From contig JAEPND010000006.1 in the NCBI GenBank assembly GCA_017643585.1, forward strand, positions 117,066 to 181,065: a stretch of 64,000 bases of DNA, given 5' to 3'. The DNA comes from Maricaulis sp. GTDB lineage: Bacteria; Pseudomonadota; Alphaproteobacteria; Caulobacterales; Maricaulaceae. Shown here piece by piece: positions 1 through 64,000 of this stretch. The notes below the pieces were generated by a model. It searched no databases and had not been told where the DNA came from. It was given only the letters and a program-made list of their open reading frames with translations. Both the position numbers and the translations under genes were made by a program. Position 1 is the first letter of the stretch, and every line of letters begins with the position of its first letter.

Positions 1-1
1 C

Positions 2-196
2 GCCGGCGATGTCTATGTGACCATCGGTGATCTGGTCGAGGGCCGAGGATGGCCGGTGCACGTGTACCTCTATCCGCTGGCCATCTGGCTGTGGATCGGT
101 TCGAGCATCCTCGCGCTGGGTGGTGTTCTGGCCATTCTGGATCGCGGGCGGCGCAGCCTGTCGTCGCGCAAACAGCTTCCCGGAGCGTCGACATGA
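2..196 (+). CDS. ccmF: Cytochrome c-type biogenesis protein CcmF, C-terminal fragment
   Basis: Only the last 64 codons lie in the window; the gene runs in from the left edge. The translation starts AGDVYVTIGD and has the CcmF-style tail: a conserved W-P-V-H-V-Y-L-Y-P-L stretch, then a final hydrophobic helix (WLWIGSSILALGGVLAIL) and a basic end. CcmF is the membrane haem lyase component that attaches haem to apocytochrome c in the periplasm. The stop codon overlaps the ATG of the following thioredoxin-like gene (ATGA), as expected for a ccmFGHI operon. The identification rests on the tail plus three downstream ccm genes in canonical order. Confidence 0.85.
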   Translation, partial: AGDVYVTIGDLVEGRGWPVHVYLYPLAIWLWIGSSILALGGVLAILDRGRRSLSSRKQLPGAST

Positions 197-726
197 ACCG
201 CGTCATCGCTTTCATCCCGCTGATCGCCTTTGCCGCCATGGCCGTCTATTTCTGGATGGGATTGCGCCAGGATCCGAGCGAGATTCCTTCTCAGCTCATC
301 GACGAGGCCGTGCCTGCTTTCGACCTTCCGGCTATCGAGGGGTTTGACCAGGGGCTGAGCCATGAGGACATCCAGGGCGAGGTCGTGCTGTTGAACTTCT
401 TTGGTTCCTGGTGTCCGCCCTGTCTGATCGAACATCCGATGCTGATGCAGATCGCGCGGTCGGGCGAAGTGCCGATCTATGCCATCGACTGGAAGGATGA
501 GCCCGGCGCTGGTGCGGCCTGGCTCGAGCGCCACGGTAATCCGTTCGTGCGGATCGGCGATGATCAATCCGGCCGGACAGCTATTGATTTCGGGGTGACC
601 GGCGCGCCGGAAACCTTCCTGATCGATCGCAATGGACGGGTGCGCTATCGCCATGTCGGTGTCATCACCGAAGAGGTCTGGGAAGACACTTTGCGTCCCA
701 TGGTGGAGGCTCTGCAACGCTCATGA
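193..726 (+). CDS. ccmG: Periplasmic thiol:disulfide oxidoreductase CcmG/DsbE
   Basis: A 177-residue membrane-anchored thioredoxin-like protein. One N-terminal anchor helix (about residues 4-22) precedes a thioredoxin fold with the redox motif WCPPC (Cys74 and Cys77) after LLNFFGS, followed by the family-typical VTGAPETFLIDRNGRVRYRHVG segment with its cis-Pro. CcmG reduces the apocytochrome c haem-binding cysteines before ligation. The start at 193 is chosen because it overlaps the ccmF stop and places the anchor at the N terminus; the frame stays open further upstream, but only inside ccmF. The end overlaps ccmH by 4 bases, so the genes are probably translationally coupled. Confidence 0.95.
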   Translation: MNRVIAFIPLIAFAAMAVYFWMGLRQDPSEIPSQLIDEAVPAFDLPAIEGFDQGLSHEDIQGEVVLLNFFGSWCPPCLIEHPMLMQIARSGEVPIYAIDWKDEPGAGAAWLERHGNPFVRIGDDQSGRTAIDFGVTGAPETFLIDRNGRVRYRHVGVITEEVWEDTLRPMVEALQRS

Positions 727-1175
727 AAAAACTTCTGCTGGCACTGTCCACCCTGGCCGTGGCCGCTATGGCTCCCGGACCGGACGAGATCATGGAAGAC
801 CCGGCGCTGGAACAGCGCGCCATGGCGCTCTACGACCAGCTGCGCTGTGTTGTCTGCCAGAGCCAGTCCATTGGCTCGTCGGACGCGCCGCTGGCCGTGG
901 ATATGCGAAGCGTTGTGCGTGAGCGTCTGCTGGCCGGTTCCAGCGACGGCGAAGTGCTGGGTTACATGCAGGAACGTTATGGCGACTATGTCCTGATGCG
1001 CCCGCCGCTTCAGGCCAATACTCTGTTGCTATGGGGCATGCCGTTGATCTTTGTGCTGGCGGGGGGCTTGCTCGCCTTTCGCTATATCCGCTCGCAGGCT
1101 GTCGAGGATGAGATCCTCTCTGACGCGGATCTCAAGAAGGCCGAGGCGCTGATGAAAGAGGACGGGCTGGAATGA
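723..1175 (+). CDS. ccmH: Cytochrome c-type biogenesis protein CcmH
   Basis: A 150-residue protein with an N-terminal signal segment (MKKLLLALSTLAVAAMA), a periplasmic domain carrying the signature LRCVVCQSQS (Cys42 and Cys45, the LRCxxC motif of CcmH/CycL), and a C-terminal membrane helix (LLLWGMPLIFVLAGGLLAF). CcmH works with CcmG in keeping apocytochrome cysteines reduced and presenting them to the CcmF/CcmI complex. It is the short single-domain form; the CcmI function is a separate gene directly downstream. It overlaps both neighbours by 4 bases, and no strong ribosome-binding site is visible, consistent with translational coupling. Confidence 0.95.
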   Translation: MKKLLLALSTLAVAAMAPGPDEIMEDPALEQRAMALYDQLRCVVCQSQSIGSSDAPLAVDMRSVVRERLLAGSSDGEVLGYMQERYGDYVLMRPPLQANTLLLWGMPLIFVLAGGLLAFRYIRSQAVEDEILSDADLKKAEALMKEDGLE

Positions 1176-1984
1176 TCTGGTTTCTCCTGGCCGTTATCGC
1201 GACCCTGGTCGCCCTGGCGCTGATCCTTCCATTCCTGAGTGCCCGGCGCCTGGAGATCTCGGATGGGCTGGGCGTGTTCAATGGACAGCTTGCCGAATTG
1301 CAGCGTGACCGCGAGCTTGGCCTGATTTCCGAGGATGAATCGCGCCGGGCCGAGGCGGAGATCAAACGCCGCCTCCTGCGCGCCAGCGAGCAGGTTGAGG
1401 CAGAGGGCGAGATCAGTCCGGCGCTGCGTCAGGCATCGATCGTCATCTGCACGCTGACCGTCGCGGCCGCTGTGGCGATCTATATGTGGCTGGGCAGCCC
1501 GCACCTGATCGGTGAGCCGTCGGTCGAACAGCCCAGTCTGACCGAGGAGCAGGTGGCTTTCATCAATGAGGTGGATGCCCTGGCGAGTGACCTCCTGGCA
1601 AATCCGGACAATGCTCCGGGCTGGGCCGGTCTGGGGCAGGCCTATATGGTGATGGGGCGTTATGGCGAAGCGGCGATCGCCTTTAACAATGCGATCAACC
1701 TGGTGCCGGATTCATCGGCCTTGTTCGCGTCACTGGGAGAGGCCTATCTCTACGCTGAGGGCGGGAATTTCAACCCGTCGGCACGCGAAGCCTTCCAGCG
1801 CGCCTATGATCTCGACCCACAGAATGTTCGAGCGCGGTTCTTCATCGCTGAGGCGATCTATCAGTCCGGAGATCAGGCGACAGCTGAGCGCCTGTGGCAG
1901 GAGCTGATCGCCTCCATGCCTGAAGGCGATCCAGCGCGGGCCATGATCCTGCGTCGTCTGGAGGCTCTGGGTACCGAGCCCTGA
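1172..1984 (+). CDS. ccmI: Cytochrome c-type biogenesis protein CcmI (TPR)
   Basis: A 270-residue protein with the two-part CcmI layout: an N-terminal membrane helix (residues 2-22), a cytoplasmic segment with the family-typical FNGQLAELQRDRELGLISEDE motif, a second helix near residues 89-108, and a periplasmic domain of tetratricopeptide repeats (about 140-240, e.g. WAGLGQAYMVMGRYGEAAIAF and ARFFIAEAIYQSGD). CcmI chaperones apocytochrome c to the haem lyase. It is the last gene of the operon and ends 2 bases before the stop of a convergent small gene. No T-tract terminator is visible at the junction. Confidence 0.9.
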   Translation: MIWFLLAVIATLVALALILPFLSARRLEISDGLGVFNGQLAELQRDRELGLISEDESRRAEAEIKRRLLRASEQVEAEGEISPALRQASIVICTLTVAAAVAIYMWLGSPHLIGEPSVEQPSLTEEQVAFINEVDALASDLLANPDNAPGWAGLGQAYMVMGRYGEAAIAFNNAINLVPDSSALFASLGEAYLYAEGGNFNPSAREAFQRAYDLDPQNVRARFFIAEAIYQSGDQATAERLWQELIASMPEGDPARAMILRRLEALGTEP

Positions 1985-1986
1985 GT

Positions 1987-2205
1987 TTAACCGAGTGCCG
2001 GTTCCGAAACGTCCTCGCTGGCCGGTTTGTCGCCATCGGCGCGCAGCCAGGCGACAAACACGTCAAGCTGACGTTCTGCCTCGAGTACATAGTGTTGGGG
2101 GATATTGGTGCGGTCGACCAATTCCGAGCGTACGGATGGCGGGCAAGCCATGGCTCCACCCAGAACAACCGCCGCAGCGCCAAGCATAATAATTCCGCTT
2201 TTCAT
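1987..2205 (-). CDS. Small secreted or lipoprotein-like hypothetical protein
   Basis: A 72-residue protein starting MKSGIIMLGAAAVVLGGAMAC. The N terminus is a signal peptide; cleavage after AMA leaves an N-terminal Cys, so it may be a lipoprotein, although Ala at -3 is a weak lipobox. The mature part is short and charged with no recognised domain. The ATG at 2205 is preferred over an upstream in-frame start because GGGAGG lies 5 bases before it and the signal peptide then sits at the terminus. It converges on ccmI, with stops 2 bases apart. No function can be assigned. Confidence 0.6.
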   Translation of the reverse strand: MKSGIIMLGAAAVVLGGAMACPPSVRSELVDRTNIPQHYVLEAERQLDVFVAWLRADGDKPASEDVSEPALG

Positions 2206-2490
2206 CAACGCCTCCCCAGCCGTGAATCGGATCAAGTTTGCAGGGTTACGAAACCGTAATGCGTGCCTGCGGTCCATCCCGAGAAACGATAAACCATGAC
2301 ATTTTTTCGAAAATTTCGGATGAAACGCCCAAAAACCGCAGTGATTTGCGTAGACATATTTGTGGCGGAAGCAGCCCTGGCGATCAAATCCAGACGTGGC
2401 TTCAGTTGTTAATTGACGCGAGAGCGAAGCGGCGCAAATCTCTCCGCAGAAAACAAATCCGGTCGATTCAGAGTCAGAAAGTTCCGTCCA

Positions 2491-3399
2491 ATGAATACTA
2501 CCTCACGTATGGTCGCTCGCTCGCAGGCGATCGTGAAATCCTGGAAGACGCTCAATTGGGCGAGCGCGTTCTCGGCTTTTATCTATCCCGCACTGGGCCT
2601 TGCGCTGCTGATTACCATGGTGGCCCTGGGGCTGGCGCTTGAGGGGCTGACCTTGCACTGGTGGTACGCGCCGATCGCGATCGGGGTGACCGCGCTGACG
2701 ATTTTCTTATGCAATATGGGTATCGGGCCTCTGCACCGGATCTGGCAGCACCGTGCCGGAGAGATCAAATGGCCGGCCCAGATTATCGTTATGCTTAATT
2801 GTATTCTGGCTATGCAGGGATCTTTGCGCGACTGGATCAACTACCACTCGCAACATCACCGTTTCGCGGACAAGCCGGGCGACCCGCACAATCCGTTTGA
2901 GAGTAAGACCTGGGCCTGGGTGGGATGGATTCTCTTCCGCGATGAAAAGGATCTGCAGCGGCCAATGCCAATGTGGTTGAAGGAAAACAAGATCGTCCAG
3001 TGGGGCGAGCGGTTCCACATCACCCTGTCGCTGATCATGCATTTCCTCGTGCCAGCGTTGATCTATGCGGTTGTCGCCCTTGCGGGTGGTTCCTTGATCC
3101 TGACCGCGCTATTGCATGCCTGTGTGGTCATCGGTCGGGCCATCCAGTTCCACGCCACAGTGTTGGGTGTGAATGTATATGGCCACCTGAAAACCCCGCT
3201 TTGGATCGATTATCTTCTGGCGCTTCTCACGGGTGGTGAGGCTCTGCATGACCATCACCATGAACACCCACGCAGTGCCCTGCATCTGCCCAAAAAAGGC
3301 TTCTGGAACCGCGTCGTTGATTACAACGGCACATTTTTGCTGGTTCTTCGCCGTCTGGGGCTTGCCAAAAACCTAGAAATCGCGCCTCAATTCACCTGA
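2491..3399 (+). CDS. Membrane fatty acid desaturase (acyl-CoA/acyl-lipid delta-9 type)
   Basis: A 302-residue integral membrane di-iron desaturase. All three histidine boxes of the stearoyl-CoA desaturase class are present: HRIWQH (residues 82-87), HSQHH (119-123) and HDHHH (253-257), with hydrophobic spans at about 28-52, 58-76, 178-200 and 203-222. The expected reaction is O2-dependent insertion of a cis double bond into a saturated acyl chain at the inner membrane, adjusting membrane fluidity. The start is uncertain: ATG 2491 is chosen by length, but ATG 2509 is equally possible and neither has a strong ribosome-binding site. It stands alone, between a divergent small gene and the beta-oxidation cluster. 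Confidence 0.85.
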   Translation: MNTTSRMVARSQAIVKSWKTLNWASAFSAFIYPALGLALLITMVALGLALEGLTLHWWYAPIAIGVTALTIFLCNMGIGPLHRIWQHRAGEIKWPAQIIVMLNCILAMQGSLRDWINYHSQHHRFADKPGDPHNPFESKTWAWVGWILFRDEKDLQRPMPMWLKENKIVQWGERFHITLSLIMHFLVPALIYAVVALAGGSLILTALLHACVVIGRAIQFHATVLGVNVYGHLKTPLWIDYLLALLTGGEALHDHHHEHPRSALHLPKKGFWNRVVDYNGTFLLVLRRLGLAKNLEIAPQFT

Positions 3400-3450
3400 T
3401 CCCGATTTACGGGGCGGCAGATGAAGCCGGAAGAGCTTCGCGTAACGAGT

Positions 3451-3470
3451 TGACGTGTGCGTAAACGTCA
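3451..3470. promoter_or_regulatory. Dyad TGACGT-N8-ACGTCA upstream of the beta-oxidation cluster
   Basis: A perfect 6-bp inverted repeat, TGACGT (3451-3456) and ACGTCA (3465-3470), lies 31 bases before the first acyl-CoA dehydrogenase start. Size and position suit a TetR-type repressor site, the usual class controlling fad genes. No TetR gene is in the window, so the cognate protein is unknown. Inference from symmetry and position only. Confidence 0.4.
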
Positions 3471-3501
3471 CTGTGCCATCAAGGCCGACAAGGGGAGAGA
3501 C

Positions 3502-4677
3502 ATGTCTGACCTGGAAACCTTCCGCGCGGAGACCCGCGCGTGGCTGGAAGCCAATTGTCCCGAGGAAATGCGCCAGCCGTTAGGCTCTGAAGGCGATATT
3601 TGCTGGGGCGGCAAGCGCTGGGAGTTCAAGAGCGACGCCCAGAAAGTCTGGCTGGAACGCATGGCCGAAAAAGGCTGGACCGTCCCCGAATGGCCGGTTG
3701 AATACGGTGGTGCCGGCCTGTCCAAGGAAGAGGCGAAGATCCTCAAGGCTGAGATGAAGGCCATCAAGGCCCGCTCTCCGCTCAACTCCTTCGGTATCTG
3801 GATGCTTGGGCCGGCCTTGCTCAAATTCGGCAATGAAGAGCAGAAACTCGAGCACCTGCCCAAGATCGCCCGTGGCGAGATCCGCTGGGCCCAGGGTTAC
3901 TCCGAGCCGAATGCCGGGTCCGATCTCGCTTCGCTGATGACCAAGTGCGAGGATCAGGGCGATCACTATCTGGTCAATGGCCAGAAGATCTGGACGTCCT
4001 ATGCGGATGAAAGCGACTGGATCTTCGTTCTGGTACGCACGGACTTTGAGGCCAAGAAACACGAAGGCATCAGCTTTGTCCTGATCGATATGAGCCAGGA
4101 TGGTGTGACGACCAAGCCGATCAAGCTGATCTCCGGCAAGTCGCCATTCTGCGAAACCTTCTTTGATGATGCGCGCTGCGAGAAACACAATCTCGTTGGC
4201 GAGAAAAACAAGGGCTGGACGATCGCCAAATACCTGCTCACCCACGAGCGCGAGATGATTGGCGGCATGGGGCAGGGCTCCGGTGGCATGCGTCCGATGG
4301 GCGATATCGCGGCCCAGCAGCTCGGCCTGGATGATCGCGGCATGCTGGCAGATCCGATCCTGCGCACCGATGTGGCGCGCGCCGAGATCGACGGGTTGGC
4401 CTTCCTGGCGACCATGGAGCGCGTTACCGACGAGGCCAAGTCCGGCCAGGGCGTGGGCGCCAATTCCTCCATGCTGAAATACTATGGCACCGAGCTCAAC
4501 AAGCGCCGTTTCGAACTGATGATGGACAGTGCCGGCAGTGACGGCCTGGAGTGGGGCGCCGAGCGCGATGTGGCGAGCCACTGGCTGCGCACCAAGGCGA
4601 ACTCCATCGAGGGCGGCACCTCCGAGGTCCAGCTCAACATCATTTCAAAACGCATCTTGAACTTGCCGACGGCTTAA
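3502..4677 (+). CDS. Acyl-CoA dehydrogenase (subunit 1 of a likely pair)
   Basis: A 391-residue FAD-dependent acyl-CoA dehydrogenase forming the alpha,beta double bond in the first step of beta-oxidation. Visible family motifs are WAQGYSEPNAGSDLASL (flavin/substrate-binding segment), NGQKIWTSYA, and the C-terminal IEGGTSEVQLNIISKRIL flavin-contacting motif. A Glu in the THEREMIGG helix may be the catalytic base, as in the isovaleryl/long-chain subclass, but this cannot be settled by eye. Start 3502 follows AAGGGGAGAGAC, an excellent ribosome-binding site. First gene of a ten-gene co-directional cluster. The adjacent, similar-length paralogue suggests the two may form a heteromeric enzyme like those acting on steroid side chains. 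Confidence 0.92.
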   Translation: MSDLETFRAETRAWLEANCPEEMRQPLGSEGDICWGGKRWEFKSDAQKVWLERMAEKGWTVPEWPVEYGGAGLSKEEAKILKAEMKAIKARSPLNSFGIWMLGPALLKFGNEEQKLEHLPKIARGEIRWAQGYSEPNAGSDLASLMTKCEDQGDHYLVNGQKIWTSYADESDWIFVLVRTDFEAKKHEGISFVLIDMSQDGVTTKPIKLISGKSPFCETFFDDARCEKHNLVGEKNKGWTIAKYLLTHEREMIGGMGQGSGGMRPMGDIAAQQLGLDDRGMLADPILRTDVARAEIDGLAFLATMERVTDEAKSGQGVGANSSMLKYYGTELNKRRFELMMDSAGSDGLEWGAERDVASHWLRTKANSIEGGTSEVQLNIISKRILNLPTA

Positions 4678-4701
4678 GCCGCGCTCCGGGAGGATTTGAT
4701 C

Positions 4702-5841
4702 ATGGCAATGGTCCTAAGCGAAGAAGCCGGCATGCTGAAAGATGCGGCCAAGGGATTTCTGGCCGACAGCGCTCCGGTGAGCCAGCTGCGCAGGTTGCGC
4801 GATGAGGAAAGTGCGGATGGTTTCGACCGCTCGACCTGGAAAGACATGGCCGAGATGGGCTGGACCAGCGTGCTGGTGCCCGAGGAACATGGCGGCGTCG
4901 CCATGGGCCATGTCGCTGCCGGCGTGATCGCCGAGGAAATGGGGCGCACGCTGACGGCGTCGCCCTATCTCTCGACCGCGATCATGGGTGCGACGGCGCT
5001 GTCGCGTTTCGGCTCTGATGCCCAGAAAGGCGAGTGGCTGCCCCGCATTGCGGCGGGTGACGCCATCACGGCAGTGGCCGTGGATGAAGGGCGCAAACAC
5101 AATCCGGTCAATGTGACCACCCAGGCGGAACGCTCCGGCAACGGGTTCAAACTGACCGGCGCGAAGAGTTTTGTGGCCGAGGGGCATATTGCCGATATGC
5201 TGATCGTATCGGCTCGCACGGCCGGTGGAGACGCGGAAGAGGAGGGCATCTCGCTCTTCCTGGTGCCGCAGGACGCCGCAGGCGTGAAGATCCAGCGTGC
5301 CTCCATGGTCGACAGCCGAAACTCGGCGCGTATCGAGCTGGACGGGGTTGAGGTCGATGCCGATGCCCTGCTGGGTGAGGTGGATGCCGGCTACAAGCCG
5401 CTGGAGAGCATTCTTGATTCCGGTCGCGCGGGCCTGGCGGCCGAGATGTCGGGGTCTGCACAGGAATGTCTGCACCAGACGGTCGAATATCTGAAAGAGC
5501 GCAAGCAGTTCGGCGAAATTATCGGTACCTATCAGGGCCTTCAGCATCGCGCAGCGCATCTTTATTCCGAGATCGAACTGGGCAAGTCGATCGTCCTGAA
5601 AACACTTCAGACGCTGGACATGGCGCCGGATCACGCGGCCATGATGGTCTCTGCGGCCAAGTCGAAAATGGGCCAGGTGGCGCAGCTGGCGGCGCAGGAA
5701 TCCATCCAGATGCATGGCGGTATCGGCATGACGGATGAGTATGATATCGGCTTCTTCATCAAGCGCGTTCGCGTGGCGGAAGCGCTGTTTGGCGATGCCA
5801 ATTATCACACCGACAAGTTCGCGAGGATGCGGAACTACTAG
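4702..5841 (+). CDS. Acyl-CoA dehydrogenase (subunit 2 of a likely pair)
   Basis: A 379-residue acyl-CoA dehydrogenase family protein. It has the N-terminal helical domain, a middle beta domain (LTGAKSFVAEGHIADMLIVSA) and a C-terminal helical domain with YLKERKQFGEIIGTYQGLQHRAA and ESIQMHGGIGMTDEYDIG. The segment that in single-chain enzymes reads YEGT or GGTSE is LFGDANYH here, so a normal C-terminal catalytic Glu is missing. That pattern is typical of the non-catalytic partner in heterotetrameric dehydrogenases, and the gene lies 24 bases behind its paralogue. Start 4702 has GGGAGG 8 bases upstream; an in-frame TTG at 4696 is less likely. Confidence 0.9.
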   Translation: MAMVLSEEAGMLKDAAKGFLADSAPVSQLRRLRDEESADGFDRSTWKDMAEMGWTSVLVPEEHGGVAMGHVAAGVIAEEMGRTLTASPYLSTAIMGATALSRFGSDAQKGEWLPRIAAGDAITAVAVDEGRKHNPVNVTTQAERSGNGFKLTGAKSFVAEGHIADMLIVSARTAGGDAEEEGISLFLVPQDAAGVKIQRASMVDSRNSARIELDGVEVDADALLGEVDAGYKPLESILDSGRAGLAAEMSGSAQECLHQTVEYLKERKQFGEIIGTYQGLQHRAAHLYSEIELGKSIVLKTLQTLDMAPDHAAMMVSAAKSKMGQVAQLAAQESIQMHGGIGMTDEYDIGFFIKRVRVAEALFGDANYHTDKFARMRNY

Positions 5842-5865
5842 ATCGCTCAGGCGAGGGAGGCCCGA

Positions 5866-6657
5866 ATGGACTATTCCGACAAGGTTGTAGCGGTCACAGG
5901 TGGAGCAAGGGGGATCGGTCGAGCCATGGCCGATGCCTTTCACGCGGCCGGCGCAAAAATCGCCATTGCCGATCTCGACGGCGCCGAAGAGGCGGCCAAG
6001 GCCTATGACGGTTTTGGCATGCGCGTGGATGTCACGCACGAGATGCAGATCGCGGAGTTCGTCAAACAGACGGAAGCCGCCTTCGGCACGATAGATATCT
6101 ATGTCTCCAATGCCGGCATCCTGCGTACCGACGAGCCCAGCTGGGATGCGGCCGGAGCGACGGATCAGGCCTGGCGCGACAGTTTCGAGGTCAATGTGAT
6201 GGGCGCGGTTCATGGCGCCCGCCAGGTCTGGCCAGGCATGAAAGAGAAAGGCTCAGGCGTCTTTATCCTGGTGGCTTCCGCAGCGGGACTGCTGGGCCAG
6301 ATTGGCGCTTCTTCCTACACCGCGACAAAACACGCTGCGGTTTCCTTTGCGGAGAGCCTGTCCATCGCTCATGGCGATGAGGGCCTGCAGGTCGTCTGTG
6401 TCTGCCCGCAGGCTGTACGGACAGACATGCTCGGCGGGAGCGAAGATGGCGGTATCGCGGGAGCTGACGGCATCGTCGAACCTGAAGATGTCGCCGCTGA
6501 AACCCTCAAGGCGATCGAAGAGAAACGTTTCCTGGCCCTGCCGCACCCGCAGGTCGCCGAATATGAAGCCCTGCGAGCGACCCAGCGCGATCGCTGGCTG
6601 GGGGGCATGCGCAAATTTCGCCGGATGATGGTGGGCTCACGCGGCAGACCCGTCTAG
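5866..6657 (+). CDS. Short-chain dehydrogenase/reductase
   Basis: A 263-residue classical SDR. It carries the Rossmann motif VTGGARGIGRA near the N terminus, the NNAG-equivalent VSNAGIL, a catalytic Ser region (VASAAGLLGQ) and the YxxxK active site (SSYTATKHA). Expected activity is NAD(P)-dependent oxidation or reduction of a hydroxy/keto group. In this cluster it could act on a 3-hydroxyacyl-CoA or on a hydroxylated acyl or ring carbon. GGGAGG sits 6 bases before the ATG. It lies 24 bases after the second acyl-CoA dehydrogenase and 41 before the third. Confidence 0.9.
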   Translation: MDYSDKVVAVTGGARGIGRAMADAFHAAGAKIAIADLDGAEEAAKAYDGFGMRVDVTHEMQIAEFVKQTEAAFGTIDIYVSNAGILRTDEPSWDAAGATDQAWRDSFEVNVMGAVHGARQVWPGMKEKGSGVFILVASAAGLLGQIGASSYTATKHAAVSFAESLSIAHGDEGLQVVCVCPQAVRTDMLGGSEDGGIAGADGIVEPEDVAAETLKAIEEKRFLALPHPQVAEYEALRATQRDRWLGGMRKFRRMMVGSRGRPV

Positions 6658-6698
6658 GCTGTAATCAACACAAAAAGCGAGAGACAAAGGGGAGAGAG

Positions 6699-7943
6699 AT
6701 GGATCTTGGAGTTTCCGAGCGCGTCAAACCGCTGATCGATCAGGTCCGTGCCATGGTGCGCGACGAAATCATGCCACTCGAAGAGGAATACCATCACGAG
6801 GTCGGCAAGGCCCCGGGCGGTGACCGCTTCCAGTTTACCGACCGTCAGAACGAGATCCGTGAAAATCTCAAGGCCAAGGCGCGCGAGCGCGGCCTGTGGA
6901 ATTTCTGGCTGACCGACAGTGACCGTGGTTATGGCCTGTCCACCGTTGAATACGCTTATCTGGCGGAGGAGATGGGCTGGTCTTTCCTGGCTCCTGAAAT
7001 CTTCAACTGCGCCGCGCCGGACACAGGCAATATGGAAGTGATCGAGCGCTATTGTACGGCAGAGCAGAAGGCAAAATGGCTGGATGGTCTGCTCGAGGGC
7101 AAGATCCGTTCGGCCTATCTGATGACCGAACCCGATGTGGCCTCGTCCGATGCGACCAATATCTCGTTCTCAGCGGTGCTCGATGGTGATGAATGGGTGC
7201 TCAACGGCGAGAAATACTGGGCGTCCGGTGCTGGCGACCCGCGCTGCTCTGTCTATGTGCTGATGGCGAAAACCGAGGGTGAGGATGCAGGGCGTCATGG
7301 CCAGCATTCGCAATTCCTTGTCGACGCGTCGACACCGGGCATCGAGATCCTGCGCCCGATGATGGTCTTCGGCCAGGACGACGCGCCACACGGCCACATG
7401 CATATCCGTTTCACCAATGTGCGCATTCCCAAGGATGCCATCATCCTGGGACGCGGCAAGGGTTTCGAGATCTCCCAGGGTCGCCTTGGGCCGGGTCGTA
7501 TTCACCACTGCATGCGCGCCATCGGCCAGTCCGAGCGGGCGCTGGAAATGCTGTGCCGTCGCTCCGTCACCCGGCAGGCCTTCGGCAAGCCACTGGCGAA
7601 ACTCGGCGCGAATGTCGACATCATCGCCGAACGTCGCATGGCGATCGAACAGGCCCGGCTGTTGTGCCTGAAGGCCGCCTGGATGATGGACCAGGGCGAT
7701 CCGCGCGCCGCCGCGCCGTGGATTTCCCAGATCAAGGTCATCGCGCCGCGTGTCGCGCTCGAGACGGTCGATGAGGCGATGCAGATGCATGGCGGCACCG
7801 GTGTGTCCCAGGACACGCCGCTGGCCGGCATGTGGATGGCTCTGCGCACGCTTCGCTTCGCAGATGGCCCGGACGCCGTGCACCGCATGGTCATCGGTCG
7901 CAAGGAACTCAAACGCTACGTCAACGAGGCTCTGGAGGGGTAG
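6699..7943 (+). CDS. Acyl-CoA dehydrogenase, ACAD10/11-like
   Basis: A 414-residue acyl-CoA dehydrogenase with the residue pattern of the ACAD10/11-like subgroup. It has AYLMTEPDVASSDATNI (flavin/substrate segment), LNGEKYWASGAGDPRC, VTRQAFGKPLAKLGANVDIIAERRMAIEQARLL and MQMHGGTGVSQDTPLAGMWMALRTLRFADGPDAVHR. The final motif has Asp-Gly in place of the Glu-Gly or Gly-Gly of other classes. Members of this subgroup are often long, branched or hydroxylated-chain enzymes; the actual substrate is unknown. Start 6699 follows AAGGGGAGAG. The gene ends exactly one codon before the acyl-CoA ligase start. Confidence 0.92.
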   Translation: MDLGVSERVKPLIDQVRAMVRDEIMPLEEEYHHEVGKAPGGDRFQFTDRQNEIRENLKAKARERGLWNFWLTDSDRGYGLSTVEYAYLAEEMGWSFLAPEIFNCAAPDTGNMEVIERYCTAEQKAKWLDGLLEGKIRSAYLMTEPDVASSDATNISFSAVLDGDEWVLNGEKYWASGAGDPRCSVYVLMAKTEGEDAGRHGQHSQFLVDASTPGIEILRPMMVFGQDDAPHGHMHIRFTNVRIPKDAIILGRGKGFEISQGRLGPGRIHHCMRAIGQSERALEMLCRRSVTRQAFGKPLAKLGANVDIIAERRMAIEQARLLCLKAAWMMDQGDPRAAAPWISQIKVIAPRVALETVDEAMQMHGGTGVSQDTPLAGMWMALRTLRFADGPDAVHRMVIGRKELKRYVNEALEG

Positions 7944-9659
7944 ATGGCTGAACGTAAACCCGCCCCGACCCGGGCCGAGCTGGAACCGGTCGTCATGCAC
8001 ATCTTGCAGAACGAGCCGATGTTCAAGCTGGGCGAGGTCGATATTCGCGGTGTCAAACAGCGCGCCTATGTCGATGCCCCGGCTGATCTTCGTTTCCTGC
8101 TGGTGGCCGCGCTGGAGCATGCCGAGCGCGAAGCGGTGGTCTTCGAGGACCAGCGCTGGACCTATGGCGAGTTGATCGGCAAGGCCGTCGCCATCGCAAA
8201 CGGTCTGATCTCCCGCCACGGCGTGACACCGGGAACGCGGATCGCCTTGGCGATGCGCAATTCACCGGAATGGATCGCCGCCTTCTTCGGCATCCTGGCC
8301 GCGGGTGGCGTTGTGGTGCCGATGAACGGCTGGTGGACCTCCGAGGAGATGGGGTTCGGCCTGGAAGATTCCGGCGCCAAGCTGGTCATTGCCGGTTTCC
8401 GCCAGGCTGAGCGCATCCAGCCGCATGTGGACAGGCTGGGCCTGACAATCATTGCCGGGCGTGGCGAGGTCGAGGGTGTGGCTGACCATCTCGAGGACAT
8501 CATCCGGGACGGGGCGGGCAAACCGCCGCCGGAGCTGGTCATCGATACCGACAGCGATTTCGCGATCTTCTACACCTCCGGTTCAACCGGGTCGCCCAAG
8601 GGCGCCGTATTGACCCATCGCGGTGCGGTAAATGCATTAATGTCCTACGGCCTGATTGGTGCGGCCCTCAAGGCTGTGAACGGTGATCAGGATTTCTTCG
8701 GGGACAATCCGGCTGTTCTGGTCGCTGTGCCCTTCTTCCATTGCACCGGCTCGCACGCGGTCATGATGATGTCCTTCCTCTCCGGGCGTAAAATGGTGCT
8801 GATGCGCAAATGGGATCCGGCTGATGCGGTCGATCTGATCGACGAGGAAAAGATCACCAATGTGGTCGGCGTGCCGACCATGTCGCACGAGATCACGCTG
8901 GAAGCTCAGCGGCAGGGACGCTCCCTGGATAGTCTGATGGATATGGGTGTGGGCGGAGCGAAGCGTCCAACTGCGCATGTCGACAAGCTCAACGAGCAAT
9001 TCCCGCATGCCTGGTCATCCACCGGCTACGGGCTGACGGAAACCAACGCCATCGGCGCTTATAACGGTACCAATGACTACCAGGGACGGCCCGGTAGCTG
9101 TGGTCGAGCCGTTCCCGCCGTGATCGACATCAAGACCGTGCGCGAGGACGGGTCGACGGCGGATGCGAACGAACCGGGTGAGGTCTGGATCAAGGGCCCG
9201 ATCCTGTTCCGGGGTTATCTCAACCAGCCCGAGGCGACAGCGGATGTCCTGACCGAGGATGGCTGGTTCCGCACCGGGGATATCGGCGTGATCGACGAAG
9301 AGGGTTTCCTGTTCATCGTCGATCGCATCAAGGACATGATCCTGCGCGGGGGCGAAAACGTCAGCTGTCTCGAGGTTGAAGGGGCGCTGGTCAGCCATCC
9401 GGACATTATCGAGGCCGGTGTCATCGGCATTCCCGATGAACGCCTGGGCGAGATCGTCGGTGCAGCGATCCTGTTGCGCGAGGGCGCCGAGCTGTCAGAC
9501 GCAGAGATTGCCGCCTTTATCGAGCCACATCTGGCAGCCTTCAAGCGGCCGGAGAAATACTGGCGCCTCGATGCGCCCCTGCCACGCGGCGGCACTGGCA
9601 AGGTCGACAAGCCGACCCTGCGCAAGATGTTGCTCTCGGACGGAGTGTCCGCACAATGA
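7944..9659 (+). CDS. Acyl-CoA synthetase (AMP-forming)
   Basis: A 571-residue ANL-superfamily ligase that activates a carboxylic acid to its CoA thioester with ATP. Signature elements in order are the P-loop-like IFYTSGSTGSPKGAVLTHRG, the adenine-binding GYGLTETNA, the GWFRTGDIG motif, the hinge KDMILRGGENVS, and the C-terminal catalytic Lys in PRGGTGKVDKPTLRK. It starts immediately after the previous stop (TAG-ATG), with GGAGGGG as ribosome-binding site, and overlaps the MaoC gene by 4 bases. Context suggests it activates the fatty, isoprenoid or side-chain acid that the surrounding beta-oxidation genes degrade. Confidence 0.93.
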   Translation: MAERKPAPTRAELEPVVMHILQNEPMFKLGEVDIRGVKQRAYVDAPADLRFLLVAALEHAEREAVVFEDQRWTYGELIGKAVAIANGLISRHGVTPGTRIALAMRNSPEWIAAFFGILAAGGVVVPMNGWWTSEEMGFGLEDSGAKLVIAGFRQAERIQPHVDRLGLTIIAGRGEVEGVADHLEDIIRDGAGKPPPELVIDTDSDFAIFYTSGSTGSPKGAVLTHRGAVNALMSYGLIGAALKAVNGDQDFFGDNPAVLVAVPFFHCTGSHAVMMMSFLSGRKMVLMRKWDPADAVDLIDEEKITNVVGVPTMSHEITLEAQRQGRSLDSLMDMGVGGAKRPTAHVDKLNEQFPHAWSSTGYGLTETNAIGAYNGTNDYQGRPGSCGRAVPAVIDIKTVREDGSTADANEPGEVWIKGPILFRGYLNQPEATADVLTEDGWFRTGDIGVIDEEGFLFIVDRIKDMILRGGENVSCLEVEGALVSHPDIIEAGVIGIPDERLGEIVGAAILLREGAELSDAEIAAFIEPHLAAFKRPEKYWRLDAPLPRGGTGKVDKPTLRKMLLSDGVSAQ

Positions 9660-10117
9660 CCACGGTTTCACCGAGTGACGTCAAAGGCATGATCGGCAAG
9701 GAGATTGGCGTCTCCCGCTGGATCGAAGTTGACCAACAGCGCATCGATGTGTTTGCCGATGTCACTGAAGATCCGCAATTCATCCATATCGACCCCGAGC
9801 GCGCCAAGGCGGAAACGCCCTTTGGTGGCACCATTGCGCACGGATTCCTGTCGCTGTCTCTCTTGTCGCCGATGGCCATGGATCTGGGTTTTTCGCTCGA
9901 AGGCATCGCCATGGGCATCAATTACGGCTTCGAGAAAGTCCGTTTCCTTCAACCCGTCCGTTCGGGCAGCAAGGTGCGCGGCCGCTTCGTTCTGGATAAT
10001 GCGGTTGAGCGGCAGCCGGGCCAGTGGATGCTGACCTACGGCGTTACCGTTGAAATCGAAGGGCAGGACAAGCCGGCGCTGATCGCCCAGTGGCTGACCC
10101 TTCAGATCGTCTCCTAA
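9656..10117 (+). CDS. MaoC-like (R)-specific enoyl-CoA hydratase
   Basis: A 153-residue single hot-dog-fold MaoC/NodN-type dehydratase. The hydratase-2 motif is clear: EDPQFIHIDPERAKAETPFGG followed by IAHGFLSLSLL, with the catalytic Asp and His. It would hydrate trans-2-enoyl-CoA made by the acyl-CoA dehydrogenases. Its overlap with the ligase stop (ATGA) implies coupled translation. The next gene encodes an SDR of the matching (3R)-hydroxyacyl-CoA dehydrogenase type, so the two together reproduce the MFE-2 style of beta-oxidation. Confidence 0.9.
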   Translation: MTTVSPSDVKGMIGKEIGVSRWIEVDQQRIDVFADVTEDPQFIHIDPERAKAETPFGGTIAHGFLSLSLLSPMAMDLGFSLEGIAMGINYGFEKVRFLQPVRSGSKVRGRFVLDNAVERQPGQWMLTYGVTVEIEGQDKPALIAQWLTLQIVS

Positions 10118-10135
10118 GACAGAAAGTTCTTCCCC

Positions 10136-11056
10136 ATGAGCGATATTCGTTTTGATGGCCGCGTGGCCATCGTCACCGGCGCAGGCCACGGCCTGGGGCG
10201 CTCCCATGCCAAACTGCTGGCGTCTCGCGGTGCCAAGGTCATGGTCAATGACCTGGGTGGGTCTGTGGACGGCACGGGCTCGGGTTCCGCGGCTGAAGAT
10301 GTGGCCCAGGAAATTCGTGAAGCCGGCGGGCAGGCCCTGTCTCACCGCGCCAATGTGACCAAGCCCGACGAAGTCGAGGACATGGTCAAACAGGCCGTGG
10401 GCGAATGGGGCCAGGTCGACATCCTGGTCAACAATGCCGGCATCCTGCGTGACAAGAGCTTTGCCAAGATGACGGTCGAGGACTTCCAGGCGGTGGTGGA
10501 CGTCCACCTGATGGGCTCGATGGTCTGTACCAAAGCCGTATGGGAGCTGATGCGCGAGGCGGGTTACGGCCGTATCGCCATGACCTCGTCCTCTTCCGGC
10601 ATCTACGGCAATTTCGGCCAGTCCAATTATGGTGCTGCCAAGATGGGCCTGGTCGGGTTCATGAACGTGCTGCACCTGGAAGGCGCCAAGTATAATATCC
10701 GCGTCAATTCTCTGGCTCCGGTCGCGGCGACGCGCATGACCGAAAACCTGATGCCGCCGGCGGCGCTCGATCTGCTGACGCCTGAAGCGGTCTCTGCGGG
10801 TCTGGTTTATCTGGTCAGCGAGGATGCGCCTTCCCGTGTCGTTCTTGCAGCGGGCGCGGGTGGCTATGCTGCCTCGAAAATCTATGAGACCGACGGCATC
10901 TACCTGCCGCCGGACCAGCAGACGCCGGAGAATATCGCTGCGAATATCGACGCGATCCTCGACACGGGCGCTCAGAAGGAGTTCCAGCAGGGCGGCGAGC
11001 AGGGCGTGAAATTCCTGGGCAAGGCCGCTGCCGCGCTGGGCGTCAAGCTGGGCTGA
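10136..11056 (+). CDS. SDR, (3R)-hydroxyacyl-CoA dehydrogenase (MFE-2/HSD17B4 type)
   Basis: A 306-residue SDR closely resembling the dehydrogenase domain of peroxisomal multifunctional enzyme 2. Telling segments are VTGAGHGLGRSHA, VNDLGGSVDG, VNNAGILRDKSFAKM and SSGIYGNFGQSNYGAAKMGLVG (catalytic Ser, Tyr and Lys). It should oxidise (3R)-hydroxyacyl-CoA to 3-ketoacyl-CoA with NAD. The C-terminal part after about residue 250 extends beyond a minimal SDR, as in the MFE-2 domain. It follows the MaoC hydratase by 18 bases; the ribosome-binding site is weak. Confidence 0.9.
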   Translation: MSDIRFDGRVAIVTGAGHGLGRSHAKLLASRGAKVMVNDLGGSVDGTGSGSAAEDVAQEIREAGGQALSHRANVTKPDEVEDMVKQAVGEWGQVDILVNNAGILRDKSFAKMTVEDFQAVVDVHLMGSMVCTKAVWELMREAGYGRIAMTSSSSGIYGNFGQSNYGAAKMGLVGFMNVLHLEGAKYNIRVNSLAPVAATRMTENLMPPAALDLLTPEAVSAGLVYLVSEDAPSRVVLAAGAGGYAASKIYETDGIYLPPDQQTPENIAANIDAILDTGAQKEFQQGGEQGVKFLGKAAAALGVKLG

Positions 11057-11059
11057 TCC

Positions 11060-11866
11060 ATGCATCTCTTTGATGAAGCCACCCAGCTAGAGGCGCTTGA
11101 GCGAGAGGAGGGGGCTGCCACCTTCACGGGCGCGGCGCATCCGGGTTTTCGCAATATGATCGGCCCCTATGGCGGCTGGTCTGCGGCAATTCTGGCCAGG
11201 AGCATCATCGAGGCGGGGACGCCGGACCTTCAGCTCGTCTCACTGACGACGGATTTCCTGCTCGGGATCAATGAGGGACCGATCACGCTGGATACGCGGT
11301 GTGACCGGGCCGGGCGCAATACACAGTTCTGGACGGCCACGCTGACGGCAGACGGGTCCGAGACACCCGCCAACAAGGCGATGGGCATTCTCGCCAAACC
11401 GCGAGAAACGGTAAGCTGGCTGGAGGGTGAGCGGCCGGACGCGCCGCCGCCGGAAGATTGTGATCGCTTCCCCCTTCCCATGGAATGGACCAAGACGGTG
11501 GAAATGCGGGCCGCTGGCAATCCGCCATTCCAGGGCAGCCAGGACACGCGCTCGACCGCCTGGGTGCGGCTGGACCCGGACCGGCCGCTGGATGCGGTCG
11601 GCCTTGTCGCGCTGGCCGATACGCCGACGCCGCGCCTGTTCTACATCACCAACAAGCCCGATATGATCGCGACGGTCTCGATGACGGTCTACCTGCACGC
11701 CATCGCCGAGGATTATGCCGCGGTTGGTACCGACTACATGCTGGTCGAGGCAACGGGTGCGCGTGGCGGCAACGGGTTTTTCGATCAACACGCCCGGATG
11801 TGGAGCCGGGATGGTCGCCTGATGGCGACGACACAGCAAATCGTGAATTACAGAAGCAAGGGTTAG
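11060..11866 (+). CDS. Acyl-CoA thioesterase-family protein (TesB-like double hot dog)
   Basis: A 268-residue protein resembling TesB-like thioesterases with two hot-dog folds. The N-terminal half has [18 protein letters not shown], the usual GG(W/Y) segment of this family, and the second half has [17 protein letters not shown] and [14 protein letters not shown]. Expected activity is hydrolysis of acyl-CoA esters, here perhaps releasing a stalled or terminal intermediate and recycling CoA. It sits between the SDR (3-base gap) and the thiolase (11-base gap). The substrate is not predictable. Confidence 0.75.
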
Positions 11867-11877
11867 AGGAGACAGAC

Positions 11878-13080
11878 ATGCGTGAGGCAGTGATTGTATC
11901 AACAGCGCGGACACCGATCGGCAAGGCTTATCGGGGTGCATTCAACGACACCTCTGGTCCGGCCCTGGGCGGTCACGCCATCAAGCACGCCGTCGAGCGC
12001 GCCGGTGTGGATCCGGCCGAGATTGATGATGTGATCATGGGCTGTGCGATGCAGCAGGGCTCGACCGGTCGCAATCCGGGGCGCAATTGCGCCATTCGCG
12101 CGGGCCTGCCCACATCTGTCGCCGGCATGTCCATGGACCGCCAATGCGCGTCCGGCATGATGGCGATCGCGACGGCGGCCAAACAGATTATCTCCGACGG
12201 CATGACGGTCACCGTTGGCGGCGGGCTGGAAAGCATTTCGCTGGTCCAGAATGACAAGATGAATAATTTCCGCGCCGCGGACGAGTGGACGCTGGAACAT
12301 CAGCCGGCCCTCTACATGTCCATGCTGGAAACTGCGGAGATCGTGGCGGATCGCTATGGCGTTTCCCGCGAAGCGCAGGACGAATATGCCGCCCAGTCGC
12401 AGGATCGTACCCATGCGGCGCAGCAGGCTGGCAAGTTCGACGACGAGATTGTCCCGCTGCCGTCCGTCATGAAATTCTTCAACAAGGAAACCAAGGAAGT
12501 TTCCGATGTCGAGGTGACGCTGGAAAAGGACGAAGGCAATCGCCCGGGCACGTCGGCTGAAAACCTCGCCGGTCTCAACCCGGTGTTCAAGGATGGCCAG
12601 GTGATCAAGGAAGGTCGCTTCATCACGGCCGGCAATGCGTCCCAGCTTTCGGACGGCGCCTCCGCATCTGTCCTGATGGAAGCCAAGGAAGCTGAACGCC
12701 GCGGTCTGGAACCGCTGGGCATCTATCGCGGCATGGCCGCCGCCGGCCTCGACCCGGACGAGATGGGTATCGGCCCTATTCATGCCGTTCCGAAACTGCT
12801 CAAGGCCAATGGCCTGACGATGGACGATATCGGTCTGTGGGAGCTCAACGAGGCGTTCGCCGTCCAGGTTCTGCACTGTCGCGACACGCTGGGCATTCCC
12901 AATGAAAACCTCAATGTGAACGGCGGCGCGATCTCGGTCGGCCATCCCTATGGAATGTCAGGCGCACGCCTGGTCGGTCACGCGCTGATCGAGGGCAAGC
13001 GCCGGGGCGTGAAATACGTCGTGGTCACCATGTGTGTCGGTGGTGGCATGGGCGCTGCCGGTCTGTTCGAAGTCGCGTGA
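11878..13080 (+). CDS. Thiolase (acetyl-CoA acyltransferase)
   Basis: A 400-residue degradative-type thiolase that cleaves 3-ketoacyl-CoA with CoA. The catalytic residues are present: Cys90 in [10 protein letters not shown], the His in [19 protein letters not shown], and the second Cys in [16 protein letters not shown]. The ATG at 11878 is preceded by GAGGAG and gives the canonical thiolase N terminus [15 protein letters not shown]; the frame stays open far upstream, but only over the thioesterase gene. It completes a full beta-oxidation spiral within the cluster. Confidence 0.95.
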
Positions 13081-13090
13081 GGGCACGATC

Positions 13091-14065
13091 ATGAAAGCAC
13101 TTTATTGTCGTGAATTCGGACCGGAAGCTAATCTGAAGGTTGAAGAGATCGATGATCCGGCCGTGCCCCAGGGGCATGCCTTGATCGATGTGAAGGCCGC
13201 CGGCCTGAACTTTCCGGACCTGCTCTGCGTTCGGGGTGAATACCAGTTCAAACCGCCGCTGCCCTTTGTTCCGGGCGGAGAGGGCGCCGGTGTCATTACC
13301 GAGCTGGGTGACGGCGTTGAAGGCTTCAAGATCGGCGATCGCGTTTGCTTCAACGGGCTGACCGGCGCCTTCGCGTCGAAAGTGGCCTCGCCAGCGGGGA
13401 CTTTTGTCAAGATTCCCGACAGCATGTCTTTCGAGGAAGCCGCCGGTCTGACCGTGGTTTACGCCACCTCCTATCATGCATTGAAACAGCGAGCCAATCT
13501 TAAGCCCGGTGAAACCGTGCTTGTCCTGGGTGCAGCTGGCGGTGTCGGTCTGGCGACGGTTGAGCTGGCCAAGGCCATGGGCGCCAAGGTGATCGCGGCT
13601 GCATCGACGGACGAGAAACTGGCCGTTGCAAAAGAACACGGCGCGGATGAGGGCATCAATTACTCGACCGAAGACCTCAAGGCACGCACCAAGGAGCTTA
13701 CCGGCGGACAGGGCGTCGATGTCATCTATGACCCGGTCGGTGGCGAACTCGCCGAGACGGCGTTCCGGGCGATCGGTTGGGAAGGTCGGCATCTGGTGAT
13801 CGGGTTCGCCTCCGGGCCGATCCCGAAGCTCCCGCTCAATCTGCCTCTGCTGAAGGGGGCATCTGCGGTGGGTGTGTTCTGGGGCGCCTGGGCCATGCGC
13901 GATCCCAAGGGGCATTATCAGAACATGTCCGAGCTGTTTGATTTCTTCGAAACGGGAAAGATCAAGCCGCACGTGGCCGCCCAGTATTCCCTGGATGATT
14001 TCCTGCCGGCCTTCGCTGAGCTTTCCGAGCGCCGCGCCATCGGCAAGGTTGTTCTCAAACCCTGA
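13091..14065 (+). CDS. Zinc-free MDR oxidoreductase (quinone oxidoreductase-like)
   Basis: A 324-residue medium-chain dehydrogenase/reductase of the NADPH:quinone oxidoreductase class. It has the GroES-like N-terminal domain (AAGLNFPDLLCVRGEYQ, FVPGGEGAGVI) without the zinc-binding Cys/His set of alcohol dehydrogenases, and the nucleotide-binding motif VLGAAGGVGLATVELAKAMG. Such enzymes reduce quinones or enones; one at the end of a beta-oxidation operon may reduce 2-enoyl intermediates or merely travel with it. ATG 13091 lies 10 bases after the thiolase stop. A strong terminator follows. Confidence 0.85.
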   Translation: MKALYCREFGPEANLKVEEIDDPAVPQGHALIDVKAAGLNFPDLLCVRGEYQFKPPLPFVPGGEGAGVITELGDGVEGFKIGDRVCFNGLTGAFASKVASPAGTFVKIPDSMSFEEAAGLTVVYATSYHALKQRANLKPGETVLVLGAAGGVGLATVELAKAMGAKVIAAASTDEKLAVAKEHGADEGINYSTEDLKARTKELTGGQGVDVIYDPVGGELAETAFRAIGWEGRHLVIGFASGPIPKLPLNLPLLKGASAVGVFWGAWAMRDPKGHYQNMSELFDFFETGKIKPHVAAQYSLDDFLPAFAELSERRAIGKVVLKP

Positions 14066-14093
14066 TCTGGATACCTGGGGACAATGTTGAATA

Positions 14094-14129
14094 AATCGCC
14101 GCACCCACCGGGTGCGGCGATTTTTTATT
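14094..14129 (+). terminator. Rho-independent terminator of the beta-oxidation cluster
   Basis: A perfect 13-bp stem (14094-14106 with 14110-14122), three-base loop ACC, GC-rich core CGCCGCACCC, followed by a run of six T from 14121. It lies 28 bases after the oxidoreductase stop, so transcription of the ten-gene cluster should end here. Confidence 0.92.
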
Positions 14130-14197
14130 GGCGGGTTCGTGAGTTGCCTCAGACATTTGCCGCACTATCCTGAAAGCCAGAAATAGGGGAGCAGGAA

Positions 14198-15568
14198 ATG
14201 ATCAAGTCCATCAGTCTACTGTCTGGCTTGGCCTTGTTGGCATCGCCGGTATCCGCACAACATGCGCCGCCGTCGGAAGTGCTGGCAATCCACGACTATG
14301 TCGCAGCCGTCTCGGCCGATCGGATCGAGTCCGACATCCGCACATTGGCCGAGTTTGGTACTCGTCACACCTTGTCGGATACCGAAAGCGATACGCGTGG
14401 CATTGGTGCAGCGCGTCGCTGGATCTTCGAGGAATTCGAACGCATCTCCGCGGACTGTGGCGGGTGTCTCGAGGTGATCTACGTGTCCGGTACGACCTTC
14501 GGGCAGCCGCGCATCCCCGAGCCGACGGAAATCGTTAATGTGATCGCAATCCAGCGCGGGCGCCTGGACCCGGATCGCATGGTCATGATGTCCGGTGATA
14601 TCGACAGCCGGGTCACCGATCCGCTGGACGGGACGTCGGACAGCCCCGGAGCCAACGACAACGCATCCGGCATGGCGGGCGTGATCGAGGCTGCGCGCGT
14701 CCTGTCGCAGCACGAGTTTGATGGCACGATTGTCTATGCGGGTCTGTCCGGTGAAGAGCAGGGGCTGTTCGGCGGTGGAATCGTTGCCTCGCACGCTCTG
14801 GACAATGGCTGGCGTATCAAGGCCGTGCTCAACAATGACATGATCGGCAATATCGCCGGCATCAACGGTGTCATCAACAATACCACGGCGCGGGTCTTCT
14901 CGGAGGGCACGCGGGCCACGGAAACACCGGAAGAGGCGCGGTTGCGCCGTTTCACGGGCGGCGAGGTCGATAGTCCGTCACGCAATCTGGCGCGCATGGT
15001 TGATCGCACGGCGGATCAATACATTCCGAACCTCGATGTGATGATGGTGTATCGCCTCGATCGCTTCCGTCGCGGTGGTCACCATCGCCCGTTCAACGAG
15101 GCGGGCATGCCCGGTGTTCGGATCATGGAGACGAATGAACATTATGACCGCCAGCACCAGGATCTGCGCACGGAAGACGGTCGCGCCTATGGCGATACGA
15201 TTGACGGGGTCGATTTCGACTTCGCGGCAAAACTGACGGCGTTGAATATTGCCGTCATGGCCCAGATCGCGGGTGCGCCGCCAATCCCCGCGAATGTCCA
15301 GGTCGAAGGCGCAGTCCAGCCGTCGACGACGCTGCGGTGGGACCTCGCGGAGGGCCTGGCTGCGGAAAACCTGGCCGGATACCGCGTGCATTGGCGTCTT
15401 ACGGATGTGCCGCAATGGACCCATAGCCGGTTTGTCGGAGTGACGGGTGAGTACACGCTCGAGAATGTCGTGATCGACAATTATTATTTCGGCGTGTCGG
15501 CGGTGGCGCTCGATGGTTCCGAAACACCGGTTGTCTTCCCGGGGCCTGCTGGCTCGTTTGGCGAGTAG
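14198..15568 (+). CDS. Secreted M28-family metallopeptidase with C-terminal beta domain
   Basis: A 456-residue exported peptidase. A signal peptide (cleavage likely after SPVSA, residue 20) precedes an M28 domain with GANDNASG (bridging Asp154), LSGEEQGLFG (Glu186/187), LNNDMIGN (Asp214) and HRPFNEAGMPGV (late His). The first zinc-ligand motif, normally G-H-x-D-S, reads GDIDS (133-137), with Asp134 in place of His. About 90 C-terminal residues look like a fibronectin-III-type beta domain (LRWDLAEGLAAENLAGYRVHWR). Expected role is periplasmic or extracellular aminopeptidase. AGGGGAG precedes the ATG; a bidirectional terminator follows. Confidence 0.88.
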   Translation: MIKSISLLSGLALLASPVSAQHAPPSEVLAIHDYVAAVSADRIESDIRTLAEFGTRHTLSDTESDTRGIGAARRWIFEEFERISADCGGCLEVIYVSGTTFGQPRIPEPTEIVNVIAIQRGRLDPDRMVMMSGDIDSRVTDPLDGTSDSPGANDNASGMAGVIEAARVLSQHEFDGTIVYAGLSGEEQGLFGGGIVASHALDNGWRIKAVLNNDMIGNIAGINGVINNTTARVFSEGTRATETPEEARLRRFTGGEVDSPSRNLARMVDRTADQYIPNLDVMMVYRLDRFRRGGHHRPFNEAGMPGVRIMETNEHYDRQHQDLRTEDGRAYGDTIDGVDFDFAAKLTALNIAVMAQIAGAPPIPANVQVEGAVQPSTTLRWDLAEGLAAENLAGYRVHWRLTDVPQWTHSRFVGVTGEYTLENVVIDNYYFGVSAVALDGSETPVVFPGPAGSFGE

Positions 15569-15583
15569 CCGCGCCTCCACCCG

Positions 15584-15618
15584 AAAAAAAGCCGCAGACC
15601 TTGGTCTGCGGCTTTTTC
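15584..15618. terminator. Bidirectional terminator between convergent genes
   Basis: Stem AAAAAGCCGCAGACC (15586-15600) pairs with 15603-15617 across a TT loop. An A-run on the left and a T-run on the right mean it can terminate both the M28 peptidase from the left and the small secreted gene from the right. Confidence 0.92.
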
Positions 15619-15635
15619 ATTGGGTCCCGGCGTAA

Positions 15636-15953
15636 TCAGCTCTCGCGCGGGACGATTGTGTAGGTCACGGTTTCACCGGTGGCGGCATTGGTCCCCTGCC
15701 AGGTATCACCCAGAGCAACGCCGTCCTGGAGCGGCGCGCATCCGCTCTCGCCGGTCGAGCGGACCACGCAGATCTCTGAGCCCTGCACCTGCCAGGTTCC
15801 GCTGATGCCGATATTGGTGGCGTAGGTGCCGTCAGCATTGAAATAGGTCACATATGTGCCCTGGGAGCTCGATATCTGAAGGGCATTCTCGAGCAGGGCG
15901 CTGGCATCGGCCTGGACGAGCGCTGCTGTCATCGCAAGTGTGGTCAAAAACAT
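15636..15953 (-). CDS. Small secreted hypothetical protein
   Basis: A 105-residue protein beginning MFLTTLAMTAALVQADASA, a signal peptide, followed by a short, beta-rich mature region (TYVTYFNADGTYATNIGISGTWQVQGSEICVV) with two Cys that could form a disulfide. The pattern resembles small periplasmic proteins of alphaproteobacteria with a lipocalin-like strand arrangement, but no family was recognised. The ATG is preceded by GGGGAG on the minus strand. It shares the bidirectional terminator with the M28 peptidase. Confidence 0.7.
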   Translation of the reverse strand: MFLTTLAMTAALVQADASALLENALQISSSQGTYVTYFNADGTYATNIGISGTWQVQGSEICVVRSTGESGCAPLQDGVALGDTWQGTNAATGETVTYTIVPRES

Positions 15954-16111
15954 GGTGTTCTCCCCTGTGTCGCATGGCGAGTTGAAAGGTTGATTTCAAT
16001 TTGCCGCTGGACCGCGCCTGAAGGCCGGCCAGCGTGTGCGCCCGTGCCAATGTAACCAGCGCACTCGCGCGAAACAATATGCAGCGGGGTCAAACTCGCG
16101 TTTCAGGGGAA

Positions 16112-16144
16112 AGAAAAAGGCCGGAACGCGGTGCGCCCGGCCTT
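16112..16144 (-). terminator. Terminator of the HxlR-type regulator
   Basis: On the minus strand AAGGCCGG (16144-16137) pairs with CCGGCCTT (16124-16117), followed by a T-rich run (TTTTCTTT). It lies about 25 bases after the stop of the regulator gene. Confidence 0.75.
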
Positions 16145-16169
16145 GATGTCTTCATGTACCAAGGATGAC

Positions 16170-16637
16170 CTAGCCCGTTTCGAGCATGTCGGCCTCAGCG
16201 TTTTCTCGTATGCCAAGGAAATGGTGCGTAACTTCATCACCGCTTTCATTGGCAACAGCGACCGGCGACAATTCCTGTCCATTGCGCTTGTCATACAGCA
16301 CGCAGGGCAATTCCTGGTCGCCGTAAATCCAGCGGTCACCCCACTGCTGCATCGCAATCAGGATCGGGAAGAGCGCTTCGCCGCGATCGGTCAGGACATA
16401 TTCCTGACGCTGGCCGCGTACGCCGACTTCTTCTCGTGTCATGATGCCGTTTTCGACCAGCTTGTTCAGCCGGTCTGTAAGAATGTTCTTCGCGATTCCC
16501 GTACTCTCGTGGAAGTCACTGAAACGACGGGCGCCTTTCATGGCATCCCGGACAATCAGCAAAGTCCACCAGTCACCAACTTGATTGAGTGTCTGTGCGA
16601 TCGCACAAGGCATTTCATCGAAACGTTTCCGTCCCAT
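16170..16637 (-). CDS. HxlR-family winged-helix transcriptional regulator
   Basis: A 155-residue HxlR/MarR-like repressor. The HxlR core is visible: CAIAQTLNQVGDWWTLLIVRDAMKGARRFSDFHESTGIAKNILTDRLNKLVENGIM, followed by a wing (QRQEYVLTDRGEALFPIL). HxlR proteins sense aldehydes, quinones or other reactive molecules; the effector here is unknown, and the C-terminal 50 residues are poorly conserved. ATG 16637 is chosen because the HxlR domain then begins within 10 residues and GGGGA lies upstream; the frame is open further upstream. The divergent neighbour is a BASS-type transporter that it may regulate. Confidence 0.85.
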   Translation of the reverse strand: MGRKRFDEMPCAIAQTLNQVGDWWTLLIVRDAMKGARRFSDFHESTGIAKNILTDRLNKLVENGIMTREEVGVRGQRQEYVLTDRGEALFPILIAMQQWGDRWIYGDQELPCVLYDKRNGQELSPVAVANESGDEVTHHFLGIRENAEADMLETG

Positions 16638-16695
16638 ACCAATAGTCCCCCAAAGACTAAGGCGTTGATACGCCGCTCCTCCAACAAAACGAATT

Positions 16696-16713
16696 GCTAC
16701 CCCGTAGAGTAGC
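16696..16713. promoter_or_regulatory. Dyad upstream of the HxlR-type regulator
   Basis: GCTAC (16696-16700) and GTAGC (16709-16713) form a perfect inverted repeat with an 8-base spacer, 59 bases before the regulator ATG. The symmetric TAC/GTA half-sites with this spacing resemble operators described for HxlR-type repressors, suggesting autoregulation. Position and symmetry are seen; binding is inferred. Confidence 0.35.
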
Positions 16714-16908
16714 TCGCCCGAGCACTCCCTTCCCCGCACGAAAGTGAGGTGACAAACTGCTTGCAGGCCCGTTCATCACATGCGGTAAAGATACAGAGTT
16801 GCGAAAGTTTTGCGACCCAAAAATGATTTTATTCCGATACCAGATGAGAAGCGGGTCGGAACGCTACAATTATAAACAAAGTTCAAGGTTGGTTTCTGGA
16901 GGCGTGCG

Positions 16909-17841
16909 GTGATCGAGGGGACGGGGGTTGATGCGCTCAGGGTCGAACTGAGCCCGGCATTCCAGCTGATCATGTCGATCAGCCTGGTCGTCATGATGTT
17001 CACTGTCGCACTGGGATTGAAGCTTAAGGACTTCATGGATTTGCGGAAGGAACCCTGGGCCGTGGGCGGCGGGGTTTTGGCGCAGGTCCTGGGACTGCCC
17101 CTGCTGACCCTGGGCTTGATCTTCTGGCTCCAGCCCGCGCCCAGCGTGGCCCTGGGCATGATCGTGGTCGCCAGCTGTCCCGGAGGTAATGTCTCGAACG
17201 CGCTGACGCTGTTCGCCAGAGGCGATACAGCCTATTCCGTATCTCTGACCTCGATCTCCGCAGTTTCCGCGGCGGTCGTGACCCCCATTTCCATTCTTTT
17301 CTGGGCGAATCAATACGGCCCTACCTCTGTGCTTGTGGACACGCTGGATGTGGACCCATCGATTTTCCTGGTCCAGACGGCCGGATTGCTGGCCCTGCCT
17401 TTGCTGGCCGGGATGTCACTGGCGCACTGGAAGCCGGAATTTGCGAGTGTTCTGAGACGTATGCTGATCCCGGTTGCCTTCACGATGCTGGTCGGTCTGA
17501 TCCTGGTCGGAGCCTTCTCCAATCGCGATGTCCTGTTCTCGACCGAGCACAGCCTGATCCCGCTGGTCATGACCCATAATGCGCTGGCTTTTGTCCTTGG
17601 GGGGGGGGCCGGTTTTGCCATGCAGCTGGCCGGGGCCAAGATCCGCGCTCTGACCTTCGAAGTGGGCATCCAGAATGCGGGACTCGGCCTGTTGCTTTTA
17701 TTGTCCCAGTTTGGTGGTGTCGGCGGCGCGGTCGCTGTGACGGCACTCTGGGGTGTCTGGCATATCACGGCCGGTTTTATTCTGGTCGGGCTGTTCCGGG
17801 GCTACGACCATCTCAAGAACAAGCGGAGCGCTGGTACATGA
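16909..17841 (+). CDS. Bile acid:sodium symporter family (BASS) transporter
   Basis: A 310-residue membrane protein with about nine or ten hydrophobic spans and BASS signatures: the glycine-rich VVASCPGGNVSNALTLFARGD in the first half and FEVGIQNAGLGLLLL in the second. These are the two crossover regions that bind sodium in this family. Substrates range from bile acids to pantoate, pyruvate and other organic anions. The start is GTG 16909, with TCTGGAGG six bases upstream. It lies 12 bases ahead of an N-acyl-D-amino-acid deacylase-like gene, so import of an acylated organic acid followed by hydrolysis is plausible. A -10-like GCTACAAT sits at 16863-16870. Confidence 0.88.
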   Translation: MIEGTGVDALRVELSPAFQLIMSISLVVMMFTVALGLKLKDFMDLRKEPWAVGGGVLAQVLGLPLLTLGLIFWLQPAPSVALGMIVVASCPGGNVSNALTLFARGDTAYSVSLTSISAVSAAVVTPISILFWANQYGPTSVLVDTLDVDPSIFLVQTAGLLALPLLAGMSLAHWKPEFASVLRRMLIPVAFTMLVGLILVGAFSNRDVLFSTEHSLIPLVMTHNALAFVLGGGAGFAMQLAGAKIRALTFEVGIQNAGLGLLLLLSQFGGVGGAVAVTALWGVWHITAGFILVGLFRGYDHLKNKRSAGT

Positions 17842-17853
17842 CGGGAGGTGTCC

Positions 17854-19629
17854 ATGTTGGATCTGGTAATTCGTGGCGGCAAACTGTTCGACGGAACAGG
17901 GGCGGCGCCCAGCGAGGGTGATATCGCGATCAAGGATGGCGTCATCGCAAAAATCGGGACGATAACCGGCGAGGCGGTGCGCGAGATCGATGCGCGTGGC
18001 CAGATCGTGACCCCGGGTTTTGTGGACATCCACACACATTATGACGGCCAGGCGAGTTGGGACGCGGAGTTGCGACCGTCCATCGATCACGGCGTGACCA
18101 CTGCGGTCATGGGTAATTGCGGTGTCGGCTTCGCGCCCGTTCGGGAAAGTGATCACGACAAGCTGATCAAGCTGATGGAGGGGGTCGAGGATATTCCCGG
18201 AACCGCCTTGCACGAAGGTCTGACCTGGGATTGGGAGAGCTTCCCGGATTATCTCGATGCGCTCGAGAAAATGCCGCGCACCATCGACATCGCCGCGATG
18301 ATGCCCCACGACCCCTTGCGTGTGTATGTGATGGGTGATCGCGCTGTGTTCTCGCAGCACGCTACAAAGGACGATATCGCGGAGATGCGCCGTTTGACCC
18401 GCGAGGCCCTGGAGGCCGGCGCGATCGGATTTGCGACCGGCCGGTCCGATGTGCACAAGACAGCTGATGGTGACTGGACACCATCGTCAGAAGCAACCCG
18501 CGACGAGCTGACGGGTATCGCCAAGGCTTTTGACGGGCTTGGATTTGGTGTTGTTCAGGCCGTGTCAGACTTCAACCTGGAGCGCGGCGAGGCGGACTTC
18601 GACGAGGAATGGTCGATCGTCGCCGATTACGCCAAGGCTTCGGGGCGTCCGTTCTCCTTCTCCCTGATGCAGCGTGACTTTGCACCGGACCAGTGGCTGA
18701 AGCTGATCAATCTCTCCGAGAAGCTGAAAGAGGAGGGCGTTGACGCCCGTATGCAGGTGGCACCACGGGCCATTGGCGTGTTCCTCGGGTTTAACTGCAC
18801 CTTCCACCCCTTCATGGGATATCCGACCTACAAGACGATTGCGGACCTGCCGTTGGCTGAACGGGTTGCGCGTATGAAGGACCCGGAGTTCAAGGCCCGG
18901 ATCCTGTCCGAGAAGACCGACAAATTGTCTGGCCCGGGCTCATCGATACCGCCTCTGGCTGACCTTCTCATGGAGCATATCGAGATGGTCGCGGAGAAAT
19001 TCTTCCAGATAGGCAATCCGCCGGATTACGAGCAGCCGGCCGAGAACTCACTGGCCTCCCGCGCCCGCGCCGAGAACAAGCCCCTGATGGAGATCATCTA
19101 TGACACGCTCCTCGAACGTGACGGCAAGGAGCTGATCTACCTCCCGCTCTATAATTATACCGAGCTCAATTACGACAATGTGCTCAAGATGATGGAGCAC
19201 CCACAGGCGCTTTATGGCCTGTCAGATGGAGGGGCACATGTCGGGACGGTCTGTGATGCCTCCATGCCGACTTACATGATCACCCACTGGACGCGGGACC
19301 GGACGCGTGGTCGCAAGCTGGACCTTCCTACCGTGGTGCGGATGCTGACCGGTGCCCAGGCGGATTATCTGGGCATGTCAGATCGCGGCTATCTCAAGGA
19401 GGGGCTGAAGGCCGATATCAACATCATTGATCTCGACATTTTGCAGATGGAGCCTCCGCACATGGAGCAGGACCTGCCCGCGGGCGGTCAGCGTCTTTTG
19501 CAGGGCGCGCGGGGCTATACGGCGACGATCGTCGCCGGTGATGTCGTCATGGAGGATGGCAAGCTGACCGGGGCCAAGCCGGGGCGTCTCTATCGGGCTG
19601 GCCGAGAGCAGGCGGTGGCGGCCGAGTGA
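17854..19629 (+). CDS. Amidohydrolase, N-acyl-D-amino-acid deacylase-like
   Basis: A 591-residue metal-dependent amidohydrolase. The N-terminal beta sandwich (DLVIRGGKLFDGTGAAPSEGDIAIKDGVI) leads into the TIM barrel with the metal motif FVDIHTHYDGQASWD, then GNCGVGFAP (the Cys metal ligand typical of D-aminoacylases), YGLSDGGAHVG and LTGAQADYLGMSDRGYLKEGLKADINIID at the end. At 591 residues it is longer than characterised D-aminoacylases, which are nearer 480-500, so the substrate may differ. ATG 17854 has CGGGAGG five bases upstream; an in-frame GTG at 17848 is less likely. The preceding transporter gene suggests the substrate is imported. Confidence 0.85.
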   Translation: MLDLVIRGGKLFDGTGAAPSEGDIAIKDGVIAKIGTITGEAVREIDARGQIVTPGFVDIHTHYDGQASWDAELRPSIDHGVTTAVMGNCGVGFAPVRESDHDKLIKLMEGVEDIPGTALHEGLTWDWESFPDYLDALEKMPRTIDIAAMMPHDPLRVYVMGDRAVFSQHATKDDIAEMRRLTREALEAGAIGFATGRSDVHKTADGDWTPSSEATRDELTGIAKAFDGLGFGVVQAVSDFNLERGEADFDEEWSIVADYAKASGRPFSFSLMQRDFAPDQWLKLINLSEKLKEEGVDARMQVAPRAIGVFLGFNCTFHPFMGYPTYKTIADLPLAERVARMKDPEFKARILSEKTDKLSGPGSSIPPLADLLMEHIEMVAEKFFQIGNPPDYEQPAENSLASRARAENKPLMEIIYDTLLERDGKELIYLPLYNYTELNYDNVLKMMEHPQALYGLSDGGAHVGTVCDASMPTYMITHWTRDRTRGRKLDLPTVVRMLTGAQADYLGMSDRGYLKEGLKADINIIDLDILQMEPPHMEQDLPAGGQRLLQGARGYTATIVAGDVVMEDGKLTGAKPGRLYRAGREQAVAAE

Positions 19630-19630
19630 C

Positions 19631-20032
19631 ATGAAGCTTTTTTCTCCCATCGTTCTCATTGTGGCCCTGGCAGTTGCCGCGCTGTCAGTTTCGGTCCTGC
19701 TGCTCGAACCGGCGCTGTGGCCCCGGGCGGTTCTGTCGCTGATCTTTCTGCCGGTGGGCGGCTGGTTCTTTCTCTGGGTGGCGCGGCGCAATGCTGCGCG
19801 GTCGAACGGTCGCAAGGCACTGATCCGTATCCGGGCCGCTATGGTCGGAGCGGGCGCCGTGCTGGCTTCCGCGCTTGGCTTTCGTGTCGTCGAAGCCCTG
19901 GGGGTGGAAACCGGGGCGGGTGGGCAATCCGTGATCAGCCTGGTGCTGATCCTGGTCGTCGTTTGTGGCGACCTGCTGGCGGCGCGTATGGACAGCGATG
20001 CCGACAAGCTGGACCAAGACGACCGGGACTGA
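19631..20032 (+). CDS. Small integral membrane protein, unknown function
   Basis: A 133-residue protein with about four hydrophobic segments (residues 5-26, 30-50, 68-88 and 99-117) and a charged C-terminal tail (RMDSDADKLDQDDRD). No family was recognised. It starts one base after the stop of the amidohydrolase gene, so it is probably the last gene of that three-gene unit and may support the transporter or enzyme, but nothing in the sequence shows this. Confidence 0.7.
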   Translation: MKLFSPIVLIVALAVAALSVSVLLLEPALWPRAVLSLIFLPVGGWFFLWVARRNAARSNGRKALIRIRAAMVGAGAVLASALGFRVVEALGVETGAGGQSVISLVLILVVVCGDLLAARMDSDADKLDQDDRD

Positions 20033-20079
20033 CGCGCATCACGAGACGGTCGAACGAGGCTTTTCGCGGTTATGCGCGT

Positions 20080-20838
20080 CTAGCGCACATAACTCGCGCC
20101 ATTGATGTCGATGCAGGAGCCGGTCGCACTTGAACAGGCGCCCGAGGCCAGGAACGCGCACATGGCGGCAATCTCCTCCGGTTCGGCCATGCGCCCGATC
20201 GGGATCTCGGAATTTGCTGCGGCCAGGCCTGCAGCATTTTGCGGGGCCATGCGTGTATTGATCCAGCCCGGCGCCAGCGCATAGGCGTGAATGCCGTGCT
20301 GTCCCCATTGCCGGGCGATCGTCTTGGTCAGTGACAAGACAGCGCCCTTGGAGGCGGCATAGGCCATATGGTCCTTGTCTTCACCACGATATCCGGCCCG
20401 GCTGGCGATATTGATGATTTCGCCGCCGCCACTCTCTTTCATTTCCGGGATCGCGGCACGACAGATATCTGCAACCGCCATCAGATTGACCTGGAGTATA
20501 CCCGCCCAGTTGGCCTCCCAGGTTTCATCGGAACTGTCGATCGACGTCTCCCAGTGAATGCCGGCATTGTTGACCACAATATCCAGCCGTCCGCCGGCCA
20601 GGTGCAGGGCGGCGTCATACAGCTCGCGACCGGCACCGGGCATCATCAGGTCGGACTGGACCGCCCCGAGGGCACGCGGGCCGATTTCCTGAACTGCAGA
20701 GTCGGCATCGGCCATGTTCTGATTGCCGTGCAGGATCACCTCCGCACCCTGTTCCGCAAACAGGAAAGCTGCGGCGCGTCCAACGCCATGGCTGGAGCCG
20801 GTAATCAGTGCGCGTTTTCCAGCAAGCGGTCCGGTCAT
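20080..20838 (-). CDS. Short-chain dehydrogenase/reductase (FabG-like)
   Basis: A 252-residue classical SDR with LITGSSHGVGRAAA (cofactor binding), VNNAGIH, INIASRAGYRG (catalytic Ser) and MAYAASKGAVLSLTKTIA (YxxxK). The C-terminal GSCIDINGASYVR is typical of FabG-like enzymes. It should use NAD(P) to interconvert a hydroxy and keto group on an unknown substrate. It lies downstream of the aldehyde dehydrogenase on the same strand, but a terminator separates them, so it may be transcribed on its own. Confidence 0.88.
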   Translation of the reverse strand: MTGPLAGKRALITGSSHGVGRAAAFLFAEQGAEVILHGNQNMADADSAVQEIGPRALGAVQSDLMMPGAGRELYDAALHLAGGRLDIVVNNAGIHWETSIDSSDETWEANWAGILQVNLMAVADICRAAIPEMKESGGGEIINIASRAGYRGEDKDHMAYAASKGAVLSLTKTIARQWGQHGIHAYALAPGWINTRMAPQNAAGLAAANSEIPIGRMAEPEEIAAMCAFLASGACSSATGSCIDINGASYVR

Positions 20839-20897
20839 GATCTTGTCCTCGTGTGGTCATGTCTGGTCTCAGACTTAGCGAGCTTTCCGTCGATTCC

Positions 20898-20930
20898 AAA
20901 AGAAAAGCCGCCGGGTTGTGCCGGCGGCTT
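20898..20930 (-). terminator. Terminator of the serine hydrolase-GMC-ALDH operon
   Basis: Stem AAGCCGCCGG (20930-20921 on the minus strand) pairs with 20914-20905 around a six-base loop, followed on the minus strand by a T-rich run (TTTTCTTTT). It lies 23 bases after the aldehyde dehydrogenase stop. Confidence 0.85.
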
Positions 20931-20953
20931 GCAGTCCAGTTCTGTCGCTGGCG

Positions 20954-22375
20954 CTATTTCAGCTGACGCTTGGTGATGTTCTCGTACATCTTTCCATAGG
21001 GCGGTGCGAGCAGGCGGGACGGATGCCATTTGCCGGTGTGGAAGACCGAACGGTTGTGGCTGAAGACCTCAAAGCCTGTTTCTCCATGATAGGCGCCCTG
21101 GCCGGAGGCTCCGATGCCGCCAAACGGCAGGTCCGGGATAGACAGGTGCAACAGGTTGATATTAACCCCGACACCCCCCGACAGCGTGGCGCCCAGCACA
21201 CGGTCCGCTTCCGCCTTGTCGGTGGTGTAGACATACAGGGCGAGCGGATGGTCCCGGTCGCTGACATAGTCAGTGGCCTGGTCGAGAGTTTCATATCCCA
21301 GGACCGGCAGGACCGGGCCGAAAATCTCTTCTTCCAGAAGTTTGGAATCGGCGGGCAGGTTGAGCACCACGGTGGGTGGAATCTTGCGTCTCGCCTTGGC
21401 CTCTGCCGCATCATGTTCGGGCTGAAGCACGGTCGCGCCTGCCGCGCGGGCCTCTTCGATCATGTCATGCAGGCGTTGATAATGCCGGTCCGAAACGATG
21501 GCCGAATAGCTGTCATCTGTTGCCACGTCCTCGAACTGGGCCTGGGCCACGGCGACAAGGGCAGAGGCGACTTCGTCTTCGCGCCCCTTCGGCGCCAGCA
21601 CGTAGTCCGGTGCGACACAGGTCTGGCCGGAATTGAACAGCTTGCCCCAGGTGATGGATTTGGCCGCGCTCTCGACCGGATAGCTCGGCGTGATGATGGC
21701 CGGAGATTTGCCGCCGAGTTCCAGGGTTACCGGAACCAGGTTCTCCGCAGCCGCCTTTGCGACCAGTCGACCGACCTGGGTCGAGCCGGTGTAGAAGAGG
21801 TGGTCGAATTTGAGCTGGGTGAACGCCTGTCCCACGGCGGGACCGCCTGTGATCACCGCGACCTGGTCCTCGTCGAAGTGCTGACCGATCAATGTCTTGA
21901 TGAGTTCTGAGGTGGCCGGCGTGTATTCCGACGGTTTGAGCATGGCCCGGCACCCTGCGCCCAGCGCCGCGACCAGCGGAGCCAGGGCCAGCTGGAAGGG
22001 GTAATTCCAGGGCGCGACAATGCCGGCGACGCCGACCGGGTCGCGCCGGATATAGGCCTTGCCCGGTTTCAGGTTCAGCGGGACCGAGACCTTTTTCGGT
22101 TTCATCCACTGTTTGAGATGTTTGGCGGTGTGTTCGGCATCATTGATGACGAAGATAATCTCGCCCAGCACGCTTTCCTGCTTGGCCCGGCAGGAGAAGT
22201 CCTGATTGATGGCCTCACAGATCGCATCGACATTGTCCCGGCACAGTTTTGCAATCTTGGCCAGGTCCGCCTTGCGGTTTTCGAGCGAGCGCTGGCGATC
22301 GGCCTTAAAGGCCGATTTCTGCGTTCCGAGAATGGACTTCATCCGCTCGATTTGTTTGGATTCTGCATCACTCAT
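20954..22375 (-). CDS. Aldehyde dehydrogenase (coniferyl/fatty aldehyde type)
   Basis: A 473-residue NAD(P)-dependent aldehyde dehydrogenase. Key motifs are IVAPWNYPFQLALAPL, the LELGGKSP segment with the general-base Glu, and FNSGQTCVAPDYVL with the nucleophilic Cys. The length and lack of N- and C-terminal extensions match the class 3/coniferyl aldehyde dehydrogenase group, which has a hydrophobic C terminus and often acts on long-chain aldehydes. GAGGAG precedes the ATG. It follows the GMC alcohol oxidase/dehydrogenase by 10 bases, so the pair probably converts an alcohol to an acid through the aldehyde. Confidence 0.93.
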   Translation of the reverse strand: MSDAESKQIERMKSILGTQKSAFKADRQRSLENRKADLAKIAKLCRDNVDAICEAINQDFSCRAKQESVLGEIIFVINDAEHTAKHLKQWMKPKKVSVPLNLKPGKAYIRRDPVGVAGIVAPWNYPFQLALAPLVAALGAGCRAMLKPSEYTPATSELIKTLIGQHFDEDQVAVITGGPAVGQAFTQLKFDHLFYTGSTQVGRLVAKAAAENLVPVTLELGGKSPAIITPSYPVESAAKSITWGKLFNSGQTCVAPDYVLAPKGREDEVASALVAVAQAQFEDVATDDSYSAIVSDRHYQRLHDMIEEARAAGATVLQPEHDAAEAKARRKIPPTVVLNLPADSKLLEEEIFGPVLPVLGYETLDQATDYVSDRDHPLALYVYTTDKAEADRVLGATLSGGVGVNINLLHLSIPDLPFGGIGASGQGAYHGETGFEVFSHNRSVFHTGKWHPSRLLAPPYGKMYENITKRQLK

Positions 22376-22385
22376 GATGATCTCC

Positions 22386-23990
22386 TCAGGCGTTGTCTTC
22401 CGCGATCATGGCTGCGGCCCGTGTCGCGATCATTATGGTGGGAGCATTGGTATTGCCGCCGACGAGACGCGGCATGACGGAGGCGTCGATCACCCGCAAC
22501 CCGTCTACACCCTTCACGCGACACCGGCTGTCCACGACGGACAGGTCACCTGAGCCCATCGCGCAGGTCGACGTCGGATGGTAGAGCGTTTCAGCCCGGT
22601 TTCGAACATCATCCATCAACTCAGCGCGATTGGTGACGTGTGCCCCGGGATAGCGTTCTTCCTTGCGGTCGAAGTCGAAGGCGGGCGCGCGCAGGATTTC
22701 TCGCACCTTGGCGAGGCCATCCGTCATCACGTCTGCATCAAATTCCTCGTCCAGGTAGTTGGGCTGGATCAGCGGGTGGTCATTCGGGTCCGTGGATTTC
22801 AGACGGATCTCGCCGCGGCTGCGCGGATAGAGCTGGCAGACATGCAAGGTCACGCCATGACCCCAGGCCTTTTCGATACCATGCGGGTTCGAAATTGCCG
22901 GGATGAACACAAGCTGCAGATCTGGCAGGTCTTCCGCATAGGCCGATTTGATGAAGGCGCCACCCTGTACCGGATTAACGAAGGCCGGGCCGTCACCCAT
23001 CAGCACCATGCGACCCATCATGTAGACATGATGGGGAATGGAACGAAGGGAATTGCCGATCGAGATCGAGGACTGGGTCCAGATCTGGGCGGTGACGTCG
23101 AGGTGGTCCTGCAGGTTCTTGCCAACACCCGGCAGGTCGTGTTCGACACTGACGCCAGCCTCGCGCAATTCATCGGCCGGTCCGATGCCTGACAGAAGCA
23201 GGGTCTGGGGTGAGTTGATCGCGCCTCCGGAGAGGATGACTTCCTTGCGGGCCTTCAGCTCGGTCAGCGTGCCGTCGATCTCGACTTCCACGCCGGTCGC
23301 GCGGCCATTTTCGATGATGATCTTGCGCACCATCGTTTTCATCGACACGGAACAATTGGCACGATCCAGCGCCGGGCGCAGGAAAGCGTCGGCGGCGCTG
23401 CAGCGCTTGCCGTTGCGCTGCGTGACCTGATAGGGGCCAAAGCCTTCCTGTTCAGGGCCATTGAAGTCCGCATTGCGTTTGTACTGCAGCTGGTCGCCGG
23501 CCTTGAAGAAGGCGTCGGTCAACGGATTGAGCGGGGTGATATCCTCGACAGAGAGCGGACCACCGGCACCGTGCAGTTCAGAGGCGCCACGCTGTTGATC
23601 CTGAACCTCCTTGAAGGCGGGCAGGGCGTTGTTCCAGCCCCATCCTTCCGCGCCATAGGTCTGTTCCCATTCGTCGAAATTTTCCTTGGCACCGCGCATA
23701 TAGTGCATGGCGTTGATCGAGGAGGACCCGCCCAGCGTCTTGCCACGCGGCCAGAGAAGCTTGCGATCCTTGAGGTTCTTTTGTGGCTCGGTCCAGTAGC
23801 CCCAGTTGAATTCCTCGCCGGTGACGGCGAATTGCAGCAACATCGGTGTGCGAATTATGGCGCTGTTGTCAGAGCCGCCAGCCTCGAGGACACAGACGCT
23901 GACATCGGGATCGCGTGACAAGCGCTCCGCGACGGTGCAGCCCGCTGAGCCGGCACCACAGATAATGTAGTCAAACTCGGTCTCACTCAT
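22386..23990 (-). CDS. GMC-family FAD alcohol dehydrogenase/oxidase
   Basis: A 534-residue glucose-methanol-choline oxidoreductase. It has the FAD Rossmann motif CGAGSAGCTVAERLSRD and VLEAGG, GMC signature 1 in LGGSSSINAMHYMRG, signature 2 in GGAINSPQTLLLSGIG, and the catalytic C-terminal YHPTSTCAMG (His) with GGNTNAPTIMIATRAA (Asn). It resembles choline dehydrogenase and the long-chain alcohol dehydrogenase AlkJ. ATG 23990 follows GGAGG at good spacing; an in-frame upstream start falls inside the previous gene. It overlaps the serine hydrolase gene by 8 bases and is followed by the aldehyde dehydrogenase, suggesting alcohol-to-acid oxidation. Confidence 0.93.
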   Translation of the reverse strand: MSETEFDYIICGAGSAGCTVAERLSRDPDVSVCVLEAGGSDNSAIIRTPMLLQFAVTGEEFNWGYWTEPQKNLKDRKLLWPRGKTLGGSSSINAMHYMRGAKENFDEWEQTYGAEGWGWNNALPAFKEVQDQQRGASELHGAGGPLSVEDITPLNPLTDAFFKAGDQLQYKRNADFNGPEQEGFGPYQVTQRNGKRCSAADAFLRPALDRANCSVSMKTMVRKIIIENGRATGVEVEIDGTLTELKARKEVILSGGAINSPQTLLLSGIGPADELREAGVSVEHDLPGVGKNLQDHLDVTAQIWTQSSISIGNSLRSIPHHVYMMGRMVLMGDGPAFVNPVQGGAFIKSAYAEDLPDLQLVFIPAISNPHGIEKAWGHGVTLHVCQLYPRSRGEIRLKSTDPNDHPLIQPNYLDEEFDADVMTDGLAKVREILRAPAFDFDRKEERYPGAHVTNRAELMDDVRNRAETLYHPTSTCAMGSGDLSVVDSRCRVKGVDGLRVIDASVMPRLVGGNTNAPTIMIATRAAAMIAEDNA

Positions 23991-25233
23991 CTGTCGCCTC
24001 CATTGGCGCATCATTGCTGTCCACTGGCGCACCATAGTGCGCGGCGAGGGCCCGCATCGCGATCAGGGATTCCTCGGTTCGAGCGGTCCAGGTCGGGTCG
24101 GCAGCTGTCCGGGCGATGACAATGCCGCGGCGTTCATCCACCCACACATATTGCCCATAGACGCCAGCCATAAAGTATTCGCCGTCATAGCCCTCGGGCA
24201 CCCAGAAATGCAGTCCATAGCCGCGATGCGCGTAGACCCCGTCCGGGCCCGGTTCCTGGAAACCTGCGTTTGGCCGGGTGGCCGCTACGACCCAGTCTTC
24301 CGGCACAAGTTGCTCGCCCTGCCAGTTTCCGTTTTGCAGGTAGAACTGGCCGAAACGCGCATAATCCTCGAGTGATGCGTTCAGACAGCAATAGCCGATG
24401 GCCATGCCGTTATCGCCGGGGATGTTCTGGTTCCAATACGCCGAGCGGGTCATGCCCAGCGGTTCCCAGATCTGTTGCTGAACGATCTCGGCGAGAGGGC
24501 GGTCATAGATGGCGCGAACGACTGCGGAGAGGACGTGGGTGTTGGCGCTGACATAGTGAAGGTCCTCGCCGGGATTGCGATTGCGCTCGACGTCCGCGAC
24601 CAGCGTGTCGATATTCTGACCGAAAATATTGGCGCCCAGGAAGAGCCGACGAATGTCCGAACCTTCCGCGTTATAGTCCTCGTTGAAATCAACACCTGCC
24701 GACATCATCAGCAAATGCCGCAGGGATGTATCGCCATAGGGTGTGCCTTCGAACTGAGGCGCAAATTCCGCGGCGGTTTGGTCAAGATTGTCGATCAGGC
24801 CCTGGTGCATCGCCATGGCGATCAAGGTCGCCACATAACTTTTGCCAACCGACCAGGAGGTGTGGTGCGTGTCGGGTGTCGAATCGAGCGGATACTGCTC
24901 ATGAACGACCACGCCGTCTCGCAGGACCATCAAGCCGGTGCTGTGCGATTCCTCGAGCCACTGGTCAATGCTGCGCGTTTCGTCATTGAACCGATATGAA
25001 ACGGTCGAATTTGAGACATTTCGCGGTGTCTCCACGACAGAATTACCCGTTTCGATTGTGCGATACGGGAAAACTTCACTCATATTGCGAAATGTGTGAG
25101 CCAGGCGATCAACGCTTGTTGCGGCCTGAATTTCGGCCGGGGAATAGTCCGACCAAGGCCTGAAATACCAACCGGCCGCCGTCATGGCCAGGAGCCCGGC
25201 GCCAACACCTAAGCCTATGATAATGTTCTTCAT
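23983..25233 (-). CDS. Membrane-anchored serine hydrolase, class C beta-lactamase fold
   Basis: A 416-residue protein with an N-terminal membrane anchor or signal (IIIGLGVGAGLLAMTAAGWYF) and a beta-lactamase/esterase EstB-type domain. The SxxK nucleophile is Ser128-Val-Gly-Lys131 in TSWSVGKSYVATLI, a Tyr region follows (DLHYVSANTHVLS), and a late HRGYGLHFWV may supply the KTG-like motif. Such enzymes hydrolyse esters or amides in the periplasm. ATG 25233 is preferred over an upstream TTG because GGGGAGAG lies directly before it. It heads an operon with an alcohol and an aldehyde dehydrogenase, so release of an alcohol from an ester is a plausible role. Confidence 0.87.
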   Translation of the reverse strand: MKNIIIGLGVGAGLLAMTAAGWYFRPWSDYSPAEIQAATSVDRLAHTFRNMSEVFPYRTIETGNSVVETPRNVSNSTVSYRFNDETRSIDQWLEESHSTGLMVLRDGVVVHEQYPLDSTPDTHHTSWSVGKSYVATLIAMAMHQGLIDNLDQTAAEFAPQFEGTPYGDTSLRHLLMMSAGVDFNEDYNAEGSDIRRLFLGANIFGQNIDTLVADVERNRNPGEDLHYVSANTHVLSAVVRAIYDRPLAEIVQQQIWEPLGMTRSAYWNQNIPGDNGMAIGYCCLNASLEDYARFGQFYLQNGNWQGEQLVPEDWVVAATRPNAGFQEPGPDGVYAHRGYGLHFWVPEGYDGEYFMAGVYGQYVWVDERRGIVIARTAADPTWTARTEESLIAMRALAAHYGAPVDSNDAPMEATDE

Positions 25234-25256
25234 TTCTCTCCCCAAGCGTTTCTTTT

Positions 25257-25269
25257 TGAACGCTGTTCA
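25257..25269. promoter_or_regulatory. Candidate operator TGAAC-GCT-GTTCA
   Basis: A perfect 13-bp dyad, 23 bases before the serine hydrolase ATG, in the region divergent from the TonB receptor. The same dyad with a different 3-base centre recurs at 28286-28298 and 29866-29878, so this is probably a specific repressor or activator site. The regulator is not recognisable in this window. Confidence 0.6.
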
Positions 25270-25483
25270 CTCCGCAGCCTAGCAGAGTTCTGTCCAGAAA
25301 AAAGACTTGCGGGAAAATCGCAGCTGAATCCGCAGGGTGCGGCACGCATGCATCAGCCACGGCATCTTTTTTGCGGAATGCGTAAAAACGAGCTGACAGC
25401 ACCGTCCTATGATGTTCATATGTCAGATAGTTCACGCGGAAATGGTTGGCTAGAAACCGCGTTACTGAGGGGAGAAAATTCCA

Positions 25484-28135
25484 ATGAAAATGTTCTCGAA
25501 AGCGGCCGCTTTGGGCACGACCGCTATTCTTTGTGGCCTTGTTGGCACCACTGGCGCTCTCGCACAGGTAGAGACGATTACAGTCACGTCGCAGAAACGT
25601 GAGCAGACTCTGCAAGAAGTGCCGATCGCAGTCTCGGTTGTCCAAGGCGAGACTCTTGAAGATGCGCAGATCATTGACGCCATCGACCTGCAATCGGTCG
25701 TGCCGTCGCTGCGTGTCAGTCAGCTGGAGCGCAGCTCCAACGCGACGTTTATCATTCGTGGCCAGGGTAATGGCGCGAACAACCCGGGCATCGAGCCTTC
25801 GGTTGCCGTCTATATCGACGGTGTATTCCGTAGCCGTGCCGGTACGGCTCTGTCCGACCTCATGGGTATCGAGCGTGTCGAGGTCCTGCGTGGCCCGCAA
25901 TCGACCCTGTTCGGTAAGAATGCGACAGCGGGTGTTGTCAGCATCATCACCGAAGAGCCGCAGTTTCAGTTTGGCGGTCAGGCCGAGATCACTCTGGGCA
26001 ACTACAACTCTGTCATCACGCGTGGCTCTCTGACGGGCCCGATCTCTGACAATCTCGCATTCTCGCTGAGCGGTAGCGTGAACCAGCGTGACGGCTACTA
26101 CACCAACACCGGCCCGGGCGGCGATTTCAACAATCGTGACCGCTGGGCTGTTCGTGGTCAGCTTCTTTACGTGCCGAACGACGTGTTCAGCCTGCGCGTG
26201 ATCGCTGACTATGACGAAATCGACGAGCAGTGCTGTGGTACTGACCGTCTCCTGGACGGCGCAGCCGGCCCGGTGATCCGTAACTTCCTCGGCGGCCAGA
26301 CGTCTGCCGGTGCAGGTTTCAACTACGAGATCGCTACCGATTTCGCGAACCAGAATACGATTGAAAACTCCGGCATCTCCGCACAGGCGGACTGGAGCCT
26401 CAACGACAATCTGACCCTGAGCTCCATCACCTCCCTGCGTGGTTATGAAGACTTCATCGACTATGAAGGTGACTTCACGACGCTTGAACTGCTGGGCGCC
26501 AATGTCCGTGGTCTGGACGTTGATACGTTCAGCCAGGAATTCCGCCTGACCGGTGACTGGAATGATCGTGCCTACTTCCTGCTGGGTGCGTACTACTCGA
26601 CCGAGGACATGACAGTTGACGATTCCCGTCTCTATGGTGCGGACACACGTGCCTATGTCGACATCCTCACGGGTGGCGCGCTTGGCGGACTTGAAGCTGC
26701 AACCGGCTTTGCTCCGGGGTCCTTCTTCGCAGACGGTGGTGGTACCACCTTCACCGCAGAGCAGACGGACGAGCAGTTCCAGATCTTCTCTCAGCTCGAT
26801 TTCAACCTGACGGACCGTCTCGTCCTGACGGCGGGTCTTGCTTACTTCCAGTCCGAAAAAGAGGTGAATTTCACCAATGTTGTTCGGACCAACCCGTTCT
26901 CTGACCTGAACCTCGTTGAGATCGGTCTGGGCAGCTTCCTTGCTTCTGCAGGCGTTGACCCGAACGACCCGGCACAGGTTGGCGCATTTGCTGCTGCCCA
27001 GCCGGCGATCTTCAACCAGTTCGTGTCCGCATCCTCGACCTTCAACGCTGTTGGTCTGGCATCCGGTGGTGTCCTGGTGAATGGCGTGGTTGTTGATCCG
27101 AACACGGGGCTGCCGCTGGCCAACCCGCTGCTCGACTTCTTTGCACTGGGTCTCCAGCCGCTTGGCGCTCTGACGCCGTTCCCGAACTCCGTCGAAGATG
27201 GTCGCACGTCTGATTCCGACACGCCGTACACGGTACGTCTGGCGTTTGACGCAACGGATCGCACCAATGTCTACGCATCGTTCTCTCGTGGCTTCAAGGC
27301 CTCGTCCTGGAACCTGACCCCGGACACGCGTCCGGCAAGCGGTGACGTTGCGGCTCTGCGTCAGGCCGGTGAGCTGGCTGCGGATAACGCGCTCGGCCTG
27401 CCGACCATCGTCAACACGGCGGAAGCCCTGGGCGTCGCTGGTAACCAGCGCTTCGCGCGTCCGGAAGTGACCGAGACGTTCGAGATTGGTTTCAAGACCC
27501 GTTTCAGCTTTGGTTCGCTTGATGTTGCTTACTTCGACCAGACCGTCACTGACTTCCAGTCGTCTGTCTTCCAGGGTGCCGGTTTCGCCGTCATCAACGC
27601 TGGTGAGCAGTCCGCAACCGGTCTTGAGTTCGACAGTGTCTTCTATCCGCCGTCGATTGATGGTCTGACCATCTCTCTCTCCGGTATCTGGATGGATGCC
27701 CAGTACGACGATTTCCAGGGTGCTCCGGTTGTTTCCGGCGGCACGGTTGACCTGGCTGACGGCGTACAGGACGGCACGGGTGACCTGAGCGGTCGTACCG
27801 TTGCAGGTATTCCGGACTTCGCCGGTTCTCTCGGTGTCCAGTACGATCGTGAACTGTCCTTCGGTGAGCTGCTGCTGCGCGCCGACTGGCAGTATGAATC
27901 GAATGTACGTCTGCTGGAGAACCTGCCGGAATCCATCAGTCGTCAGGTCAACACGATCAACGCATCTGTTGGTGTGAACTTCAACAATGGCCTGGAAGCT
28001 CTGCTGTGGGCTCGCAACCTCAATGAGGACGAGTACTACACCTCCGGTTTCCCGACCACGCTGCAGTCCGGTTCGTTCTCGGTCTATCCGAACCAGCCGC
28101 GCACCTATGGTGTGACCCTGCGCAAGAGCTTCTAA
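25484..28135 (+). CDS. TonB-dependent outer-membrane receptor
   Basis: An 883-residue outer-membrane receptor. Signal peptide cleavage is likely after GALA (about residue 27); the TonB-box-like ETITVTSQKR follows, then the plug domain (QEVPIAVSVVQGETLED, IDGVFRSRAGTALSDLMGIERVEVLRGPQSTLFGKNATAGVVSIITE) and a beta barrel ending in a terminal Phe (VTLRKSF). It imports a large or scarce substrate using the proton motive force. No adjacent siderophore genes are present; the neighbours favour a lipid-like or carbon substrate. GAGGGGAG precedes the ATG. Codon use is visibly biased to CGT, GGT and GTT compared with neighbours, suggesting high expression. Confidence 0.95.
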   Translation: MKMFSKAAALGTTAILCGLVGTTGALAQVETITVTSQKREQTLQEVPIAVSVVQGETLEDAQIIDAIDLQSVVPSLRVSQLERSSNATFIIRGQGNGANNPGIEPSVAVYIDGVFRSRAGTALSDLMGIERVEVLRGPQSTLFGKNATAGVVSIITEEPQFQFGGQAEITLGNYNSVITRGSLTGPISDNLAFSLSGSVNQRDGYYTNTGPGGDFNNRDRWAVRGQLLYVPNDVFSLRVIADYDEIDEQCCGTDRLLDGAAGPVIRNFLGGQTSAGAGFNYEIATDFANQNTIENSGISAQADWSLNDNLTLSSITSLRGYEDFIDYEGDFTTLELLGANVRGLDVDTFSQEFRLTGDWNDRAYFLLGAYYSTEDMTVDDSRLYGADTRAYVDILTGGALGGLEAATGFAPGSFFADGGGTTFTAEQTDEQFQIFSQLDFNLTDRLVLTAGLAYFQSEKEVNFTNVVRTNPFSDLNLVEIGLGSFLASAGVDPNDPAQVGAFAAAQPAIFNQFVSASSTFNAVGLASGGVLVNGVVVDPNTGLPLANPLLDFFALGLQPLGALTPFPNSVEDGRTSDSDTPYTVRLAFDATDRTNVYASFSRGFKASSWNLTPDTRPASGDVAALRQAGELAADNALGLPTIVNTAEALGVAGNQRFARPEVTETFEIGFKTRFSFGSLDVAYFDQTVTDFQSSVFQGAGFAVINAGEQSATGLEFDSVFYPPSIDGLTISLSGIWMDAQYDDFQGAPVVSGGTVDLADGVQDGTGDLSGRTVAGIPDFAGSLGVQYDRELSFGELLLRADWQYESNVRLLENLPESISRQVNTINASVGVNFNNGLEALLWARNLNEDEYYTSGFPTTLQSGSFSVYPNQPRTYGVTLRKSF

Positions 28136-28176
28136 GACTGGTTCATCCAGTCGAGACCAGAAGTGTCGACATTGGC

Positions 28177-28208
28177 GCGGCGCCGGGGAAACCCGGCGCC
28201 GCTTTTTT
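28177..28208 (+). terminator. Terminator of the TonB receptor gene
   Basis: An 11-bp GC-rich stem (28177-28187 with 28192-28202), a GAAA tetraloop and a run of six T. It lies 41 bases after the receptor stop. Confidence 0.95.
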
Positions 28209-28285
28209 GTCGCCGCTGAACACGCCGGTGGAAGCCTGAGGGGTCAGCTGCTCCAAGGGTTTGGAATGATGGAACACGACGTTGG

Positions 28286-28298
28286 TGAACGGTGTTCA
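28286..28298. promoter_or_regulatory. Candidate operator TGAAC-GGT-GTTCA
   Basis: Second perfect copy of the 13-bp dyad, 64 bases before the ATG of the small membrane protein that precedes the fatty-acid-hydroxylase family gene. Confidence 0.6.
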
Positions 28299-28362
28299 AA
28301 AAACGCTTTGAATTGCGGGACAGGCTGGTTAGCCTGAGGACATCTTCTTCTTGGAGTCGAGA

Positions 28363-28779
28363 ATGCTCGAACTGCTGATTTTCCTGGGCTCACTTCTGGG
28401 GATTGCCGCCATGGTGCTGTTGAACAGACAGCTGGGATTGTCGGAGGTGGCCGAAATCACAAGTCTGGACGACGCCGCTCGGCGCCTCGACACGGACCAG
28501 ATCGGTTTCCAGGCCGGGCAGGGGCTGCTGTCCGATGACAAACGTGCCGCACTCGTCGAGGAAAAGGGCTCCGGCCGGATCGGTCTGCTAATCGCTTCAG
28601 GCAGTGATGTCGTCATCCGCTATCTCGACCCGGGTGTCGTCAAGGCCGCCAAGATGGGTGAAGGCCGGGATATTCACCTGGCGCTCAACGATTTCACTTT
28701 CGCACCCATCGATATCGCCATTTCCGATACCGCGATGGCCCGGCACTGGGCCGACCGTCTCAACACCATGCAAGGCTAG
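28363..28779 (+). CDS. Small membrane-anchored hypothetical protein
   Basis: A 138-residue protein with one N-terminal membrane helix (LELLIFLGSLLGIAAMVLL) and a soluble domain with alternating strands and helices (GRIGLLIASGSDVVIRYLDPGVV). No family was recognised. ATG 28363 has GGAG upstream; an in-frame TTG at 28351 is possible but less likely. It lies 3 bases ahead of the fatty-acid-hydroxylase family gene, so the two are probably co-transcribed from the dyad-carrying promoter region and may act together at the membrane. Confidence 0.7.
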   Translation: MLELLIFLGSLLGIAAMVLLNRQLGLSEVAEITSLDDAARRLDTDQIGFQAGQGLLSDDKRAALVEEKGSGRIGLLIASGSDVVIRYLDPGVVKAAKMGEGRDIHLALNDFTFAPIDIAISDTAMARHWADRLNTMQG

Positions 28780-28782
28780 ATC

Positions 28783-29706
28783 ATGGACGTTCCCGCTTTT
28801 GCCGCCGATTTCAAACCCATCGACTGGGCGATCCCGTTTTTCGTCCTGTTGATCGTCGCCGAGATGATCTTTGCCAAGCGCACCGGAGGGGCCCGTTTTG
28901 AGGCGAGGGACAGCGCTGCCAGCCTGATGATGGGGTTGGGTAGCACGGTCGCGACAATTCTTTATGGCGGTCTGATCGGGGCCTGGCTTGTCTTTGTCTA
29001 TGATTTCCGCCTGCTCGACATACCGTTTGCCTGGTGGGTCTGGCCGATCGCGCTGGTGCTGGATGATTTCTTCTATTACTGGTCGCATCGATGGGCCCAC
29101 ACCGTGCGCTGGTTCTGGGCCGAGCACGTTATCCATCACTCCTCGCAGCACTACAATCTGACCACGGCGCTGCGCCAGCCCTGGACGGGCTTGTTCACGC
29201 TGAAATGGCTGTGGCTGGGATCTGCAATGGTTCTGATCGGCTTCCACCCGGTGATGGTGGGTATCGTCGGGGGGATCAATCTCATCTATCAGTTCTGGAT
29301 ACATACCGAGGCCATCAAGAAATGCCCGGACTGGTTCGAAGCGGTGATGAACACGCCCTCGCACCATCGTGTGCATCACGGTATCAATCCACGCTATCTC
29401 GATCGCAATTATGCGGGCATTTTCATTGTCTGGGACAAGATGTTCGGGACCTTCCAGCCCGAGCTGGAGGACGAGGATATCCGCTACGGCGTGGTCAAGA
29501 ATCTGGGCACCTACAACCCGCTTCGCATTGCCTTCCACGAGTGGATCTCGATCGCAAACGACATGCGCCGGGCAGGCAATTGGCGCGACGCGATGATGTT
29601 CCTGCTGGCACCGCCGGGCTGGTCCCCGGAAGGTTCGCGTTCGACGTCCAAGGAGATCCTGGAACGCTGGCAAGAGCGGCAAAGACGTTCGACACCCGCA
29701 GAGTGA
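28783..29706 (+). CDS. Fatty acid hydroxylase / sterol desaturase family di-iron protein
   Basis: A 307-residue integral membrane di-iron oxygenase family member. The histidine clusters are HRWAH (residues 102-106), HVIHH (115-119) and HHRVHH (194-199), set among about four membrane helices (16-30, 52-72, 82-98 and 145-172). The family hydroxylates or desaturates sterols, carotenoids, fatty acids and alkylglycerols using O2. The substrate is unknown. Its upstream dyad is shared with the alcohol/aldehyde dehydrogenase operon and the ferritin-like gene, which hints at a lipid hydroxylation followed by oxidation. A terminator follows directly. Confidence 0.9.
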   Translation: MDVPAFAADFKPIDWAIPFFVLLIVAEMIFAKRTGGARFEARDSAASLMMGLGSTVATILYGGLIGAWLVFVYDFRLLDIPFAWWVWPIALVLDDFFYYWSHRWAHTVRWFWAEHVIHHSSQHYNLTTALRQPWTGLFTLKWLWLGSAMVLIGFHPVMVGIVGGINLIYQFWIHTEAIKKCPDWFEAVMNTPSHHRVHHGINPRYLDRNYAGIFIVWDKMFGTFQPELEDEDIRYGVVKNLGTYNPLRIAFHEWISIANDMRRAGNWRDAMMFLLAPPGWSPEGSRSTSKEILERWQERQRRSTPAE

Positions 29707-29715
29707 GAAAGATGC

Positions 29716-29748
29716 AAAAGAGCCGGGTTTCCCGGCTCTTTTTCTTTG
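29716..29748 (+). terminator. Terminator of the fatty-acid-hydroxylase family gene
   Basis: Stem AAAAGAGCCGGG (29716-29727) pairs with 29731-29742 around a TTT loop, with a T-rich tail. It lies 9 bases after the stop codon. Confidence 0.93.
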
Positions 29749-29796
29749 TGCCCAAAGGCTTAGGCAGAGGTGTTGGGCGTGCAGGGCGAAGATTTG

Positions 29797-29809
29797 ATAA
29801 CAACGTTCA
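29797..29809. promoter_or_regulatory. Degenerate second dyad site before the ferritin-like gene
   Basis: ATAAC-AAC-GTTCA: one half-site is perfect and the other matches TGAAC at 3 of 5 positions. It lies 69 bases upstream of the perfect copy at 29866-29878 and could allow cooperative binding. Weak on its own. Confidence 0.3.
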
Positions 29810-29846
29810 AAAAATCGCCCGGACCACCCTTGCATTCTGTGGTGAA

Positions 29847-29852
29847 TTGACA
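29847..29852 (+). promoter_or_regulatory. -35-like TTGACA upstream of the ferritin-like gene
   Basis: A consensus -35 hexamer. A -10 placed 16-18 bases later would fall inside the dyad at 29866-29878, so a bound protein would be expected to block polymerase. No good -10 hexamer is visible, so the promoter itself is uncertain. Confidence 0.35.
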
Positions 29853-29865
29853 CACCTTAGCTTTG

Positions 29866-29878
29866 TGAACGTTGTTCA
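29866..29878. promoter_or_regulatory. Candidate operator TGAAC-GTT-GTTCA
   Basis: Third perfect copy of the 13-bp dyad, extended here to GTGAAC-GTT-GTTCAC (15 bp, 29865-29879). It lies 42 bases before the ferritin-like ATG and overlaps the expected -10 region. Confidence 0.62.
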
Positions 29879-29920
29879 CTAATAAAATTTGTCAGGTCGC
29901 TCCTGGGGAGGAAACGCGCC

Positions 29921-31012
29921 ATGGGCTCACTTCGTGAACTCTATCCGATGCCGGATATCGACAAGCATTGGTCGGTCCCGCAGCAATTCGACGCCACTTT
30001 CGACTTTGAATATGATGACGGGCGGACGACGCTCATGCACCTCTACCAAAAGGGCAAGGACATGCAGTGGGATGCGGTCAATCGCATCGACTGGAGCCTG
30101 GACCTGGACGAAGAAAACCCGATGCAATTGCCCGATGAGGGGATTGCGCTGAAAGGGTCGCCGATCTGGGAGAAGATGTCGGAGAAGGACCGTATCCAGT
30201 TCCGTCGCCACGCCCAGTCGTGGAATGTTTCCCAATTCATGCAGGGCGAGCAGGCTGCACTCATCTGTGCGTCCAAGATCGTCCAGCAGGTTCCTGATCT
30301 CGACGCCAAATTCTACGCCTCGACCCAGGTCATGGACGAGGCGCGCCATGTAGAAGCCTACAAGGGGCTGATGCAGAAGTTCGGCGTCGCCTATCCGATG
30401 ACCCAGCCGCTGGCCTCCCTGGTGGATGATGCGCTGCGTGATAGCCGTTGGGATTTCACCTATCTCGCCATGCAGGTGGTGATTGAAGGGCTGGCCCTGG
30501 CGGCTTTCGGTACGATCCGCGACCTGGCACAGAACCCGCTGGCGAAGATGGTCAATGCCTATGTCATGGAAGACGAGGCCCGCCATGTTGCTTTCGGCCG
30601 CCTGACGCTGCGCGATTATTATCCCGAGCTGACGCAAAAGGAGCGTGACGAGCGCGAGGAATTCCTCGTTGAGGCCTGTTATCACATGCGCGATCGTTTC
30701 CAGGCGCGCGAGGTCTACGAGACCCTGGATTTGCCGGTCGAGGAATGTATCGAGTGGGCGGAAAACTCGGAAATGAACAAGCTGTTCCGCACGCTGCTGT
30801 TCCAGCGCATCGTTCCGGTGGTCAAGGATATCGGCCTGTGGGGCGACAAGATCCAGAAGGCCTATACAGACATGGGCGTCATGCACTATGCCGACCAGGA
30901 CCTTGATCTGCTGGCCAAGCAGGATGAGGAAATCGCTAAGGACCTGGACAAGGTCAATCACCAGGATGTGCGCATGGCCTATGTGCATGCGGTCGCCGGT
31001 CAGGCTGAATAA
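29921..31012 (+). CDS. Ferritin-like di-iron protein (AurF/R2-like oxygenase family)
   Basis: A 363-residue helical protein carrying a complete carboxylate-bridged di-iron site: Glu110 (QGEQAAL), Glu140-x-x-His143 (DEARHVEAY), Glu189 (VIEGLAL) and Glu219-x-x-His222 (EDEARHVAFG). This is the ligand set of ribonucleotide-reductase-R2-like and AurF-like oxygenases. The reaction is likely O2-dependent oxidation of a small or lipid substrate, which cannot be named from sequence. GGGAGG precedes the ATG. It stands as a single gene between two terminators, with the shared TGAAC-N3-GTTCA dyad at its promoter region. Confidence 0.85.
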   Translation: MGSLRELYPMPDIDKHWSVPQQFDATFDFEYDDGRTTLMHLYQKGKDMQWDAVNRIDWSLDLDEENPMQLPDEGIALKGSPIWEKMSEKDRIQFRRHAQSWNVSQFMQGEQAALICASKIVQQVPDLDAKFYASTQVMDEARHVEAYKGLMQKFGVAYPMTQPLASLVDDALRDSRWDFTYLAMQVVIEGLALAAFGTIRDLAQNPLAKMVNAYVMEDEARHVAFGRLTLRDYYPELTQKERDEREEFLVEACYHMRDRFQAREVYETLDLPVEECIEWAENSEMNKLFRTLLFQRIVPVVKDIGLWGDKIQKAYTDMGVMHYADQDLDLLAKQDEEIAKDLDKVNHQDVRMAYVHAVAGQAE

Positions 31013-31047
31013 GAACAATCAGATCAAGAATCGTCGCGAACAATTTG

Positions 31048-31072
31048 AAGGGCGCCATCGGGCGCCCTTTTT
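31048..31072 (+). terminator. Terminator of the ferritin-like gene
   Basis: Stem AAGGGCGCC (31048-31056) pairs with 31061-31069 around ATCG, with a five-T run. It abuts the stop codon of the convergent kinase gene at 31075. Confidence 0.9.
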
Positions 31073-31074
31073 GT

Positions 31075-32886
31075 TCATGCTGCCCTGGCGTTTTTGACGT
31101 TTGCTGGCGGCGCAATACGTTCGCTGACGCGGGCGAGGGTGGCTTCGATCTCATTGGCCTTAAAGGGTTTGGAAATCACGCCATCCATTCCGGCAGCAAG
31201 ATAGGTATCGTGCTGCTCGCGAAAGGCATCGGCAGTGATGGCATAGACCGGCATGCGCGCACGGCCTTGTGTGGTTTCCCACTTGCGGATGGCGGCGACG
31301 AGTTCCGTACCGTCCAGCTCGGGCATGTGAATGTCGGACAGGACGAGGTCAAATGTCTCCGTCTGCACGGCGTCGAGGGCGCTGGCGCCATTATCGTGCT
31401 CGGTGGTCGAGCAATCATGTTTGGCCAACATGCTCGACAGCACCAGACGATTGGTGGCGACATCATCAACGATCAGGACCCGAAGGCGAGAGGCAATCTG
31501 GATGTCCTGCGCCTCATCTGTCGTTTCACCCAGAGAAGGTGCCGAGCGAGCCGGGATATGAAGGGCGAACTCGGTCCCTATTCCCAGCTGGGAGGTCAGC
31601 GTCAGCCGGCCGTGCATCAGTTCAGCGATCTCGCGTGAAATCGTCAGGCCGAGACCAGTGCCGCCGAATTTGCGTGTCGTCGACGTATCGGCCTGCGAGA
31701 AGCGATCGAAAATGCGGGCCCGGGCGTCCTCATCGATGCCGATCCCCGTGTCCTCTACGGCAAAGTGCAGTTCGTCATTGGCGAGACTGGCAACGAGTTT
31801 GACATGACCGCTGGCCGTGAACTTGATGGCGTTGGAGACCAGATTGCCGATAACCTGGTTGAGGCGCATCTCGTCTATCCAGAAATTCCCGGCGAGCGCG
31901 GGATCGATTTCGACTTTCAGCTTCAATCGCTTGGCCAGGGCCGCGGAGCTGTAGAGGGCCTCGACTTTGCGGCAGAGTTTGGCCGGGCTTGTTGGGGCAA
32001 GGTCAATCTCCAGCTTGCCACTCTCGATCTTGGTGACATCGAGAATGTCATTGATGATCTGGATCATCGACGTGCCGGAACAATCCAGCGTGTCGACCAG
32101 CTTGCTCTGTTCCTTGTCCAGGCGGGTGCTGCGGAGCATGTTCACCAGGCCGATCACGCCGGTCATCGGTGTGCGCAACTCGTGGCTCATATTGGCGAGG
32201 AAGCGAGTTTTGGCTTCGGATGCGCGCTCGAGGCTTTCATTACTGCGCTCAAGCGCCTTGGACTGACGATTGGACAATACGATGACCAATGCGAGCGTCG
32301 CGAGATTGAAAATGGCCAGAAGGCCGATGATCAAGCCGCCACGGCTGAGATTGTCAACGGCAGTTTGAGTGTGGGCGTCGGCATTCACCATGCTGTCGCG
32401 AACACTGTCTTCAAGCTGATGTACAGCATCGACCGCGGCGTTGTCATTGGTCCTGACGCGCTGATCGATCTCGGTGACCGATAATCCTTGCGCGTGAAGA
32501 CGGGCGGCGAGTCCAAGATTGCGCTCGTAGTGCCGGAGTGTGGCTGCCAGATTGTCCAGCGCACGGTCCTCTTGCTCGCTTTCGGACAACAGGCGAAATG
32601 CGTCGATTGCCGCGAGAGCATCTGCATATTCTGCACGAATAACGGGCAGGCGTTCGGCATTGCCTCTCAGGACAAAATTCTTGAACTCATGAATCGCGCC
32701 GCCATAACCCAGATCGTCTCTTATGCGTGAAAGCAGTTCCAGGCGTTCAATCGGCGTTGCAAGATTGTCCTCAACCGAGGTGCTCACACTGTGTGTGACC
32801 TGACTCGTCAGCGCTGCAATGCTGACCGTGGAAAGGACGGCAATGGCGAGCACTGTCGCAATGATGGCGCCTGCGCCGATCCGCAT
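31075..32886 (-). CDS. Hybrid sensor histidine kinase with receiver domain
   Basis: A 603-residue membrane hybrid kinase. Two membrane helices (about 5-27 and 183-205) bracket a helical periplasmic sensor domain of about 155 residues. A short coiled linker without an obvious HAMP domain leads to HisKA with phospho-acceptor His235 (ANMSHELRTPM), the ATPase domain (N-box Asn352 in NAIKFT, DTGIGI, GGTGLGL), and a C-terminal receiver with Asp518 (VLSDIHMPE) and Lys573. It would pass phosphate to an Hpt protein or act through its own receiver. No partner response regulator or Hpt gene is adjacent, so it is an orphan. The signal is unknown. Confidence 0.92.
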   Translation of the reverse strand: MRIGAGAIIATVLAIAVLSTVSIAALTSQVTHSVSTSVEDNLATPIERLELLSRIRDDLGYGGAIHEFKNFVLRGNAERLPVIRAEYADALAAIDAFRLLSESEQEDRALDNLAATLRHYERNLGLAARLHAQGLSVTEIDQRVRTNDNAAVDAVHQLEDSVRDSMVNADAHTQTAVDNLSRGGLIIGLLAIFNLATLALVIVLSNRQSKALERSNESLERASEAKTRFLANMSHELRTPMTGVIGLVNMLRSTRLDKEQSKLVDTLDCSGTSMIQIINDILDVTKIESGKLEIDLAPTSPAKLCRKVEALYSSAALAKRLKLKVEIDPALAGNFWIDEMRLNQVIGNLVSNAIKFTASGHVKLVASLANDELHFAVEDTGIGIDEDARARIFDRFSQADTSTTRKFGGTGLGLTISREIAELMHGRLTLTSQLGIGTEFALHIPARSAPSLGETTDEAQDIQIASRLRVLIVDDVATNRLVLSSMLAKHDCSTTEHDNGASALDAVQTETFDLVLSDIHMPELDGTELVAAIRKWETTQGRARMPVYAITADAFREQHDTYLAAGMDGVISKPFKANEIEATLARVSERIAPPANVKNARAA

Positions 32887-32956
32887 TTTGAACCCTCGGT
32901 CGTCCTGTCGTTAAAAGCAACAATACGAGTAGGGTTCTACAAATTCGTTAGTGCGC

Positions 32957-34387
32957 TTATTCCGAGCCGAATCCATAGGGTGAGGCGCCCAGCGTGTGCG
33001 GGTTCATCTCCAGCTTCCGGTTCAGCGGCGGGAAGGCCCGCTGGGCGCATTCATCGCGTTCGCACAGGCGACAGGCTATCCCGATCGGAGCCGGATCATG
33101 ATCGCGAATGCTGTCCGCGTGGACAATGCGTTCGGCGTGCTGCCAGTCACATCCAAGTGCGATGGCGTGTACGACAGGGGCCTGCCCATGCGGAGAGGGC
33201 GATAATTGTCCGCGCGCCAGTGACAAGTGGCGGCGCCCATCAGTCAGTTCAAAGGACTGGGCGAGAATTTGCCCCGGTGCATGCAGCGCCTCATACAGAT
33301 TCCATTTCGGGCAGCCACCGCCGGACCGGACAAAGGGCATGATGCCGCCGCCAAAACGCTTGGAAACATTCCCAGCCTGGTCGACCCGGATCATGAAAAA
33401 GGGCAGGCCGCGTTCCCCATTGCGCTGCAAGGTGGTCAGGCGATGGCAGACCTGTTCGAAGCTGAGTTCGAAGCGACGCTGCAGCCGGATCAGGTCATAG
33501 CGACTATCCTCGGCCAGTTTCAGGAATTGCGAATAGGGAGCCAGAATGGCGCTTGCGAGGTAGTTGCCCAGGCCGACCCTGAGCAGGCGGCGGGCTTCGA
33601 TATTCTCGCCGACGGCGTCCTCAGCCAGTTTCTCCAGTAATTCGCCGAACTCCAGAGACGCGGTCACCGCAGCAATGTGAAAGGAGCGTGACGCGGCATC
33701 CAGCGCCTCGGACAGCAAGAGGCGGCGGCCGTGGAAATCCAGCCTGCGGCGTGCGCCCGCCATGATGTCTTCTTCGAGAACGCGAACCGTGAAGCCATGT
33801 TCGGACTGCAGAAAGCGTGACAGATCGCTGGCCTTGTCCCGGGAGCGCAGGCCCGCGCGGTCAATGACCTGCTGAGCCGCGTCCTCAAGTTCGGGAAAAT
33901 GGTTCTGCCGCGCATCCAGCGCATCACGGACGCTTTCCAGAACTGCGCCAGGGCCGCCCGCGCTGGCTGCCGGACCGGACATGCGCGAGGCGAGGTCTTC
34001 CGTTGCAGCCGTGGTCTCCCGGTAGGCATGAAACAGCTTGGCCAGGGCCTCGGCTGCGCGCGGGTGACTGTCTGCGAGTTCATTCAACTCCATCCGGTCG
34101 AGCGAAAGGGTCGACAGCACCGGGTCGGCAGCGGCCTCCTTCAGGTCCGCCAGAAGCTGGTGGTCGGCCTCGTTGGCGAAGGCCCGGACGTCGACATCGA
34201 AACTATCCGCCAGTGCCAGCAAAACCCGCGCGGTTACAGGGCGCTGATTGCGTTCCAGAAGGTTGAGATAGCTCGCCGAAACGCCCAGGGCTTGAGCTGC
34301 TTCTGCCTGGCTGAGACCACGTTCGCGACGCAATCGTCTCAGCCGGGCGCCGGCGAAGAGTTTTTCCAGCGGTTTTTGCTCGTCCAT
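32957..34387 (-). CDS. XRE/ScfR-type short-chain fatty acyl transcriptional regulator
   Basis: A 476-residue regulator with an N-terminal HTH (residues about 10-65: LRRLRRERGLSQAEAAQALGVSASYLNLLERN) and the large C-terminal domain of the RamB/PrpR/MccR family, ending with a cysteine cluster (CRLCERDEC, plus an earlier CPKW). In mycobacterial and corynebacterial relatives this protein senses acyl-CoA and controls glyoxylate-shunt and methylcitrate genes. It is divergent from aceA, the classic target. ATG 34387 is used because the frame upstream lacks HTH-like sequence and runs over its own promoter. A consensus -35 and a good -10 precede it, with a dyad over the -35. Confidence 0.9.
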   Translation of the reverse strand: MDEQKPLEKLFAGARLRRLRRERGLSQAEAAQALGVSASYLNLLERNQRPVTARVLLALADSFDVDVRAFANEADHQLLADLKEAAADPVLSTLSLDRMELNELADSHPRAAEALAKLFHAYRETTAATEDLASRMSGPAASAGGPGAVLESVRDALDARQNHFPELEDAAQQVIDRAGLRSRDKASDLSRFLQSEHGFTVRVLEEDIMAGARRRLDFHGRRLLLSEALDAASRSFHIAAVTASLEFGELLEKLAEDAVGENIEARRLLRVGLGNYLASAILAPYSQFLKLAEDSRYDLIRLQRRFELSFEQVCHRLTTLQRNGERGLPFFMIRVDQAGNVSKRFGGGIMPFVRSGGGCPKWNLYEALHAPGQILAQSFELTDGRRHLSLARGQLSPSPHGQAPVVHAIALGCDWQHAERIVHADSIRDHDPAPIGIACRLCERDECAQRAFPPLNRKLEMNPHTLGASPYGFGSE

Positions 34388-34409
34388 CTGACTTGTCCGT
34401 GTCAACAAA

Positions 34410-34438
34410 TTTACAAAGCAACATAATGACAATGTCAA
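34410..34438 (-). promoter_or_regulatory. Promoter of the ScfR-type regulator
   Basis: On the minus strand TTGACA (34438-34433) and TGTAAA (34415-34410) are separated by exactly 17 bases. The -35 lies inside the dyad TGACA-A-TGTCA at 34427-34437, which suggests autorepression. Confidence 0.6.
34427..34437. promoter_or_regulatory. Dyad TGACA-A-TGTCA, candidate ScfR operator 1
   Basis: A perfect 11-bp palindrome overlapping the -35 of the regulator gene. A near-identical copy (10 of 11) lies at 34497-34507 beside aceA. Confidence 0.5.
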
Positions 34439-34496
34439 AACTATTACACTGTATCCGCTTTCTAAGAAAGGGCTTATCGACAGGGTGTAATCGGTT

Positions 34497-34507
34497 TGAC
34501 AATGTCG
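34497..34507. promoter_or_regulatory. TGACA-A-TGTCG, candidate ScfR operator 2 at aceA
   Basis: One mismatch from operator 1. It contains a consensus -35 TTGACA (34496-34501) facing aceA, 40 bases before its ATG. No strong -10 is visible. A further inverted pair ATTACAC (34443-34449) / GTGTAAT (34485-34491) lies between the two sites. Confidence 0.5.
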
Positions 34508-34540
34508 GGGCATGATTTTTGTCAATTACGGGGAAGACCA

Positions 34541-35827
34541 ATGACAAGCTTTAAAGACCTCGTCCCGAACGCAGCCGACGATCGTTTCGACAGCATCGAG
34601 CGCCCTTACACACCAGAAGACGTTCTCAAGCTGCGCGGCTCTGTCGTTATCCAGCAGACCCTGGCCGAGCGCGGTGCGAACAAGCTCTGGGAATTGCTCA
34701 AAACGGAAGATTTCGTCAACGCGCTGGGCGCGTTGTCCGGCAATCAGGCGATGCAACAGGTACGCGCCGGTCTGAAAGCCATCTATCTGTCCGGCTGGCA
34801 GGTTGCCGCCGATGCCAACACCGCCGGCACCATGTATCCGGACCAGTCGCTCTACCCCGCGAACTCCGCTCCGGAGCTCGCCAAGAAGATCAATCGCGCC
34901 CTCCAGCGCGCTGACCAGATCGAAGTTTCCGAGAACGGCGAGGCTTCCCGCGACTGGTTTGCTCCGATCGTCGCGGACGCCGAGGCCGGCTTTGGTGGCC
35001 AGCTGAACTGTTTCGAGATCATGAAAGCCTTCATCGAAGCTGGCGCGGCAGGCGTTCACTTCGAGGACCAGGTCGCGGCCGAGAAGAAATGCGGTCACCT
35101 GGGCGGCAAGGTTCTGATCCCGACCAGCCAGCACGAGCGCAATCTTGCAGCGGCTCGCCTAGCAGCGGACGTCATGGGTGTCCCGACCATCACGGTGGCG
35201 CGCACCGACGCGGAATCGGCGACACTGATCAACTCCGACATTGATGAGCGCGATCATGAATTCATCGATTTCGACGCTGGCCGCACACCGGAAGGATTCT
35301 TCCGCCTGAAGGAAGGCATGGGCGTTGAGCACTGCATCAAGCGTGGCCTGGCTTACGCCAAGGTGGCTGACCTGCTGTGGTGGGAAACCTCCAAGCCGAA
35401 CCTGGACGAGGCGCGCCGTTTCGCCGAAGCCATCCAGAAGGAGTTCCCGGGCAAGATGATGGCTTACAATTGTTCGCCGTCCTTCAACTGGGAAGCCAAT
35501 CTCGACAAGGCGACCATCGAAACCTACCAGCGTGAGCTGGGTGCCATGGGCTACAAGTTCCAGTTCGTGACCCTGGCTGGTTTCCACAGCCTCAATCACG
35601 GCATGTTCGAGCTCGCCCGTGGCTACAAGGATCGCGGCATGGGCGCCTATTCCGAACTTCAGCAGGCCGAGTTCGCCTCCGAGGTCGATGGTTACACCGC
35701 CACGCGTCACCAGCGCGAAGTCGGAACGGGCTATTTCGACAAGGTGTCCCTGGCCATCTCTGGCGGCAAGTCTTCGACGACCGCCATGGGTGCCTCTACG
35801 GAGACCGCTCAATTCGCTGCTGAATAA
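34541..35827 (+). CDS. aceA: Isocitrate lyase
   Basis: A 428-residue isocitrate lyase, cleaving isocitrate to glyoxylate and succinate in the glyoxylate shunt. The catalytic signature KKCGH is at residues 182-186 (nucleophile/base Cys184), within [24 protein letters not shown]; upstream are [10 protein letters not shown] and [13 protein letters not shown], which supply metal and substrate contacts. Length equals the typical bacterial enzyme. ATG 34541 follows GGGGAAG; the frame upstream overlaps the operator region. It is followed by malate synthase and divergent from its likely regulator. Confidence 0.98.
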
Positions 35828-35850
35828 CAAGAAAACGGGCCGCAGGTCCG

Positions 35851-35885
35851 GCCGGGAGGCGCTCGCTCTTCCACAGCCTCCCGGC
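35851..35885 (+). other. Intercistronic stem-loop between aceA and aceB
   Basis: A perfect 10-bp stem, GCCGGGAGGC (35851-35860) with 35876-35885 and a 15-base loop, without a T-run. It could stabilise the aceA message or lower read-through into aceB rather than terminate fully. Confidence 0.6.
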
Positions 35886-35913
35886 ACCTGGCCCCGATAA
35901 AGGAGAGTTCGAC

Positions 35914-37554
35914 ATGACCCATATCTCACCGACAGGCGTGGAAATTCTCGGACATTTGGAGCCGGGCTATCGCGATATTCTTTCTCACGAGGCGCTGAGC
36001 TTCGTCGCAGGCCTCCATCGCCGTTTCGAAAAGCGTCGGCAGTCCCTGCTGCGCTATCGCAAGGAGCGTCAGGCAGAGCTCGACCAGGGCGCCATGCTGC
36101 TTTTCCCGCACGAGACTGCAGACATCCGCGCCAGTGAGTGGAAGGTGCGTCCAGCGCCGGCAGATTTGCTCGATCGCCGCGTGGAAATCACCGGTCCAGT
36201 TGATCGCAAAATGGTCGTCAATGCCCTCAATTCCGGCGCCAAGTGTTTCATGGCGGATTTCGAGGACGCGACGGCCCCGTTGTGGACCAATCTGATCGAA
36301 GGACAAATCAATCTTCGCGATGCGAACAAGCGCGAGATCGATTTCACGGATGAGAGATCCGGAAAACAATACAGCATCAATGACGACGCGGCCGTGTTGA
36401 TCGTGCGTCCGCGCGGTTGGCACCTCGATGAGCGTCATGTGCTGGTCAATGGTCAGGCCCTTTCCGGATCTCTCTTCGATTTCGGCCTCTATCTGTTTCA
36501 CAATCACGAGGCGCTGAAAAACCGGCAGACGGGCCCGTATTTCTACCTGCCCAAGCTGGAAAGCCGTTATGAGGCGCGTTTGTGGAGCCTGGTCTTCCAG
36601 CATGCCGAGGACGAGCTGGGTCTGGAGCGCGGCACAATCCGTGCGACCGTCCTGATCGAGACCATTCCGGCGACCTTTGAGCTGGACGAGATCCTGTACG
36701 AGCTGAAAGAGCACGTGGTCGGCCTCAATTGTGGGCGCTGGGATTATATTTTCAGCTATATCAAGCGTTTGCGTAACAATCCGGAATGCATCCTGCCGGA
36801 TCGTGGTGCGGTCACCATGTCCGTGCCCTTCATGGAAGCCTATTCCAAGCGAGTGATCGAGGTCTGTCACCGCCGGGGTGCCCACGCCATGGGCGGTATG
36901 TCAGCCTTCATTCCCGTGAAGAATGACGAGGCGGCCAATGAGGCAGCCCGTGAGAAGGTTCGCCAGGACAAGCAGCGTGAAGTCACTAACGGCCATGACG
37001 GTACCTGGGTCGCACATCCGGATCTGGTTCCGGTCGCCAAAGCGGTTTTTGACGCACGTATGAAAGGCTCCAACCAGCTCGATTTCGAGGATGAGTTCGC
37101 GTTGCCGGTCACCACCAAGGCGCTTCTCGAAGCGCCCGAGGGTGATATCACCGATGCCGGTGTCGAAGAGAATATCGATGTCGCCATCCGCTATATCGCG
37201 GCGTGGCTGGGCGGTCGCGGCGCGGTTCCGATCCGCAATCTGATGGAGGATGCAGCGACGGCAGAGATCGCCCGGGCCCAGCTCTGGCAGTGGCGCAAAT
37301 ATGCTTGCACGACCGCGGAAGGTCGCACGATCACGGCGGGTCTTCTGGAAGCGGAGGTTCTGCGTATCCGTGAAGGCATCAAGACTGAAGTGCCGGGCCA
37401 GGACGAGCTTGTCGCCCGCATCGACCAGGCTGCAGATATCCTCAGCACCTTGATCCTGGATGAGGAGTTCGCGGAATTCCTGACCCTGCCGGCCTATGAT
37501 CTGATCACCGCAGATCTCAAGAAGCCGATGCAGCTGACCGAGTTTGAAGACTAG
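35914..37554 (+). CDS. aceB: Malate synthase A
   Basis: A 546-residue malate synthase of the A type (E. coli AceB-like), condensing glyoxylate with acetyl-CoA. Family segments are CFMADFEDATAPLW, VLIVRPRGWHLDERHV, RATVLIETIPATFELDEILYELKEHVVGLNCGRWDYIFSYIK (metal Glu and Asp) and GGMSAFIPVKND, with the C-terminal catalytic region near GGRGAVPIRNLMEDAATAEI. GGAGAG precedes the ATG. It lies 86 bases behind aceA; the two complete the glyoxylate shunt. Its stop overlaps the convergent small gene by 4 bases. Confidence 0.98.
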   Translation: MTHISPTGVEILGHLEPGYRDILSHEALSFVAGLHRRFEKRRQSLLRYRKERQAELDQGAMLLFPHETADIRASEWKVRPAPADLLDRRVEITGPVDRKMVVNALNSGAKCFMADFEDATAPLWTNLIEGQINLRDANKREIDFTDERSGKQYSINDDAAVLIVRPRGWHLDERHVLVNGQALSGSLFDFGLYLFHNHEALKNRQTGPYFYLPKLESRYEARLWSLVFQHAEDELGLERGTIRATVLIETIPATFELDEILYELKEHVVGLNCGRWDYIFSYIKRLRNNPECILPDRGAVTMSVPFMEAYSKRVIEVCHRRGAHAMGGMSAFIPVKNDEAANEAAREKVRQDKQREVTNGHDGTWVAHPDLVPVAKAVFDARMKGSNQLDFEDEFALPVTTKALLEAPEGDITDAGVEENIDVAIRYIAAWLGGRGAVPIRNLMEDAATAEIARAQLWQWRKYACTTAEGRTITAGLLEAEVLRIREGIKTEVPGQDELVARIDQAADILSTLILDEEFAEFLTLPAYDLITADLKKPMQLTEFED

Positions 37555-37946
37555 ATCCGGAGTTGTTCCGGGGAGGAGAGGGAGCAGCGTTCTTCGAGCC
37601 AGGACGCTGCTTCTTTTTCACTGGTGAAGGTCTTGAGACGTGAGCCGAGCAGAAAGCCTTTGGTTTCAAACAGCATGGCCTGGTCGCGATGGTTTTCCGG
37701 ATGGAAAATCAGGGCAGTTGGCGCCGTGGTGCCCAGTCGCTCGAACCAGGTGTCGATCACGGCCATGAATTCGCCGGCCGTCAGTTCGAAGTCACAATCA
37801 CTCAGATCAATCAGGAAGCACCGGGCCTGGCCCAGCTTGTCGATCAAGCCATCAATACGGGTGACGAGGGTGTCGCGATTGAGTGGACCAGAAAAAACTT
37901 CGCGCACGAGGTTGTTAGGCTCGCGCGCCGGAATAACAGAGGACAT
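37551..37946 (-). CDS. STAS/SpoIIAA-like small protein
   Basis: A 131-residue soluble protein with an alternating strand-helix pattern like SpoIIAA-like/STAS domains: FLIDLSDCDFELTAGEFMAVIDTWFERLG, TALIFHPENHRDQAMLFETKGFLLGSRLKTFTSEKEAASWLEE. The last part matches the usual ending of that fold in bacterial single-domain proteins, whose ligands are mostly unknown. ATG 37946 is preferred over an upstream in-frame TTG at 37988. It converges on aceB with a 4-base overlap, and no terminator lies between them. Confidence 0.7.
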   Translation of the reverse strand: MSSVIPAREPNNLVREVFSGPLNRDTLVTRIDGLIDKLGQARCFLIDLSDCDFELTAGEFMAVIDTWFERLGTTAPTALIFHPENHRDQAMLFETKGFLLGSRLKTFTSEKEAASWLEERCSLSSPEQLRI

Positions 37947-38082
37947 GAGACTGACTGCCGGATCACGAGGGTTGCGACTGGTTAGCAAATTCGACGTGAT
38001 TTGAATGGAATTATTCAGGTCAAATGCAGCAAGCGATGAGTGTAGGCGGATTTTCGCGACCTAGGGTGGTTCGGGTGTGAAA

Positions 38083-38604
38083 TTATCCCGTGACCGCAGA
38101 TGTGTACCCCCGGAAGCCACAGGCATCCGCGAGTTTCCAGCCACTGGCCGTTTGGGTGAAACGACAGGTGATATAGTCTGCGCGCTCAACGCCGTAAGGG
38201 AAGCTCGGCGCCATGTCTGCCGGCGTGCCCTCTGCGGGCTTCAGGCCTTGATAGGTCGCTTGCGGATAGACGATGATCTGGCGTTCCGCATCGCTGCTCG
38301 GTGCTGACGGATTATCGATCACACACAAGGGTGGTCGCGAAAGTAGTCCGACGACTGTGCCCCGGGTTTCACCGTTCGCGCCCCACAAATGGCTGTTCAA
38401 ATGTGGATCACCGGCGGCGAAGGCATCAGCAACAGATCCTGGCGCCAGGCTTTGTGCGAGCAGGCCGGAATTGTGGCTGATCACGGCCATGAAGGCCTGC
38501 ATTTCGTGAGGTGCCGGCGCACGGCAGGCCGGAGACGTAGCCGTTGTAGCACAGGCAGACACGGCAAGGGCACAGGAAGCGGCGGCAAGAACACGAATAC
38601 GCAA
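38083..38604 (-). CDS. Putative lipoprotein, unknown function
   Basis: A 173-residue exported protein. The TTG at 38604 is chosen as start: it follows GGAG at 6-base spacing and gives a compact signal peptide (RIRVLAAASCALAVSAC) ending in a good lipobox (VSAC). A TTG at 38634 would add ten residues. The mature part has four further Cys and a segment like SHNSGLLAQSLAPGSVADAFAAGDPHLN, with no recognised domain. It lies 78 bases downstream of acs on the same strand. No function can be assigned. Confidence 0.7.
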   Translation of the reverse strand: MRIRVLAAASCALAVSACATTATSPACRAPAPHEMQAFMAVISHNSGLLAQSLAPGSVADAFAAGDPHLNSHLWGANGETRGTVVGLLSRPPLCVIDNPSAPSSDAERQIIVYPQATYQGLKPAEGTPADMAPSFPYGVERADYITCRFTQTASGWKLADACGFRGYTSAVTG

Positions 38605-38681
38605 AGGACAACTCCATCCCGTCTGGATATCCAATGCTATAGCCGGTTCTCGCCGCTGTTTCGAGGGCTAAGTGTGGCGAT

Positions 38682-40637
<1,956 letters not shown>

Positions 40638-40764
40638 GTGATGTGCTGAGCTCGCTGGAAATTCGGCAGAAGGGCTAGACAAGGCCGCCCCGATAGAGCT
40701 GCCGTGTCAGAATCTTAGACGCAAATTGGTCTGGTTGAAACGGGACCCATCCCGAAAAACCTGC

Positions 40765-42513
40765 TCATCCGGCAGAGACGCCCTCCGCGCGCAGTGTTGT
40801 CTTCTCATCCAGCGTTCGCATCGCTGCATATTGCGACAGGAAGACCTCGCCCGTCAGCTCCTTGAAGAAGCCCGCTTCACCCAGCTTGTCGCTGACCGGG
40901 CCCTTCACTTCTGACAGGTGCAGGGTGACCTTGGCATCGTCTAGGCGGCTGTTGATTGTGCGCAGACTGCCCAGCGCGCTGGCATCGACAAAATTCACCG
41001 CCGGAAAGACCAGGACAACATCGGTGATGTCGGGATGGTCCACAGTGATCTGTGCGACGAGGTCTTCCAGGAAACGCGCATTGGCAAAATAGAGCGCGCT
41101 GTCGATCCGTAGGGCATAAACGTGCGGTGAGAGAACCACGTCATGCCGGTGTGGATTGCGGAAATGATGCGTACCGGGAACCTGTCCCAAGCGTGTCCAG
41201 TGTGGCCGCATCGTGCGTTGCAGGACGAGGCCGACTGAGATGGCGACCCCCAAGGTCAGACCGATCTCCACACCCAGGAACAGGACCCCGAACAGGGTCA
41301 AAAAGGCCGCCGATCCATCTGCCTGTGAGTATTTCCAGGCGTCCCAGGCCCCCTTGAAGTCCGCCAGTTTCCAGATCGCGACCAGGATCGTTGCGGCCAG
41401 GGTGGCCTTGGGCAGATGATGGAAGAGGGGGGTGAAAAAGACTGCCACCAGCATGATGATGACGGCCGTCATGACGCCCGCCAGCGGGGTCTGCGCGCCC
41501 GCCTGTTCGTTGACGACAGAGCGGGCGAAACCACCGGTGACGGGATAGCCGCCGGTCAGGGACGCGGCGACATTGGCCGCGCCCAGGCCGAAGAGTTCGC
41601 GATCGGGGATTACGCTTTCGCGGCGCCGCGCGGCGAGGGATTGTCCAACAGAGACACTTTCAACGAAACCGATCAGCGAGATCAGCGCGGCCGGCCCGAT
41701 CAGCGCTCGCCAGGTTTGCAGGTCCACGAGCGGCAGGGCGAAGGGCGGCAGACCGGTCGGCAATTCCCCGACAATGGACAGGCCCGTGCGTTCATTCAGT
41801 GCGAAACTGGCTGCCGTCAGCGTGGCGGCAATGACCAGGATGGCCGGTGCCGCCCGCATGATCGTGTCAGCGAGACCTTCACCCAGACCCATGCGCATGA
41901 AGATGCGCTTGAATGTCGTGCGGGCGAGGATCAGGAAGAGCAGGCTTCCCGCACCCATGCCCAGCGCCACCATGTTGACCGTCGATGCGCTTTCCATCAT
42001 CGAAACCGTAAATTCCGGCAGCGTGGCTCCATGCGCCTCGACGCCGAGAATATGACGCAGCTGGCTGGCGATAATCAGGATTGTCGAGGCGGTGATGAAG
42101 GCCCCGATGACCGGTTTCGAAAGGAAATTTGCGACGCCGCCCAGCTTGAGCACGCCAAAGAGTATCAGGAAGGCGGCGGATAGCAGGGCGAGGGCGCCAG
42201 CGGCTGCCATTTGCTCGGCGGGGTCGGTCAGGCCCAGATTGCCAATGGCTGCAGCCGTCATCAGCGAGACAACCGCCACCGGCCCCACGGCAAGAACGCG
42301 GCTCGAGCCGAAGAGCGCGTAGGCGATCAGCGGGGTCGTCGAGACATAGAGCCCGGCCTGGGGTGGCAATCCGGCGAGGAGGGCATAGGCAAGGCTTTGC
42401 GGGATGAGCAAGATGGCCGTGATGATGCTGGCCAGCGCGTCATCAGCGAAGGTCTTGCTGTCGTAGTCCTTGAACCAGCGCAGGCCTGGAAAAATTCGCT
42501 CGAGCGCGCCCAT
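40765..42513 (-). CDS. SulP-family anion transporter with STAS domain
   Basis: A 582-residue SLC26/SulP transporter. The N-terminal membrane core has about 12-14 helices, with the signature LIPQSLAYALLAGLPPQAGLYVSTTPLIAYALFGSSRVLAVGPVAVVSL, and a cytoplasmic STAS domain occupies about residues 455-560 (HVYALRIDSALYFANARFLEDLV, DVVLVFPAVNFVDASALGSL). Family members carry sulfate, bicarbonate or other anions. It begins 3 bases after the persulfide-dioxygenase-like gene on the same strand, so sulfite or sulfate made by sulfide oxidation is the most likely cargo. Confidence 0.93.
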   Translation of the reverse strand: MGALERIFPGLRWFKDYDSKTFADDALASIITAILLIPQSLAYALLAGLPPQAGLYVSTTPLIAYALFGSSRVLAVGPVAVVSLMTAAAIGNLGLTDPAEQMAAAGALALLSAAFLILFGVLKLGGVANFLSKPVIGAFITASTILIIASQLRHILGVEAHGATLPEFTVSMMESASTVNMVALGMGAGSLLFLILARTTFKRIFMRMGLGEGLADTIMRAAPAILVIAATLTAASFALNERTGLSIVGELPTGLPPFALPLVDLQTWRALIGPAALISLIGFVESVSVGQSLAARRRESVIPDRELFGLGAANVAASLTGGYPVTGGFARSVVNEQAGAQTPLAGVMTAVIIMLVAVFFTPLFHHLPKATLAATILVAIWKLADFKGAWDAWKYSQADGSAAFLTLFGVLFLGVEIGLTLGVAISVGLVLQRTMRPHWTRLGQVPGTHHFRNPHRHDVVLSPHVYALRIDSALYFANARFLEDLVAQITVDHPDITDVVLVFPAVNFVDASALGSLRTINSRLDDAKVTLHLSEVKGPVSDKLGEAGFFKELTGEVFLSQYAAMRTLDEKTTLRAEGVSAG

Positions 42514-42516
42514 GAA

Positions 42517-43386
42517 TTACACCGCGTTCAGTGGGATTTTGAGATAGCGAGTGCCGTTGTCCTCGGCTTCCGGCATGTGGCCGGCACGCATGTTCACCTG
42601 AACTGACGGCAGGATCAGGGTCGGCATGGACAATTTGGCGTCACGCTCGGTCCGCATCTTGATGAAGGCCTGTTCGTCTGTGCCTTCCTTGACGTGGATA
42701 TTCTTGGCTTTTTCCTCGCCGACTGTCGTCTCCCAGGCATAGAAATCGCGGCCCGGCGCTTTGTAGTCGTGGCACATGAAGAGGCGGGTCTTGTCTGGCA
42801 GGGCGAAAATCTTCTGGATCGATTGCCACAGCGTGTGGGCGTCGCCGCCCGGGAAGTCGCATCGCGCCGTTCCGAAGTCCGGCATGAACAGCGTGTCCCC
42901 CACAAAGGCGGCATCTCCGATATGATAGACCATGCAGGCTGGCGTATGGCCCGGGGTCCAGATCGCTTCCGCCTCGAGAGAGCCAATCTTGAACGTCTCG
43001 CCGTCGGTGAACAGCTTGCCAAATTGCGAGCCGTCGCGCTGGAAGCCGTCTTCTGCGTTGAACAGATCACCAAACACGCCCTGGACATGTTTGACATGCT
43101 CGCCAATGCCAATCGTTCCGCCCAGACGGTCATGAAGATAGGGAGCAGCGGAAAGATGGTCGGCGTGGACATGGGTTTCCAGGATCCACTCCACAGTCAG
43201 GGAATTGTCCTCGACAAACCGGATCAGCTCGTCGGCAGAGCGGGGCTGTGTGCGACCGGATGCCGGGTCATAGTTCAAAACGGAATCGATGATGGCCGCA
43301 GCATTCGTTGCCGCGTCCCAGACGACATAGCTGATCGTATAGGTGTCCGGGTCGAAGAAAGCTTTGATTTCCGGTTTTGCTGACAT
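42517..43386 (-). CDS. blh: MBL-fold hydrolase, persulfide dioxygenase-like (Blh type)
   Basis: A 289-residue metallo-beta-lactamase-fold protein of the ETHE1/Blh group. The metal motif is THVHADH, with PGHTPACMVYHIGDAAFVGDTLFMPDFGTARCDFPGGDA (the DFGTARCDFPGG segment is characteristic) and a late CHDY. These enzymes bind one Fe(II) and oxidise glutathione persulfide to sulfite. ATG 43386 follows CAGGAG. The context of a BigR-type repressor, a rhodanese and a SulP transporter matches known sulfide-detoxification modules. The shared dyad at 43437-43452 lies in its promoter region. Confidence 0.92.
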   Translation of the reverse strand: MSAKPEIKAFFDPDTYTISYVVWDAATNAAAIIDSVLNYDPASGRTQPRSADELIRFVEDNSLTVEWILETHVHADHLSAAPYLHDRLGGTIGIGEHVKHVQGVFGDLFNAEDGFQRDGSQFGKLFTDGETFKIGSLEAEAIWTPGHTPACMVYHIGDAAFVGDTLFMPDFGTARCDFPGGDAHTLWQSIQKIFALPDKTRLFMCHDYKAPGRDFYAWETTVGEEKAKNIHVKEGTDEQAFIKMRTERDAKLSMPTLILPSVQVNMRAGHMPEAEDNGTRYLKIPLNAV

Positions 43387-43424
43387 CACCAAACTCCTGG
43401 CAGGCATTCTGAATCGTTGATTGC

Positions 43425-43452
43425 AATATAGCGCACTTGCATAAGTATGCAA
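43425..43452 (-). promoter_or_regulatory. Promoter of the persulfide-dioxygenase-like gene
   Basis: On the minus strand TTGCAT (43452-43447) and TATATT (43430-43425) are 16 bases apart; the -10 is extended as GCTATATT. The -35 lies within the dyad at 43437-43452, so a bound repressor would block it. Confidence 0.55.
43437..43452. promoter_or_regulatory. Dyad TTGCATA-AG-TATGCAA, candidate BigR/SqrR operator
   Basis: A perfect 7-bp inverted repeat with a 2-base spacer, between the divergent persulfide-dioxygenase-like and rhodanese genes (51 and 69 bases from their starts). It also covers a -35-like TTGCAT facing the rhodanese gene, with CATATT 17 bases later. Assignment to the nearby BigR-type protein is an inference. 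Confidence 0.55.
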
Positions 43453-43520
43453 ATACGCACATATTGTCGCACGAACCTACCCATGGGTATCGAAGAATCA
43501 GCGAATTAGGGAGAGACCTA

Positions 43521-44048
43521 ATGGAAAAGACTGTGAATTGGACCGTCGATGAAGTTGAGGCGGCACTGGCCAAGGGTGAAATCATCCTGATTGATGTGCG
43601 CGAACCGCAGGAGTTTCACGCCGAGCGCATACCCGGCGCCTTGCTGTATCCACTGTCGGATTTTGATCCGCACAAGCTGCCGCATTCCGGCACAAAGAAA
43701 ATCGTTCTGCACTGCAAGTCCGGTGGTCGCTCCGGTCAGGCGCTGCCCATGTGCCAGGAGGCCGGTGTCGAAGTGGCGGGCCACATAGAGGGCGGGATTT
43801 TGAAATGGATCGCCGCAGGCAAGGAAACCCGGTCCGACCTCGAAGAGAAAAAAGGGATGAGCGTACCCCAGGCCGTGATGGCCCTGGGCTCGGCAATGGT
43901 GTTGATCTCCATGGGGTTGTCCATGGCGTTCGGGCCGGTCTGGCTGTTGCTGGGTGCAGCGGTGAGCTTCATGTTGTTGCAGGCGGCGTTCACCGGTTTC
44001 TGCCCGGCGGCACGCTTCTTCCTGGCGCTTGGCTTCCGCCCGGCCTAG
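43521..44048 (+). CDS. Rhodanese fused to a DUF2892-like membrane domain
   Basis: A 175-residue protein with an N-terminal rhodanese domain (IDVREPQEFHAERIPGALLYPLSDFD, active-site loop HCKSGGRSGQ with Cys65) and a C-terminal pair of membrane helices (about 119-138 and 141-160) ending in GFCPAARFFLALGF, the DUF2892 pattern. It would move sulfane sulfur at the inner membrane, for example persulfide to or from a thiol acceptor. GGGAGAG precedes ATG 43521. It is divergent from the persulfide-dioxygenase gene and convergent with the BigR-like gene, overlapping it by 4 bases. Confidence 0.9.
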   Translation: MEKTVNWTVDEVEAALAKGEIILIDVREPQEFHAERIPGALLYPLSDFDPHKLPHSGTKKIVLHCKSGGRSGQALPMCQEAGVEVAGHIEGGILKWIAAGKETRSDLEEKKGMSVPQAVMALGSAMVLISMGLSMAFGPVWLLLGAAVSFMLLQAAFTGFCPAARFFLALGFRPA

Positions 44049-44350
44049 CGCTGGGCAGGCTCGCAATAGGCCGTGTACAGGGCATCCATCACCGATCGGA
44101 TGCCCTCGCTGGCAAGGCCATAATAGATCGTCTGGCCATCCCGTCGGGTCGTCACAAGCCCTTTATTGCGCAGGATTGCGAGCTGTTGGGACATGGCCTG
44201 CGCACGCATTCCAAGACTCTCTGCCAGCTCGCCTACCGAGCGTTCCTTCTCCATCATCGCACACAGCGCCAGCAGGCGAGACGGGTGAGCCAGCGTCTTC
44301 ATCAGATCGGCGACCTCGTCGGCGATCGGCTTCATCTCGGAATATTCCAT
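44045..44350 (-). CDS. bigR: ArsR-family sulfide/persulfide-sensing repressor (BigR/SqrR type)
   Basis: A 101-residue ArsR-type winged helix protein. The HTH is SVGELAESLGMRAQAMSQQLAILRNKGLV, with the wing TTRRDGQTIYYGLA. It has just two Cys, Cys30 (LLALCAMM) and Cys96 (AYCEPAQR), 66 residues apart. That is the same separation as the redox pair in BigR and SqrR, which form a sulfur-bridged link on exposure to persulfide and leave DNA. ATG 44350 is used; an in-frame TTG at 44362 would add four residues. Its neighbours are exactly the usual BigR targets. Confidence 0.88.
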   Translation of the reverse strand: MEYSEMKPIADEVADLMKTLAHPSRLLALCAMMEKERSVGELAESLGMRAQAMSQQLAILRNKGLVTTRRDGQTIYYGLASEGIRSVMDALYTAYCEPAQR

Positions 44351-44430
44351 CGTAACCTGCAAAAATCTGTAGCTTCAGAATGCTGTATATAAGCTATCCC
44401 CCTGAATAAATGAAGAGGGTGGCGGCCTGT

Positions 44431-44446
44431 GTTAGTCAGCTGTAAC
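44431..44446. promoter_or_regulatory. Secondary dyad GTTA-N8-TAAC upstream of the his operon
   Basis: A weaker inverted repeat 9 bases upstream of the 18-bp palindrome. It contains the same GTTA/TAAC half-sites, so it could be a second, lower-affinity site for the same protein. Confidence 0.3.
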
Positions 44447-44454
44447 GCGCTATT

Positions 44455-44472
44455 GTGTTAGCGCGCTAACAC
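44455..44472. promoter_or_regulatory. 18-bp perfect palindrome, candidate his operator
   Basis: GTGTTAGCGCGCTAACAC is fully self-complementary and ends 37 bases before the TrpR-like gene that heads the his operon. TrpR-family proteins bind symmetric sites of this size. Autoregulation and histidine-responsive control of the whole operon is the natural inference; binding is not shown. Confidence 0.55.
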
Positions 44473-44509
44473 GCTATATCGAGCTTCACTGATCACCAAC
44501 GAGGCGGAC

Positions 44510-44794
44510 ATGACCGATCTCAAACCCCTGAGCGAGGCGCTGTTGAGCGTGAAGTCGGCGACCGAGATGGAGCGTTTCCTGACGGATCTCCTCACGCCGG
44601 GCGAAATGAAAACCCTGACCGAACGCTGGCGTGTGGCTGGCCTGTTGGACGAGGGTGGAAACTCCTATCGCGAGATCAGTGAAATCACCGGCGCGAGCAC
44701 TACAACCGTTACCCGTGTCTCGCGCTTCTTGAGCCAGGAAAATCATCAGGGATACCGGCTGGTGCTGGATCGCTTGAAAGGATCGAAATCGTGA
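44510..44794 (+). CDS. TrpR-like YerC/YecD-family DNA-binding protein
   Basis: A 94-residue all-helical protein of the YerC/TrpR-related family. The core LTPGEMKTLTERWRVAGLLDEGGNSYREISEITGASTTTVTRVSRFL has the TrpR-like HTH near residues 52-68. It is the first gene of the his operon, overlaps hisG by 4 bases, and has an 18-bp palindrome just upstream. A role as the histidine-biosynthesis repressor, probably with histidine or a related molecule as co-repressor, is likely from context; the ligand is not shown by the sequence. Confidence 0.85.
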   Translation: MTDLKPLSEALLSVKSATEMERFLTDLLTPGEMKTLTERWRVAGLLDEGGNSYREISEITGASTTTVTRVSRFLSQENHQGYRLVLDRLKGSKS

Positions 44795-45672
44795 CCCGTT
44801 TGCGTATTGCCGTGCAGTCCAAGGGCCGTCTTGCCGAAGGCGGAATGGATTTACTGAAAAACTGCGGACTTCGTTTTGCCTATGGTCGCGACAAGCTGCA
44901 CCAGAGCGCGGAAAACATGCCGGTCGATCTGATGCTCGTCCGTGACGATGATATCCCCAATTTCGTGGCCTCGGGCGCGTGCGATTACGGTATAGTCGGA
45001 GAGAATGTGTTTCGCGAGGAGCAGCTGGGCAGCCGACGTGGCAAGGAGCTGGAAATCGCTCTTCGCCTCGGTTTTTCCAAGTGCACGCTAAAGCTTGCGG
45101 CACCCAAGGGTGGGGCGATCACGTCAGTCGCGGATCTGGATGGCAAGGCGGTTGCGACGTCCTATCCCGCCATCACGGCGGACTATCTGGAACGCAATGG
45201 CGTGAAGGCGGAAATCGTGGAAATGCATGGTTCAGTCGAGGTGGCGCCGCGTCTCAACATCGCCGATGCGATCTGCGACCTCGTCTCTTCCGGCGCGACC
45301 CTTGAAGCCAACGGGCTGGCCGCTTTCGAGACCGTCCTGGTCAGCGAAGCGGTTCTGGTCCGGCGCAAGGAAAGCCGCTCCGGGGAAGCCGATGCGATCG
45401 CGGAAATCCTGATGCGGCGTGCGCAGGGGGTGATCGCGTCAGCCCAGACCAAATACATCATGTTGAATGCGCCGACCGACCGGCTCGATGCCATCAAGGC
45501 GCTGTTGCCCGGTTCGGATGCGCCCACGGTCGCGCAAATCGCGGGGCGGGATGATGTGGTTGCGCTGCATGCTGTCTGCCGGGAACGGGTGTTCTGGGAG
45601 ACGCTTGAAGCGCTGGAAGCGGAGGGCGCCCGCGCCATCCTCGTCCTGCCCATCGAAAAAATGCTGGCCTAG
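44791..45672 (+). CDS. hisG: ATP phosphoribosyltransferase, long form
   Basis: A 293-residue HisG catalysing the first committed step, ATP + PRPP to phosphoribosyl-ATP. The start is GTG, overlapping the previous stop. The catalytic domain contains LRIAVQSKGRLAEGGMDLL, VRDDDIPNFVASGACDYGIVGENVF and LVSSGATLEANGL (PRPP loop). The extra 75-residue C-terminal domain (KYIMLNAPTDRLDAIKALLPG to LVLPIEKML) is the regulatory, histidine-binding domain of the long form, so no HisZ partner is needed. Feedback inhibition by histidine is expected from the family. Confidence 0.96.
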   Translation: MTRLRIAVQSKGRLAEGGMDLLKNCGLRFAYGRDKLHQSAENMPVDLMLVRDDDIPNFVASGACDYGIVGENVFREEQLGSRRGKELEIALRLGFSKCTLKLAAPKGGAITSVADLDGKAVATSYPAITADYLERNGVKAEIVEMHGSVEVAPRLNIADAICDLVSSGATLEANGLAAFETVLVSEAVLVRRKESRSGEADAIAEILMRRAQGVIASAQTKYIMLNAPTDRLDAIKALLPGSDAPTVAQIAGRDDVVALHAVCRERVFWETLEALEAEGARAILVLPIEKMLA

Positions 45673-45681
45673 GGGCGTGTC

Positions 45682-47574
45682 ATGAAGATCCTGAACTGGG
45701 CAGAGCTGGACGAGGCTGAGCGCATCTCCGCGCTCGCCCGACCGGAAGAGACCGGTGCCGCTGCTGGCGCTGCGCGTGACATTGTTGATGCGATTCGAAG
45801 CCAGGGCGAGACGGCCTTGCGGGCGTATGCGTCGCGCCTGGACGGGTATGCACCGGAGCAGTTCCGTGTTGCCGAGGAGGCTTTCACGGCCGCGCTCGAT
45901 GCGATGGACCCGGCCGACCAGGAAGCGATCAAGGCGGCCGCAGATGCGGTGCGCCGCTTCCACGTCAAACAAGGATACACCGGCTATGAGGTCGAGACCT
46001 GGACCGGCGTGAAAGCCTCGCGTCGTGCGACGCCCGTGGACGTCGCCGCCCTTTATGTACCAGCCGGTAGCGCACCGCTGGTGTCCAGCCTGATCATGCT
46101 GGCGGTACCGGCCCAGCTGGCTGGCGTGCCGCGCATTGCGGTTGTAGCTCCGCCCAATGGCAGTGACGGCGTCAATACGTCGCTGCTGGCTGCCGCGAAG
46201 CTGATCGGCATCGATGAGGTCTACGCCGTGGGCGGCGCCCAGGCGATTGCCGCACTGGCTTTTGGGGTGGCGGATATCCCCACGGCGGACAAGATTTTCG
46301 GCCCGGGCAATGCCTATGTGGCTGCGGCCAAGGCCTATGTCACGGCGCTGCCAGGTGGACCTGCTGTTGATCTGCCTGCGGGCCCGAGTGAGGTGATGGT
46401 GGCTGCCGATGCGAGCGCAAATGCCGCGTTTGTCGCCAGTGACCTTCTCAGCCAGGCCGAACATGATGCCAATGCACAAGTGGTCCTGCTGGCCGATGCC
46501 CCGGAAACAGCAGACGCCGTGCTGGCGCAGGTGGACAGCCAGCTTGAGACCTTGCCGCGCGCGGACATCGCGCGGGCGGCACTCGCCAATTCGCTCTGTC
46601 TGGTGTGTCGTGAAGAAGAGGACATGGCGAACGCGGCCAATCTCTATGCCGCGGAACACCTGATTATCCAGACGGGTAATGCAGAACGCCTGGTGGATGC
46701 CGTTCGCCATGCCGGTTCGATTTTCGTGGGGCCCTGGGCTCCGGAGGCCGCGGGCGATTATGCGGCTGGCCCGAACCACACCCTGCCGACCGGTGGCGCA
46801 GCGCGGGCCTATGGTGGTGTGACGGTTGAAGCGTTCCAGAAAACGACGACCATCCTGCGGGCCAGTGAAGCCGGTGCCCGCAATCTGGCGCCGACCGTGG
46901 AACGGCTGGCGGCCCTGGAGGGGCTGGACGCGCACCGCCTAGCTATGGCCAAGCGCCGTGAAAGGGCCTCCGGAGGCTCGGTCGCCGTGGAAGGCGGGCC
47001 GCGCGCCGCTGCGCGTCGTCGCAAGACTGCAGAGACGGATATCGCCTTGTCGATCAACCTCGACCGGGATGGTCCCAACCGGATCAATACCGGCGTTGGG
47101 TATTTCGATCACATGCTGGACCAGATCGCGCGGCATGCCGGCATCTCGCTGTCCATTGATGTTGAGGGCGATTTGGAAATCGATGCGCACCACACCATTG
47201 AAGATGTGTGCCTGACATTCGGGGAAGCACTCGCCGAGGCGCTCGGCGACAAGCGCGGCATTGCCCGTTTCGGATTCGAATTGCCGATGGATGAGACTCG
47301 GGCCGGGGTCTGGATCGATCTTTCAGGCCGTCCCTATGCCAAGTTCGAAGGCGAGATCCCGGGTGATCGAGTCGGGGAGTTTCCGGTGGAAATGACGGCT
47401 CATGCCTTCCGTTCGATCGCTGAAAGTCTGAAGGCGGCGGTTCACGTCAAGGTCGAGGGTGATAATGCCCACCACATGATCGAAGGGTGTTTCAAGGCCT
47501 TTGGCCGTGCCTTGCGCCAGGCCGTACAGATTGAAGGCGATCGCCTGCCATCGACCAAGGAGCACCTGGCATGA
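45682..47574 (+). CDS. hisDB: HisD-HisB fusion: histidinol dehydrogenase + imidazoleglycerol-phosphate dehydratase
   Basis: One 630-residue frame encodes two complete enzymes. Residues 1-425 are histidinol dehydrogenase (step 10): FGPGNAYVAAAK, PAGPSEV, LSQAEHDANAQ (Gln and His zinc ligands), AEHLIIQ (catalytic Glu-His), GDYAAGPNHTLPTGG and EGLDAHR (last His ligand). An Arg/Ala/Gly-rich linker of about 20 residues follows. From residue 446 (base 47017) comes imidazoleglycerol-phosphate dehydratase (step 7): TGVGYFDHMLDQIARH, IDAHHTIEDV, PMDET, LSGRPY and AHHMIEGCFKAF. All metal-binding motifs look intact in both halves. Steps 7 and 10 are not consecutive, so no direct substrate hand-off is expected. 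No hisC or hisN is in the operon. Confidence 0.93.
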   Translation: MKILNWAELDEAERISALARPEETGAAAGAARDIVDAIRSQGETALRAYASRLDGYAPEQFRVAEEAFTAALDAMDPADQEAIKAAADAVRRFHVKQGYTGYEVETWTGVKASRRATPVDVAALYVPAGSAPLVSSLIMLAVPAQLAGVPRIAVVAPPNGSDGVNTSLLAAAKLIGIDEVYAVGGAQAIAALAFGVADIPTADKIFGPGNAYVAAAKAYVTALPGGPAVDLPAGPSEVMVAADASANAAFVASDLLSQAEHDANAQVVLLADAPETADAVLAQVDSQLETLPRADIARAALANSLCLVCREEEDMANAANLYAAEHLIIQTGNAERLVDAVRHAGSIFVGPWAPEAAGDYAAGPNHTLPTGGAARAYGGVTVEAFQKTTTILRASEAGARNLAPTVERLAALEGLDAHRLAMAKRRERASGGSVAVEGGPRAAARRRKTAETDIALSINLDRDGPNRINTGVGYFDHMLDQIARHAGISLSIDVEGDLEIDAHHTIEDVCLTFGEALAEALGDKRGIARFGFELPMDETRAGVWIDLSGRPYAKFEGEIPGDRVGEFPVEMTAHAFRSIAESLKAAVHVKVEGDNAHHMIEGCFKAFGRALRQAVQIEGDRLPSTKEHLA

Positions 47575-48170
47575 CCGTCGGGCTGATTGATACAGGCTGC
47601 GCCAATCTGGCCTCGGTCCGCTTTGCCCTTGAACGGGCCGGGATCGACTACAAGGTCGCTGTGACGCCTGGTCAGGCCGGAGCCTGTGGCCGATTGATCC
47701 TGCCGGGTGTCGGTGCGGCTGCGCCTGCAATGAAACAGCTGGATGCCTCGGGTTGGAGCGAGCAATTGCGGCGTGACGAGCGACCGCTCCTGGGGATCTG
47801 CCTGGGCATGCAGCTCTTGTTCGAATATTCCGCAGAAAGCGATATCGCCTGTCTGGGACTGGTCCCGGGAGAGGTGGCACGACTGCCGCAGGCGGACGGG
47901 CTGGTCTGGCCGCACATGGGCTGGAACGCGCTTGATGTGCTGCAGCCGAATAACGCGCTGCTCAGCGGGATCGACAACGGCGCCTACATGTATTTCGTGC
48001 ACGGTTTCTATGTGCCGGCATCCAGTTTTGCGCTGGCCAGTACCCGCTATGGTGCAGATATCTCTGCCATCGTGAATTCGCGTCATGTCTATGGATGCCA
48101 ATTCCACCCGGAACGGTCCGGCGAAGCGGGTGCTCGTATTCTCAAGAATTTTGCGGAGCTGGTGAGATGA
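47571..48170 (+). CDS. hisH: Imidazole glycerol phosphate synthase, glutaminase subunit HisH
   Basis: A 199-residue class I glutamine amidotransferase that supplies ammonia to HisF. The triad is complete: Cys77 in LLGICLGMQLLF, and His179 with Glu181 in GCQFHPERSG. The usual N-terminal DYGxGN motif reads DTGCANLASV, a mild departure. It overlaps hisDB and hisA by 4 bases each, so translation is coupled. Confidence 0.96.
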   Translation: MTVGLIDTGCANLASVRFALERAGIDYKVAVTPGQAGACGRLILPGVGAAAPAMKQLDASGWSEQLRRDERPLLGICLGMQLLFEYSAESDIACLGLVPGEVARLPQADGLVWPHMGWNALDVLQPNNALLSGIDNGAYMYFVHGFYVPASSFALASTRYGADISAIVNSRHVYGCQFHPERSGEAGARILKNFAELVR

Positions 48171-48901
48171 TCCTCTATCCTGCGATTGATCTGCTTGAAG
48201 ATCGTGTCGTGCGCCTGATGCACGGTAAGTTCGACGCGGTGACGGAATATGCCTCCGACCCGGTTGAGGTTGCACGGCAACTGCGTGATGCGGGTGCGGA
48301 GTGGATCCATGTCGTCGATCTGGCCGGGGCACGAGATGGCGCCCGGCGCCAGGCCGGCGTCATCGCGGAGATCGCGGCCTTGGGTCTTAACATCCAGTCG
48401 GGTGGTGGCGTTCGTTCAAGCGCGGATATCGAGGCGTTTCTTGATGCAGGTGTATCCCGGGTCGTGATCGGTTCGCTGGCGATTTCGGCACCTGAACAGG
48501 TTCTGCCCTGGGTCGACCGCTTCGGCCCGGACCGTCTGACGCTTGCCTTTGATGTGCAGTATGTCGGCGGTGCCTACCGTCCGGCCGTCAAGGGATGGAC
48601 CGATGTGCTCACCGTGACCCTGGATGACGTTATCCAGGCCTATGCTGGCGTGGAGCTGGCGCATGCCCTGGTGACCGATATCGGTCGCGACGGGGATCTG
48701 AGCGGCCCCAATCTCGAGCTCTATCGCTATCTGGTCGAGACTTATCCCAGCGTTGGCTGGCAGGCGTCGGGCGGCGTCTCGTCGCTGGAGGATCTCCAGG
48801 CCGCGCAAGCGACCGGGGCAGCCGGTGCAATCACCGGGCGGGCAATCTATGAGGGGAAATTCAGCGTCGAGGAGGCCCTGGCATGCTTGCAAGACGCATA
48901 A
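48167..48901 (+). CDS. hisA: ProFAR isomerase
   Basis: A 244-residue TIM-barrel isomerase converting ProFAR to PRFAR. Conserved features are the N-terminal [16 protein letters not shown] (catalytic Asp8), [38 protein letters not shown], and [20 protein letters not shown] 48167 is used because it overlaps the hisH stop and gives the standard N terminus MILYPAIDL; the frame extends upstream only within hisH. It overlaps hisF by 19 bases. Confidence 0.96.
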
Positions 48902-49650
48902 TTCCCTGCCTCGACGTCAAGGACGGACAGGTCGTCAAGGGCGTGAAGTTTCGCAATCACGAGGTCGTCGGAGATATCGTCGAACTGGCGCGGCGCCATG
49001 CGGACGAGGGTGCCGACGAGCTGGTCTTCTACGATATTGCTGCGAGTACGCGCGGTGAAACGGTTGAGCCGGCCTGGGTCAGCGCCGTGGCGCGTGTGAT
49101 CGACATTCCCTTCTGCGTGGCCGGCGGGATCAAGAGCGTCGATGATGCGCGCGCCCGCCTGTTTGCGGGGGCGGACAAGATCTCGATCAACACACCTGCG
49201 CTTCAAAACCCCCGGCTTGTCGACAAGCTGGCCGCCGAGTTCGGTTCGCAGTGCGTTGTTGTAGGCATAGACAGCCGCGAGATCGATGGTGAGTGGAGTG
49301 TTCACCAATTCACCGGTGACCCTGACAAGACCCGACGGGCCAACCGCCGCACGCTGGACTGGATCGGTGAGGTTGTGGATCGCGGTGCGGGGGAGATCGT
49401 GCTCAATTGCATGGATCAGGACGGGGTGCGCGACGGCTATGATATCGAACAATTGTCTGCAGCACGGGCGCTTTGTCCCACACCTTTGATCGCCTCGGGT
49501 GGTGCCGGCAAAAAAGAAGACTTCAAAACCGTCTTCAATCAGGCCAATGTGGATGGTGCGCTGGCTGCCAGCGTCTTTCACAAGGGGCTGATCAATATAG
49601 GAAATCTGAAGTCCTATTTGATTGATGAAGGATTGGGCATTCGGCCATGA
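48883..49650 (+). CDS. hisF: Imidazole glycerol phosphate synthase, cyclase subunit HisF
   Basis: A 255-residue TIM-barrel cyclase partner of HisH, producing IGP and AICAR from PRFAR. It has [19 protein letters not shown] (catalytic Asp11), [33 protein letters not shown] (second catalytic Asp) and [13 protein letters not shown]. It starts inside the 3' end of hisA and overlaps hisIE by 4 bases. Confidence 0.97.
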
Positions 49651-50270
49651 TCAACGCTGAAAACCTCAACTGGGAGAAGGTCGACGGCCTGATCCCGGCA
49701 ATCATACAGGACGTGGCCACGCGCCAGGTCCTCATGCTGGGCTATATGAATGCCGAGGCGGTCGCACTGACCCAGGAAACCGGCAAGGTACATTTTTACA
49801 GCCGCACCAAACAGCGCATCTGGAAGAAGGGCGAGACGTCCGGCAACACGTTCAAACTGGTGCAGATGGCGCCGGATTGTGACGGTGACACACTGTTGGT
49901 TGAGGTGCGCCCGAAAGGCCCCGCTTGCCATACCGGAACCGTGACGTGTTTCGGCGATGATCCTGCGCCGGGACTAGGTTTCCTGGCGCATCTGCGCGCC
50001 ATTATCAAAAAGCGCCGCAAGGAAAAGCCGAAGAACTCCTATGTCGGAGACCTGCTCGCACGTGCGCCGAAAAAGCCTGCGCAGAAAGTGGGTGAAGAAG
50101 GCGTCGAGGTGGCCATGGCGGCGGTTTCGGAAGGTAAGTCGGAACTGGCCGGCGAGGCGGCGGATCTGATCTTCCACCTGATGGTATTGCTGGAATCGCG
50201 GGATCTGAGCCTCGACGATGTCGTCGCTGTGCTGCGCAAGCGTCACGCCGTACGCGCCCAGAACAAATAG
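49647..50270 (+). CDS. hisIE: Bifunctional PR-AMP cyclohydrolase / PR-ATP pyrophosphatase
   Basis: A 207-residue fusion of HisI (residues 1 to about 115: [38 protein letters not shown], with metal-binding Cys in PDCDGD and PACHTG) and HisE (about 120-205: [29 protein letters not shown]). It performs the second and third steps of histidine synthesis. HisIE fusions are common in gammaproteobacteria and plants, less so here. It is the last gene of the operon, with a 1-base gap to a convergent small gene. Confidence 0.96.
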
Positions 50271-50271
50271 A

Positions 50272-50460
50272 TCAATCGCAATAGCGCAGCGCGCTTTCGC
50301 CCTCGTCCATGGGCGGTGTCGCCAGCTCGGGCAGCGCGTCAACGCATGCGACCTGATGGTCGATCTTCGCGTCACTTGCAGGCGAAGCGTGGCCCGTCTG
50401 GTTGGTCGGGACGAAATAGAGTGCGCCTGCGACGGCGGTGTAGATAATCAGTGTGCGCAT
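50272..50460 (-). CDS. Small exported hypothetical protein A
   Basis: A 62-residue protein (MRTLIIYTAVAGALYFVP...) with a signal-like or anchor N terminus and two Cys in the mature part. GGAG precedes the ATG. It converges on hisIE. It resembles the next small gene at 50578-50760 in layout (short anchor with L-I-Y, acidic middle, a Pro-x-Leu near a Cys), so the two may be diverged duplicates. Function unknown. Confidence 0.5.
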   Translation of the reverse strand: MRTLIIYTAVAGALYFVPTNQTGHASPASDAKIDHQVACVDALPELATPPMDEGESALRYCD

Positions 50461-50578
50461 AATCGGGACGCTCCTAGATGAGTCGAGACTAGCTGTGGAG
50501 GGCGCTAATCGGGACTCATCTTTAATTCGCAGTAATGTATGAGCGAGCCTTCTCTCAATGGGCGGCTAATCGGGGCTC
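50457..50578. repeat. Three copies of a TAATCGGG-A/G-C repeat
   Basis: Near-identical words lie at 50457-50473 (GCATAATCGGGACGCTC), 50504-50517 (GCTAATCGGGACTC) and 50565-50578 (GCTAATCGGGGCTC), spaced about 47 and 61 bases apart, between the two small genes. The first covers the start codon of small protein A and the third touches the stop of small protein B. They could be traces of a duplication or a regulatory element. Confidence 0.45.
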
Positions 50579-50760
50579 TACCGCAGGCGGAACATTCGAT
50601 TAGAAATTGATTGTTTTCCCGCGAGGTCGGGCGCCTGAACCACCGGGCAGTAAGTCAGGGCTGGCGAGCCGGTGGTCGGCTTGTCCGTATCATCGTCAGA
50701 CGCTGGCCATACAAGCAGGCCCGCCGCCAGAAGCAGATAAATCAACAATACTCGAAACAT
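50578..50760 (-). CDS. Small exported hypothetical protein B
   Basis: A 60-residue protein (MFRVLLIYLLLAAGLLVWPAS...) with an N-terminal membrane anchor or signal, an Asp-rich patch and one Cys. ATG 50760 follows a strong GGAGGGG; an upstream in-frame ATG at 50790 lies within a hairpin and lacks a ribosome-binding site. It is 49 bases downstream of hutC on the same strand, and its ribosome-binding site is inside a stem-loop. Function unknown. Confidence 0.55.
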   Translation of the reverse strand: MFRVLLIYLLLAAGLLVWPASDDDTDKPTTGSPALTYCPVVQAPDLAGKQSISNRMFRLR

Positions 50761-50763
50761 GGC

Positions 50764-50804
50764 GAACCCCTCCACCTGGTTGATACGCATGTGGAGGGGG
50801 GTTC
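50764..50804 (-). other. Stem-loop covering the ribosome-binding site of small protein B
   Basis: Arms 50764-50775 (GAACCCCTCCAC) and 50791-50804 pair over 12 bp with two extra G as a bulge and a 15-base loop. On the minus-strand RNA the downstream arm is the GGAGGGG ribosome-binding site directly before ATG 50760. No T-run follows, so it is not a standard terminator of hutC. Confidence 0.5.
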
Positions 50805-50809
50805 CGTCG

Positions 50810-51550
50810 CTATCCGGGCGAAAACCGTTCCGTCAGTGCGTGACGATCACCGGGATGGGTGAGACGTGCAAGGGTGACGACACGTTGTTCCAGAAAGGTG
50901 CGGCGCTCCAGAACGAGGCAGGCTTCACCGCCATCGATCTGCAGATGATGGGCTGTGTCACGGTCTGCATTTCGGGCCGAAATGGTGTGTTCGGCCTGTG
51001 TCCACGGGGCCTGGTTCAGCAGCCAAGCGCCCGGAGGCATCGCGCTGAAGGCCTCATCGCGGGCTTCGGGAAGCACCTCAAGATTGATCCAGCGCTCTTC
51101 CAGCTCGACGGGGACATCATTGGCGTAATGCAGGCATGTCACCTGGCGCAGGCGCGAGGGTGCGGCCAGTTCGAAGCGCTCCATCAGCGTGGCATCGGCC
51201 GAGATCACATCTGAATCGAGAATCTGGAACCGGTATATCTCGCCGCGTGCCGGGATCAGTTTGGACATGTCGACGATTTCGAGCATCGCTGCGGGTGCGG
51301 GCGGAGGCGCGACGAAGCTGCCGGCCCGGCGCTTGCGCACGACCAGGCCCTCGTCAGCGAGCTCTCGCAGGGCGCGGTTCACCGTCATTCGAGCGGTCTG
51401 GAAATGCTCGGCGAGTTCTTCCTCACCCGGAATACGGTCTCCGGATTTCCAGGCCCCGCCCCGGATCGGCTGTGTCAGGGCGCGCTTGATCTGTTCATAG
51501 ACCGCGCCGCGTCCATCCAGCGACAATTCCAGCTGCCACGTGTTCGCCAT
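50810..51550 (-). CDS. hutC: GntR/HutC-family repressor of histidine utilisation
   Basis: A 246-residue GntR-type regulator. An N-terminal winged helix (YEQIKRALTQPIRGGAWKSGDRIPGEEELAEHFQTARMTVNRALRELADEGLVVRKRRAGSFVA) is followed by a UTRA effector domain (about 90-240, e.g. QVTCLHYANDVPVELEERWINLEVLPE). In characterised relatives urocanate releases HutC from the hut promoters. The gene overlaps the hutF stop by one base, so it is in an operon with hutF. Confidence 0.93.
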   Translation of the reverse strand: MANTWQLELSLDGRGAVYEQIKRALTQPIRGGAWKSGDRIPGEEELAEHFQTARMTVNRALRELADEGLVVRKRRAGSFVAPPPAPAAMLEIVDMSKLIPARGEIYRFQILDSDVISADATLMERFELAAPSRLRQVTCLHYANDVPVELEERWINLEVLPEARDEAFSAMPPGAWLLNQAPWTQAEHTISARNADRDTAHHLQIDGGEACLVLERRTFLEQRVVTLARLTHPGDRHALTERFSPG

Positions 51551-52920
51551 CAGTTCTCAACCCTTCGCATCAACGCGGTGATGCACTGGGCATACCGCTG
51601 TCGGATGTCGTCACCGGCCAGACAGCGACCATCTGTGACAACCTGCTTCCCCCCGACATAGACGCAATCAACCTGACGTCCACTCCCGGCGAACATCCAG
51701 CTGTCGAGAAGCGTGTCTTCCTGGCGGGCCAGAAGGGCCGTGGCATTGACGTCCAGGGTCACGAAATCAGCGCGCATGCCGACAGCAATCTGACCGGTGC
51801 GCTGGCCTAGCGCTGCTGCGCCACCCAGGGCACAGGATTGATACAGGGACTGGCCGAGATGCTCGCCGGGGTCGGCCAGAACATTGCGCTGACGCCGAAG
51901 AAGCCGCTGACCATATTCCAGCAATCGCAATTCCTCAGGCAGGTCGATGCGGATATGGCTATCAGAACCGATGCCCACACGGCCGCCTGCGCGCCGATAG
52001 TCATCCGCCGGGAAAATACCATCGCCGAGATTGGCCTCGGTCAGTGGGCACAAGCCTGCGACCGCGCCCGATCTCGCAACAGCGCGGGTCTCTTCGGCGG
52101 TCATATGGGTGGCGTGAACCAGGCACCAGCGCTGATCCAGCGCGACGGTGTCCATCAGCAAGTCCACCGGGCGACGGCCGTGTGCAGCCAGGCAATCCTC
52201 GACCTCCTGGGTCTGCTCGGCGATGTGGATGTGGATGGGGTCGGACGGCCTCAGCCCGGCGAGCCACCCAAGGTCCTCGAGATTGGCGGCGCGCAATGAA
52301 TGTGGTGCGACACCGAGGCGGGCGAAAGGTAGGTGTTCAAGGTGTCGCTGGCTGGCCTCGATCAGGGCGGCATATCTGTCCGGGTCGTTGAAAAACCGCC
52401 TTTGCCCCGCGTGCGTGGGCTTATTGCCAAAGCCCGCGCAGCGATAGAAGACCGGAAGCAGGGTGAGTGCGATCCCGCTGGTTTGCGCGGCGCGACAGAT
52501 GCGTCCGGACATCTCTGCCAGATCCGAGAAGGGTGTGCCATCGCGGTCATGGTGCAGATAGTGGAACTCCCCGACACTGGTGAAACCGGTTTCCAGCATC
52601 TCGCAATAAACAAGGGCGGCGATGGCCTCGACATCCCCAGGCGTAAGGTGGTCGTTAAAGGCGTACATGACTTCGCGCCAGGTCCAGAAACTGTCATCGC
52701 TTGTGCCGCGTTGTTCGGACAGTCCGGCCATGCCGCGTTGAAAGGCGTGGCTGTGAAGATTGGCCATTCCGGGCAAGGCGTGATCGTGCAGGGTGTCGCC
52801 GGGAAGACGCTCGGCCGCGGCCTCGCAGCTCCCGATCATGCCGTCAGGATTGATAGTGACGCGAACATTGCGGGACCACCCCTCGGGAAGCAGGGCGTGT
52901 TCGAAGAAGAATCCGGTCAT
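51550..52920 (-). CDS. hutF: Formimidoylglutamate deiminase
   Basis: A 456-residue amidohydrolase converting N-formimino-L-glutamate to N-formyl-L-glutamate and ammonia. It has the metal-binding LPGMANLHSHAFQRGM, an active-site FHYLHHDRDG segment, APHSLRAA, HIHIAEQTQEVEDC and GIGSDSHIRIDLPEELRLLEYGQRL. The presence of HutF with HutG shows the two-step route from formiminoglutamate, instead of a single HutG-type formiminoglutamase. It is divergent from hutI, with a HutC-like site between. Confidence 0.95.
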   Translation of the reverse strand: MTGFFFEHALLPEGWSRNVRVTINPDGMIGSCEAAAERLPGDTLHDHALPGMANLHSHAFQRGMAGLSEQRGTSDDSFWTWREVMYAFNDHLTPGDVEAIAALVYCEMLETGFTSVGEFHYLHHDRDGTPFSDLAEMSGRICRAAQTSGIALTLLPVFYRCAGFGNKPTHAGQRRFFNDPDRYAALIEASQRHLEHLPFARLGVAPHSLRAANLEDLGWLAGLRPSDPIHIHIAEQTQEVEDCLAAHGRRPVDLLMDTVALDQRWCLVHATHMTAEETRAVARSGAVAGLCPLTEANLGDGIFPADDYRRAGGRVGIGSDSHIRIDLPEELRLLEYGQRLLRRQRNVLADPGEHLGQSLYQSCALGGAAALGQRTGQIAVGMRADFVTLDVNATALLARQEDTLLDSWMFAGSGRQVDCVYVGGKQVVTDGRCLAGDDIRQRYAQCITALMRRVEN

Positions 52921-52963
52921 GTTTCAGTCCTGCCTCTGGACAAGAATCTCGAGCCTTGTTTAA

Positions 52964-52975
52964 TTGTATAGACAA
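52964..52975. promoter_or_regulatory. Candidate HutC operator TTGTATAGACAA
   Basis: The 12-bp site TTGTATAGACAA lies between divergent hutF (44 bases from its start) and hutI (36 bases from its start). It differs from the symmetric TGTATATACA-type core described for Pseudomonas HutC by one base. The regulator is encoded in the same locus. Binding is inferred. Confidence 0.6.
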
Positions 52976-53011
52976 AAATTGGTTTGCGAACCCCAAACAC
53001 GATGATCTCTC

Positions 53012-54220
53012 ATGCGCATCGACACTCTGATAACTGACGCCCGCATCGCTAGCATGGTTCCCGGTGATACGCCCTATGGCGTCATCGAGGACGGTGCCAT
53101 CGCCATTTCCGGCAATACGATCTCTTGGGTGGGCGAGCGACGTGATGCGCCCACGGCGTTTGAAAACGCATACTCGCTGGAAGGGCGCTGGGTCACACCG
53201 GCGCTGATTGATTGCCACACCCACCTGGTGTTTGCCGGTGATCGATCGGATGAATACGAGCGCCGCCTCGCCGGTGAGAGTTATGCCGAGATCGCCAAAT
53301 CCGGCGGCGGCATCGCGAAAACAGTGGAAGCCACCCGCCAGGCGAATTCCGCCCAGCTCGCTGCCGCGGCCCTGCGCCGTCTGGAAGCGCTGGCCGAGGA
53401 GGGCGTCGGCACGGTCGAGATCAAGTCGGGCTATGGCCTGACCATCGACAGCGAGCTGACCATGCTGAAGGCCGCGCGTGGGGCGGGGATCGCTTCGGGC
53501 ATGCGGGTTTCGCCGACGCTTCTGGCCGCGCATTCAATCCCCCGGGAATACCAGGGTCGGTCTGGCGCCTATATCGACGAGGTCTGTATTCCGCTGGTGC
53601 GCCAGGCCGCCCAGGAGGGGCTGGCCGATGCGGTGGATGCTTATTGCGAGGGCATTGCCTTTTCGCCGGAGGAAACCCGTCGGCTGTTCATCGCAGCCAA
53701 GGCCGCAGGCCTGCCGGTCAAACTTCATGCGGACCAGCTATCCGACTCAGGCGGTGCGCGTCTGGTGGCAGAATTTGGCGGTCTTTCGGCCGATCACGTT
53801 GAATACACAAGCGATGACGGGCTTCAGGCCATGGCCGAGGCCGGGACGGTCGCCGTTATCCTGCCCGGTGCTTTCTACTCTATCGGTGAGACACAGAAAC
53901 CGCCGGTGGCGCGCATGCGCGAGCTGGGCGTTCCCATGGCGGTGTCGACCGACAGCAATCCGGGCTCTTCGCCTATGGTCTCGCTGCTGACGGCGGCCAA
54001 CATGGCCTGCACACTGTTCGGCTTCACGGTCGAGGAGGCTGTGGCTGGCATGACGCGGGAAGCGGCCCGGGCCCTGGGGCTGCAGGACAAGCTGGGCACC
54101 ATTGAAACCGGCAAGATCGCGGATCTGGCTGTATGGGACATCGAACGCCCGGCAGAGCTGGTGCAATGGATCGGACGGCGACCGCTGCATGGTCGCATCC
54201 TTGAAGGAGAGTGGGTATAA
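53012..54220 (+). CDS. hutI: Imidazolonepropionase
   Basis: A 402-residue amidohydrolase opening the imidazolone ring to give formiminoglutamate. Key segments are [36 protein letters not shown] (metal-binding HxH), [54 protein letters not shown] and [10 protein letters not shown]. It is divergent from hutF; its stop overlaps the hutH start by one base. No strong ribosome-binding site precedes the ATG. Confidence 0.96.
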
Positions 54221-55737
54221 TGGCGGTACTTATCCAACCGGGCCAGATGACGCTGGCCGACTGGCGCGAGATCTATCGCGGTGCCGAAGTCGCGCTTTCA
54301 GATGCCGCCAAAACAGGTGTCGATGCGTCGGCGAAGACGGTGGAAGACCTGATCGCTTCCGGCCGCGCGGTCTATGGTCTCAATACCGGTTTCGGCAAGC
54401 TGGCCCAGACGCGTATCGCGGATGATGAGCTGGCTGTTCTGCAGGAACGTCTGGTCCTCTCCCACGCCGCCGGTGTCGGTGAACCGCTGGGCCGTGATGT
54501 CACGCGGCTATTGATGAGCCTGAAGATTTCCAGCCTGTCGCGTGGTGCCTCGGGCATTCGCTGGTCAACGATCAAGGCACTGGAAGCCATGCTGAAGGCC
54601 GATGTCCTGCCGGTTGTTCCGGCGCGCGGTTCGGTGGGCGCTTCCGGCGACCTAGCTCCGCTGGCGCATATGTCCGCCGCGCTGATCGGGTCTGGCGAGG
54701 CGTTCTGCAAGGGCGAACGACTGCCTGCTCGCGAGGCACTGGCCAAGGCCGGTCTCGAACCGGTTCAGCTGGGGCCGAAGGAAGGCCTGGCCTTGCTTAA
54801 CGGCACACAGTGTTCAACGGCACTGGCGCTGGCAGGTCTGTTTGAAGCCGAGAACGCCTACCGGAACACGCTGCTGTCCGGTGCACTCTCGGTCGATGCG
54901 GCCAAGGGCTCTGTGGCGCCGTTTGATCCGCGCATTCATGCGCTGCGCGGCCATCAGGGCCAGATCGATGCGGCTGCGGCCCTGCGCGGCCTGCTCGATG
55001 GTTCGCATATACTCGACAGTCACACCGGTTGTGAGAAAATCCAGGACCCGTACTGCCTGCGCTGCCAGCCCCAGGTCATGGGGGCGGTGCTGGGTATTCT
55101 TCGCCAGGCCGGTGAGACCCTTCAGACCGAAGCCAATGCGGTCACCGATAATCCGCTGGTTTTCTCGAAAGAGGGCGATGCGATTTCCGGCGGTAATTTC
55201 CACGCTGAACCGGTGGCGTTCGCTGCCGACCAGATCGCCATGGCGGTCTGTGAAATCGGCTCGATCTCTGAACGGCGCGTGGCGCTACTGACGGACCCGG
55301 CCGTCTCCGGACTGCCGGCTTTTCTGACGCCCAATCCGGGCATCAATTCAGGGTTCATGATCGCACATGTCACGGCAGCCGCCCTGGTCAGCGAGAACAA
55401 GCAGAAAGCCTATCCGGCCTCCGTCGACTCGATCCCGACCAGTGCCAACCAGGAAGACCATGTCTCCATGGCCACGCACGGCGCTTATCGCCTGCTGCAG
55501 ATGACGCAGAACCTGCGTGATGTGGTGGCGGTCGAGCTTTTGTGCGGTGCCCAGGGCGCGGATTTCCACGCACCGGTGAAATCATCGGCCAGGCTGGAGA
55601 CCGCCAAATCTCGCCTGCGCCGGGATGTGCCGGCCTATAGTGATGACCGCTATTTCGCTGATGACATCAATGCAGCCTCTGCGCTGATCGCCTCGGGCGA
55701 GCTGGTGGCGGACCTGGATCTGCCGGGCGTGGCATAA
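54220..55737 (+). CDS. hutH: Histidine ammonia-lyase
   Basis: A 505-residue ammonia-lyase converting histidine to urocanate. The self-forming MIO cofactor tripeptide Ala141-Ser-Gly143 sits in [15 protein letters not shown], with [11 protein letters not shown] (catalytic Tyr region) upstream and [15 protein letters not shown] and [13 protein letters not shown] downstream. ATG 54220 is used, with AAGGAG upstream; a GTG at 54211 is possible. It overlaps hutI and hutG by one base each. Confidence 0.97.
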
Positions 55738-56549
55738 TGGATGTCTATCAGCTCAGTGTTGGAACGGGACCGCTCGTGGTCTCGATGCCGCATTCGGGTC
55801 TGGCCGTTTCGCCGGGCCTTGAAGCGCGCCTGACTGAGCGGGCGAGGGCACTGCCCGATACAGACTGGCATATCCCGGAGCTCTACGACTTTCTGGGGGG
55901 GCTCAACGCCTCTGTGATCTGCGCGAACTATTCGCGGTATGTGGTGGATCTCAATCGTGATCCATCGGGTCAGTCGCTTTATCCGGGACAGGCCACGACC
56001 GGCCTTGTGCCCACGGAATTCTTCGATGGCGAGCCGCTCTATCTTGAGGGGCAGGCCCCTGACGCAACCGAGACCGAACAACGGCGCCAGGCTTTTCACG
56101 CGCCATATCATGAAGCCCTGTTCGACCTGATCGATCATGTCCGTGCGGTGCATGGCTACGCCGTTCTGTGGGACGCCCATTCCATCGCCAGCGTCGTGCC
56201 GCGCCTGTTTGACGGGCGTTTGCCCGATCTCAATCTGGGCACGAATACCGGCCAGTCCTGTGCGCCGGAGATCCAGAACGCTGCCGAGGCCGCCATGGCG
56301 GCAACCAGTGCCTACGAGACGATATCCAATGGCCGTTTCAAGGGCGGCTGGATCACCCGTCATTACGGTCAGCCGAAACACAATGTGCACGCCCTGCAAA
56401 TGGAGATCGCCCAGATCGCCTACATGACCGAGGGCGCGCCCTACACATTCGACGTGGACAAGGCCGAGCGCCTGCGTCCCGTCCTGAAATCCATCATCAA
56501 GGCCGCGCTTGACGCGGCGGCCCGCCTTCATGCCGGAGACAAGCCATGA
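55737..56549 (+). CDS. hutG: N-formylglutamate deformylase
   Basis: A 270-residue N-formylglutamate amidohydrolase releasing formate and glutamate from the HutF product. Conserved elements are [11 protein letters not shown] (metal His), [35 protein letters not shown], and [15 protein letters not shown] near the C terminus. It overlaps hutH by one base and hutU by 4, so the catabolic genes form one coupled unit. Confidence 0.94.
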
Positions 56550-58216
56550 GCCATACCCGTATCGACAATGCCCGCGTCATTCGCGCCAAGACCGGCCCCG
56601 AGCTCGACGCCCTCAACTGGGCAGCCGAAGCGCCGCTGCGCATGTTGATGAATAATCTCGACCCGGATGTCGCGGAAAAGCCGGAAGAGCTGGTCGTTTA
56701 TGGCGGCATCGGCCGGGCAGCGCGCGACTGGGAGAGTTTCGATCGCATCGTCTCGACGCTAAAGCGCCTCAAGGAAGACGAGACCCTGTTGGTCCAGTCC
56801 GGCAAGCCGGTCGGTGTCTTTCGCACCCACAAGGATGCGCCGCGCGTCCTGCTGGCCAACTCCAACCTGGTCCCGAACTGGGCGAACTGGGAGCATTTCC
56901 GCGAGCTCGATCAGAAAGGCCTGATGATGTACGGCCAGATGACGGCCGGATCGTGGATCTATATCGGCTCTCAAGGCATTGTGCAGGGAACCTACGAGAC
57001 CTTCGTGGAGGCCGGGCGTCAGCATTACAATGGCGATCTGACCGGCAAGTGGATCCTGACCGGTGGCCTCGGTGGCATGGGCGGCGCCCAGCCGCTCGCC
57101 GCGACGATGGCCGGCGCCTGCATGCTGGCCGTGGAATGCCAGCCGAGCCGGATCGAGATGCGTCTGCGCACAGGATATCTGGATAAACAGGCCCATGATC
57201 TCGACGAGGCCCTGGCCATGATCAAAGACGCCTGCGCCAAAGGTGAGGCGATCTCGGTCGGTCTGCTGGGCAATGCGGCGGAGATTTTCCCGGAACTGGT
57301 CAAGCGCGGCGAGCGCCCGGACATGGTCACCGACCAGACCTCGGCCCATGACCCGGTCAATGGCTATTTGCCGCTGGGCTGGACGCTGGCGGAATGGGAA
57401 GCCAAGCGCGAAAGTGATCCGGAAGCGGTATCGGCTGCAGCCAAGAAATCCATGGCGATCCATGTGCGCGCCATGCTCGATTTCTGGAAGCAGGGTATCC
57501 CGACGCTCGATTACGGAAACAATATCCGCCAGATGGCGCAGGATGAGGGCGTCGAGGACGCGTTTGATTTCCCGGGCTTCGTGCCGGCCTACATCCGTCC
57601 GCTCTTCTGCCGGGGCATTGGCCCCTTCCGCTGGGCCGCGCTGTCCGGTGACCCGGAGGATATCTACAAGACCGACGCCAAGGTGAAGGAGTTGATTCCG
57701 GACAATCCGCACCTGCACCGCTGGCTGGATATGGCCAAGGAGCGCATCCATTTCCAGGGCCTGCCGGCGCGTATTTGCTGGGTTGGTCTGGGCGAACGCC
57801 ACAAGCTGGGCCTGGCCTTCAATGAGATGGTCAAAAATGGCGAGCTGTCAGCACCCGTCGTCATCGGCCGTGATCACCTGGACTCAGGCTCTGTGGCGAG
57901 CCCAAACCGTGAAACCGAGGCCATGATGGACGGCTCGGACGCCGTCGCCGACTGGCCTCTGCTCAACGCCCTGCTCAACACTGCTTCCGGCGCGACCTGG
58001 GTCTCGCTGCACCATGGTGGCGGCGTCGGCATGGGCTATTCACTGCACTCCGGCCAGGTCGTCATGGCCGACGGCACCGACGAGGCCGCAGAACGTGTGG
58101 GCCGCGTGTTGTGGAATGATCCAGGCACGGGCGTGATGCGCCATGCCGATGCAGGATACGAGATCGCGAAGGATTGCGCGCGCGAGCAGGGGCTGGATCT
58201 GCCGAGCGTGGATTAG
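56546..58216 (+). CDS. hutU: Urocanate hydratase
   Basis: A 556-residue NAD-dependent urocanase, the normal length. It contains [44 protein letters not shown] (NAD-binding glycine-rich segment), [15 protein letters not shown], and the active-site region [19 protein letters not shown] with the catalytic Cys, then [14 protein letters not shown]. Last gene of the hutI-H-G-U unit. No clear terminator follows within the next 60 bases. Confidence 0.97.
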
Positions 58217-58280
58217 AGCCTTGAGAAAATAGGATTCACGCTCAGACTGCGCCTTACCTGTAATCGTCTGAGCGACATCT

Positions 58281-58682
58281 ATGTTTCGTTACGCTTGCAT
58301 TCTCACGCCTTTAGGGGTGTCCCTGTTTGCTTTCATGCTATTTGCCAAAATGATCCAGGGTGACGATCTGGGCGCTGGTATCAGCTACCTCTTCGTCGCT
58401 GGCGGTTGCGGGGTCGCAACCGTTCTGTGGGGGATAGGCATTGCAATGTCGCTTACCCGCCCGAGGCAATCGGTGACAGCGCCTGGCTTGCCAGGGTTCT
58501 TGGCGTGCGGAGGAGGATTGATGCTGCTTACCGGATTGGCCGGGTTGGCGTTGCGCTACGGATCCGCCGATTTTGACCCGTACCAATACCTCGAGATCAA
58601 TTGGCCCTTTCTGTCTTGGTTAGCCGTCTATTCTGGCCTTCTAACTGCGCTGGGCGGTCTCTCATTGCTTGGGCGAGAATAG
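58281..58682 (+). CDS. Small four-helix membrane protein, unknown function
   Basis: A 133-residue protein with four hydrophobic segments (about residues 6-25, 32-55, 68-88 and 108-128) joined by short polar loops. No recognised domain and no strong ribosome-binding site. Base composition is somewhat lower in GC than the hut genes, and codon use is less biased. It lies alone between hutU and an extragenic repeat cluster. Function unknown. Confidence 0.6.
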   Translation: MFRYACILTPLGVSLFAFMLFAKMIQGDDLGAGISYLFVAGGCGVATVLWGIGIAMSLTRPRQSVTAPGLPGFLACGGGLMLLTGLAGLALRYGSADFDPYQYLEINWPFLSWLAVYSGLLTALGGLSLLGRE

Positions 58683-58725
58683 CCCGCCGCCAAGCGGCAA
58701 TGCTCATCGTGGAAAAAACACAGCT

Positions 58726-58839
58726 TTGTCATCCCCGCCGGATGCCCCGCGAACGCGGGGCGCAGAGCGGGGACCCACTGCGACATGGATCCCGGATCTC
58801 CGCCCGGCTCAGGGCCGGGCATGCGTCCGGGATGACAAA
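58726..58839. repeat. Extragenic palindromic element 1
   Basis: Flanking 11-bp inverted arms TTTGTCATCCC (58726-58736) and GGGATGACAAA (58829-58839) enclose a GC-rich interior with further self-complementary pieces (CCCGCGAACGCGGGG and GCCCGGCTCAGGGCCGGGC). The GTCATCCC...GGGATGAC layout is typical of multi-copy intergenic elements in alphaproteobacteria. No coding frame here looks real. Confidence 0.75.
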
Positions 58840-58900
58840 CAGAGCGGACAAGCGGGGTGCTCCCCCAACCATTCTTGAATCTCATGCCGAGACCGGGCCA

Positions 58901-58970
58901 TATGGGGTTCCGCGCGTCAAGGGCCCGCAGGGCCGCGCGCGGTTTCACCCTTGACGCGCGAAACCCCATA
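58901..58970. repeat. Extragenic palindromic element 2 (23-bp arms)
   Basis: Left arm 58901-58923 and right arm 58948-58970 are inverted copies matching at 22 of 23 positions (core TTGACGCGCG), with a 24-base GC-rich loop region. The RNA would form a long hairpin. No T-run follows, so it is not an ordinary terminator. Confidence 0.8.
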
Positions 58971-59007
58971 CGGCGGACTGGCTGGCAGGACATTCAAGGC
59001 GAGATAT

Positions 59008-59130
59008 CTTCCCCTCCGGGGAAGTGCCGCAACGCAGTGGAGGCGAAGGGGGCGAGCGCAGCGAGCTGACCTCCGGACTTCGTCCTCCGGCCCCTCCGAC
59101 GGCTCTGCCGCCACCTCCCCGATGGGGAGG
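59008..59130. repeat. Extragenic palindromic element 3
   Basis: Bounded by two small hairpins, CTTCCCCTCCGGGGAAG (59008-59024) and CCTCCCCGATGGGGAGG (59114-59130), with purine/pyrimidine-alternating GC-rich sequence between. Together with elements 1 and 2 it fills the 478-base gap 58683-59160, in which no gene is supported. Confidence 0.7.
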
Positions 59131-59160
59131 GTGAGTGAAATTTGAAGCTCACGCAGCGGA

Positions 59161-59481
59161 TCAGTAATCCATCCGGTTTCCGTGTTCTCGCGCCCGTGCA
59201 AAAGTTTCTTCAAAGGTCTCACCCGTTATCTCGATAATTTCGAGCCCAGGCTCTGGGGCCGGCATGTTCTTCGTCCACTCGTCATGAACCAGGCTGGGCG
59301 GGCATTCATGCGGAGCATAAGCGGATCGATCATCCCAGGAATAATCGCCAGTAGTGGTCACGAAGACGAGCCGTTCCACGATGTCGCGATCGCGAACTTC
59401 ATAGAAATGGTCTCGCAGTTCCGGGTTATCAGTGACCCGGATCAGAACGTATTCGAGCGTTGATGCTTTGGTATCAGTCAC
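59161..59481 (-). CDS. Hypothetical protein
   Basis: A 106-residue acidic soluble protein (LEYVLIRVTDNPELRDHFYEVRDRDIVERLVFVTTTGDYSWDDRSAYAP...). No family was recognised. GTG 59481 is proposed as start because AGGGA lies 7 bases upstream; a TTG at 59508 would overlap the HAD gene by 8 bases but lacks a ribosome-binding site. It lies 19 bases downstream of the HAD phosphatase gene on the same strand and may be co-transcribed with it. Confidence 0.5.
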   Translation of the reverse strand: MTDTKASTLEYVLIRVTDNPELRDHFYEVRDRDIVERLVFVTTTGDYSWDDRSAYAPHECPPSLVHDEWTKNMPAPEPGLEIIEITGETFEETFARAREHGNRMDY

Positions 59482-59500
59482 GGAGCAATCCCTAACATGC

Positions 59501-60154
59501 TCATCCAAACGCCGCTTCTCTCACCGCGTGCAGATCCGTCATCACCACCTGGCACAGCGCCTCGATCTCGGCGACCGGCTCAATCAGGTCCGGGATCATC
59601 ACAGTTTGCATGCCGGCAGCGTGGGCGGCGCGGACGCCGGTGAAACTGTCTTCGAGGGCGAGGCAGTCGCTCGGATGCACACCCAGCTGGCTGGCGGCGC
59701 GCAGAAACGGTTCAGGATGCGGTTTGCCGTTGCGGACATCACAGCGGGTGACCAGGGTTTGCAGCCGGTCCAGCAAGCCAACGCGCTTCAGGCGCTCTGG
59801 CGCCGCCTGGCGGCTGGTCGAGGTGGCTACGGCCGCGGCGATACCGCGCGCATCCAGTGCATCCATCATCTCGAAAACACCGGGTTTGACCGGCACAGCA
59901 TCGGTCATGTGTGCGTCGAGAATGGCGTGCATTCGGGTATTGTAGGCATCAAAGGGAAAGTCCTTACCCAGCGCGTCCAGCATGAAATCGCGGCACTGGG
60001 CGTTGGGCACACCGACCTGGGAGCGGTGCAGGGCGTCGGTCATTTCGTGACCGAACTCGCGCGCCGCCTGTTTAATGGCGATGAGGTAGAGATTTTCCGT
60101 GTCCAGGAGGGTGCCGTCCATATCAAAGACAACAGCGCGAAACGGTTTGAGCAT
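59501..60154 (-). CDS. HAD-superfamily phosphatase (beta-phosphoglucomutase-like)
   Basis: A 217-residue HAD hydrolase. Motif I is FDMDGTLLDTE (nucleophile Asp11, acid/base Asp13), motif II TSTSRQAAPERL, motif III Lys in NGKPHPEPFLRAA, and motif IV LALEDSFTGVRAAHAAGM. The helical cap follows motif I. It probably dephosphorylates a sugar phosphate or similar metabolite, as in the PGM-like subgroup. ATG 60154 is used because it places motif I at residue 10; the upstream extension is unlike the family. Confidence 0.88.
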   Translation of the reverse strand: MLKPFRAVVFDMDGTLLDTENLYLIAIKQAAREFGHEMTDALHRSQVGVPNAQCRDFMLDALGKDFPFDAYNTRMHAILDAHMTDAVPVKPGVFEMMDALDARGIAAAVATSTSRQAAPERLKRVGLLDRLQTLVTRCDVRNGKPHPEPFLRAASQLGVHPSDCLALEDSFTGVRAAHAAGMQTVMIPDLIEPVAEIEALCQVVMTDLHAVREAAFG

Positions 60155-60277
60155 GAGCGGTCCGGAGGCGAGGCAACGAGGTGAGATAGCGACCTGACTG
60201 CCCGCCAAAGTCAAGCGGGATGACAATCCTCGCGCGTCGAATTAGATAGGCGGCAAGCATCTGATTTGGAGCGCGCA

Positions 60278-61480
60278 ATGTCGTCTGGCTTTTATGATTT
60301 CCTCAGCGGTGAACTCAAGCAGATCGAGGCCGATGGTCTCTACAAGCGCGAGCGCATCATTACCTCGGAACAGTTCTCCGAGATCGATGTGAACCAGGAT
60401 GGTGAGGACAGTCATGTCATCAATTTCTGCGCCAACAACTATCTCGGCCTGGCCAATCGCCCGGAGCTGATCGAGGCGGCCAAGGCGACGCTGGACACGC
60501 ATGGTTTCGGCGTGGCGTCGGTGCGCTTCATCTGTGGCACCCAGGACATTCACAAACAGCTCGAGGCCAAGATCGCCGAGTTTACCGGCTGCGAGGATGC
60601 GATCCTCTACGCCGCCGCGTTCGACGCCAATGGCGGCGTTTTCGAACCTCTGCTGGGGCCGGAAGACGCGATCATTTCCGACGCGCTGAACCATGCCTCC
60701 ATCATTGATGGCGTGCGCCTGTGCAAGGCCAAGCGCTATCGATATGCCAATTCCGACATGGATGCGCTGGAAGACCAGCTCAAACAGGCGCGTGCGGATG
60801 GCTGCCGTCACATCCTGATCGTCACCGATGGTGTGTTCTCGATGGATGGCTATATCGCCAAACTTCCCGAGATTGTCGCGTTGGCGGAAAAGTATGACGC
60901 GCTGACCATGGTGGATGATTGTCATGCGCACGGTTTCATGGGCGCGAAAGGCCGCGGCACGCCGGAACATTGCGGCGTGTTTGGCAAGATCGATATCGTC
61001 ACCGGGACGCTGGGCAAGGCGCTGGGTGGTGCGATGGGCGGTTTCACCGCTGGTCGCAAGGAAGTCATCGACATGCTGCGCCAGCGTTCGCGGCCTTATC
61101 TCTTCTCCAACTCACTGGCCCCGTCCATTGTCGGCGCATCGCTCAAGGCGCTGGACATGGTCAATGAGGGTGATGATCTGCGCGCCCGCCTGTTCGACAA
61201 TGCCAAGCGTTTCCGTGCCGGCATGAGCGCCGCCGGTTTTGACCTGCTGCCGGGCGAACACCCGATCATTCCGGTGATGCTGGGCGATGCCGCCCTGTCC
61301 CAGCAGATGGCGAGCAAGCTGATGGAAGAGGGCGTTTATGTGATCGGCTTCTTCTATCCGGTCGTGCCCAAGGGCCAGGCGCGTATCCGCACACAGATGT
61401 CGGCCGCCCACACCCCGGACATGATCGACCGTGCAGTTGCAGCCTTTACCAAAGTGGGCAAGGATCTGGGTGTGATCTAG
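60278..61480 (+). CDS. kbl: Glycine C-acetyltransferase (2-amino-3-ketobutyrate CoA ligase)
   Basis: A 400-residue PLP enzyme of the alpha-oxoamine synthase family, almost exactly the length of E. coli Kbl. The PLP lysine is Lys247 in [16 protein letters not shown]; other matches are [40 protein letters not shown] and [11 protein letters not shown]. It makes glycine and acetyl-CoA from 2-amino-3-ketobutyrate. The usual partner, threonine dehydrogenase, is not adjacent; an FAD oxidoreductase follows by 14 bases. ATG 60278 is favoured over an in-frame TTG at 60266. Confidence 0.9.
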
Positions 61481-61494
61481 AAGGATTTGCGGTC

Positions 61495-62607
61495 ATGAGC
61501 TTCGATACTGACGTTGTCATCATCGGCGCCGGTATCGCGGGCCTGGCAACCGGATATGCAACTTCCCGCCGCGGCCTGGAAACGGTCATCATCGAACAGG
61601 AAGCCGGGATCGGGCAGGGCGTGTCGTCCCGGAATTCCGAAGTCATCCATGCCGGTATCTACTATCCAGCCAGATCGCTGAAGGCGAAGCTGTGTGTTGC
61701 CGGCAAGCAGATGCTGTATGCGTTCTGTGACAAGCACCGGGTACCCTACAGCCGCTGTGGCAAGCTGGTCGTGGCCACGACGACGGAGGAAGAGCCGCGG
61801 CTGGATGCCATCCTGGCTCAAGGGCTTGCCAATGGCGTCGATGACCTTCAGCGCCTGAGCGGGGATGAGGTGCGGTCGCTCGAGCCCCACCTCAAAGCAA
61901 CCGCCGCTATCCTCTCGCCCTCCAGTGGTCTGGTCGACAGCCATGCACTGATGTTGATGCTGGGTGGCGAGATTACGCGTCACGGCGGTGCGATCGCCGT
62001 CAACACGCCCTTTGCCGGGGCAACGCCCCTTGAAGGTGGAGGTTTTGTTGTTCGCACTGCGGGAGAGGCGGCCACTGAATTGACCACGCGCTATCTCGTC
62101 CTGGCGGCCGGGCTGGGTGCGCAAGCTGCGGCGGCACGTGTCGATACCTACCCCGCCGAGAAAATTCCCCAACGCCATCTTGGAAAAGGTGTCTATTTTT
62201 CCTTGGCGGGCAAGGCCCCGTTCGAGCGGCTGATTTACCCGTTGCCGATACCCGGGGCGCTGGGCACGCATTATCGTCGGGACCTGGGTGGGCAGGCCCG
62301 TTTCGGGCCCGATCTGGATTATGTCGATACCCTGGACTACGAGGTTGATCCTGCGCGCGCAGCCTCGTTCTACGACACTATTCGCCGCTTCTGGCCGGAC
62401 CTGCCGGACGATGCGCTGGTGCCGGATTATGCGGGCATTCGGCCCAAGATTCACGGCCCGGACCAGCCCCAGTGCGATTTCCGCATCGAGGGCACCGACC
62501 AGCATGGCCTTGCCGGACTGGTCGCGATGTTCGGCATTGAAAGCCCCGGCCTCACATCCTCCCTTGCTATCGGCGAGCTGACCGTGAAACGCCTGGCGCT
62601 CGCCTAG
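61495..62607 (+). CDS. FAD-dependent oxidoreductase (DAO family, L-2-hydroxyglutarate oxidase-like)
   Basis: A 370-residue flavoprotein. The N-terminal FAD motif is VVIIGAGIAGLATGYATSRRG, followed by SSRNSEVIHAGIYYPARSLKAKLC, a segment typical of L-2-hydroxyglutarate dehydrogenases, and a C-terminal AGIRPKIHGP with FGIESPGLTSSLAIGELTVKRL. It should oxidise a 2-hydroxy acid or an amino acid. The exact substrate cannot be fixed by eye. It lies 14 bases behind kbl, so a link to glycine or threonine metabolism is possible. Confidence 0.85.
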   Translation: MSFDTDVVIIGAGIAGLATGYATSRRGLETVIIEQEAGIGQGVSSRNSEVIHAGIYYPARSLKAKLCVAGKQMLYAFCDKHRVPYSRCGKLVVATTTEEEPRLDAILAQGLANGVDDLQRLSGDEVRSLEPHLKATAAILSPSSGLVDSHALMLMLGGEITRHGGAIAVNTPFAGATPLEGGGFVVRTAGEAATELTTRYLVLAAGLGAQAAAARVDTYPAEKIPQRHLGKGVYFSLAGKAPFERLIYPLPIPGALGTHYRRDLGGQARFGPDLDYVDTLDYEVDPARAASFYDTIRRFWPDLPDDALVPDYAGIRPKIHGPDQPQCDFRIEGTDQHGLAGLVAMFGIESPGLTSSLAIGELTVKRLALA

Positions 62608-62760
62608 ACACGGGACGGTGCCGGTATCGTTCCCGCTGCCCAAACCCCGGACTCCCGCTAGATTTCGCCCGGTAAACTCGCGTGCCGGATGTTTTTGCAT
62701 CCAAATCCATGCCGGGGGGCATCACAGGGTTATCCCGATTAACAGGGGGGAGAAGCGATC

Positions 62761-63927
62761 ATGAGCACGACAACCACCAGCAATGCCCGTCCACAGGACG
62801 AAATGCTGCCATTCCTCAATAATTTCCACGACATCTTCACGACCATCGGCGTCGTGATTTTGCTCATCGGCATGAATATAGGTATTGCCCAGGTGCTCGA
62901 CACCCATGATTTCGGCGAGGGCCAGAACCTGGTCTATGCACGCCTTGGCCTGTTTGCCGGTGTCGCCCTGGTCGCCTGGCTCTTGTCCGCGCTGCTGGTC
63001 GGACGTCAGCGCCGCATCCTTCCCGGCATTGTCCTGGCGGCGACTTTCGGCATCACGACCAGTGGTGTGCTCGGCTGGCTTTATACCGACTACCTGATCA
63101 ATGGCGTGGGCATTGCCCAGCTGATGCAGGAAGGTGGCGAGTTCCAGATCAGCGGTGACCAGTTCAGCTTTGCGGCGGTCAGTGCGGTGATCCAGAACCT
63201 CAACCCGGCCGTTCGGTTTGCGCCGATCGTCTATGCCATGATCGGTCTGTTGCCGATGGTGGCCTATTATCTGGCTTTCCGTCTGCCCTTTACCGGTGGT
63301 CTTGTCGGTGCCGGTCTTGTCTTTACGGCCGCCATGGTGATCGTTGCTGTCTTCCCATACTACGCCATCCTGTATCTGCCGGGCCTCTTGCTGCTGGCTG
63401 CGACCACGCTGCTGGTCGCCGGAATTTTCTTTGACGCCCGTGATCCACAGCGCCAGACGCGTCTGTCCGGTACGGCTTTCTGGCTGCACTTCTTCGCGGC
63501 GCCGGCCATGTTGTTCGCAGTGCTAACCGTGACCCAGGCCGGTTTCTCGCTGGACATGGTTGAAGTCATGAACCCGCAGCAGATCTTCATCTTCTCTGCG
63601 ATGAGCGAGGAGAATGTTTCCTCCGCGACAGTCGCCGCGACAGCGCTGACGGTGATCGGTATCTTCGCCATCATCTCGCTGCTGATCAATCGCCGTGCCC
63701 TGATCGTCTCCGGTCTGCTGACGGCCGGCGTCTCGATCAGCGTCATTGTCAATGAATCCGGAATGGGTGAGGGCGCCACGATCGCGGTCACCATGCTGGT
63801 GCTGGGCGGTATTGTCGTCATTCTCGGCGCAGCCTGGAACCCGGTACGGTCCCTGCTGCTGGCGCCGTTCCCGAGCTCTGGCCCGCTGGCGCGGATCTTC
63901 CCGCCGGTCTCTGCAAACGAGGGCTAG
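62761..63927 (+). CDS. Multi-spanning membrane protein, unknown function
   Basis: A 388-residue integral membrane protein with about nine or ten hydrophobic spans (first near residues 27-46) and a polar loop around MQEGGEFQISGDQFSF. The N-terminal 14 residues are Thr/Ser-rich and hydrophilic. No conserved motif was recognised, so transport or signalling cannot be told apart. GGGGGGAGAAG lies 5 bases before the ATG. A one-mismatch copy of the TGAAC-N3-GTTCA dyad follows the gene at 63940. Confidence 0.75.
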   Translation: MSTTTTSNARPQDEMLPFLNNFHDIFTTIGVVILLIGMNIGIAQVLDTHDFGEGQNLVYARLGLFAGVALVAWLLSALLVGRQRRILPGIVLAATFGITTSGVLGWLYTDYLINGVGIAQLMQEGGEFQISGDQFSFAAVSAVIQNLNPAVRFAPIVYAMIGLLPMVAYYLAFRLPFTGGLVGAGLVFTAAMVIVAVFPYYAILYLPGLLLLAATTLLVAGIFFDARDPQRQTRLSGTAFWLHFFAAPAMLFAVLTVTQAGFSLDMVEVMNPQQIFIFSAMSEENVSSATVAATALTVIGIFAIISLLINRRALIVSGLLTAGVSISVIVNESGMGEGATIAVTMLVLGGIVVILGAAWNPVRSLLLAPFPSSGPLARIFPPVSANEG

Positions 63928-63939
63928 GTGTCAAAGCTA

Positions 63940-63952
63940 TGAAGGTTGTTCA
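63940..63952. promoter_or_regulatory. One-mismatch copy of the TGAAC-N3-GTTCA dyad
   Basis: TGAAG-GTT-GTTCA, with one mismatch from the dyad found three times between 25257 and 29878. It lies 13 bases after the membrane protein stop and may belong to a gene beyond the window. Weak without that context. Confidence 0.3.
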
Positions 63953-64000
63953 CCCGGGGCTGGGTTGAGAGATTGGGGTTGCAACACTCCACCTCTTAGC

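Follow-up and report, generated by a model that had tools for sequence, protein, structure and literature searches.

Fusions between histidine biosynthesis enzymes are commonly treated as joins that unite related enzymes. The fusions named in the accessible parts of the literature are HisNB, HisIE, HisHF, and HIS4 (PMC1963479, PMC8305728, PMC6029752). The hisD-hisB gene of Maricaulis, located in the window (the whole stretch of 64,000 nucleotides that was analysed), encodes HisD followed by HisB in one reading frame. It shares with Escherichia coli HisNB the C-terminal position of HisB on a bifunctional chain, the HisB subtype, and the type of operon; however, the partner of HisB in E. coli is HisN, a HAD phosphatase, whereas in Maricaulis it is HisD, and the gene has no HisN part. 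Fungal HIS4 (HisI-HisE-HisD) also contains HisD within a multifunctional histidine chain, but there, according to the available text of PMC1963479, HisD is C-terminal and fused to HisIE. In the heptafunctional histidine protein of Acanthamoeba, HisD is fused to other enzymes of the pathway, whereas IGP dehydratase is the product of a separate gene in the accessible part of the report (PMC6029752).

The adjacent hisD and hisB genes of Firmicutes, found in Anoxybacillus (L033) and, in the accessible part of PMC3828012, in Clostridium acetobutylicum, resemble the Maricaulis locus in that hisD directly precedes hisB, with no hisC. In Anoxybacillus, however, the genes form two frames with a stop codon between them and a gap of 54 bases, and the two C. 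acetobutylicum genes are listed as separate in the same part of PMC3828012. No stop codon and hisB start of the kind that delimit such separate neighbours are present in Maricaulis, where the frame is open in all 19 genomes. The HisB of Balneolota is similarly preceded by a short domain unlike HisN, but is not fused to HisD in the available description (PMC8305728).

Neither a HisD-HisB nor a HisC-HisB fusion was found in the literature by title and abstract, a search that left subscription papers mostly outside, nor in the accessible text of PMC11237513 and PMC9413887. The expressions "hisD-hisB" and "hisC-hisB" in the available parts of PMC3828012 and PMC6432763 denote gene orders and not fusions. 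Such fusion proteins may well be present in automatically annotated databases. A search of the literature on pseudoenzymes and domain loss returned nothing relevant.

The fusion gene and its protein

The fusion gene runs from an ATG at 45682 to a stop codon ending at 47574 and is translated from the window as one uninterrupted frame of 630 codons. It belongs to a his operon with the following features:

44510 to 44794, + strand: TIGR02531 gene (65.4 bits, cut-off 42.2)
44791 to 45672, + strand: hisG, ATP phosphoribosyltransferase (TIGR00070, 184.7 bits; TIGR03455, 98.1 bits)
45682 to 47574, + strand: hisD-hisB fusion gene, 630 amino acids in a single frame, two full domains
45682 to 46956, + strand: HisD domain, residues 1–425 (PF00815, Foldseek match to 1kae, motifs)
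46957 to 47004, + strand: junction, residues 426–441, the end of the last HisD helix and a flexible linker (structure model)
47005 to 47571, + strand: HisB (IGP dehydratase) domain, residues 442–630 (PF00475, C-terminal half of NF003937)
47571 to 48170, + strand: hisH (TIGR01855, 198.3 bits), overlapping the stop of the fusion by 4 bases
48167 to 48901, + strand: hisA (TIGR00007, 223.2 bits, slightly below the cut-off of 228.95; scanned from 48158)
48883 to 49650, + strand: hisF (TIGR00735, 313.1 bits)
49647 to 50270, + strand: hisIE, the second fusion of the operon (NF002747, 268.8 bits)

The ATG of hisA at 48167 overlaps the stop of hisH. The his operon of the window contains neither hisC nor hisN. 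The published proteobacterial HisR site was not found in the window with up to two mismatches.

The Pfam profiles Histidinol_dh (PF00815) and IGPD (PF00475) match residues 26–425 with 463.8 bits and residues 470–611 with 189.8 bits, respectively, against a cut-off of 27 in both cases, and each profile is covered nearly to its full length. The fusion protein also exceeds the NCBIfam cut-offs for hisD (TIGR00069, 468.5 bits versus 243.8) and HisB (NF002111, 235.8 bits versus 231). The HisNB profile NF003937 reaches 272.4 bits against a cut-off of 443 and is matched only at positions 165–353, its C-terminal half. Judged by this match, the HisB half of the fusion is of the type seen as the C-terminal half of HisNB. 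The N-terminal half of the fusion is HisD, without a HAD phosphatase domain, and the protein thus falls outside the HisNB family.

The metal and catalytic motifs of HisD are QAEH, EHL, GDYA, and NH, and the metal motifs of HisB have the form HHxxE. All four HisD motifs are present in the protein from the window, and its HisB half contains two HHxxE motifs, within HHTIED and NAHHMIE, as expected from the original prediction that the metal motifs of both halves are intact. The motifs are kept across the 30 fused proteins checked, except at two places that are cut or masked. Of the ten motif patterns used, one has the form YFDHML in Maricaulis.

The AlphaFold2 model of the fusion, built with 56 sequences, has a mean pLDDT of 90.7 and contains two confident domains. 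The last helix of HisD ends at residue 429, residues 433–437 have pLDDT values below 50, and the first strand of HisB starts from residue 442. The model predicts a short, flexible linker of about 12 residues, which falls inside the segment of approximately 426–445 to which the linker had been assigned beforehand. According to Foldseek, the HisD part is similar to 1kae, with a TM-score by target of 0.92, and the HisB part to IGPD structures such as 6fwh, with a TM-score of 0.90. No matched PDB chain spans both halves; all 29 distinct sequences with matches at E ≤1e-10 are confined to one of them. We think that the fusion protein works as a bifunctional enzyme, and we infer the activity of both halves from their sequences.

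In 18 of the 19 Maricaulis genomes, the match to the fusion is free of stops and covers at least 624 of the 630 residues; in the other (G012) it spans residues 265–629 only, the contig ending there. The identity to the fusion from the window is 61–90%, with the lowest value in G010, and a named-record locus from "uncultured Maricaulis" (L031) is 72% identical. Since the identity decreases to 61%, the fusion is an old, conserved feature. The original prediction of a single 630-codon HisD-HisB frame is borne out by translation, Pfam, and NCBIfam, whereas the error it had envisaged, in which a wrong base would have erased a stop and a start, does not survive the comparison of genomes. An assembly, base-calling, or frameshift error that removed the stop codon and the hisB start is rejected as having a negligible probability, because HisD and HisB share one open frame in 19/19 genomes of the genus, two of which (G009, G015) are single contigs.

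Outside Maricaulis, one genome of another genus in the family (G083) also encodes HisD and HisB in one frame, in a divergent form matched with 690 bits. At least 127 of the 137 genomes of the family, and 276 of the 385 sampled alphaproteobacterial genomes, contain a match to the fusion. Among the matches listed for these 385 genomes, which extend to about 262 bits, only that from the window's own genome spans both halves.

The locus in related bacteria

The comparison included 61 loci of the family and the order in which both genes occur, those of Maricaulis among them, plus four from named records; the background was provided by the 72 of 80 retrieved named-record loci that contain hisD as well as hisB. 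HisC is located between hisD and hisB in 67 of the 72 background loci. A HisN-like domain precedes HisB in 60, and DxDGT occurs in the HisB frame in 59. In other bacteria, most operons of this type have the order hisD, hisC, hisN-hisB. The five named-record loci without HisC are the Maricaulis record, its relative Woodsholea, which contains a remnant domain described below, Anoxybacillus, and the fusions L032 and L034. In L045, an alphaproteobacterial record from outside the family, HisC and HisB share one frame.

In distant genera of the window's family (12 of the 61 loci), hisD is followed by an ORF of 545–555 residues in which HisC is fused to HisB, usually with a 4-base overlap at the junction, and the PLP-lysine motif RTLSK is present in all 12 ORFs. 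Another family of the order (three loci) has a half-decayed HisC of 287–295 residues fused to HisB, in which the catalytic RTLSK is replaced by RSLSL. In nearer genera of the window's family (26 loci), HisB is fused to a remnant of 186–234 residues; the longest remnants include approximately 20 codons that overlap hisD, the first possible start having been taken. The single HisD-HisB frame accounts for 20 of the 61 loci, 19 from Maricaulis and one from G083. Locus L151 reads RSLSLAYGLAG, as do L150 and L152. The original prediction had also considered that close relatives might have two genes parted by a stop codon at the junction. In the sister genera the two genes are indeed separate, but an extra domain, and not a simple stop, is placed before HisB.

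The half-decayed form is clearly HisC (E = 1.2e-46; Aminotran_1_2, 58.7 bits). The similarity of the remnant to HisC was evaluated by comparing profiles of 25 remnants and 12 intact HisC domains. The whole-length remnant matches HisC with E = 4.3e-4 (best of 40 shuffles, 0.088) and a probability of only 14%, and because of this low probability its N-terminal and C-terminal parts were then compared separately. The N part matches residues 55–96 of HisC, the NRYP...GRGADEA region, with E = 5.8e-5 and an hhalign probability of 66%, and the C part matches residues 253–362 with E = 1.8e-4 and a probability of 49%; the best of 40 column shuffles reached 0.15 and 0.074, respectively. Residues 97–252 of HisC, which hold the PLP-binding core, are represented in neither of the matched segments, and the remnants lack the PLP-binding core with its lysine that characterizes active HisC. 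The remnant of the sister genera is probably a decayed HisC without its catalytic core, as both segments beat their shuffles, though the absolute probabilities are weak (14–66%). The AlphaFold2 model of one remnant (from Woodsholea, 17 sequences) has pLDDT values below 50.

It is improbable that the remnants are an unrelated insert, in which case the decay series would be illusory. Such an origin would agree with the low whole-length probability and with the family searches, since Pfam gave no significant match and no aminotransferase in the five remnants scanned (one insignificant match, E = 0.26), and NCBIfam gave no match in the single remnant scanned. However, the matches to HisC fall in two distinct segments, in the correct order and each evaluated against 40 shuffles, and the reversed controls gave E values of 0.39–0.54. 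Furthermore, a related family has the half-decayed form with its clear similarity to aminotransferases, and the remnant has the same position and neighbors as HisC, usually with the same 4-base overlap with hisD.

Neutral drift would give a dN/dS ratio near 1. By the Nei-Gojobori method, the decayed domain has a dN/dS of 0.05–0.46 in 16 chosen genome pairs (13 with remnants and three with the half-decayed form), the pairs not being independent and silent sites being partly saturated (pS up to 0.71). This ratio is never below that of HisB and is below that of HisD in four pairs. These ratios indicate that the remnants are under purifying selection and that some property of the dead domain is maintained. 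Because of this selection, a non-catalytic role of the HisC remnants is likely, and a role in structure or assembly is favored indirectly, since the decayed middle domains are still constrained. Candidate reasons for their retention are the solubility or assembly of HisB, or the loss by HisB of its own translation start.

The steps that separate HisB from HisD in the pathway are carried out by HisC and HisN, and HisD catalyses the last two steps of histidine synthesis. In the window's genome, candidates for both missing enzymes are encoded at unlinked positions: a HisC at G000:C4:65169-66224 (305 bits) and a HisN of the TIGR02067 kind at G000:C10:2078-2830 (290 bits). A histidinol-phosphatase of the TIGR02067 type, encoded elsewhere than in the operon, was matched in 37/37 genomes, in 28 of them above the cut-off. 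The HisC family was searched for in 61 genomes, with separate full-length HisC proteins above the cut-off being counted. A second HisC is present in 27 of the 29 genomes whose operon has a dead HisC or none, and in just two of the 11 with intact HisC-HisB (G020, G024). The 27 genomes comprise all seven with remnants (G021, G022, G025, G027, G030, G031, G032), all three with the half-decayed form, and 17 of the 19 Maricaulis genomes, the second HisC being absent from G006 and G007, which are 90% and 69% complete. In the HisC tree, the unlinked HisC groups with HisC proteins of other alphaproteobacterial families, and the fused HisC is placed apart from them, next to those of Vibrio and Rheinheimera (weak support, 0.33). 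These positions are most simply explained if a foreign operon was acquired and its HisC became redundant wherever another HisC survived.

Probable decayed partners of HisB in other lineages

Two loci from outside the Proteobacteria, L032 and L034, also have HisD-HisB in a single frame. In Rhodothermales, the order to which these two loci belong, the fusion was found in 24 of 114 genomes; 21 of the 24 span both halves without a stop, and three (G628, G629, G633) span the junction and end at contig edges. Five Rhodothermales loci have hisD followed directly by HisN-HisB. In G566 and G569, also from Rhodothermales, hisD is followed by a domain of approximately 130 residues that no longer contains the HAD motif DRDGT and stands in front of HisB. 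The G566 and G569 domains, which resemble a decayed HisN, match HisN jointly with E = 2.3e-4 (against 0.11 for the best of 40 shuffles) and singly with E = 0.027 and 0.02, and their joint profile matches the HisC remnants with E = 0.022. In the tree, G566 and G569 are placed among the fusions, at the weak supports of 0.48 and 0.76. None of the four Rhodothermales HisN-HisB carriers that were sampled lies beside the fusions, the next relatives of which are Bacteroidetes-type loci with hisC and an intact HisNB (0.99). It is likely, albeit less well supported than the route proposed for Maricaulis, that the decay of HisN led to the HisD-HisB of Rhodothermales.

In the accessible part of PMC8305728, the sampled HisB proteins of Rhodothermota consist of the IGPD domain only, and no special HisD structures are described. 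The same part reports the short N-terminal domain of Balneolota HisB as unexplained and similar only to itself. In a Balneolaceae locus (L061), 24 residues of this domain match HisN with E = 1.7e-4 (best shuffle, 0.021), which is suggestive only, and hmmsearch gave no HisN match for the L061 domain. The N-terminal domain of Balneolota HisB is possibly a decayed partner and an instance of the same phenomenon, which would provide an origin for it. A proteobacterial record, L040, has hisC (353.7 bits) and, next to it, a fusion of a decayed HisN with HisB; this HisN is matched by NF003937 with 34.3 bits against the cut-off of 443 and is similar to HisN with E = 1.8e-11. Judging by these profile matches, HisB has partners that decay in place in other lineages as well.

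Origin of the fusion

In the tree of HisD and HisB, the loci of the family and the order form one clade with a support of 1.0, which adjoins loci with hisD-hisC-hisNB (next branch 0.955); the deeper branches are weak. The trees place the HisD-HisB fusions among the remnant carriers, and the remnant carriers among the HisC-HisB carriers. We consider it probable, at approximately three in four, that the Maricaulis fusion is a working bifunctional enzyme which arose by the serial loss of the N-terminal neighbor of HisB. The family would have acquired an operon of the order hisG-D-C-[N-B]-H-A-F-[IE], after which HisN would have been lost and HisC fused to HisB. With another HisC in the host, the operonic HisC would have become redundant, lost its PLP-binding core, and shrunk to approximately 200 residues while still attached to HisB. 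In Maricaulis, and seemingly by an independent event in G083, the remnant would then have been lost and HisD joined in frame to HisB. HisD would now serve HisB as its N-terminal partner, as HisC or the remnant did before, and a comparable route through a decayed HisN may have been followed in Rhodothermales. The states that the second to fourth steps would leave behind, their places in the gene trees, the intact motifs of both halves, and the second HisC are present in the genomes, and from these we infer the order of the events. HisB may require a partner at its N-terminus, be it for folding, assembly, or translation.

The decay series explains the existence of the fusion without selection for pairing HisD with HisB. 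The graded series in living relatives suggests the opposite of a join that brings related enzymes together, namely a fusion by subtraction, in which the dying domain is still visible between the survivors. It also makes testable whether a dead domain is kept because its neighbor needs a physical partner. Such an origin, by the loss of a middle enzyme, was not foreseen in the original prediction, which was correct in regarding the fusion as genuine and channelling as unlikely, and whose idea of co-assembly receives partial support.

The direct selection of HisD-HisB, by which HisD dimers tied to HisB 24-mers would fix the stoichiometry or build a larger assembly and the remnants would be incidental, is unlikely but deserves serious consideration. 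The fusion is kept genus-wide despite the sequence divergence, is also found in Rhodothermales, and has a short linker between two confident domains, all of which speak for it; however, HisB of the remnant carriers keeps an N-terminal partner without a catalytic core, so that pairing with HisD is not required, and hisD stays separate in the sister genera. A translation start within the linker, which would additionally yield free HisB, is quite improbable. In the window, GGAGG precedes an in-frame GTG at 46987 by 10 bases, but a Shine-Dalgarno site with an in-frame start occurs in one of the 19 Maricaulis sequences and is thus not conserved. Among loci of all states, such a site with an in-frame start up to 30 codons before HisB was found in 3 of 60, a comparison weakened by its control, since only 7 of 60 hisH starts show the site. 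The passing of intermediates between the two active sites is more doubtful still and can be given very little weight. HisD and HisB belong to the same pathway, but HisC and HisN act between them, and the parts that stand between hisD and hisB in relatives are missing here. Channelling is unlikely because the two intermediate enzymes come from unlinked genes, in line with the original prediction, although the latter numbered IGP dehydratase as step 7 of the pathway, which is step 6 in the accessible text of PMC10978614. The locus is a warning that a fusion need not mean channelling.

Serial loss, the reading that we prefer, can be extended to a more general proposal, to which we give somewhat less than an even chance. 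The N-terminus of HisB would be a slot with HisN, HisC, and HisD as successive occupants. A partner that became redundant would turn into a selected, non-catalytic pseudoenzyme domain with a structural job, and on its loss the next upstream gene would be captured. HisD-HisB would then be a convergent endpoint, reached in Maricaulis, G083, and Rhodothermales via different dead middle domains.

Within the family, G083 is represented by one fragmented genome with a long branch. It is placed inside genus g8, the other six sampled members of which carry remnants, with FastTree supports of 0.967 and 0.978 and an SH-aLRT support of 99 when HisG is added. In an AU test with 46 rows, a single clade of all HisD-HisB fusions was not rejected (p = 0.14). 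Two separate fusion events in the family, in Maricaulis and in G083, are likely but not proven. The most divergent Maricaulis fusion, that of G010, is located beside and not within the other Maricaulis sequences in the HisD tree, is unplaced in the tree with HisG added, and joins Maricaulis in the 46-row tree with a support of 99. The remnant of G021 resembles the other remnants (E = 1.6e-22), yet its HisD groups with those of the HisC-HisB carriers, a mismatch that may reflect a transfer or a wrong tree.

HisC and probable HisC-derived sequences preceding HisB

At three loci from another family of the order (L150, L151, and L152, from genomes G038, G042, and G058), the HisC part of the HisC-HisB fusion comprises only 287–295 residues. 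The pyridoxal phosphate-binding (PLP) lysine is substituted in all three, and the site reads RSLSLAYGLAG. Judged by its sequence, this HisC part appears to be a pseudoenzyme in mid-decay. HisC and HisB also share a single open frame in an alphaproteobacterial record from outside the Maricaulis family, in which additional sequence separates hisD from the fused gene:

L045 8164-9909: single-frame HisC-HisB gene

A domain resembling the remnant, the probably decayed HisC of about 200 residues, precedes HisB at locus L190 of genome G245, which belongs to a different GTDB family and the HisD of which is 59% identical to Maricaulis HisD. The same arrangement occurs at L137 of G021, yet the HisD of this genome clusters with those of HisC-HisB carriers. 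Operon or gene transfer is a possible source of both domains. Among the matches listed, the family members G084 (99% completeness) and G034 (92%) are without any HisD-HisB match; possibly, they are histidine auxotrophs or else carry a different operon.

The N-terminal domain of Balneolaceae HisB

L061 5175-6074: HisB of Balneolaceae, preceded by an N-terminal domain of 114 residues

The match of this domain to HisN spans 24 residues (E=1.7e-4), and the domain may be a decayed HisN. At L049 and L051, hisC is present and HisB is without a HisN match by hmmsearch, as in L061. PMC8305728 describes an unexplained N-terminal domain on HisB, which is perhaps the same as the L061-type domain.

Linker and flanks of the Maricaulis operon

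Window 44510-44794: YerC/HisR-like TrpR-family gene, first of the his operon
Window 50810-52920 (-): hutC (TIGR02018, 288.7 bits) and hutF

The published proteobacterial HisR site has no match in the window with up to two mismatches allowed. Within the linker of the HisD-HisB fusion, GGAGG is positioned ten bases upstream of an in-frame GTG (window 46972-46989), a combination not conserved among the other Maricaulis compared. Genes of histidine synthesis and breakdown adjoin, since hutC and hutF are located directly downstream of the his operon on the opposite strand.
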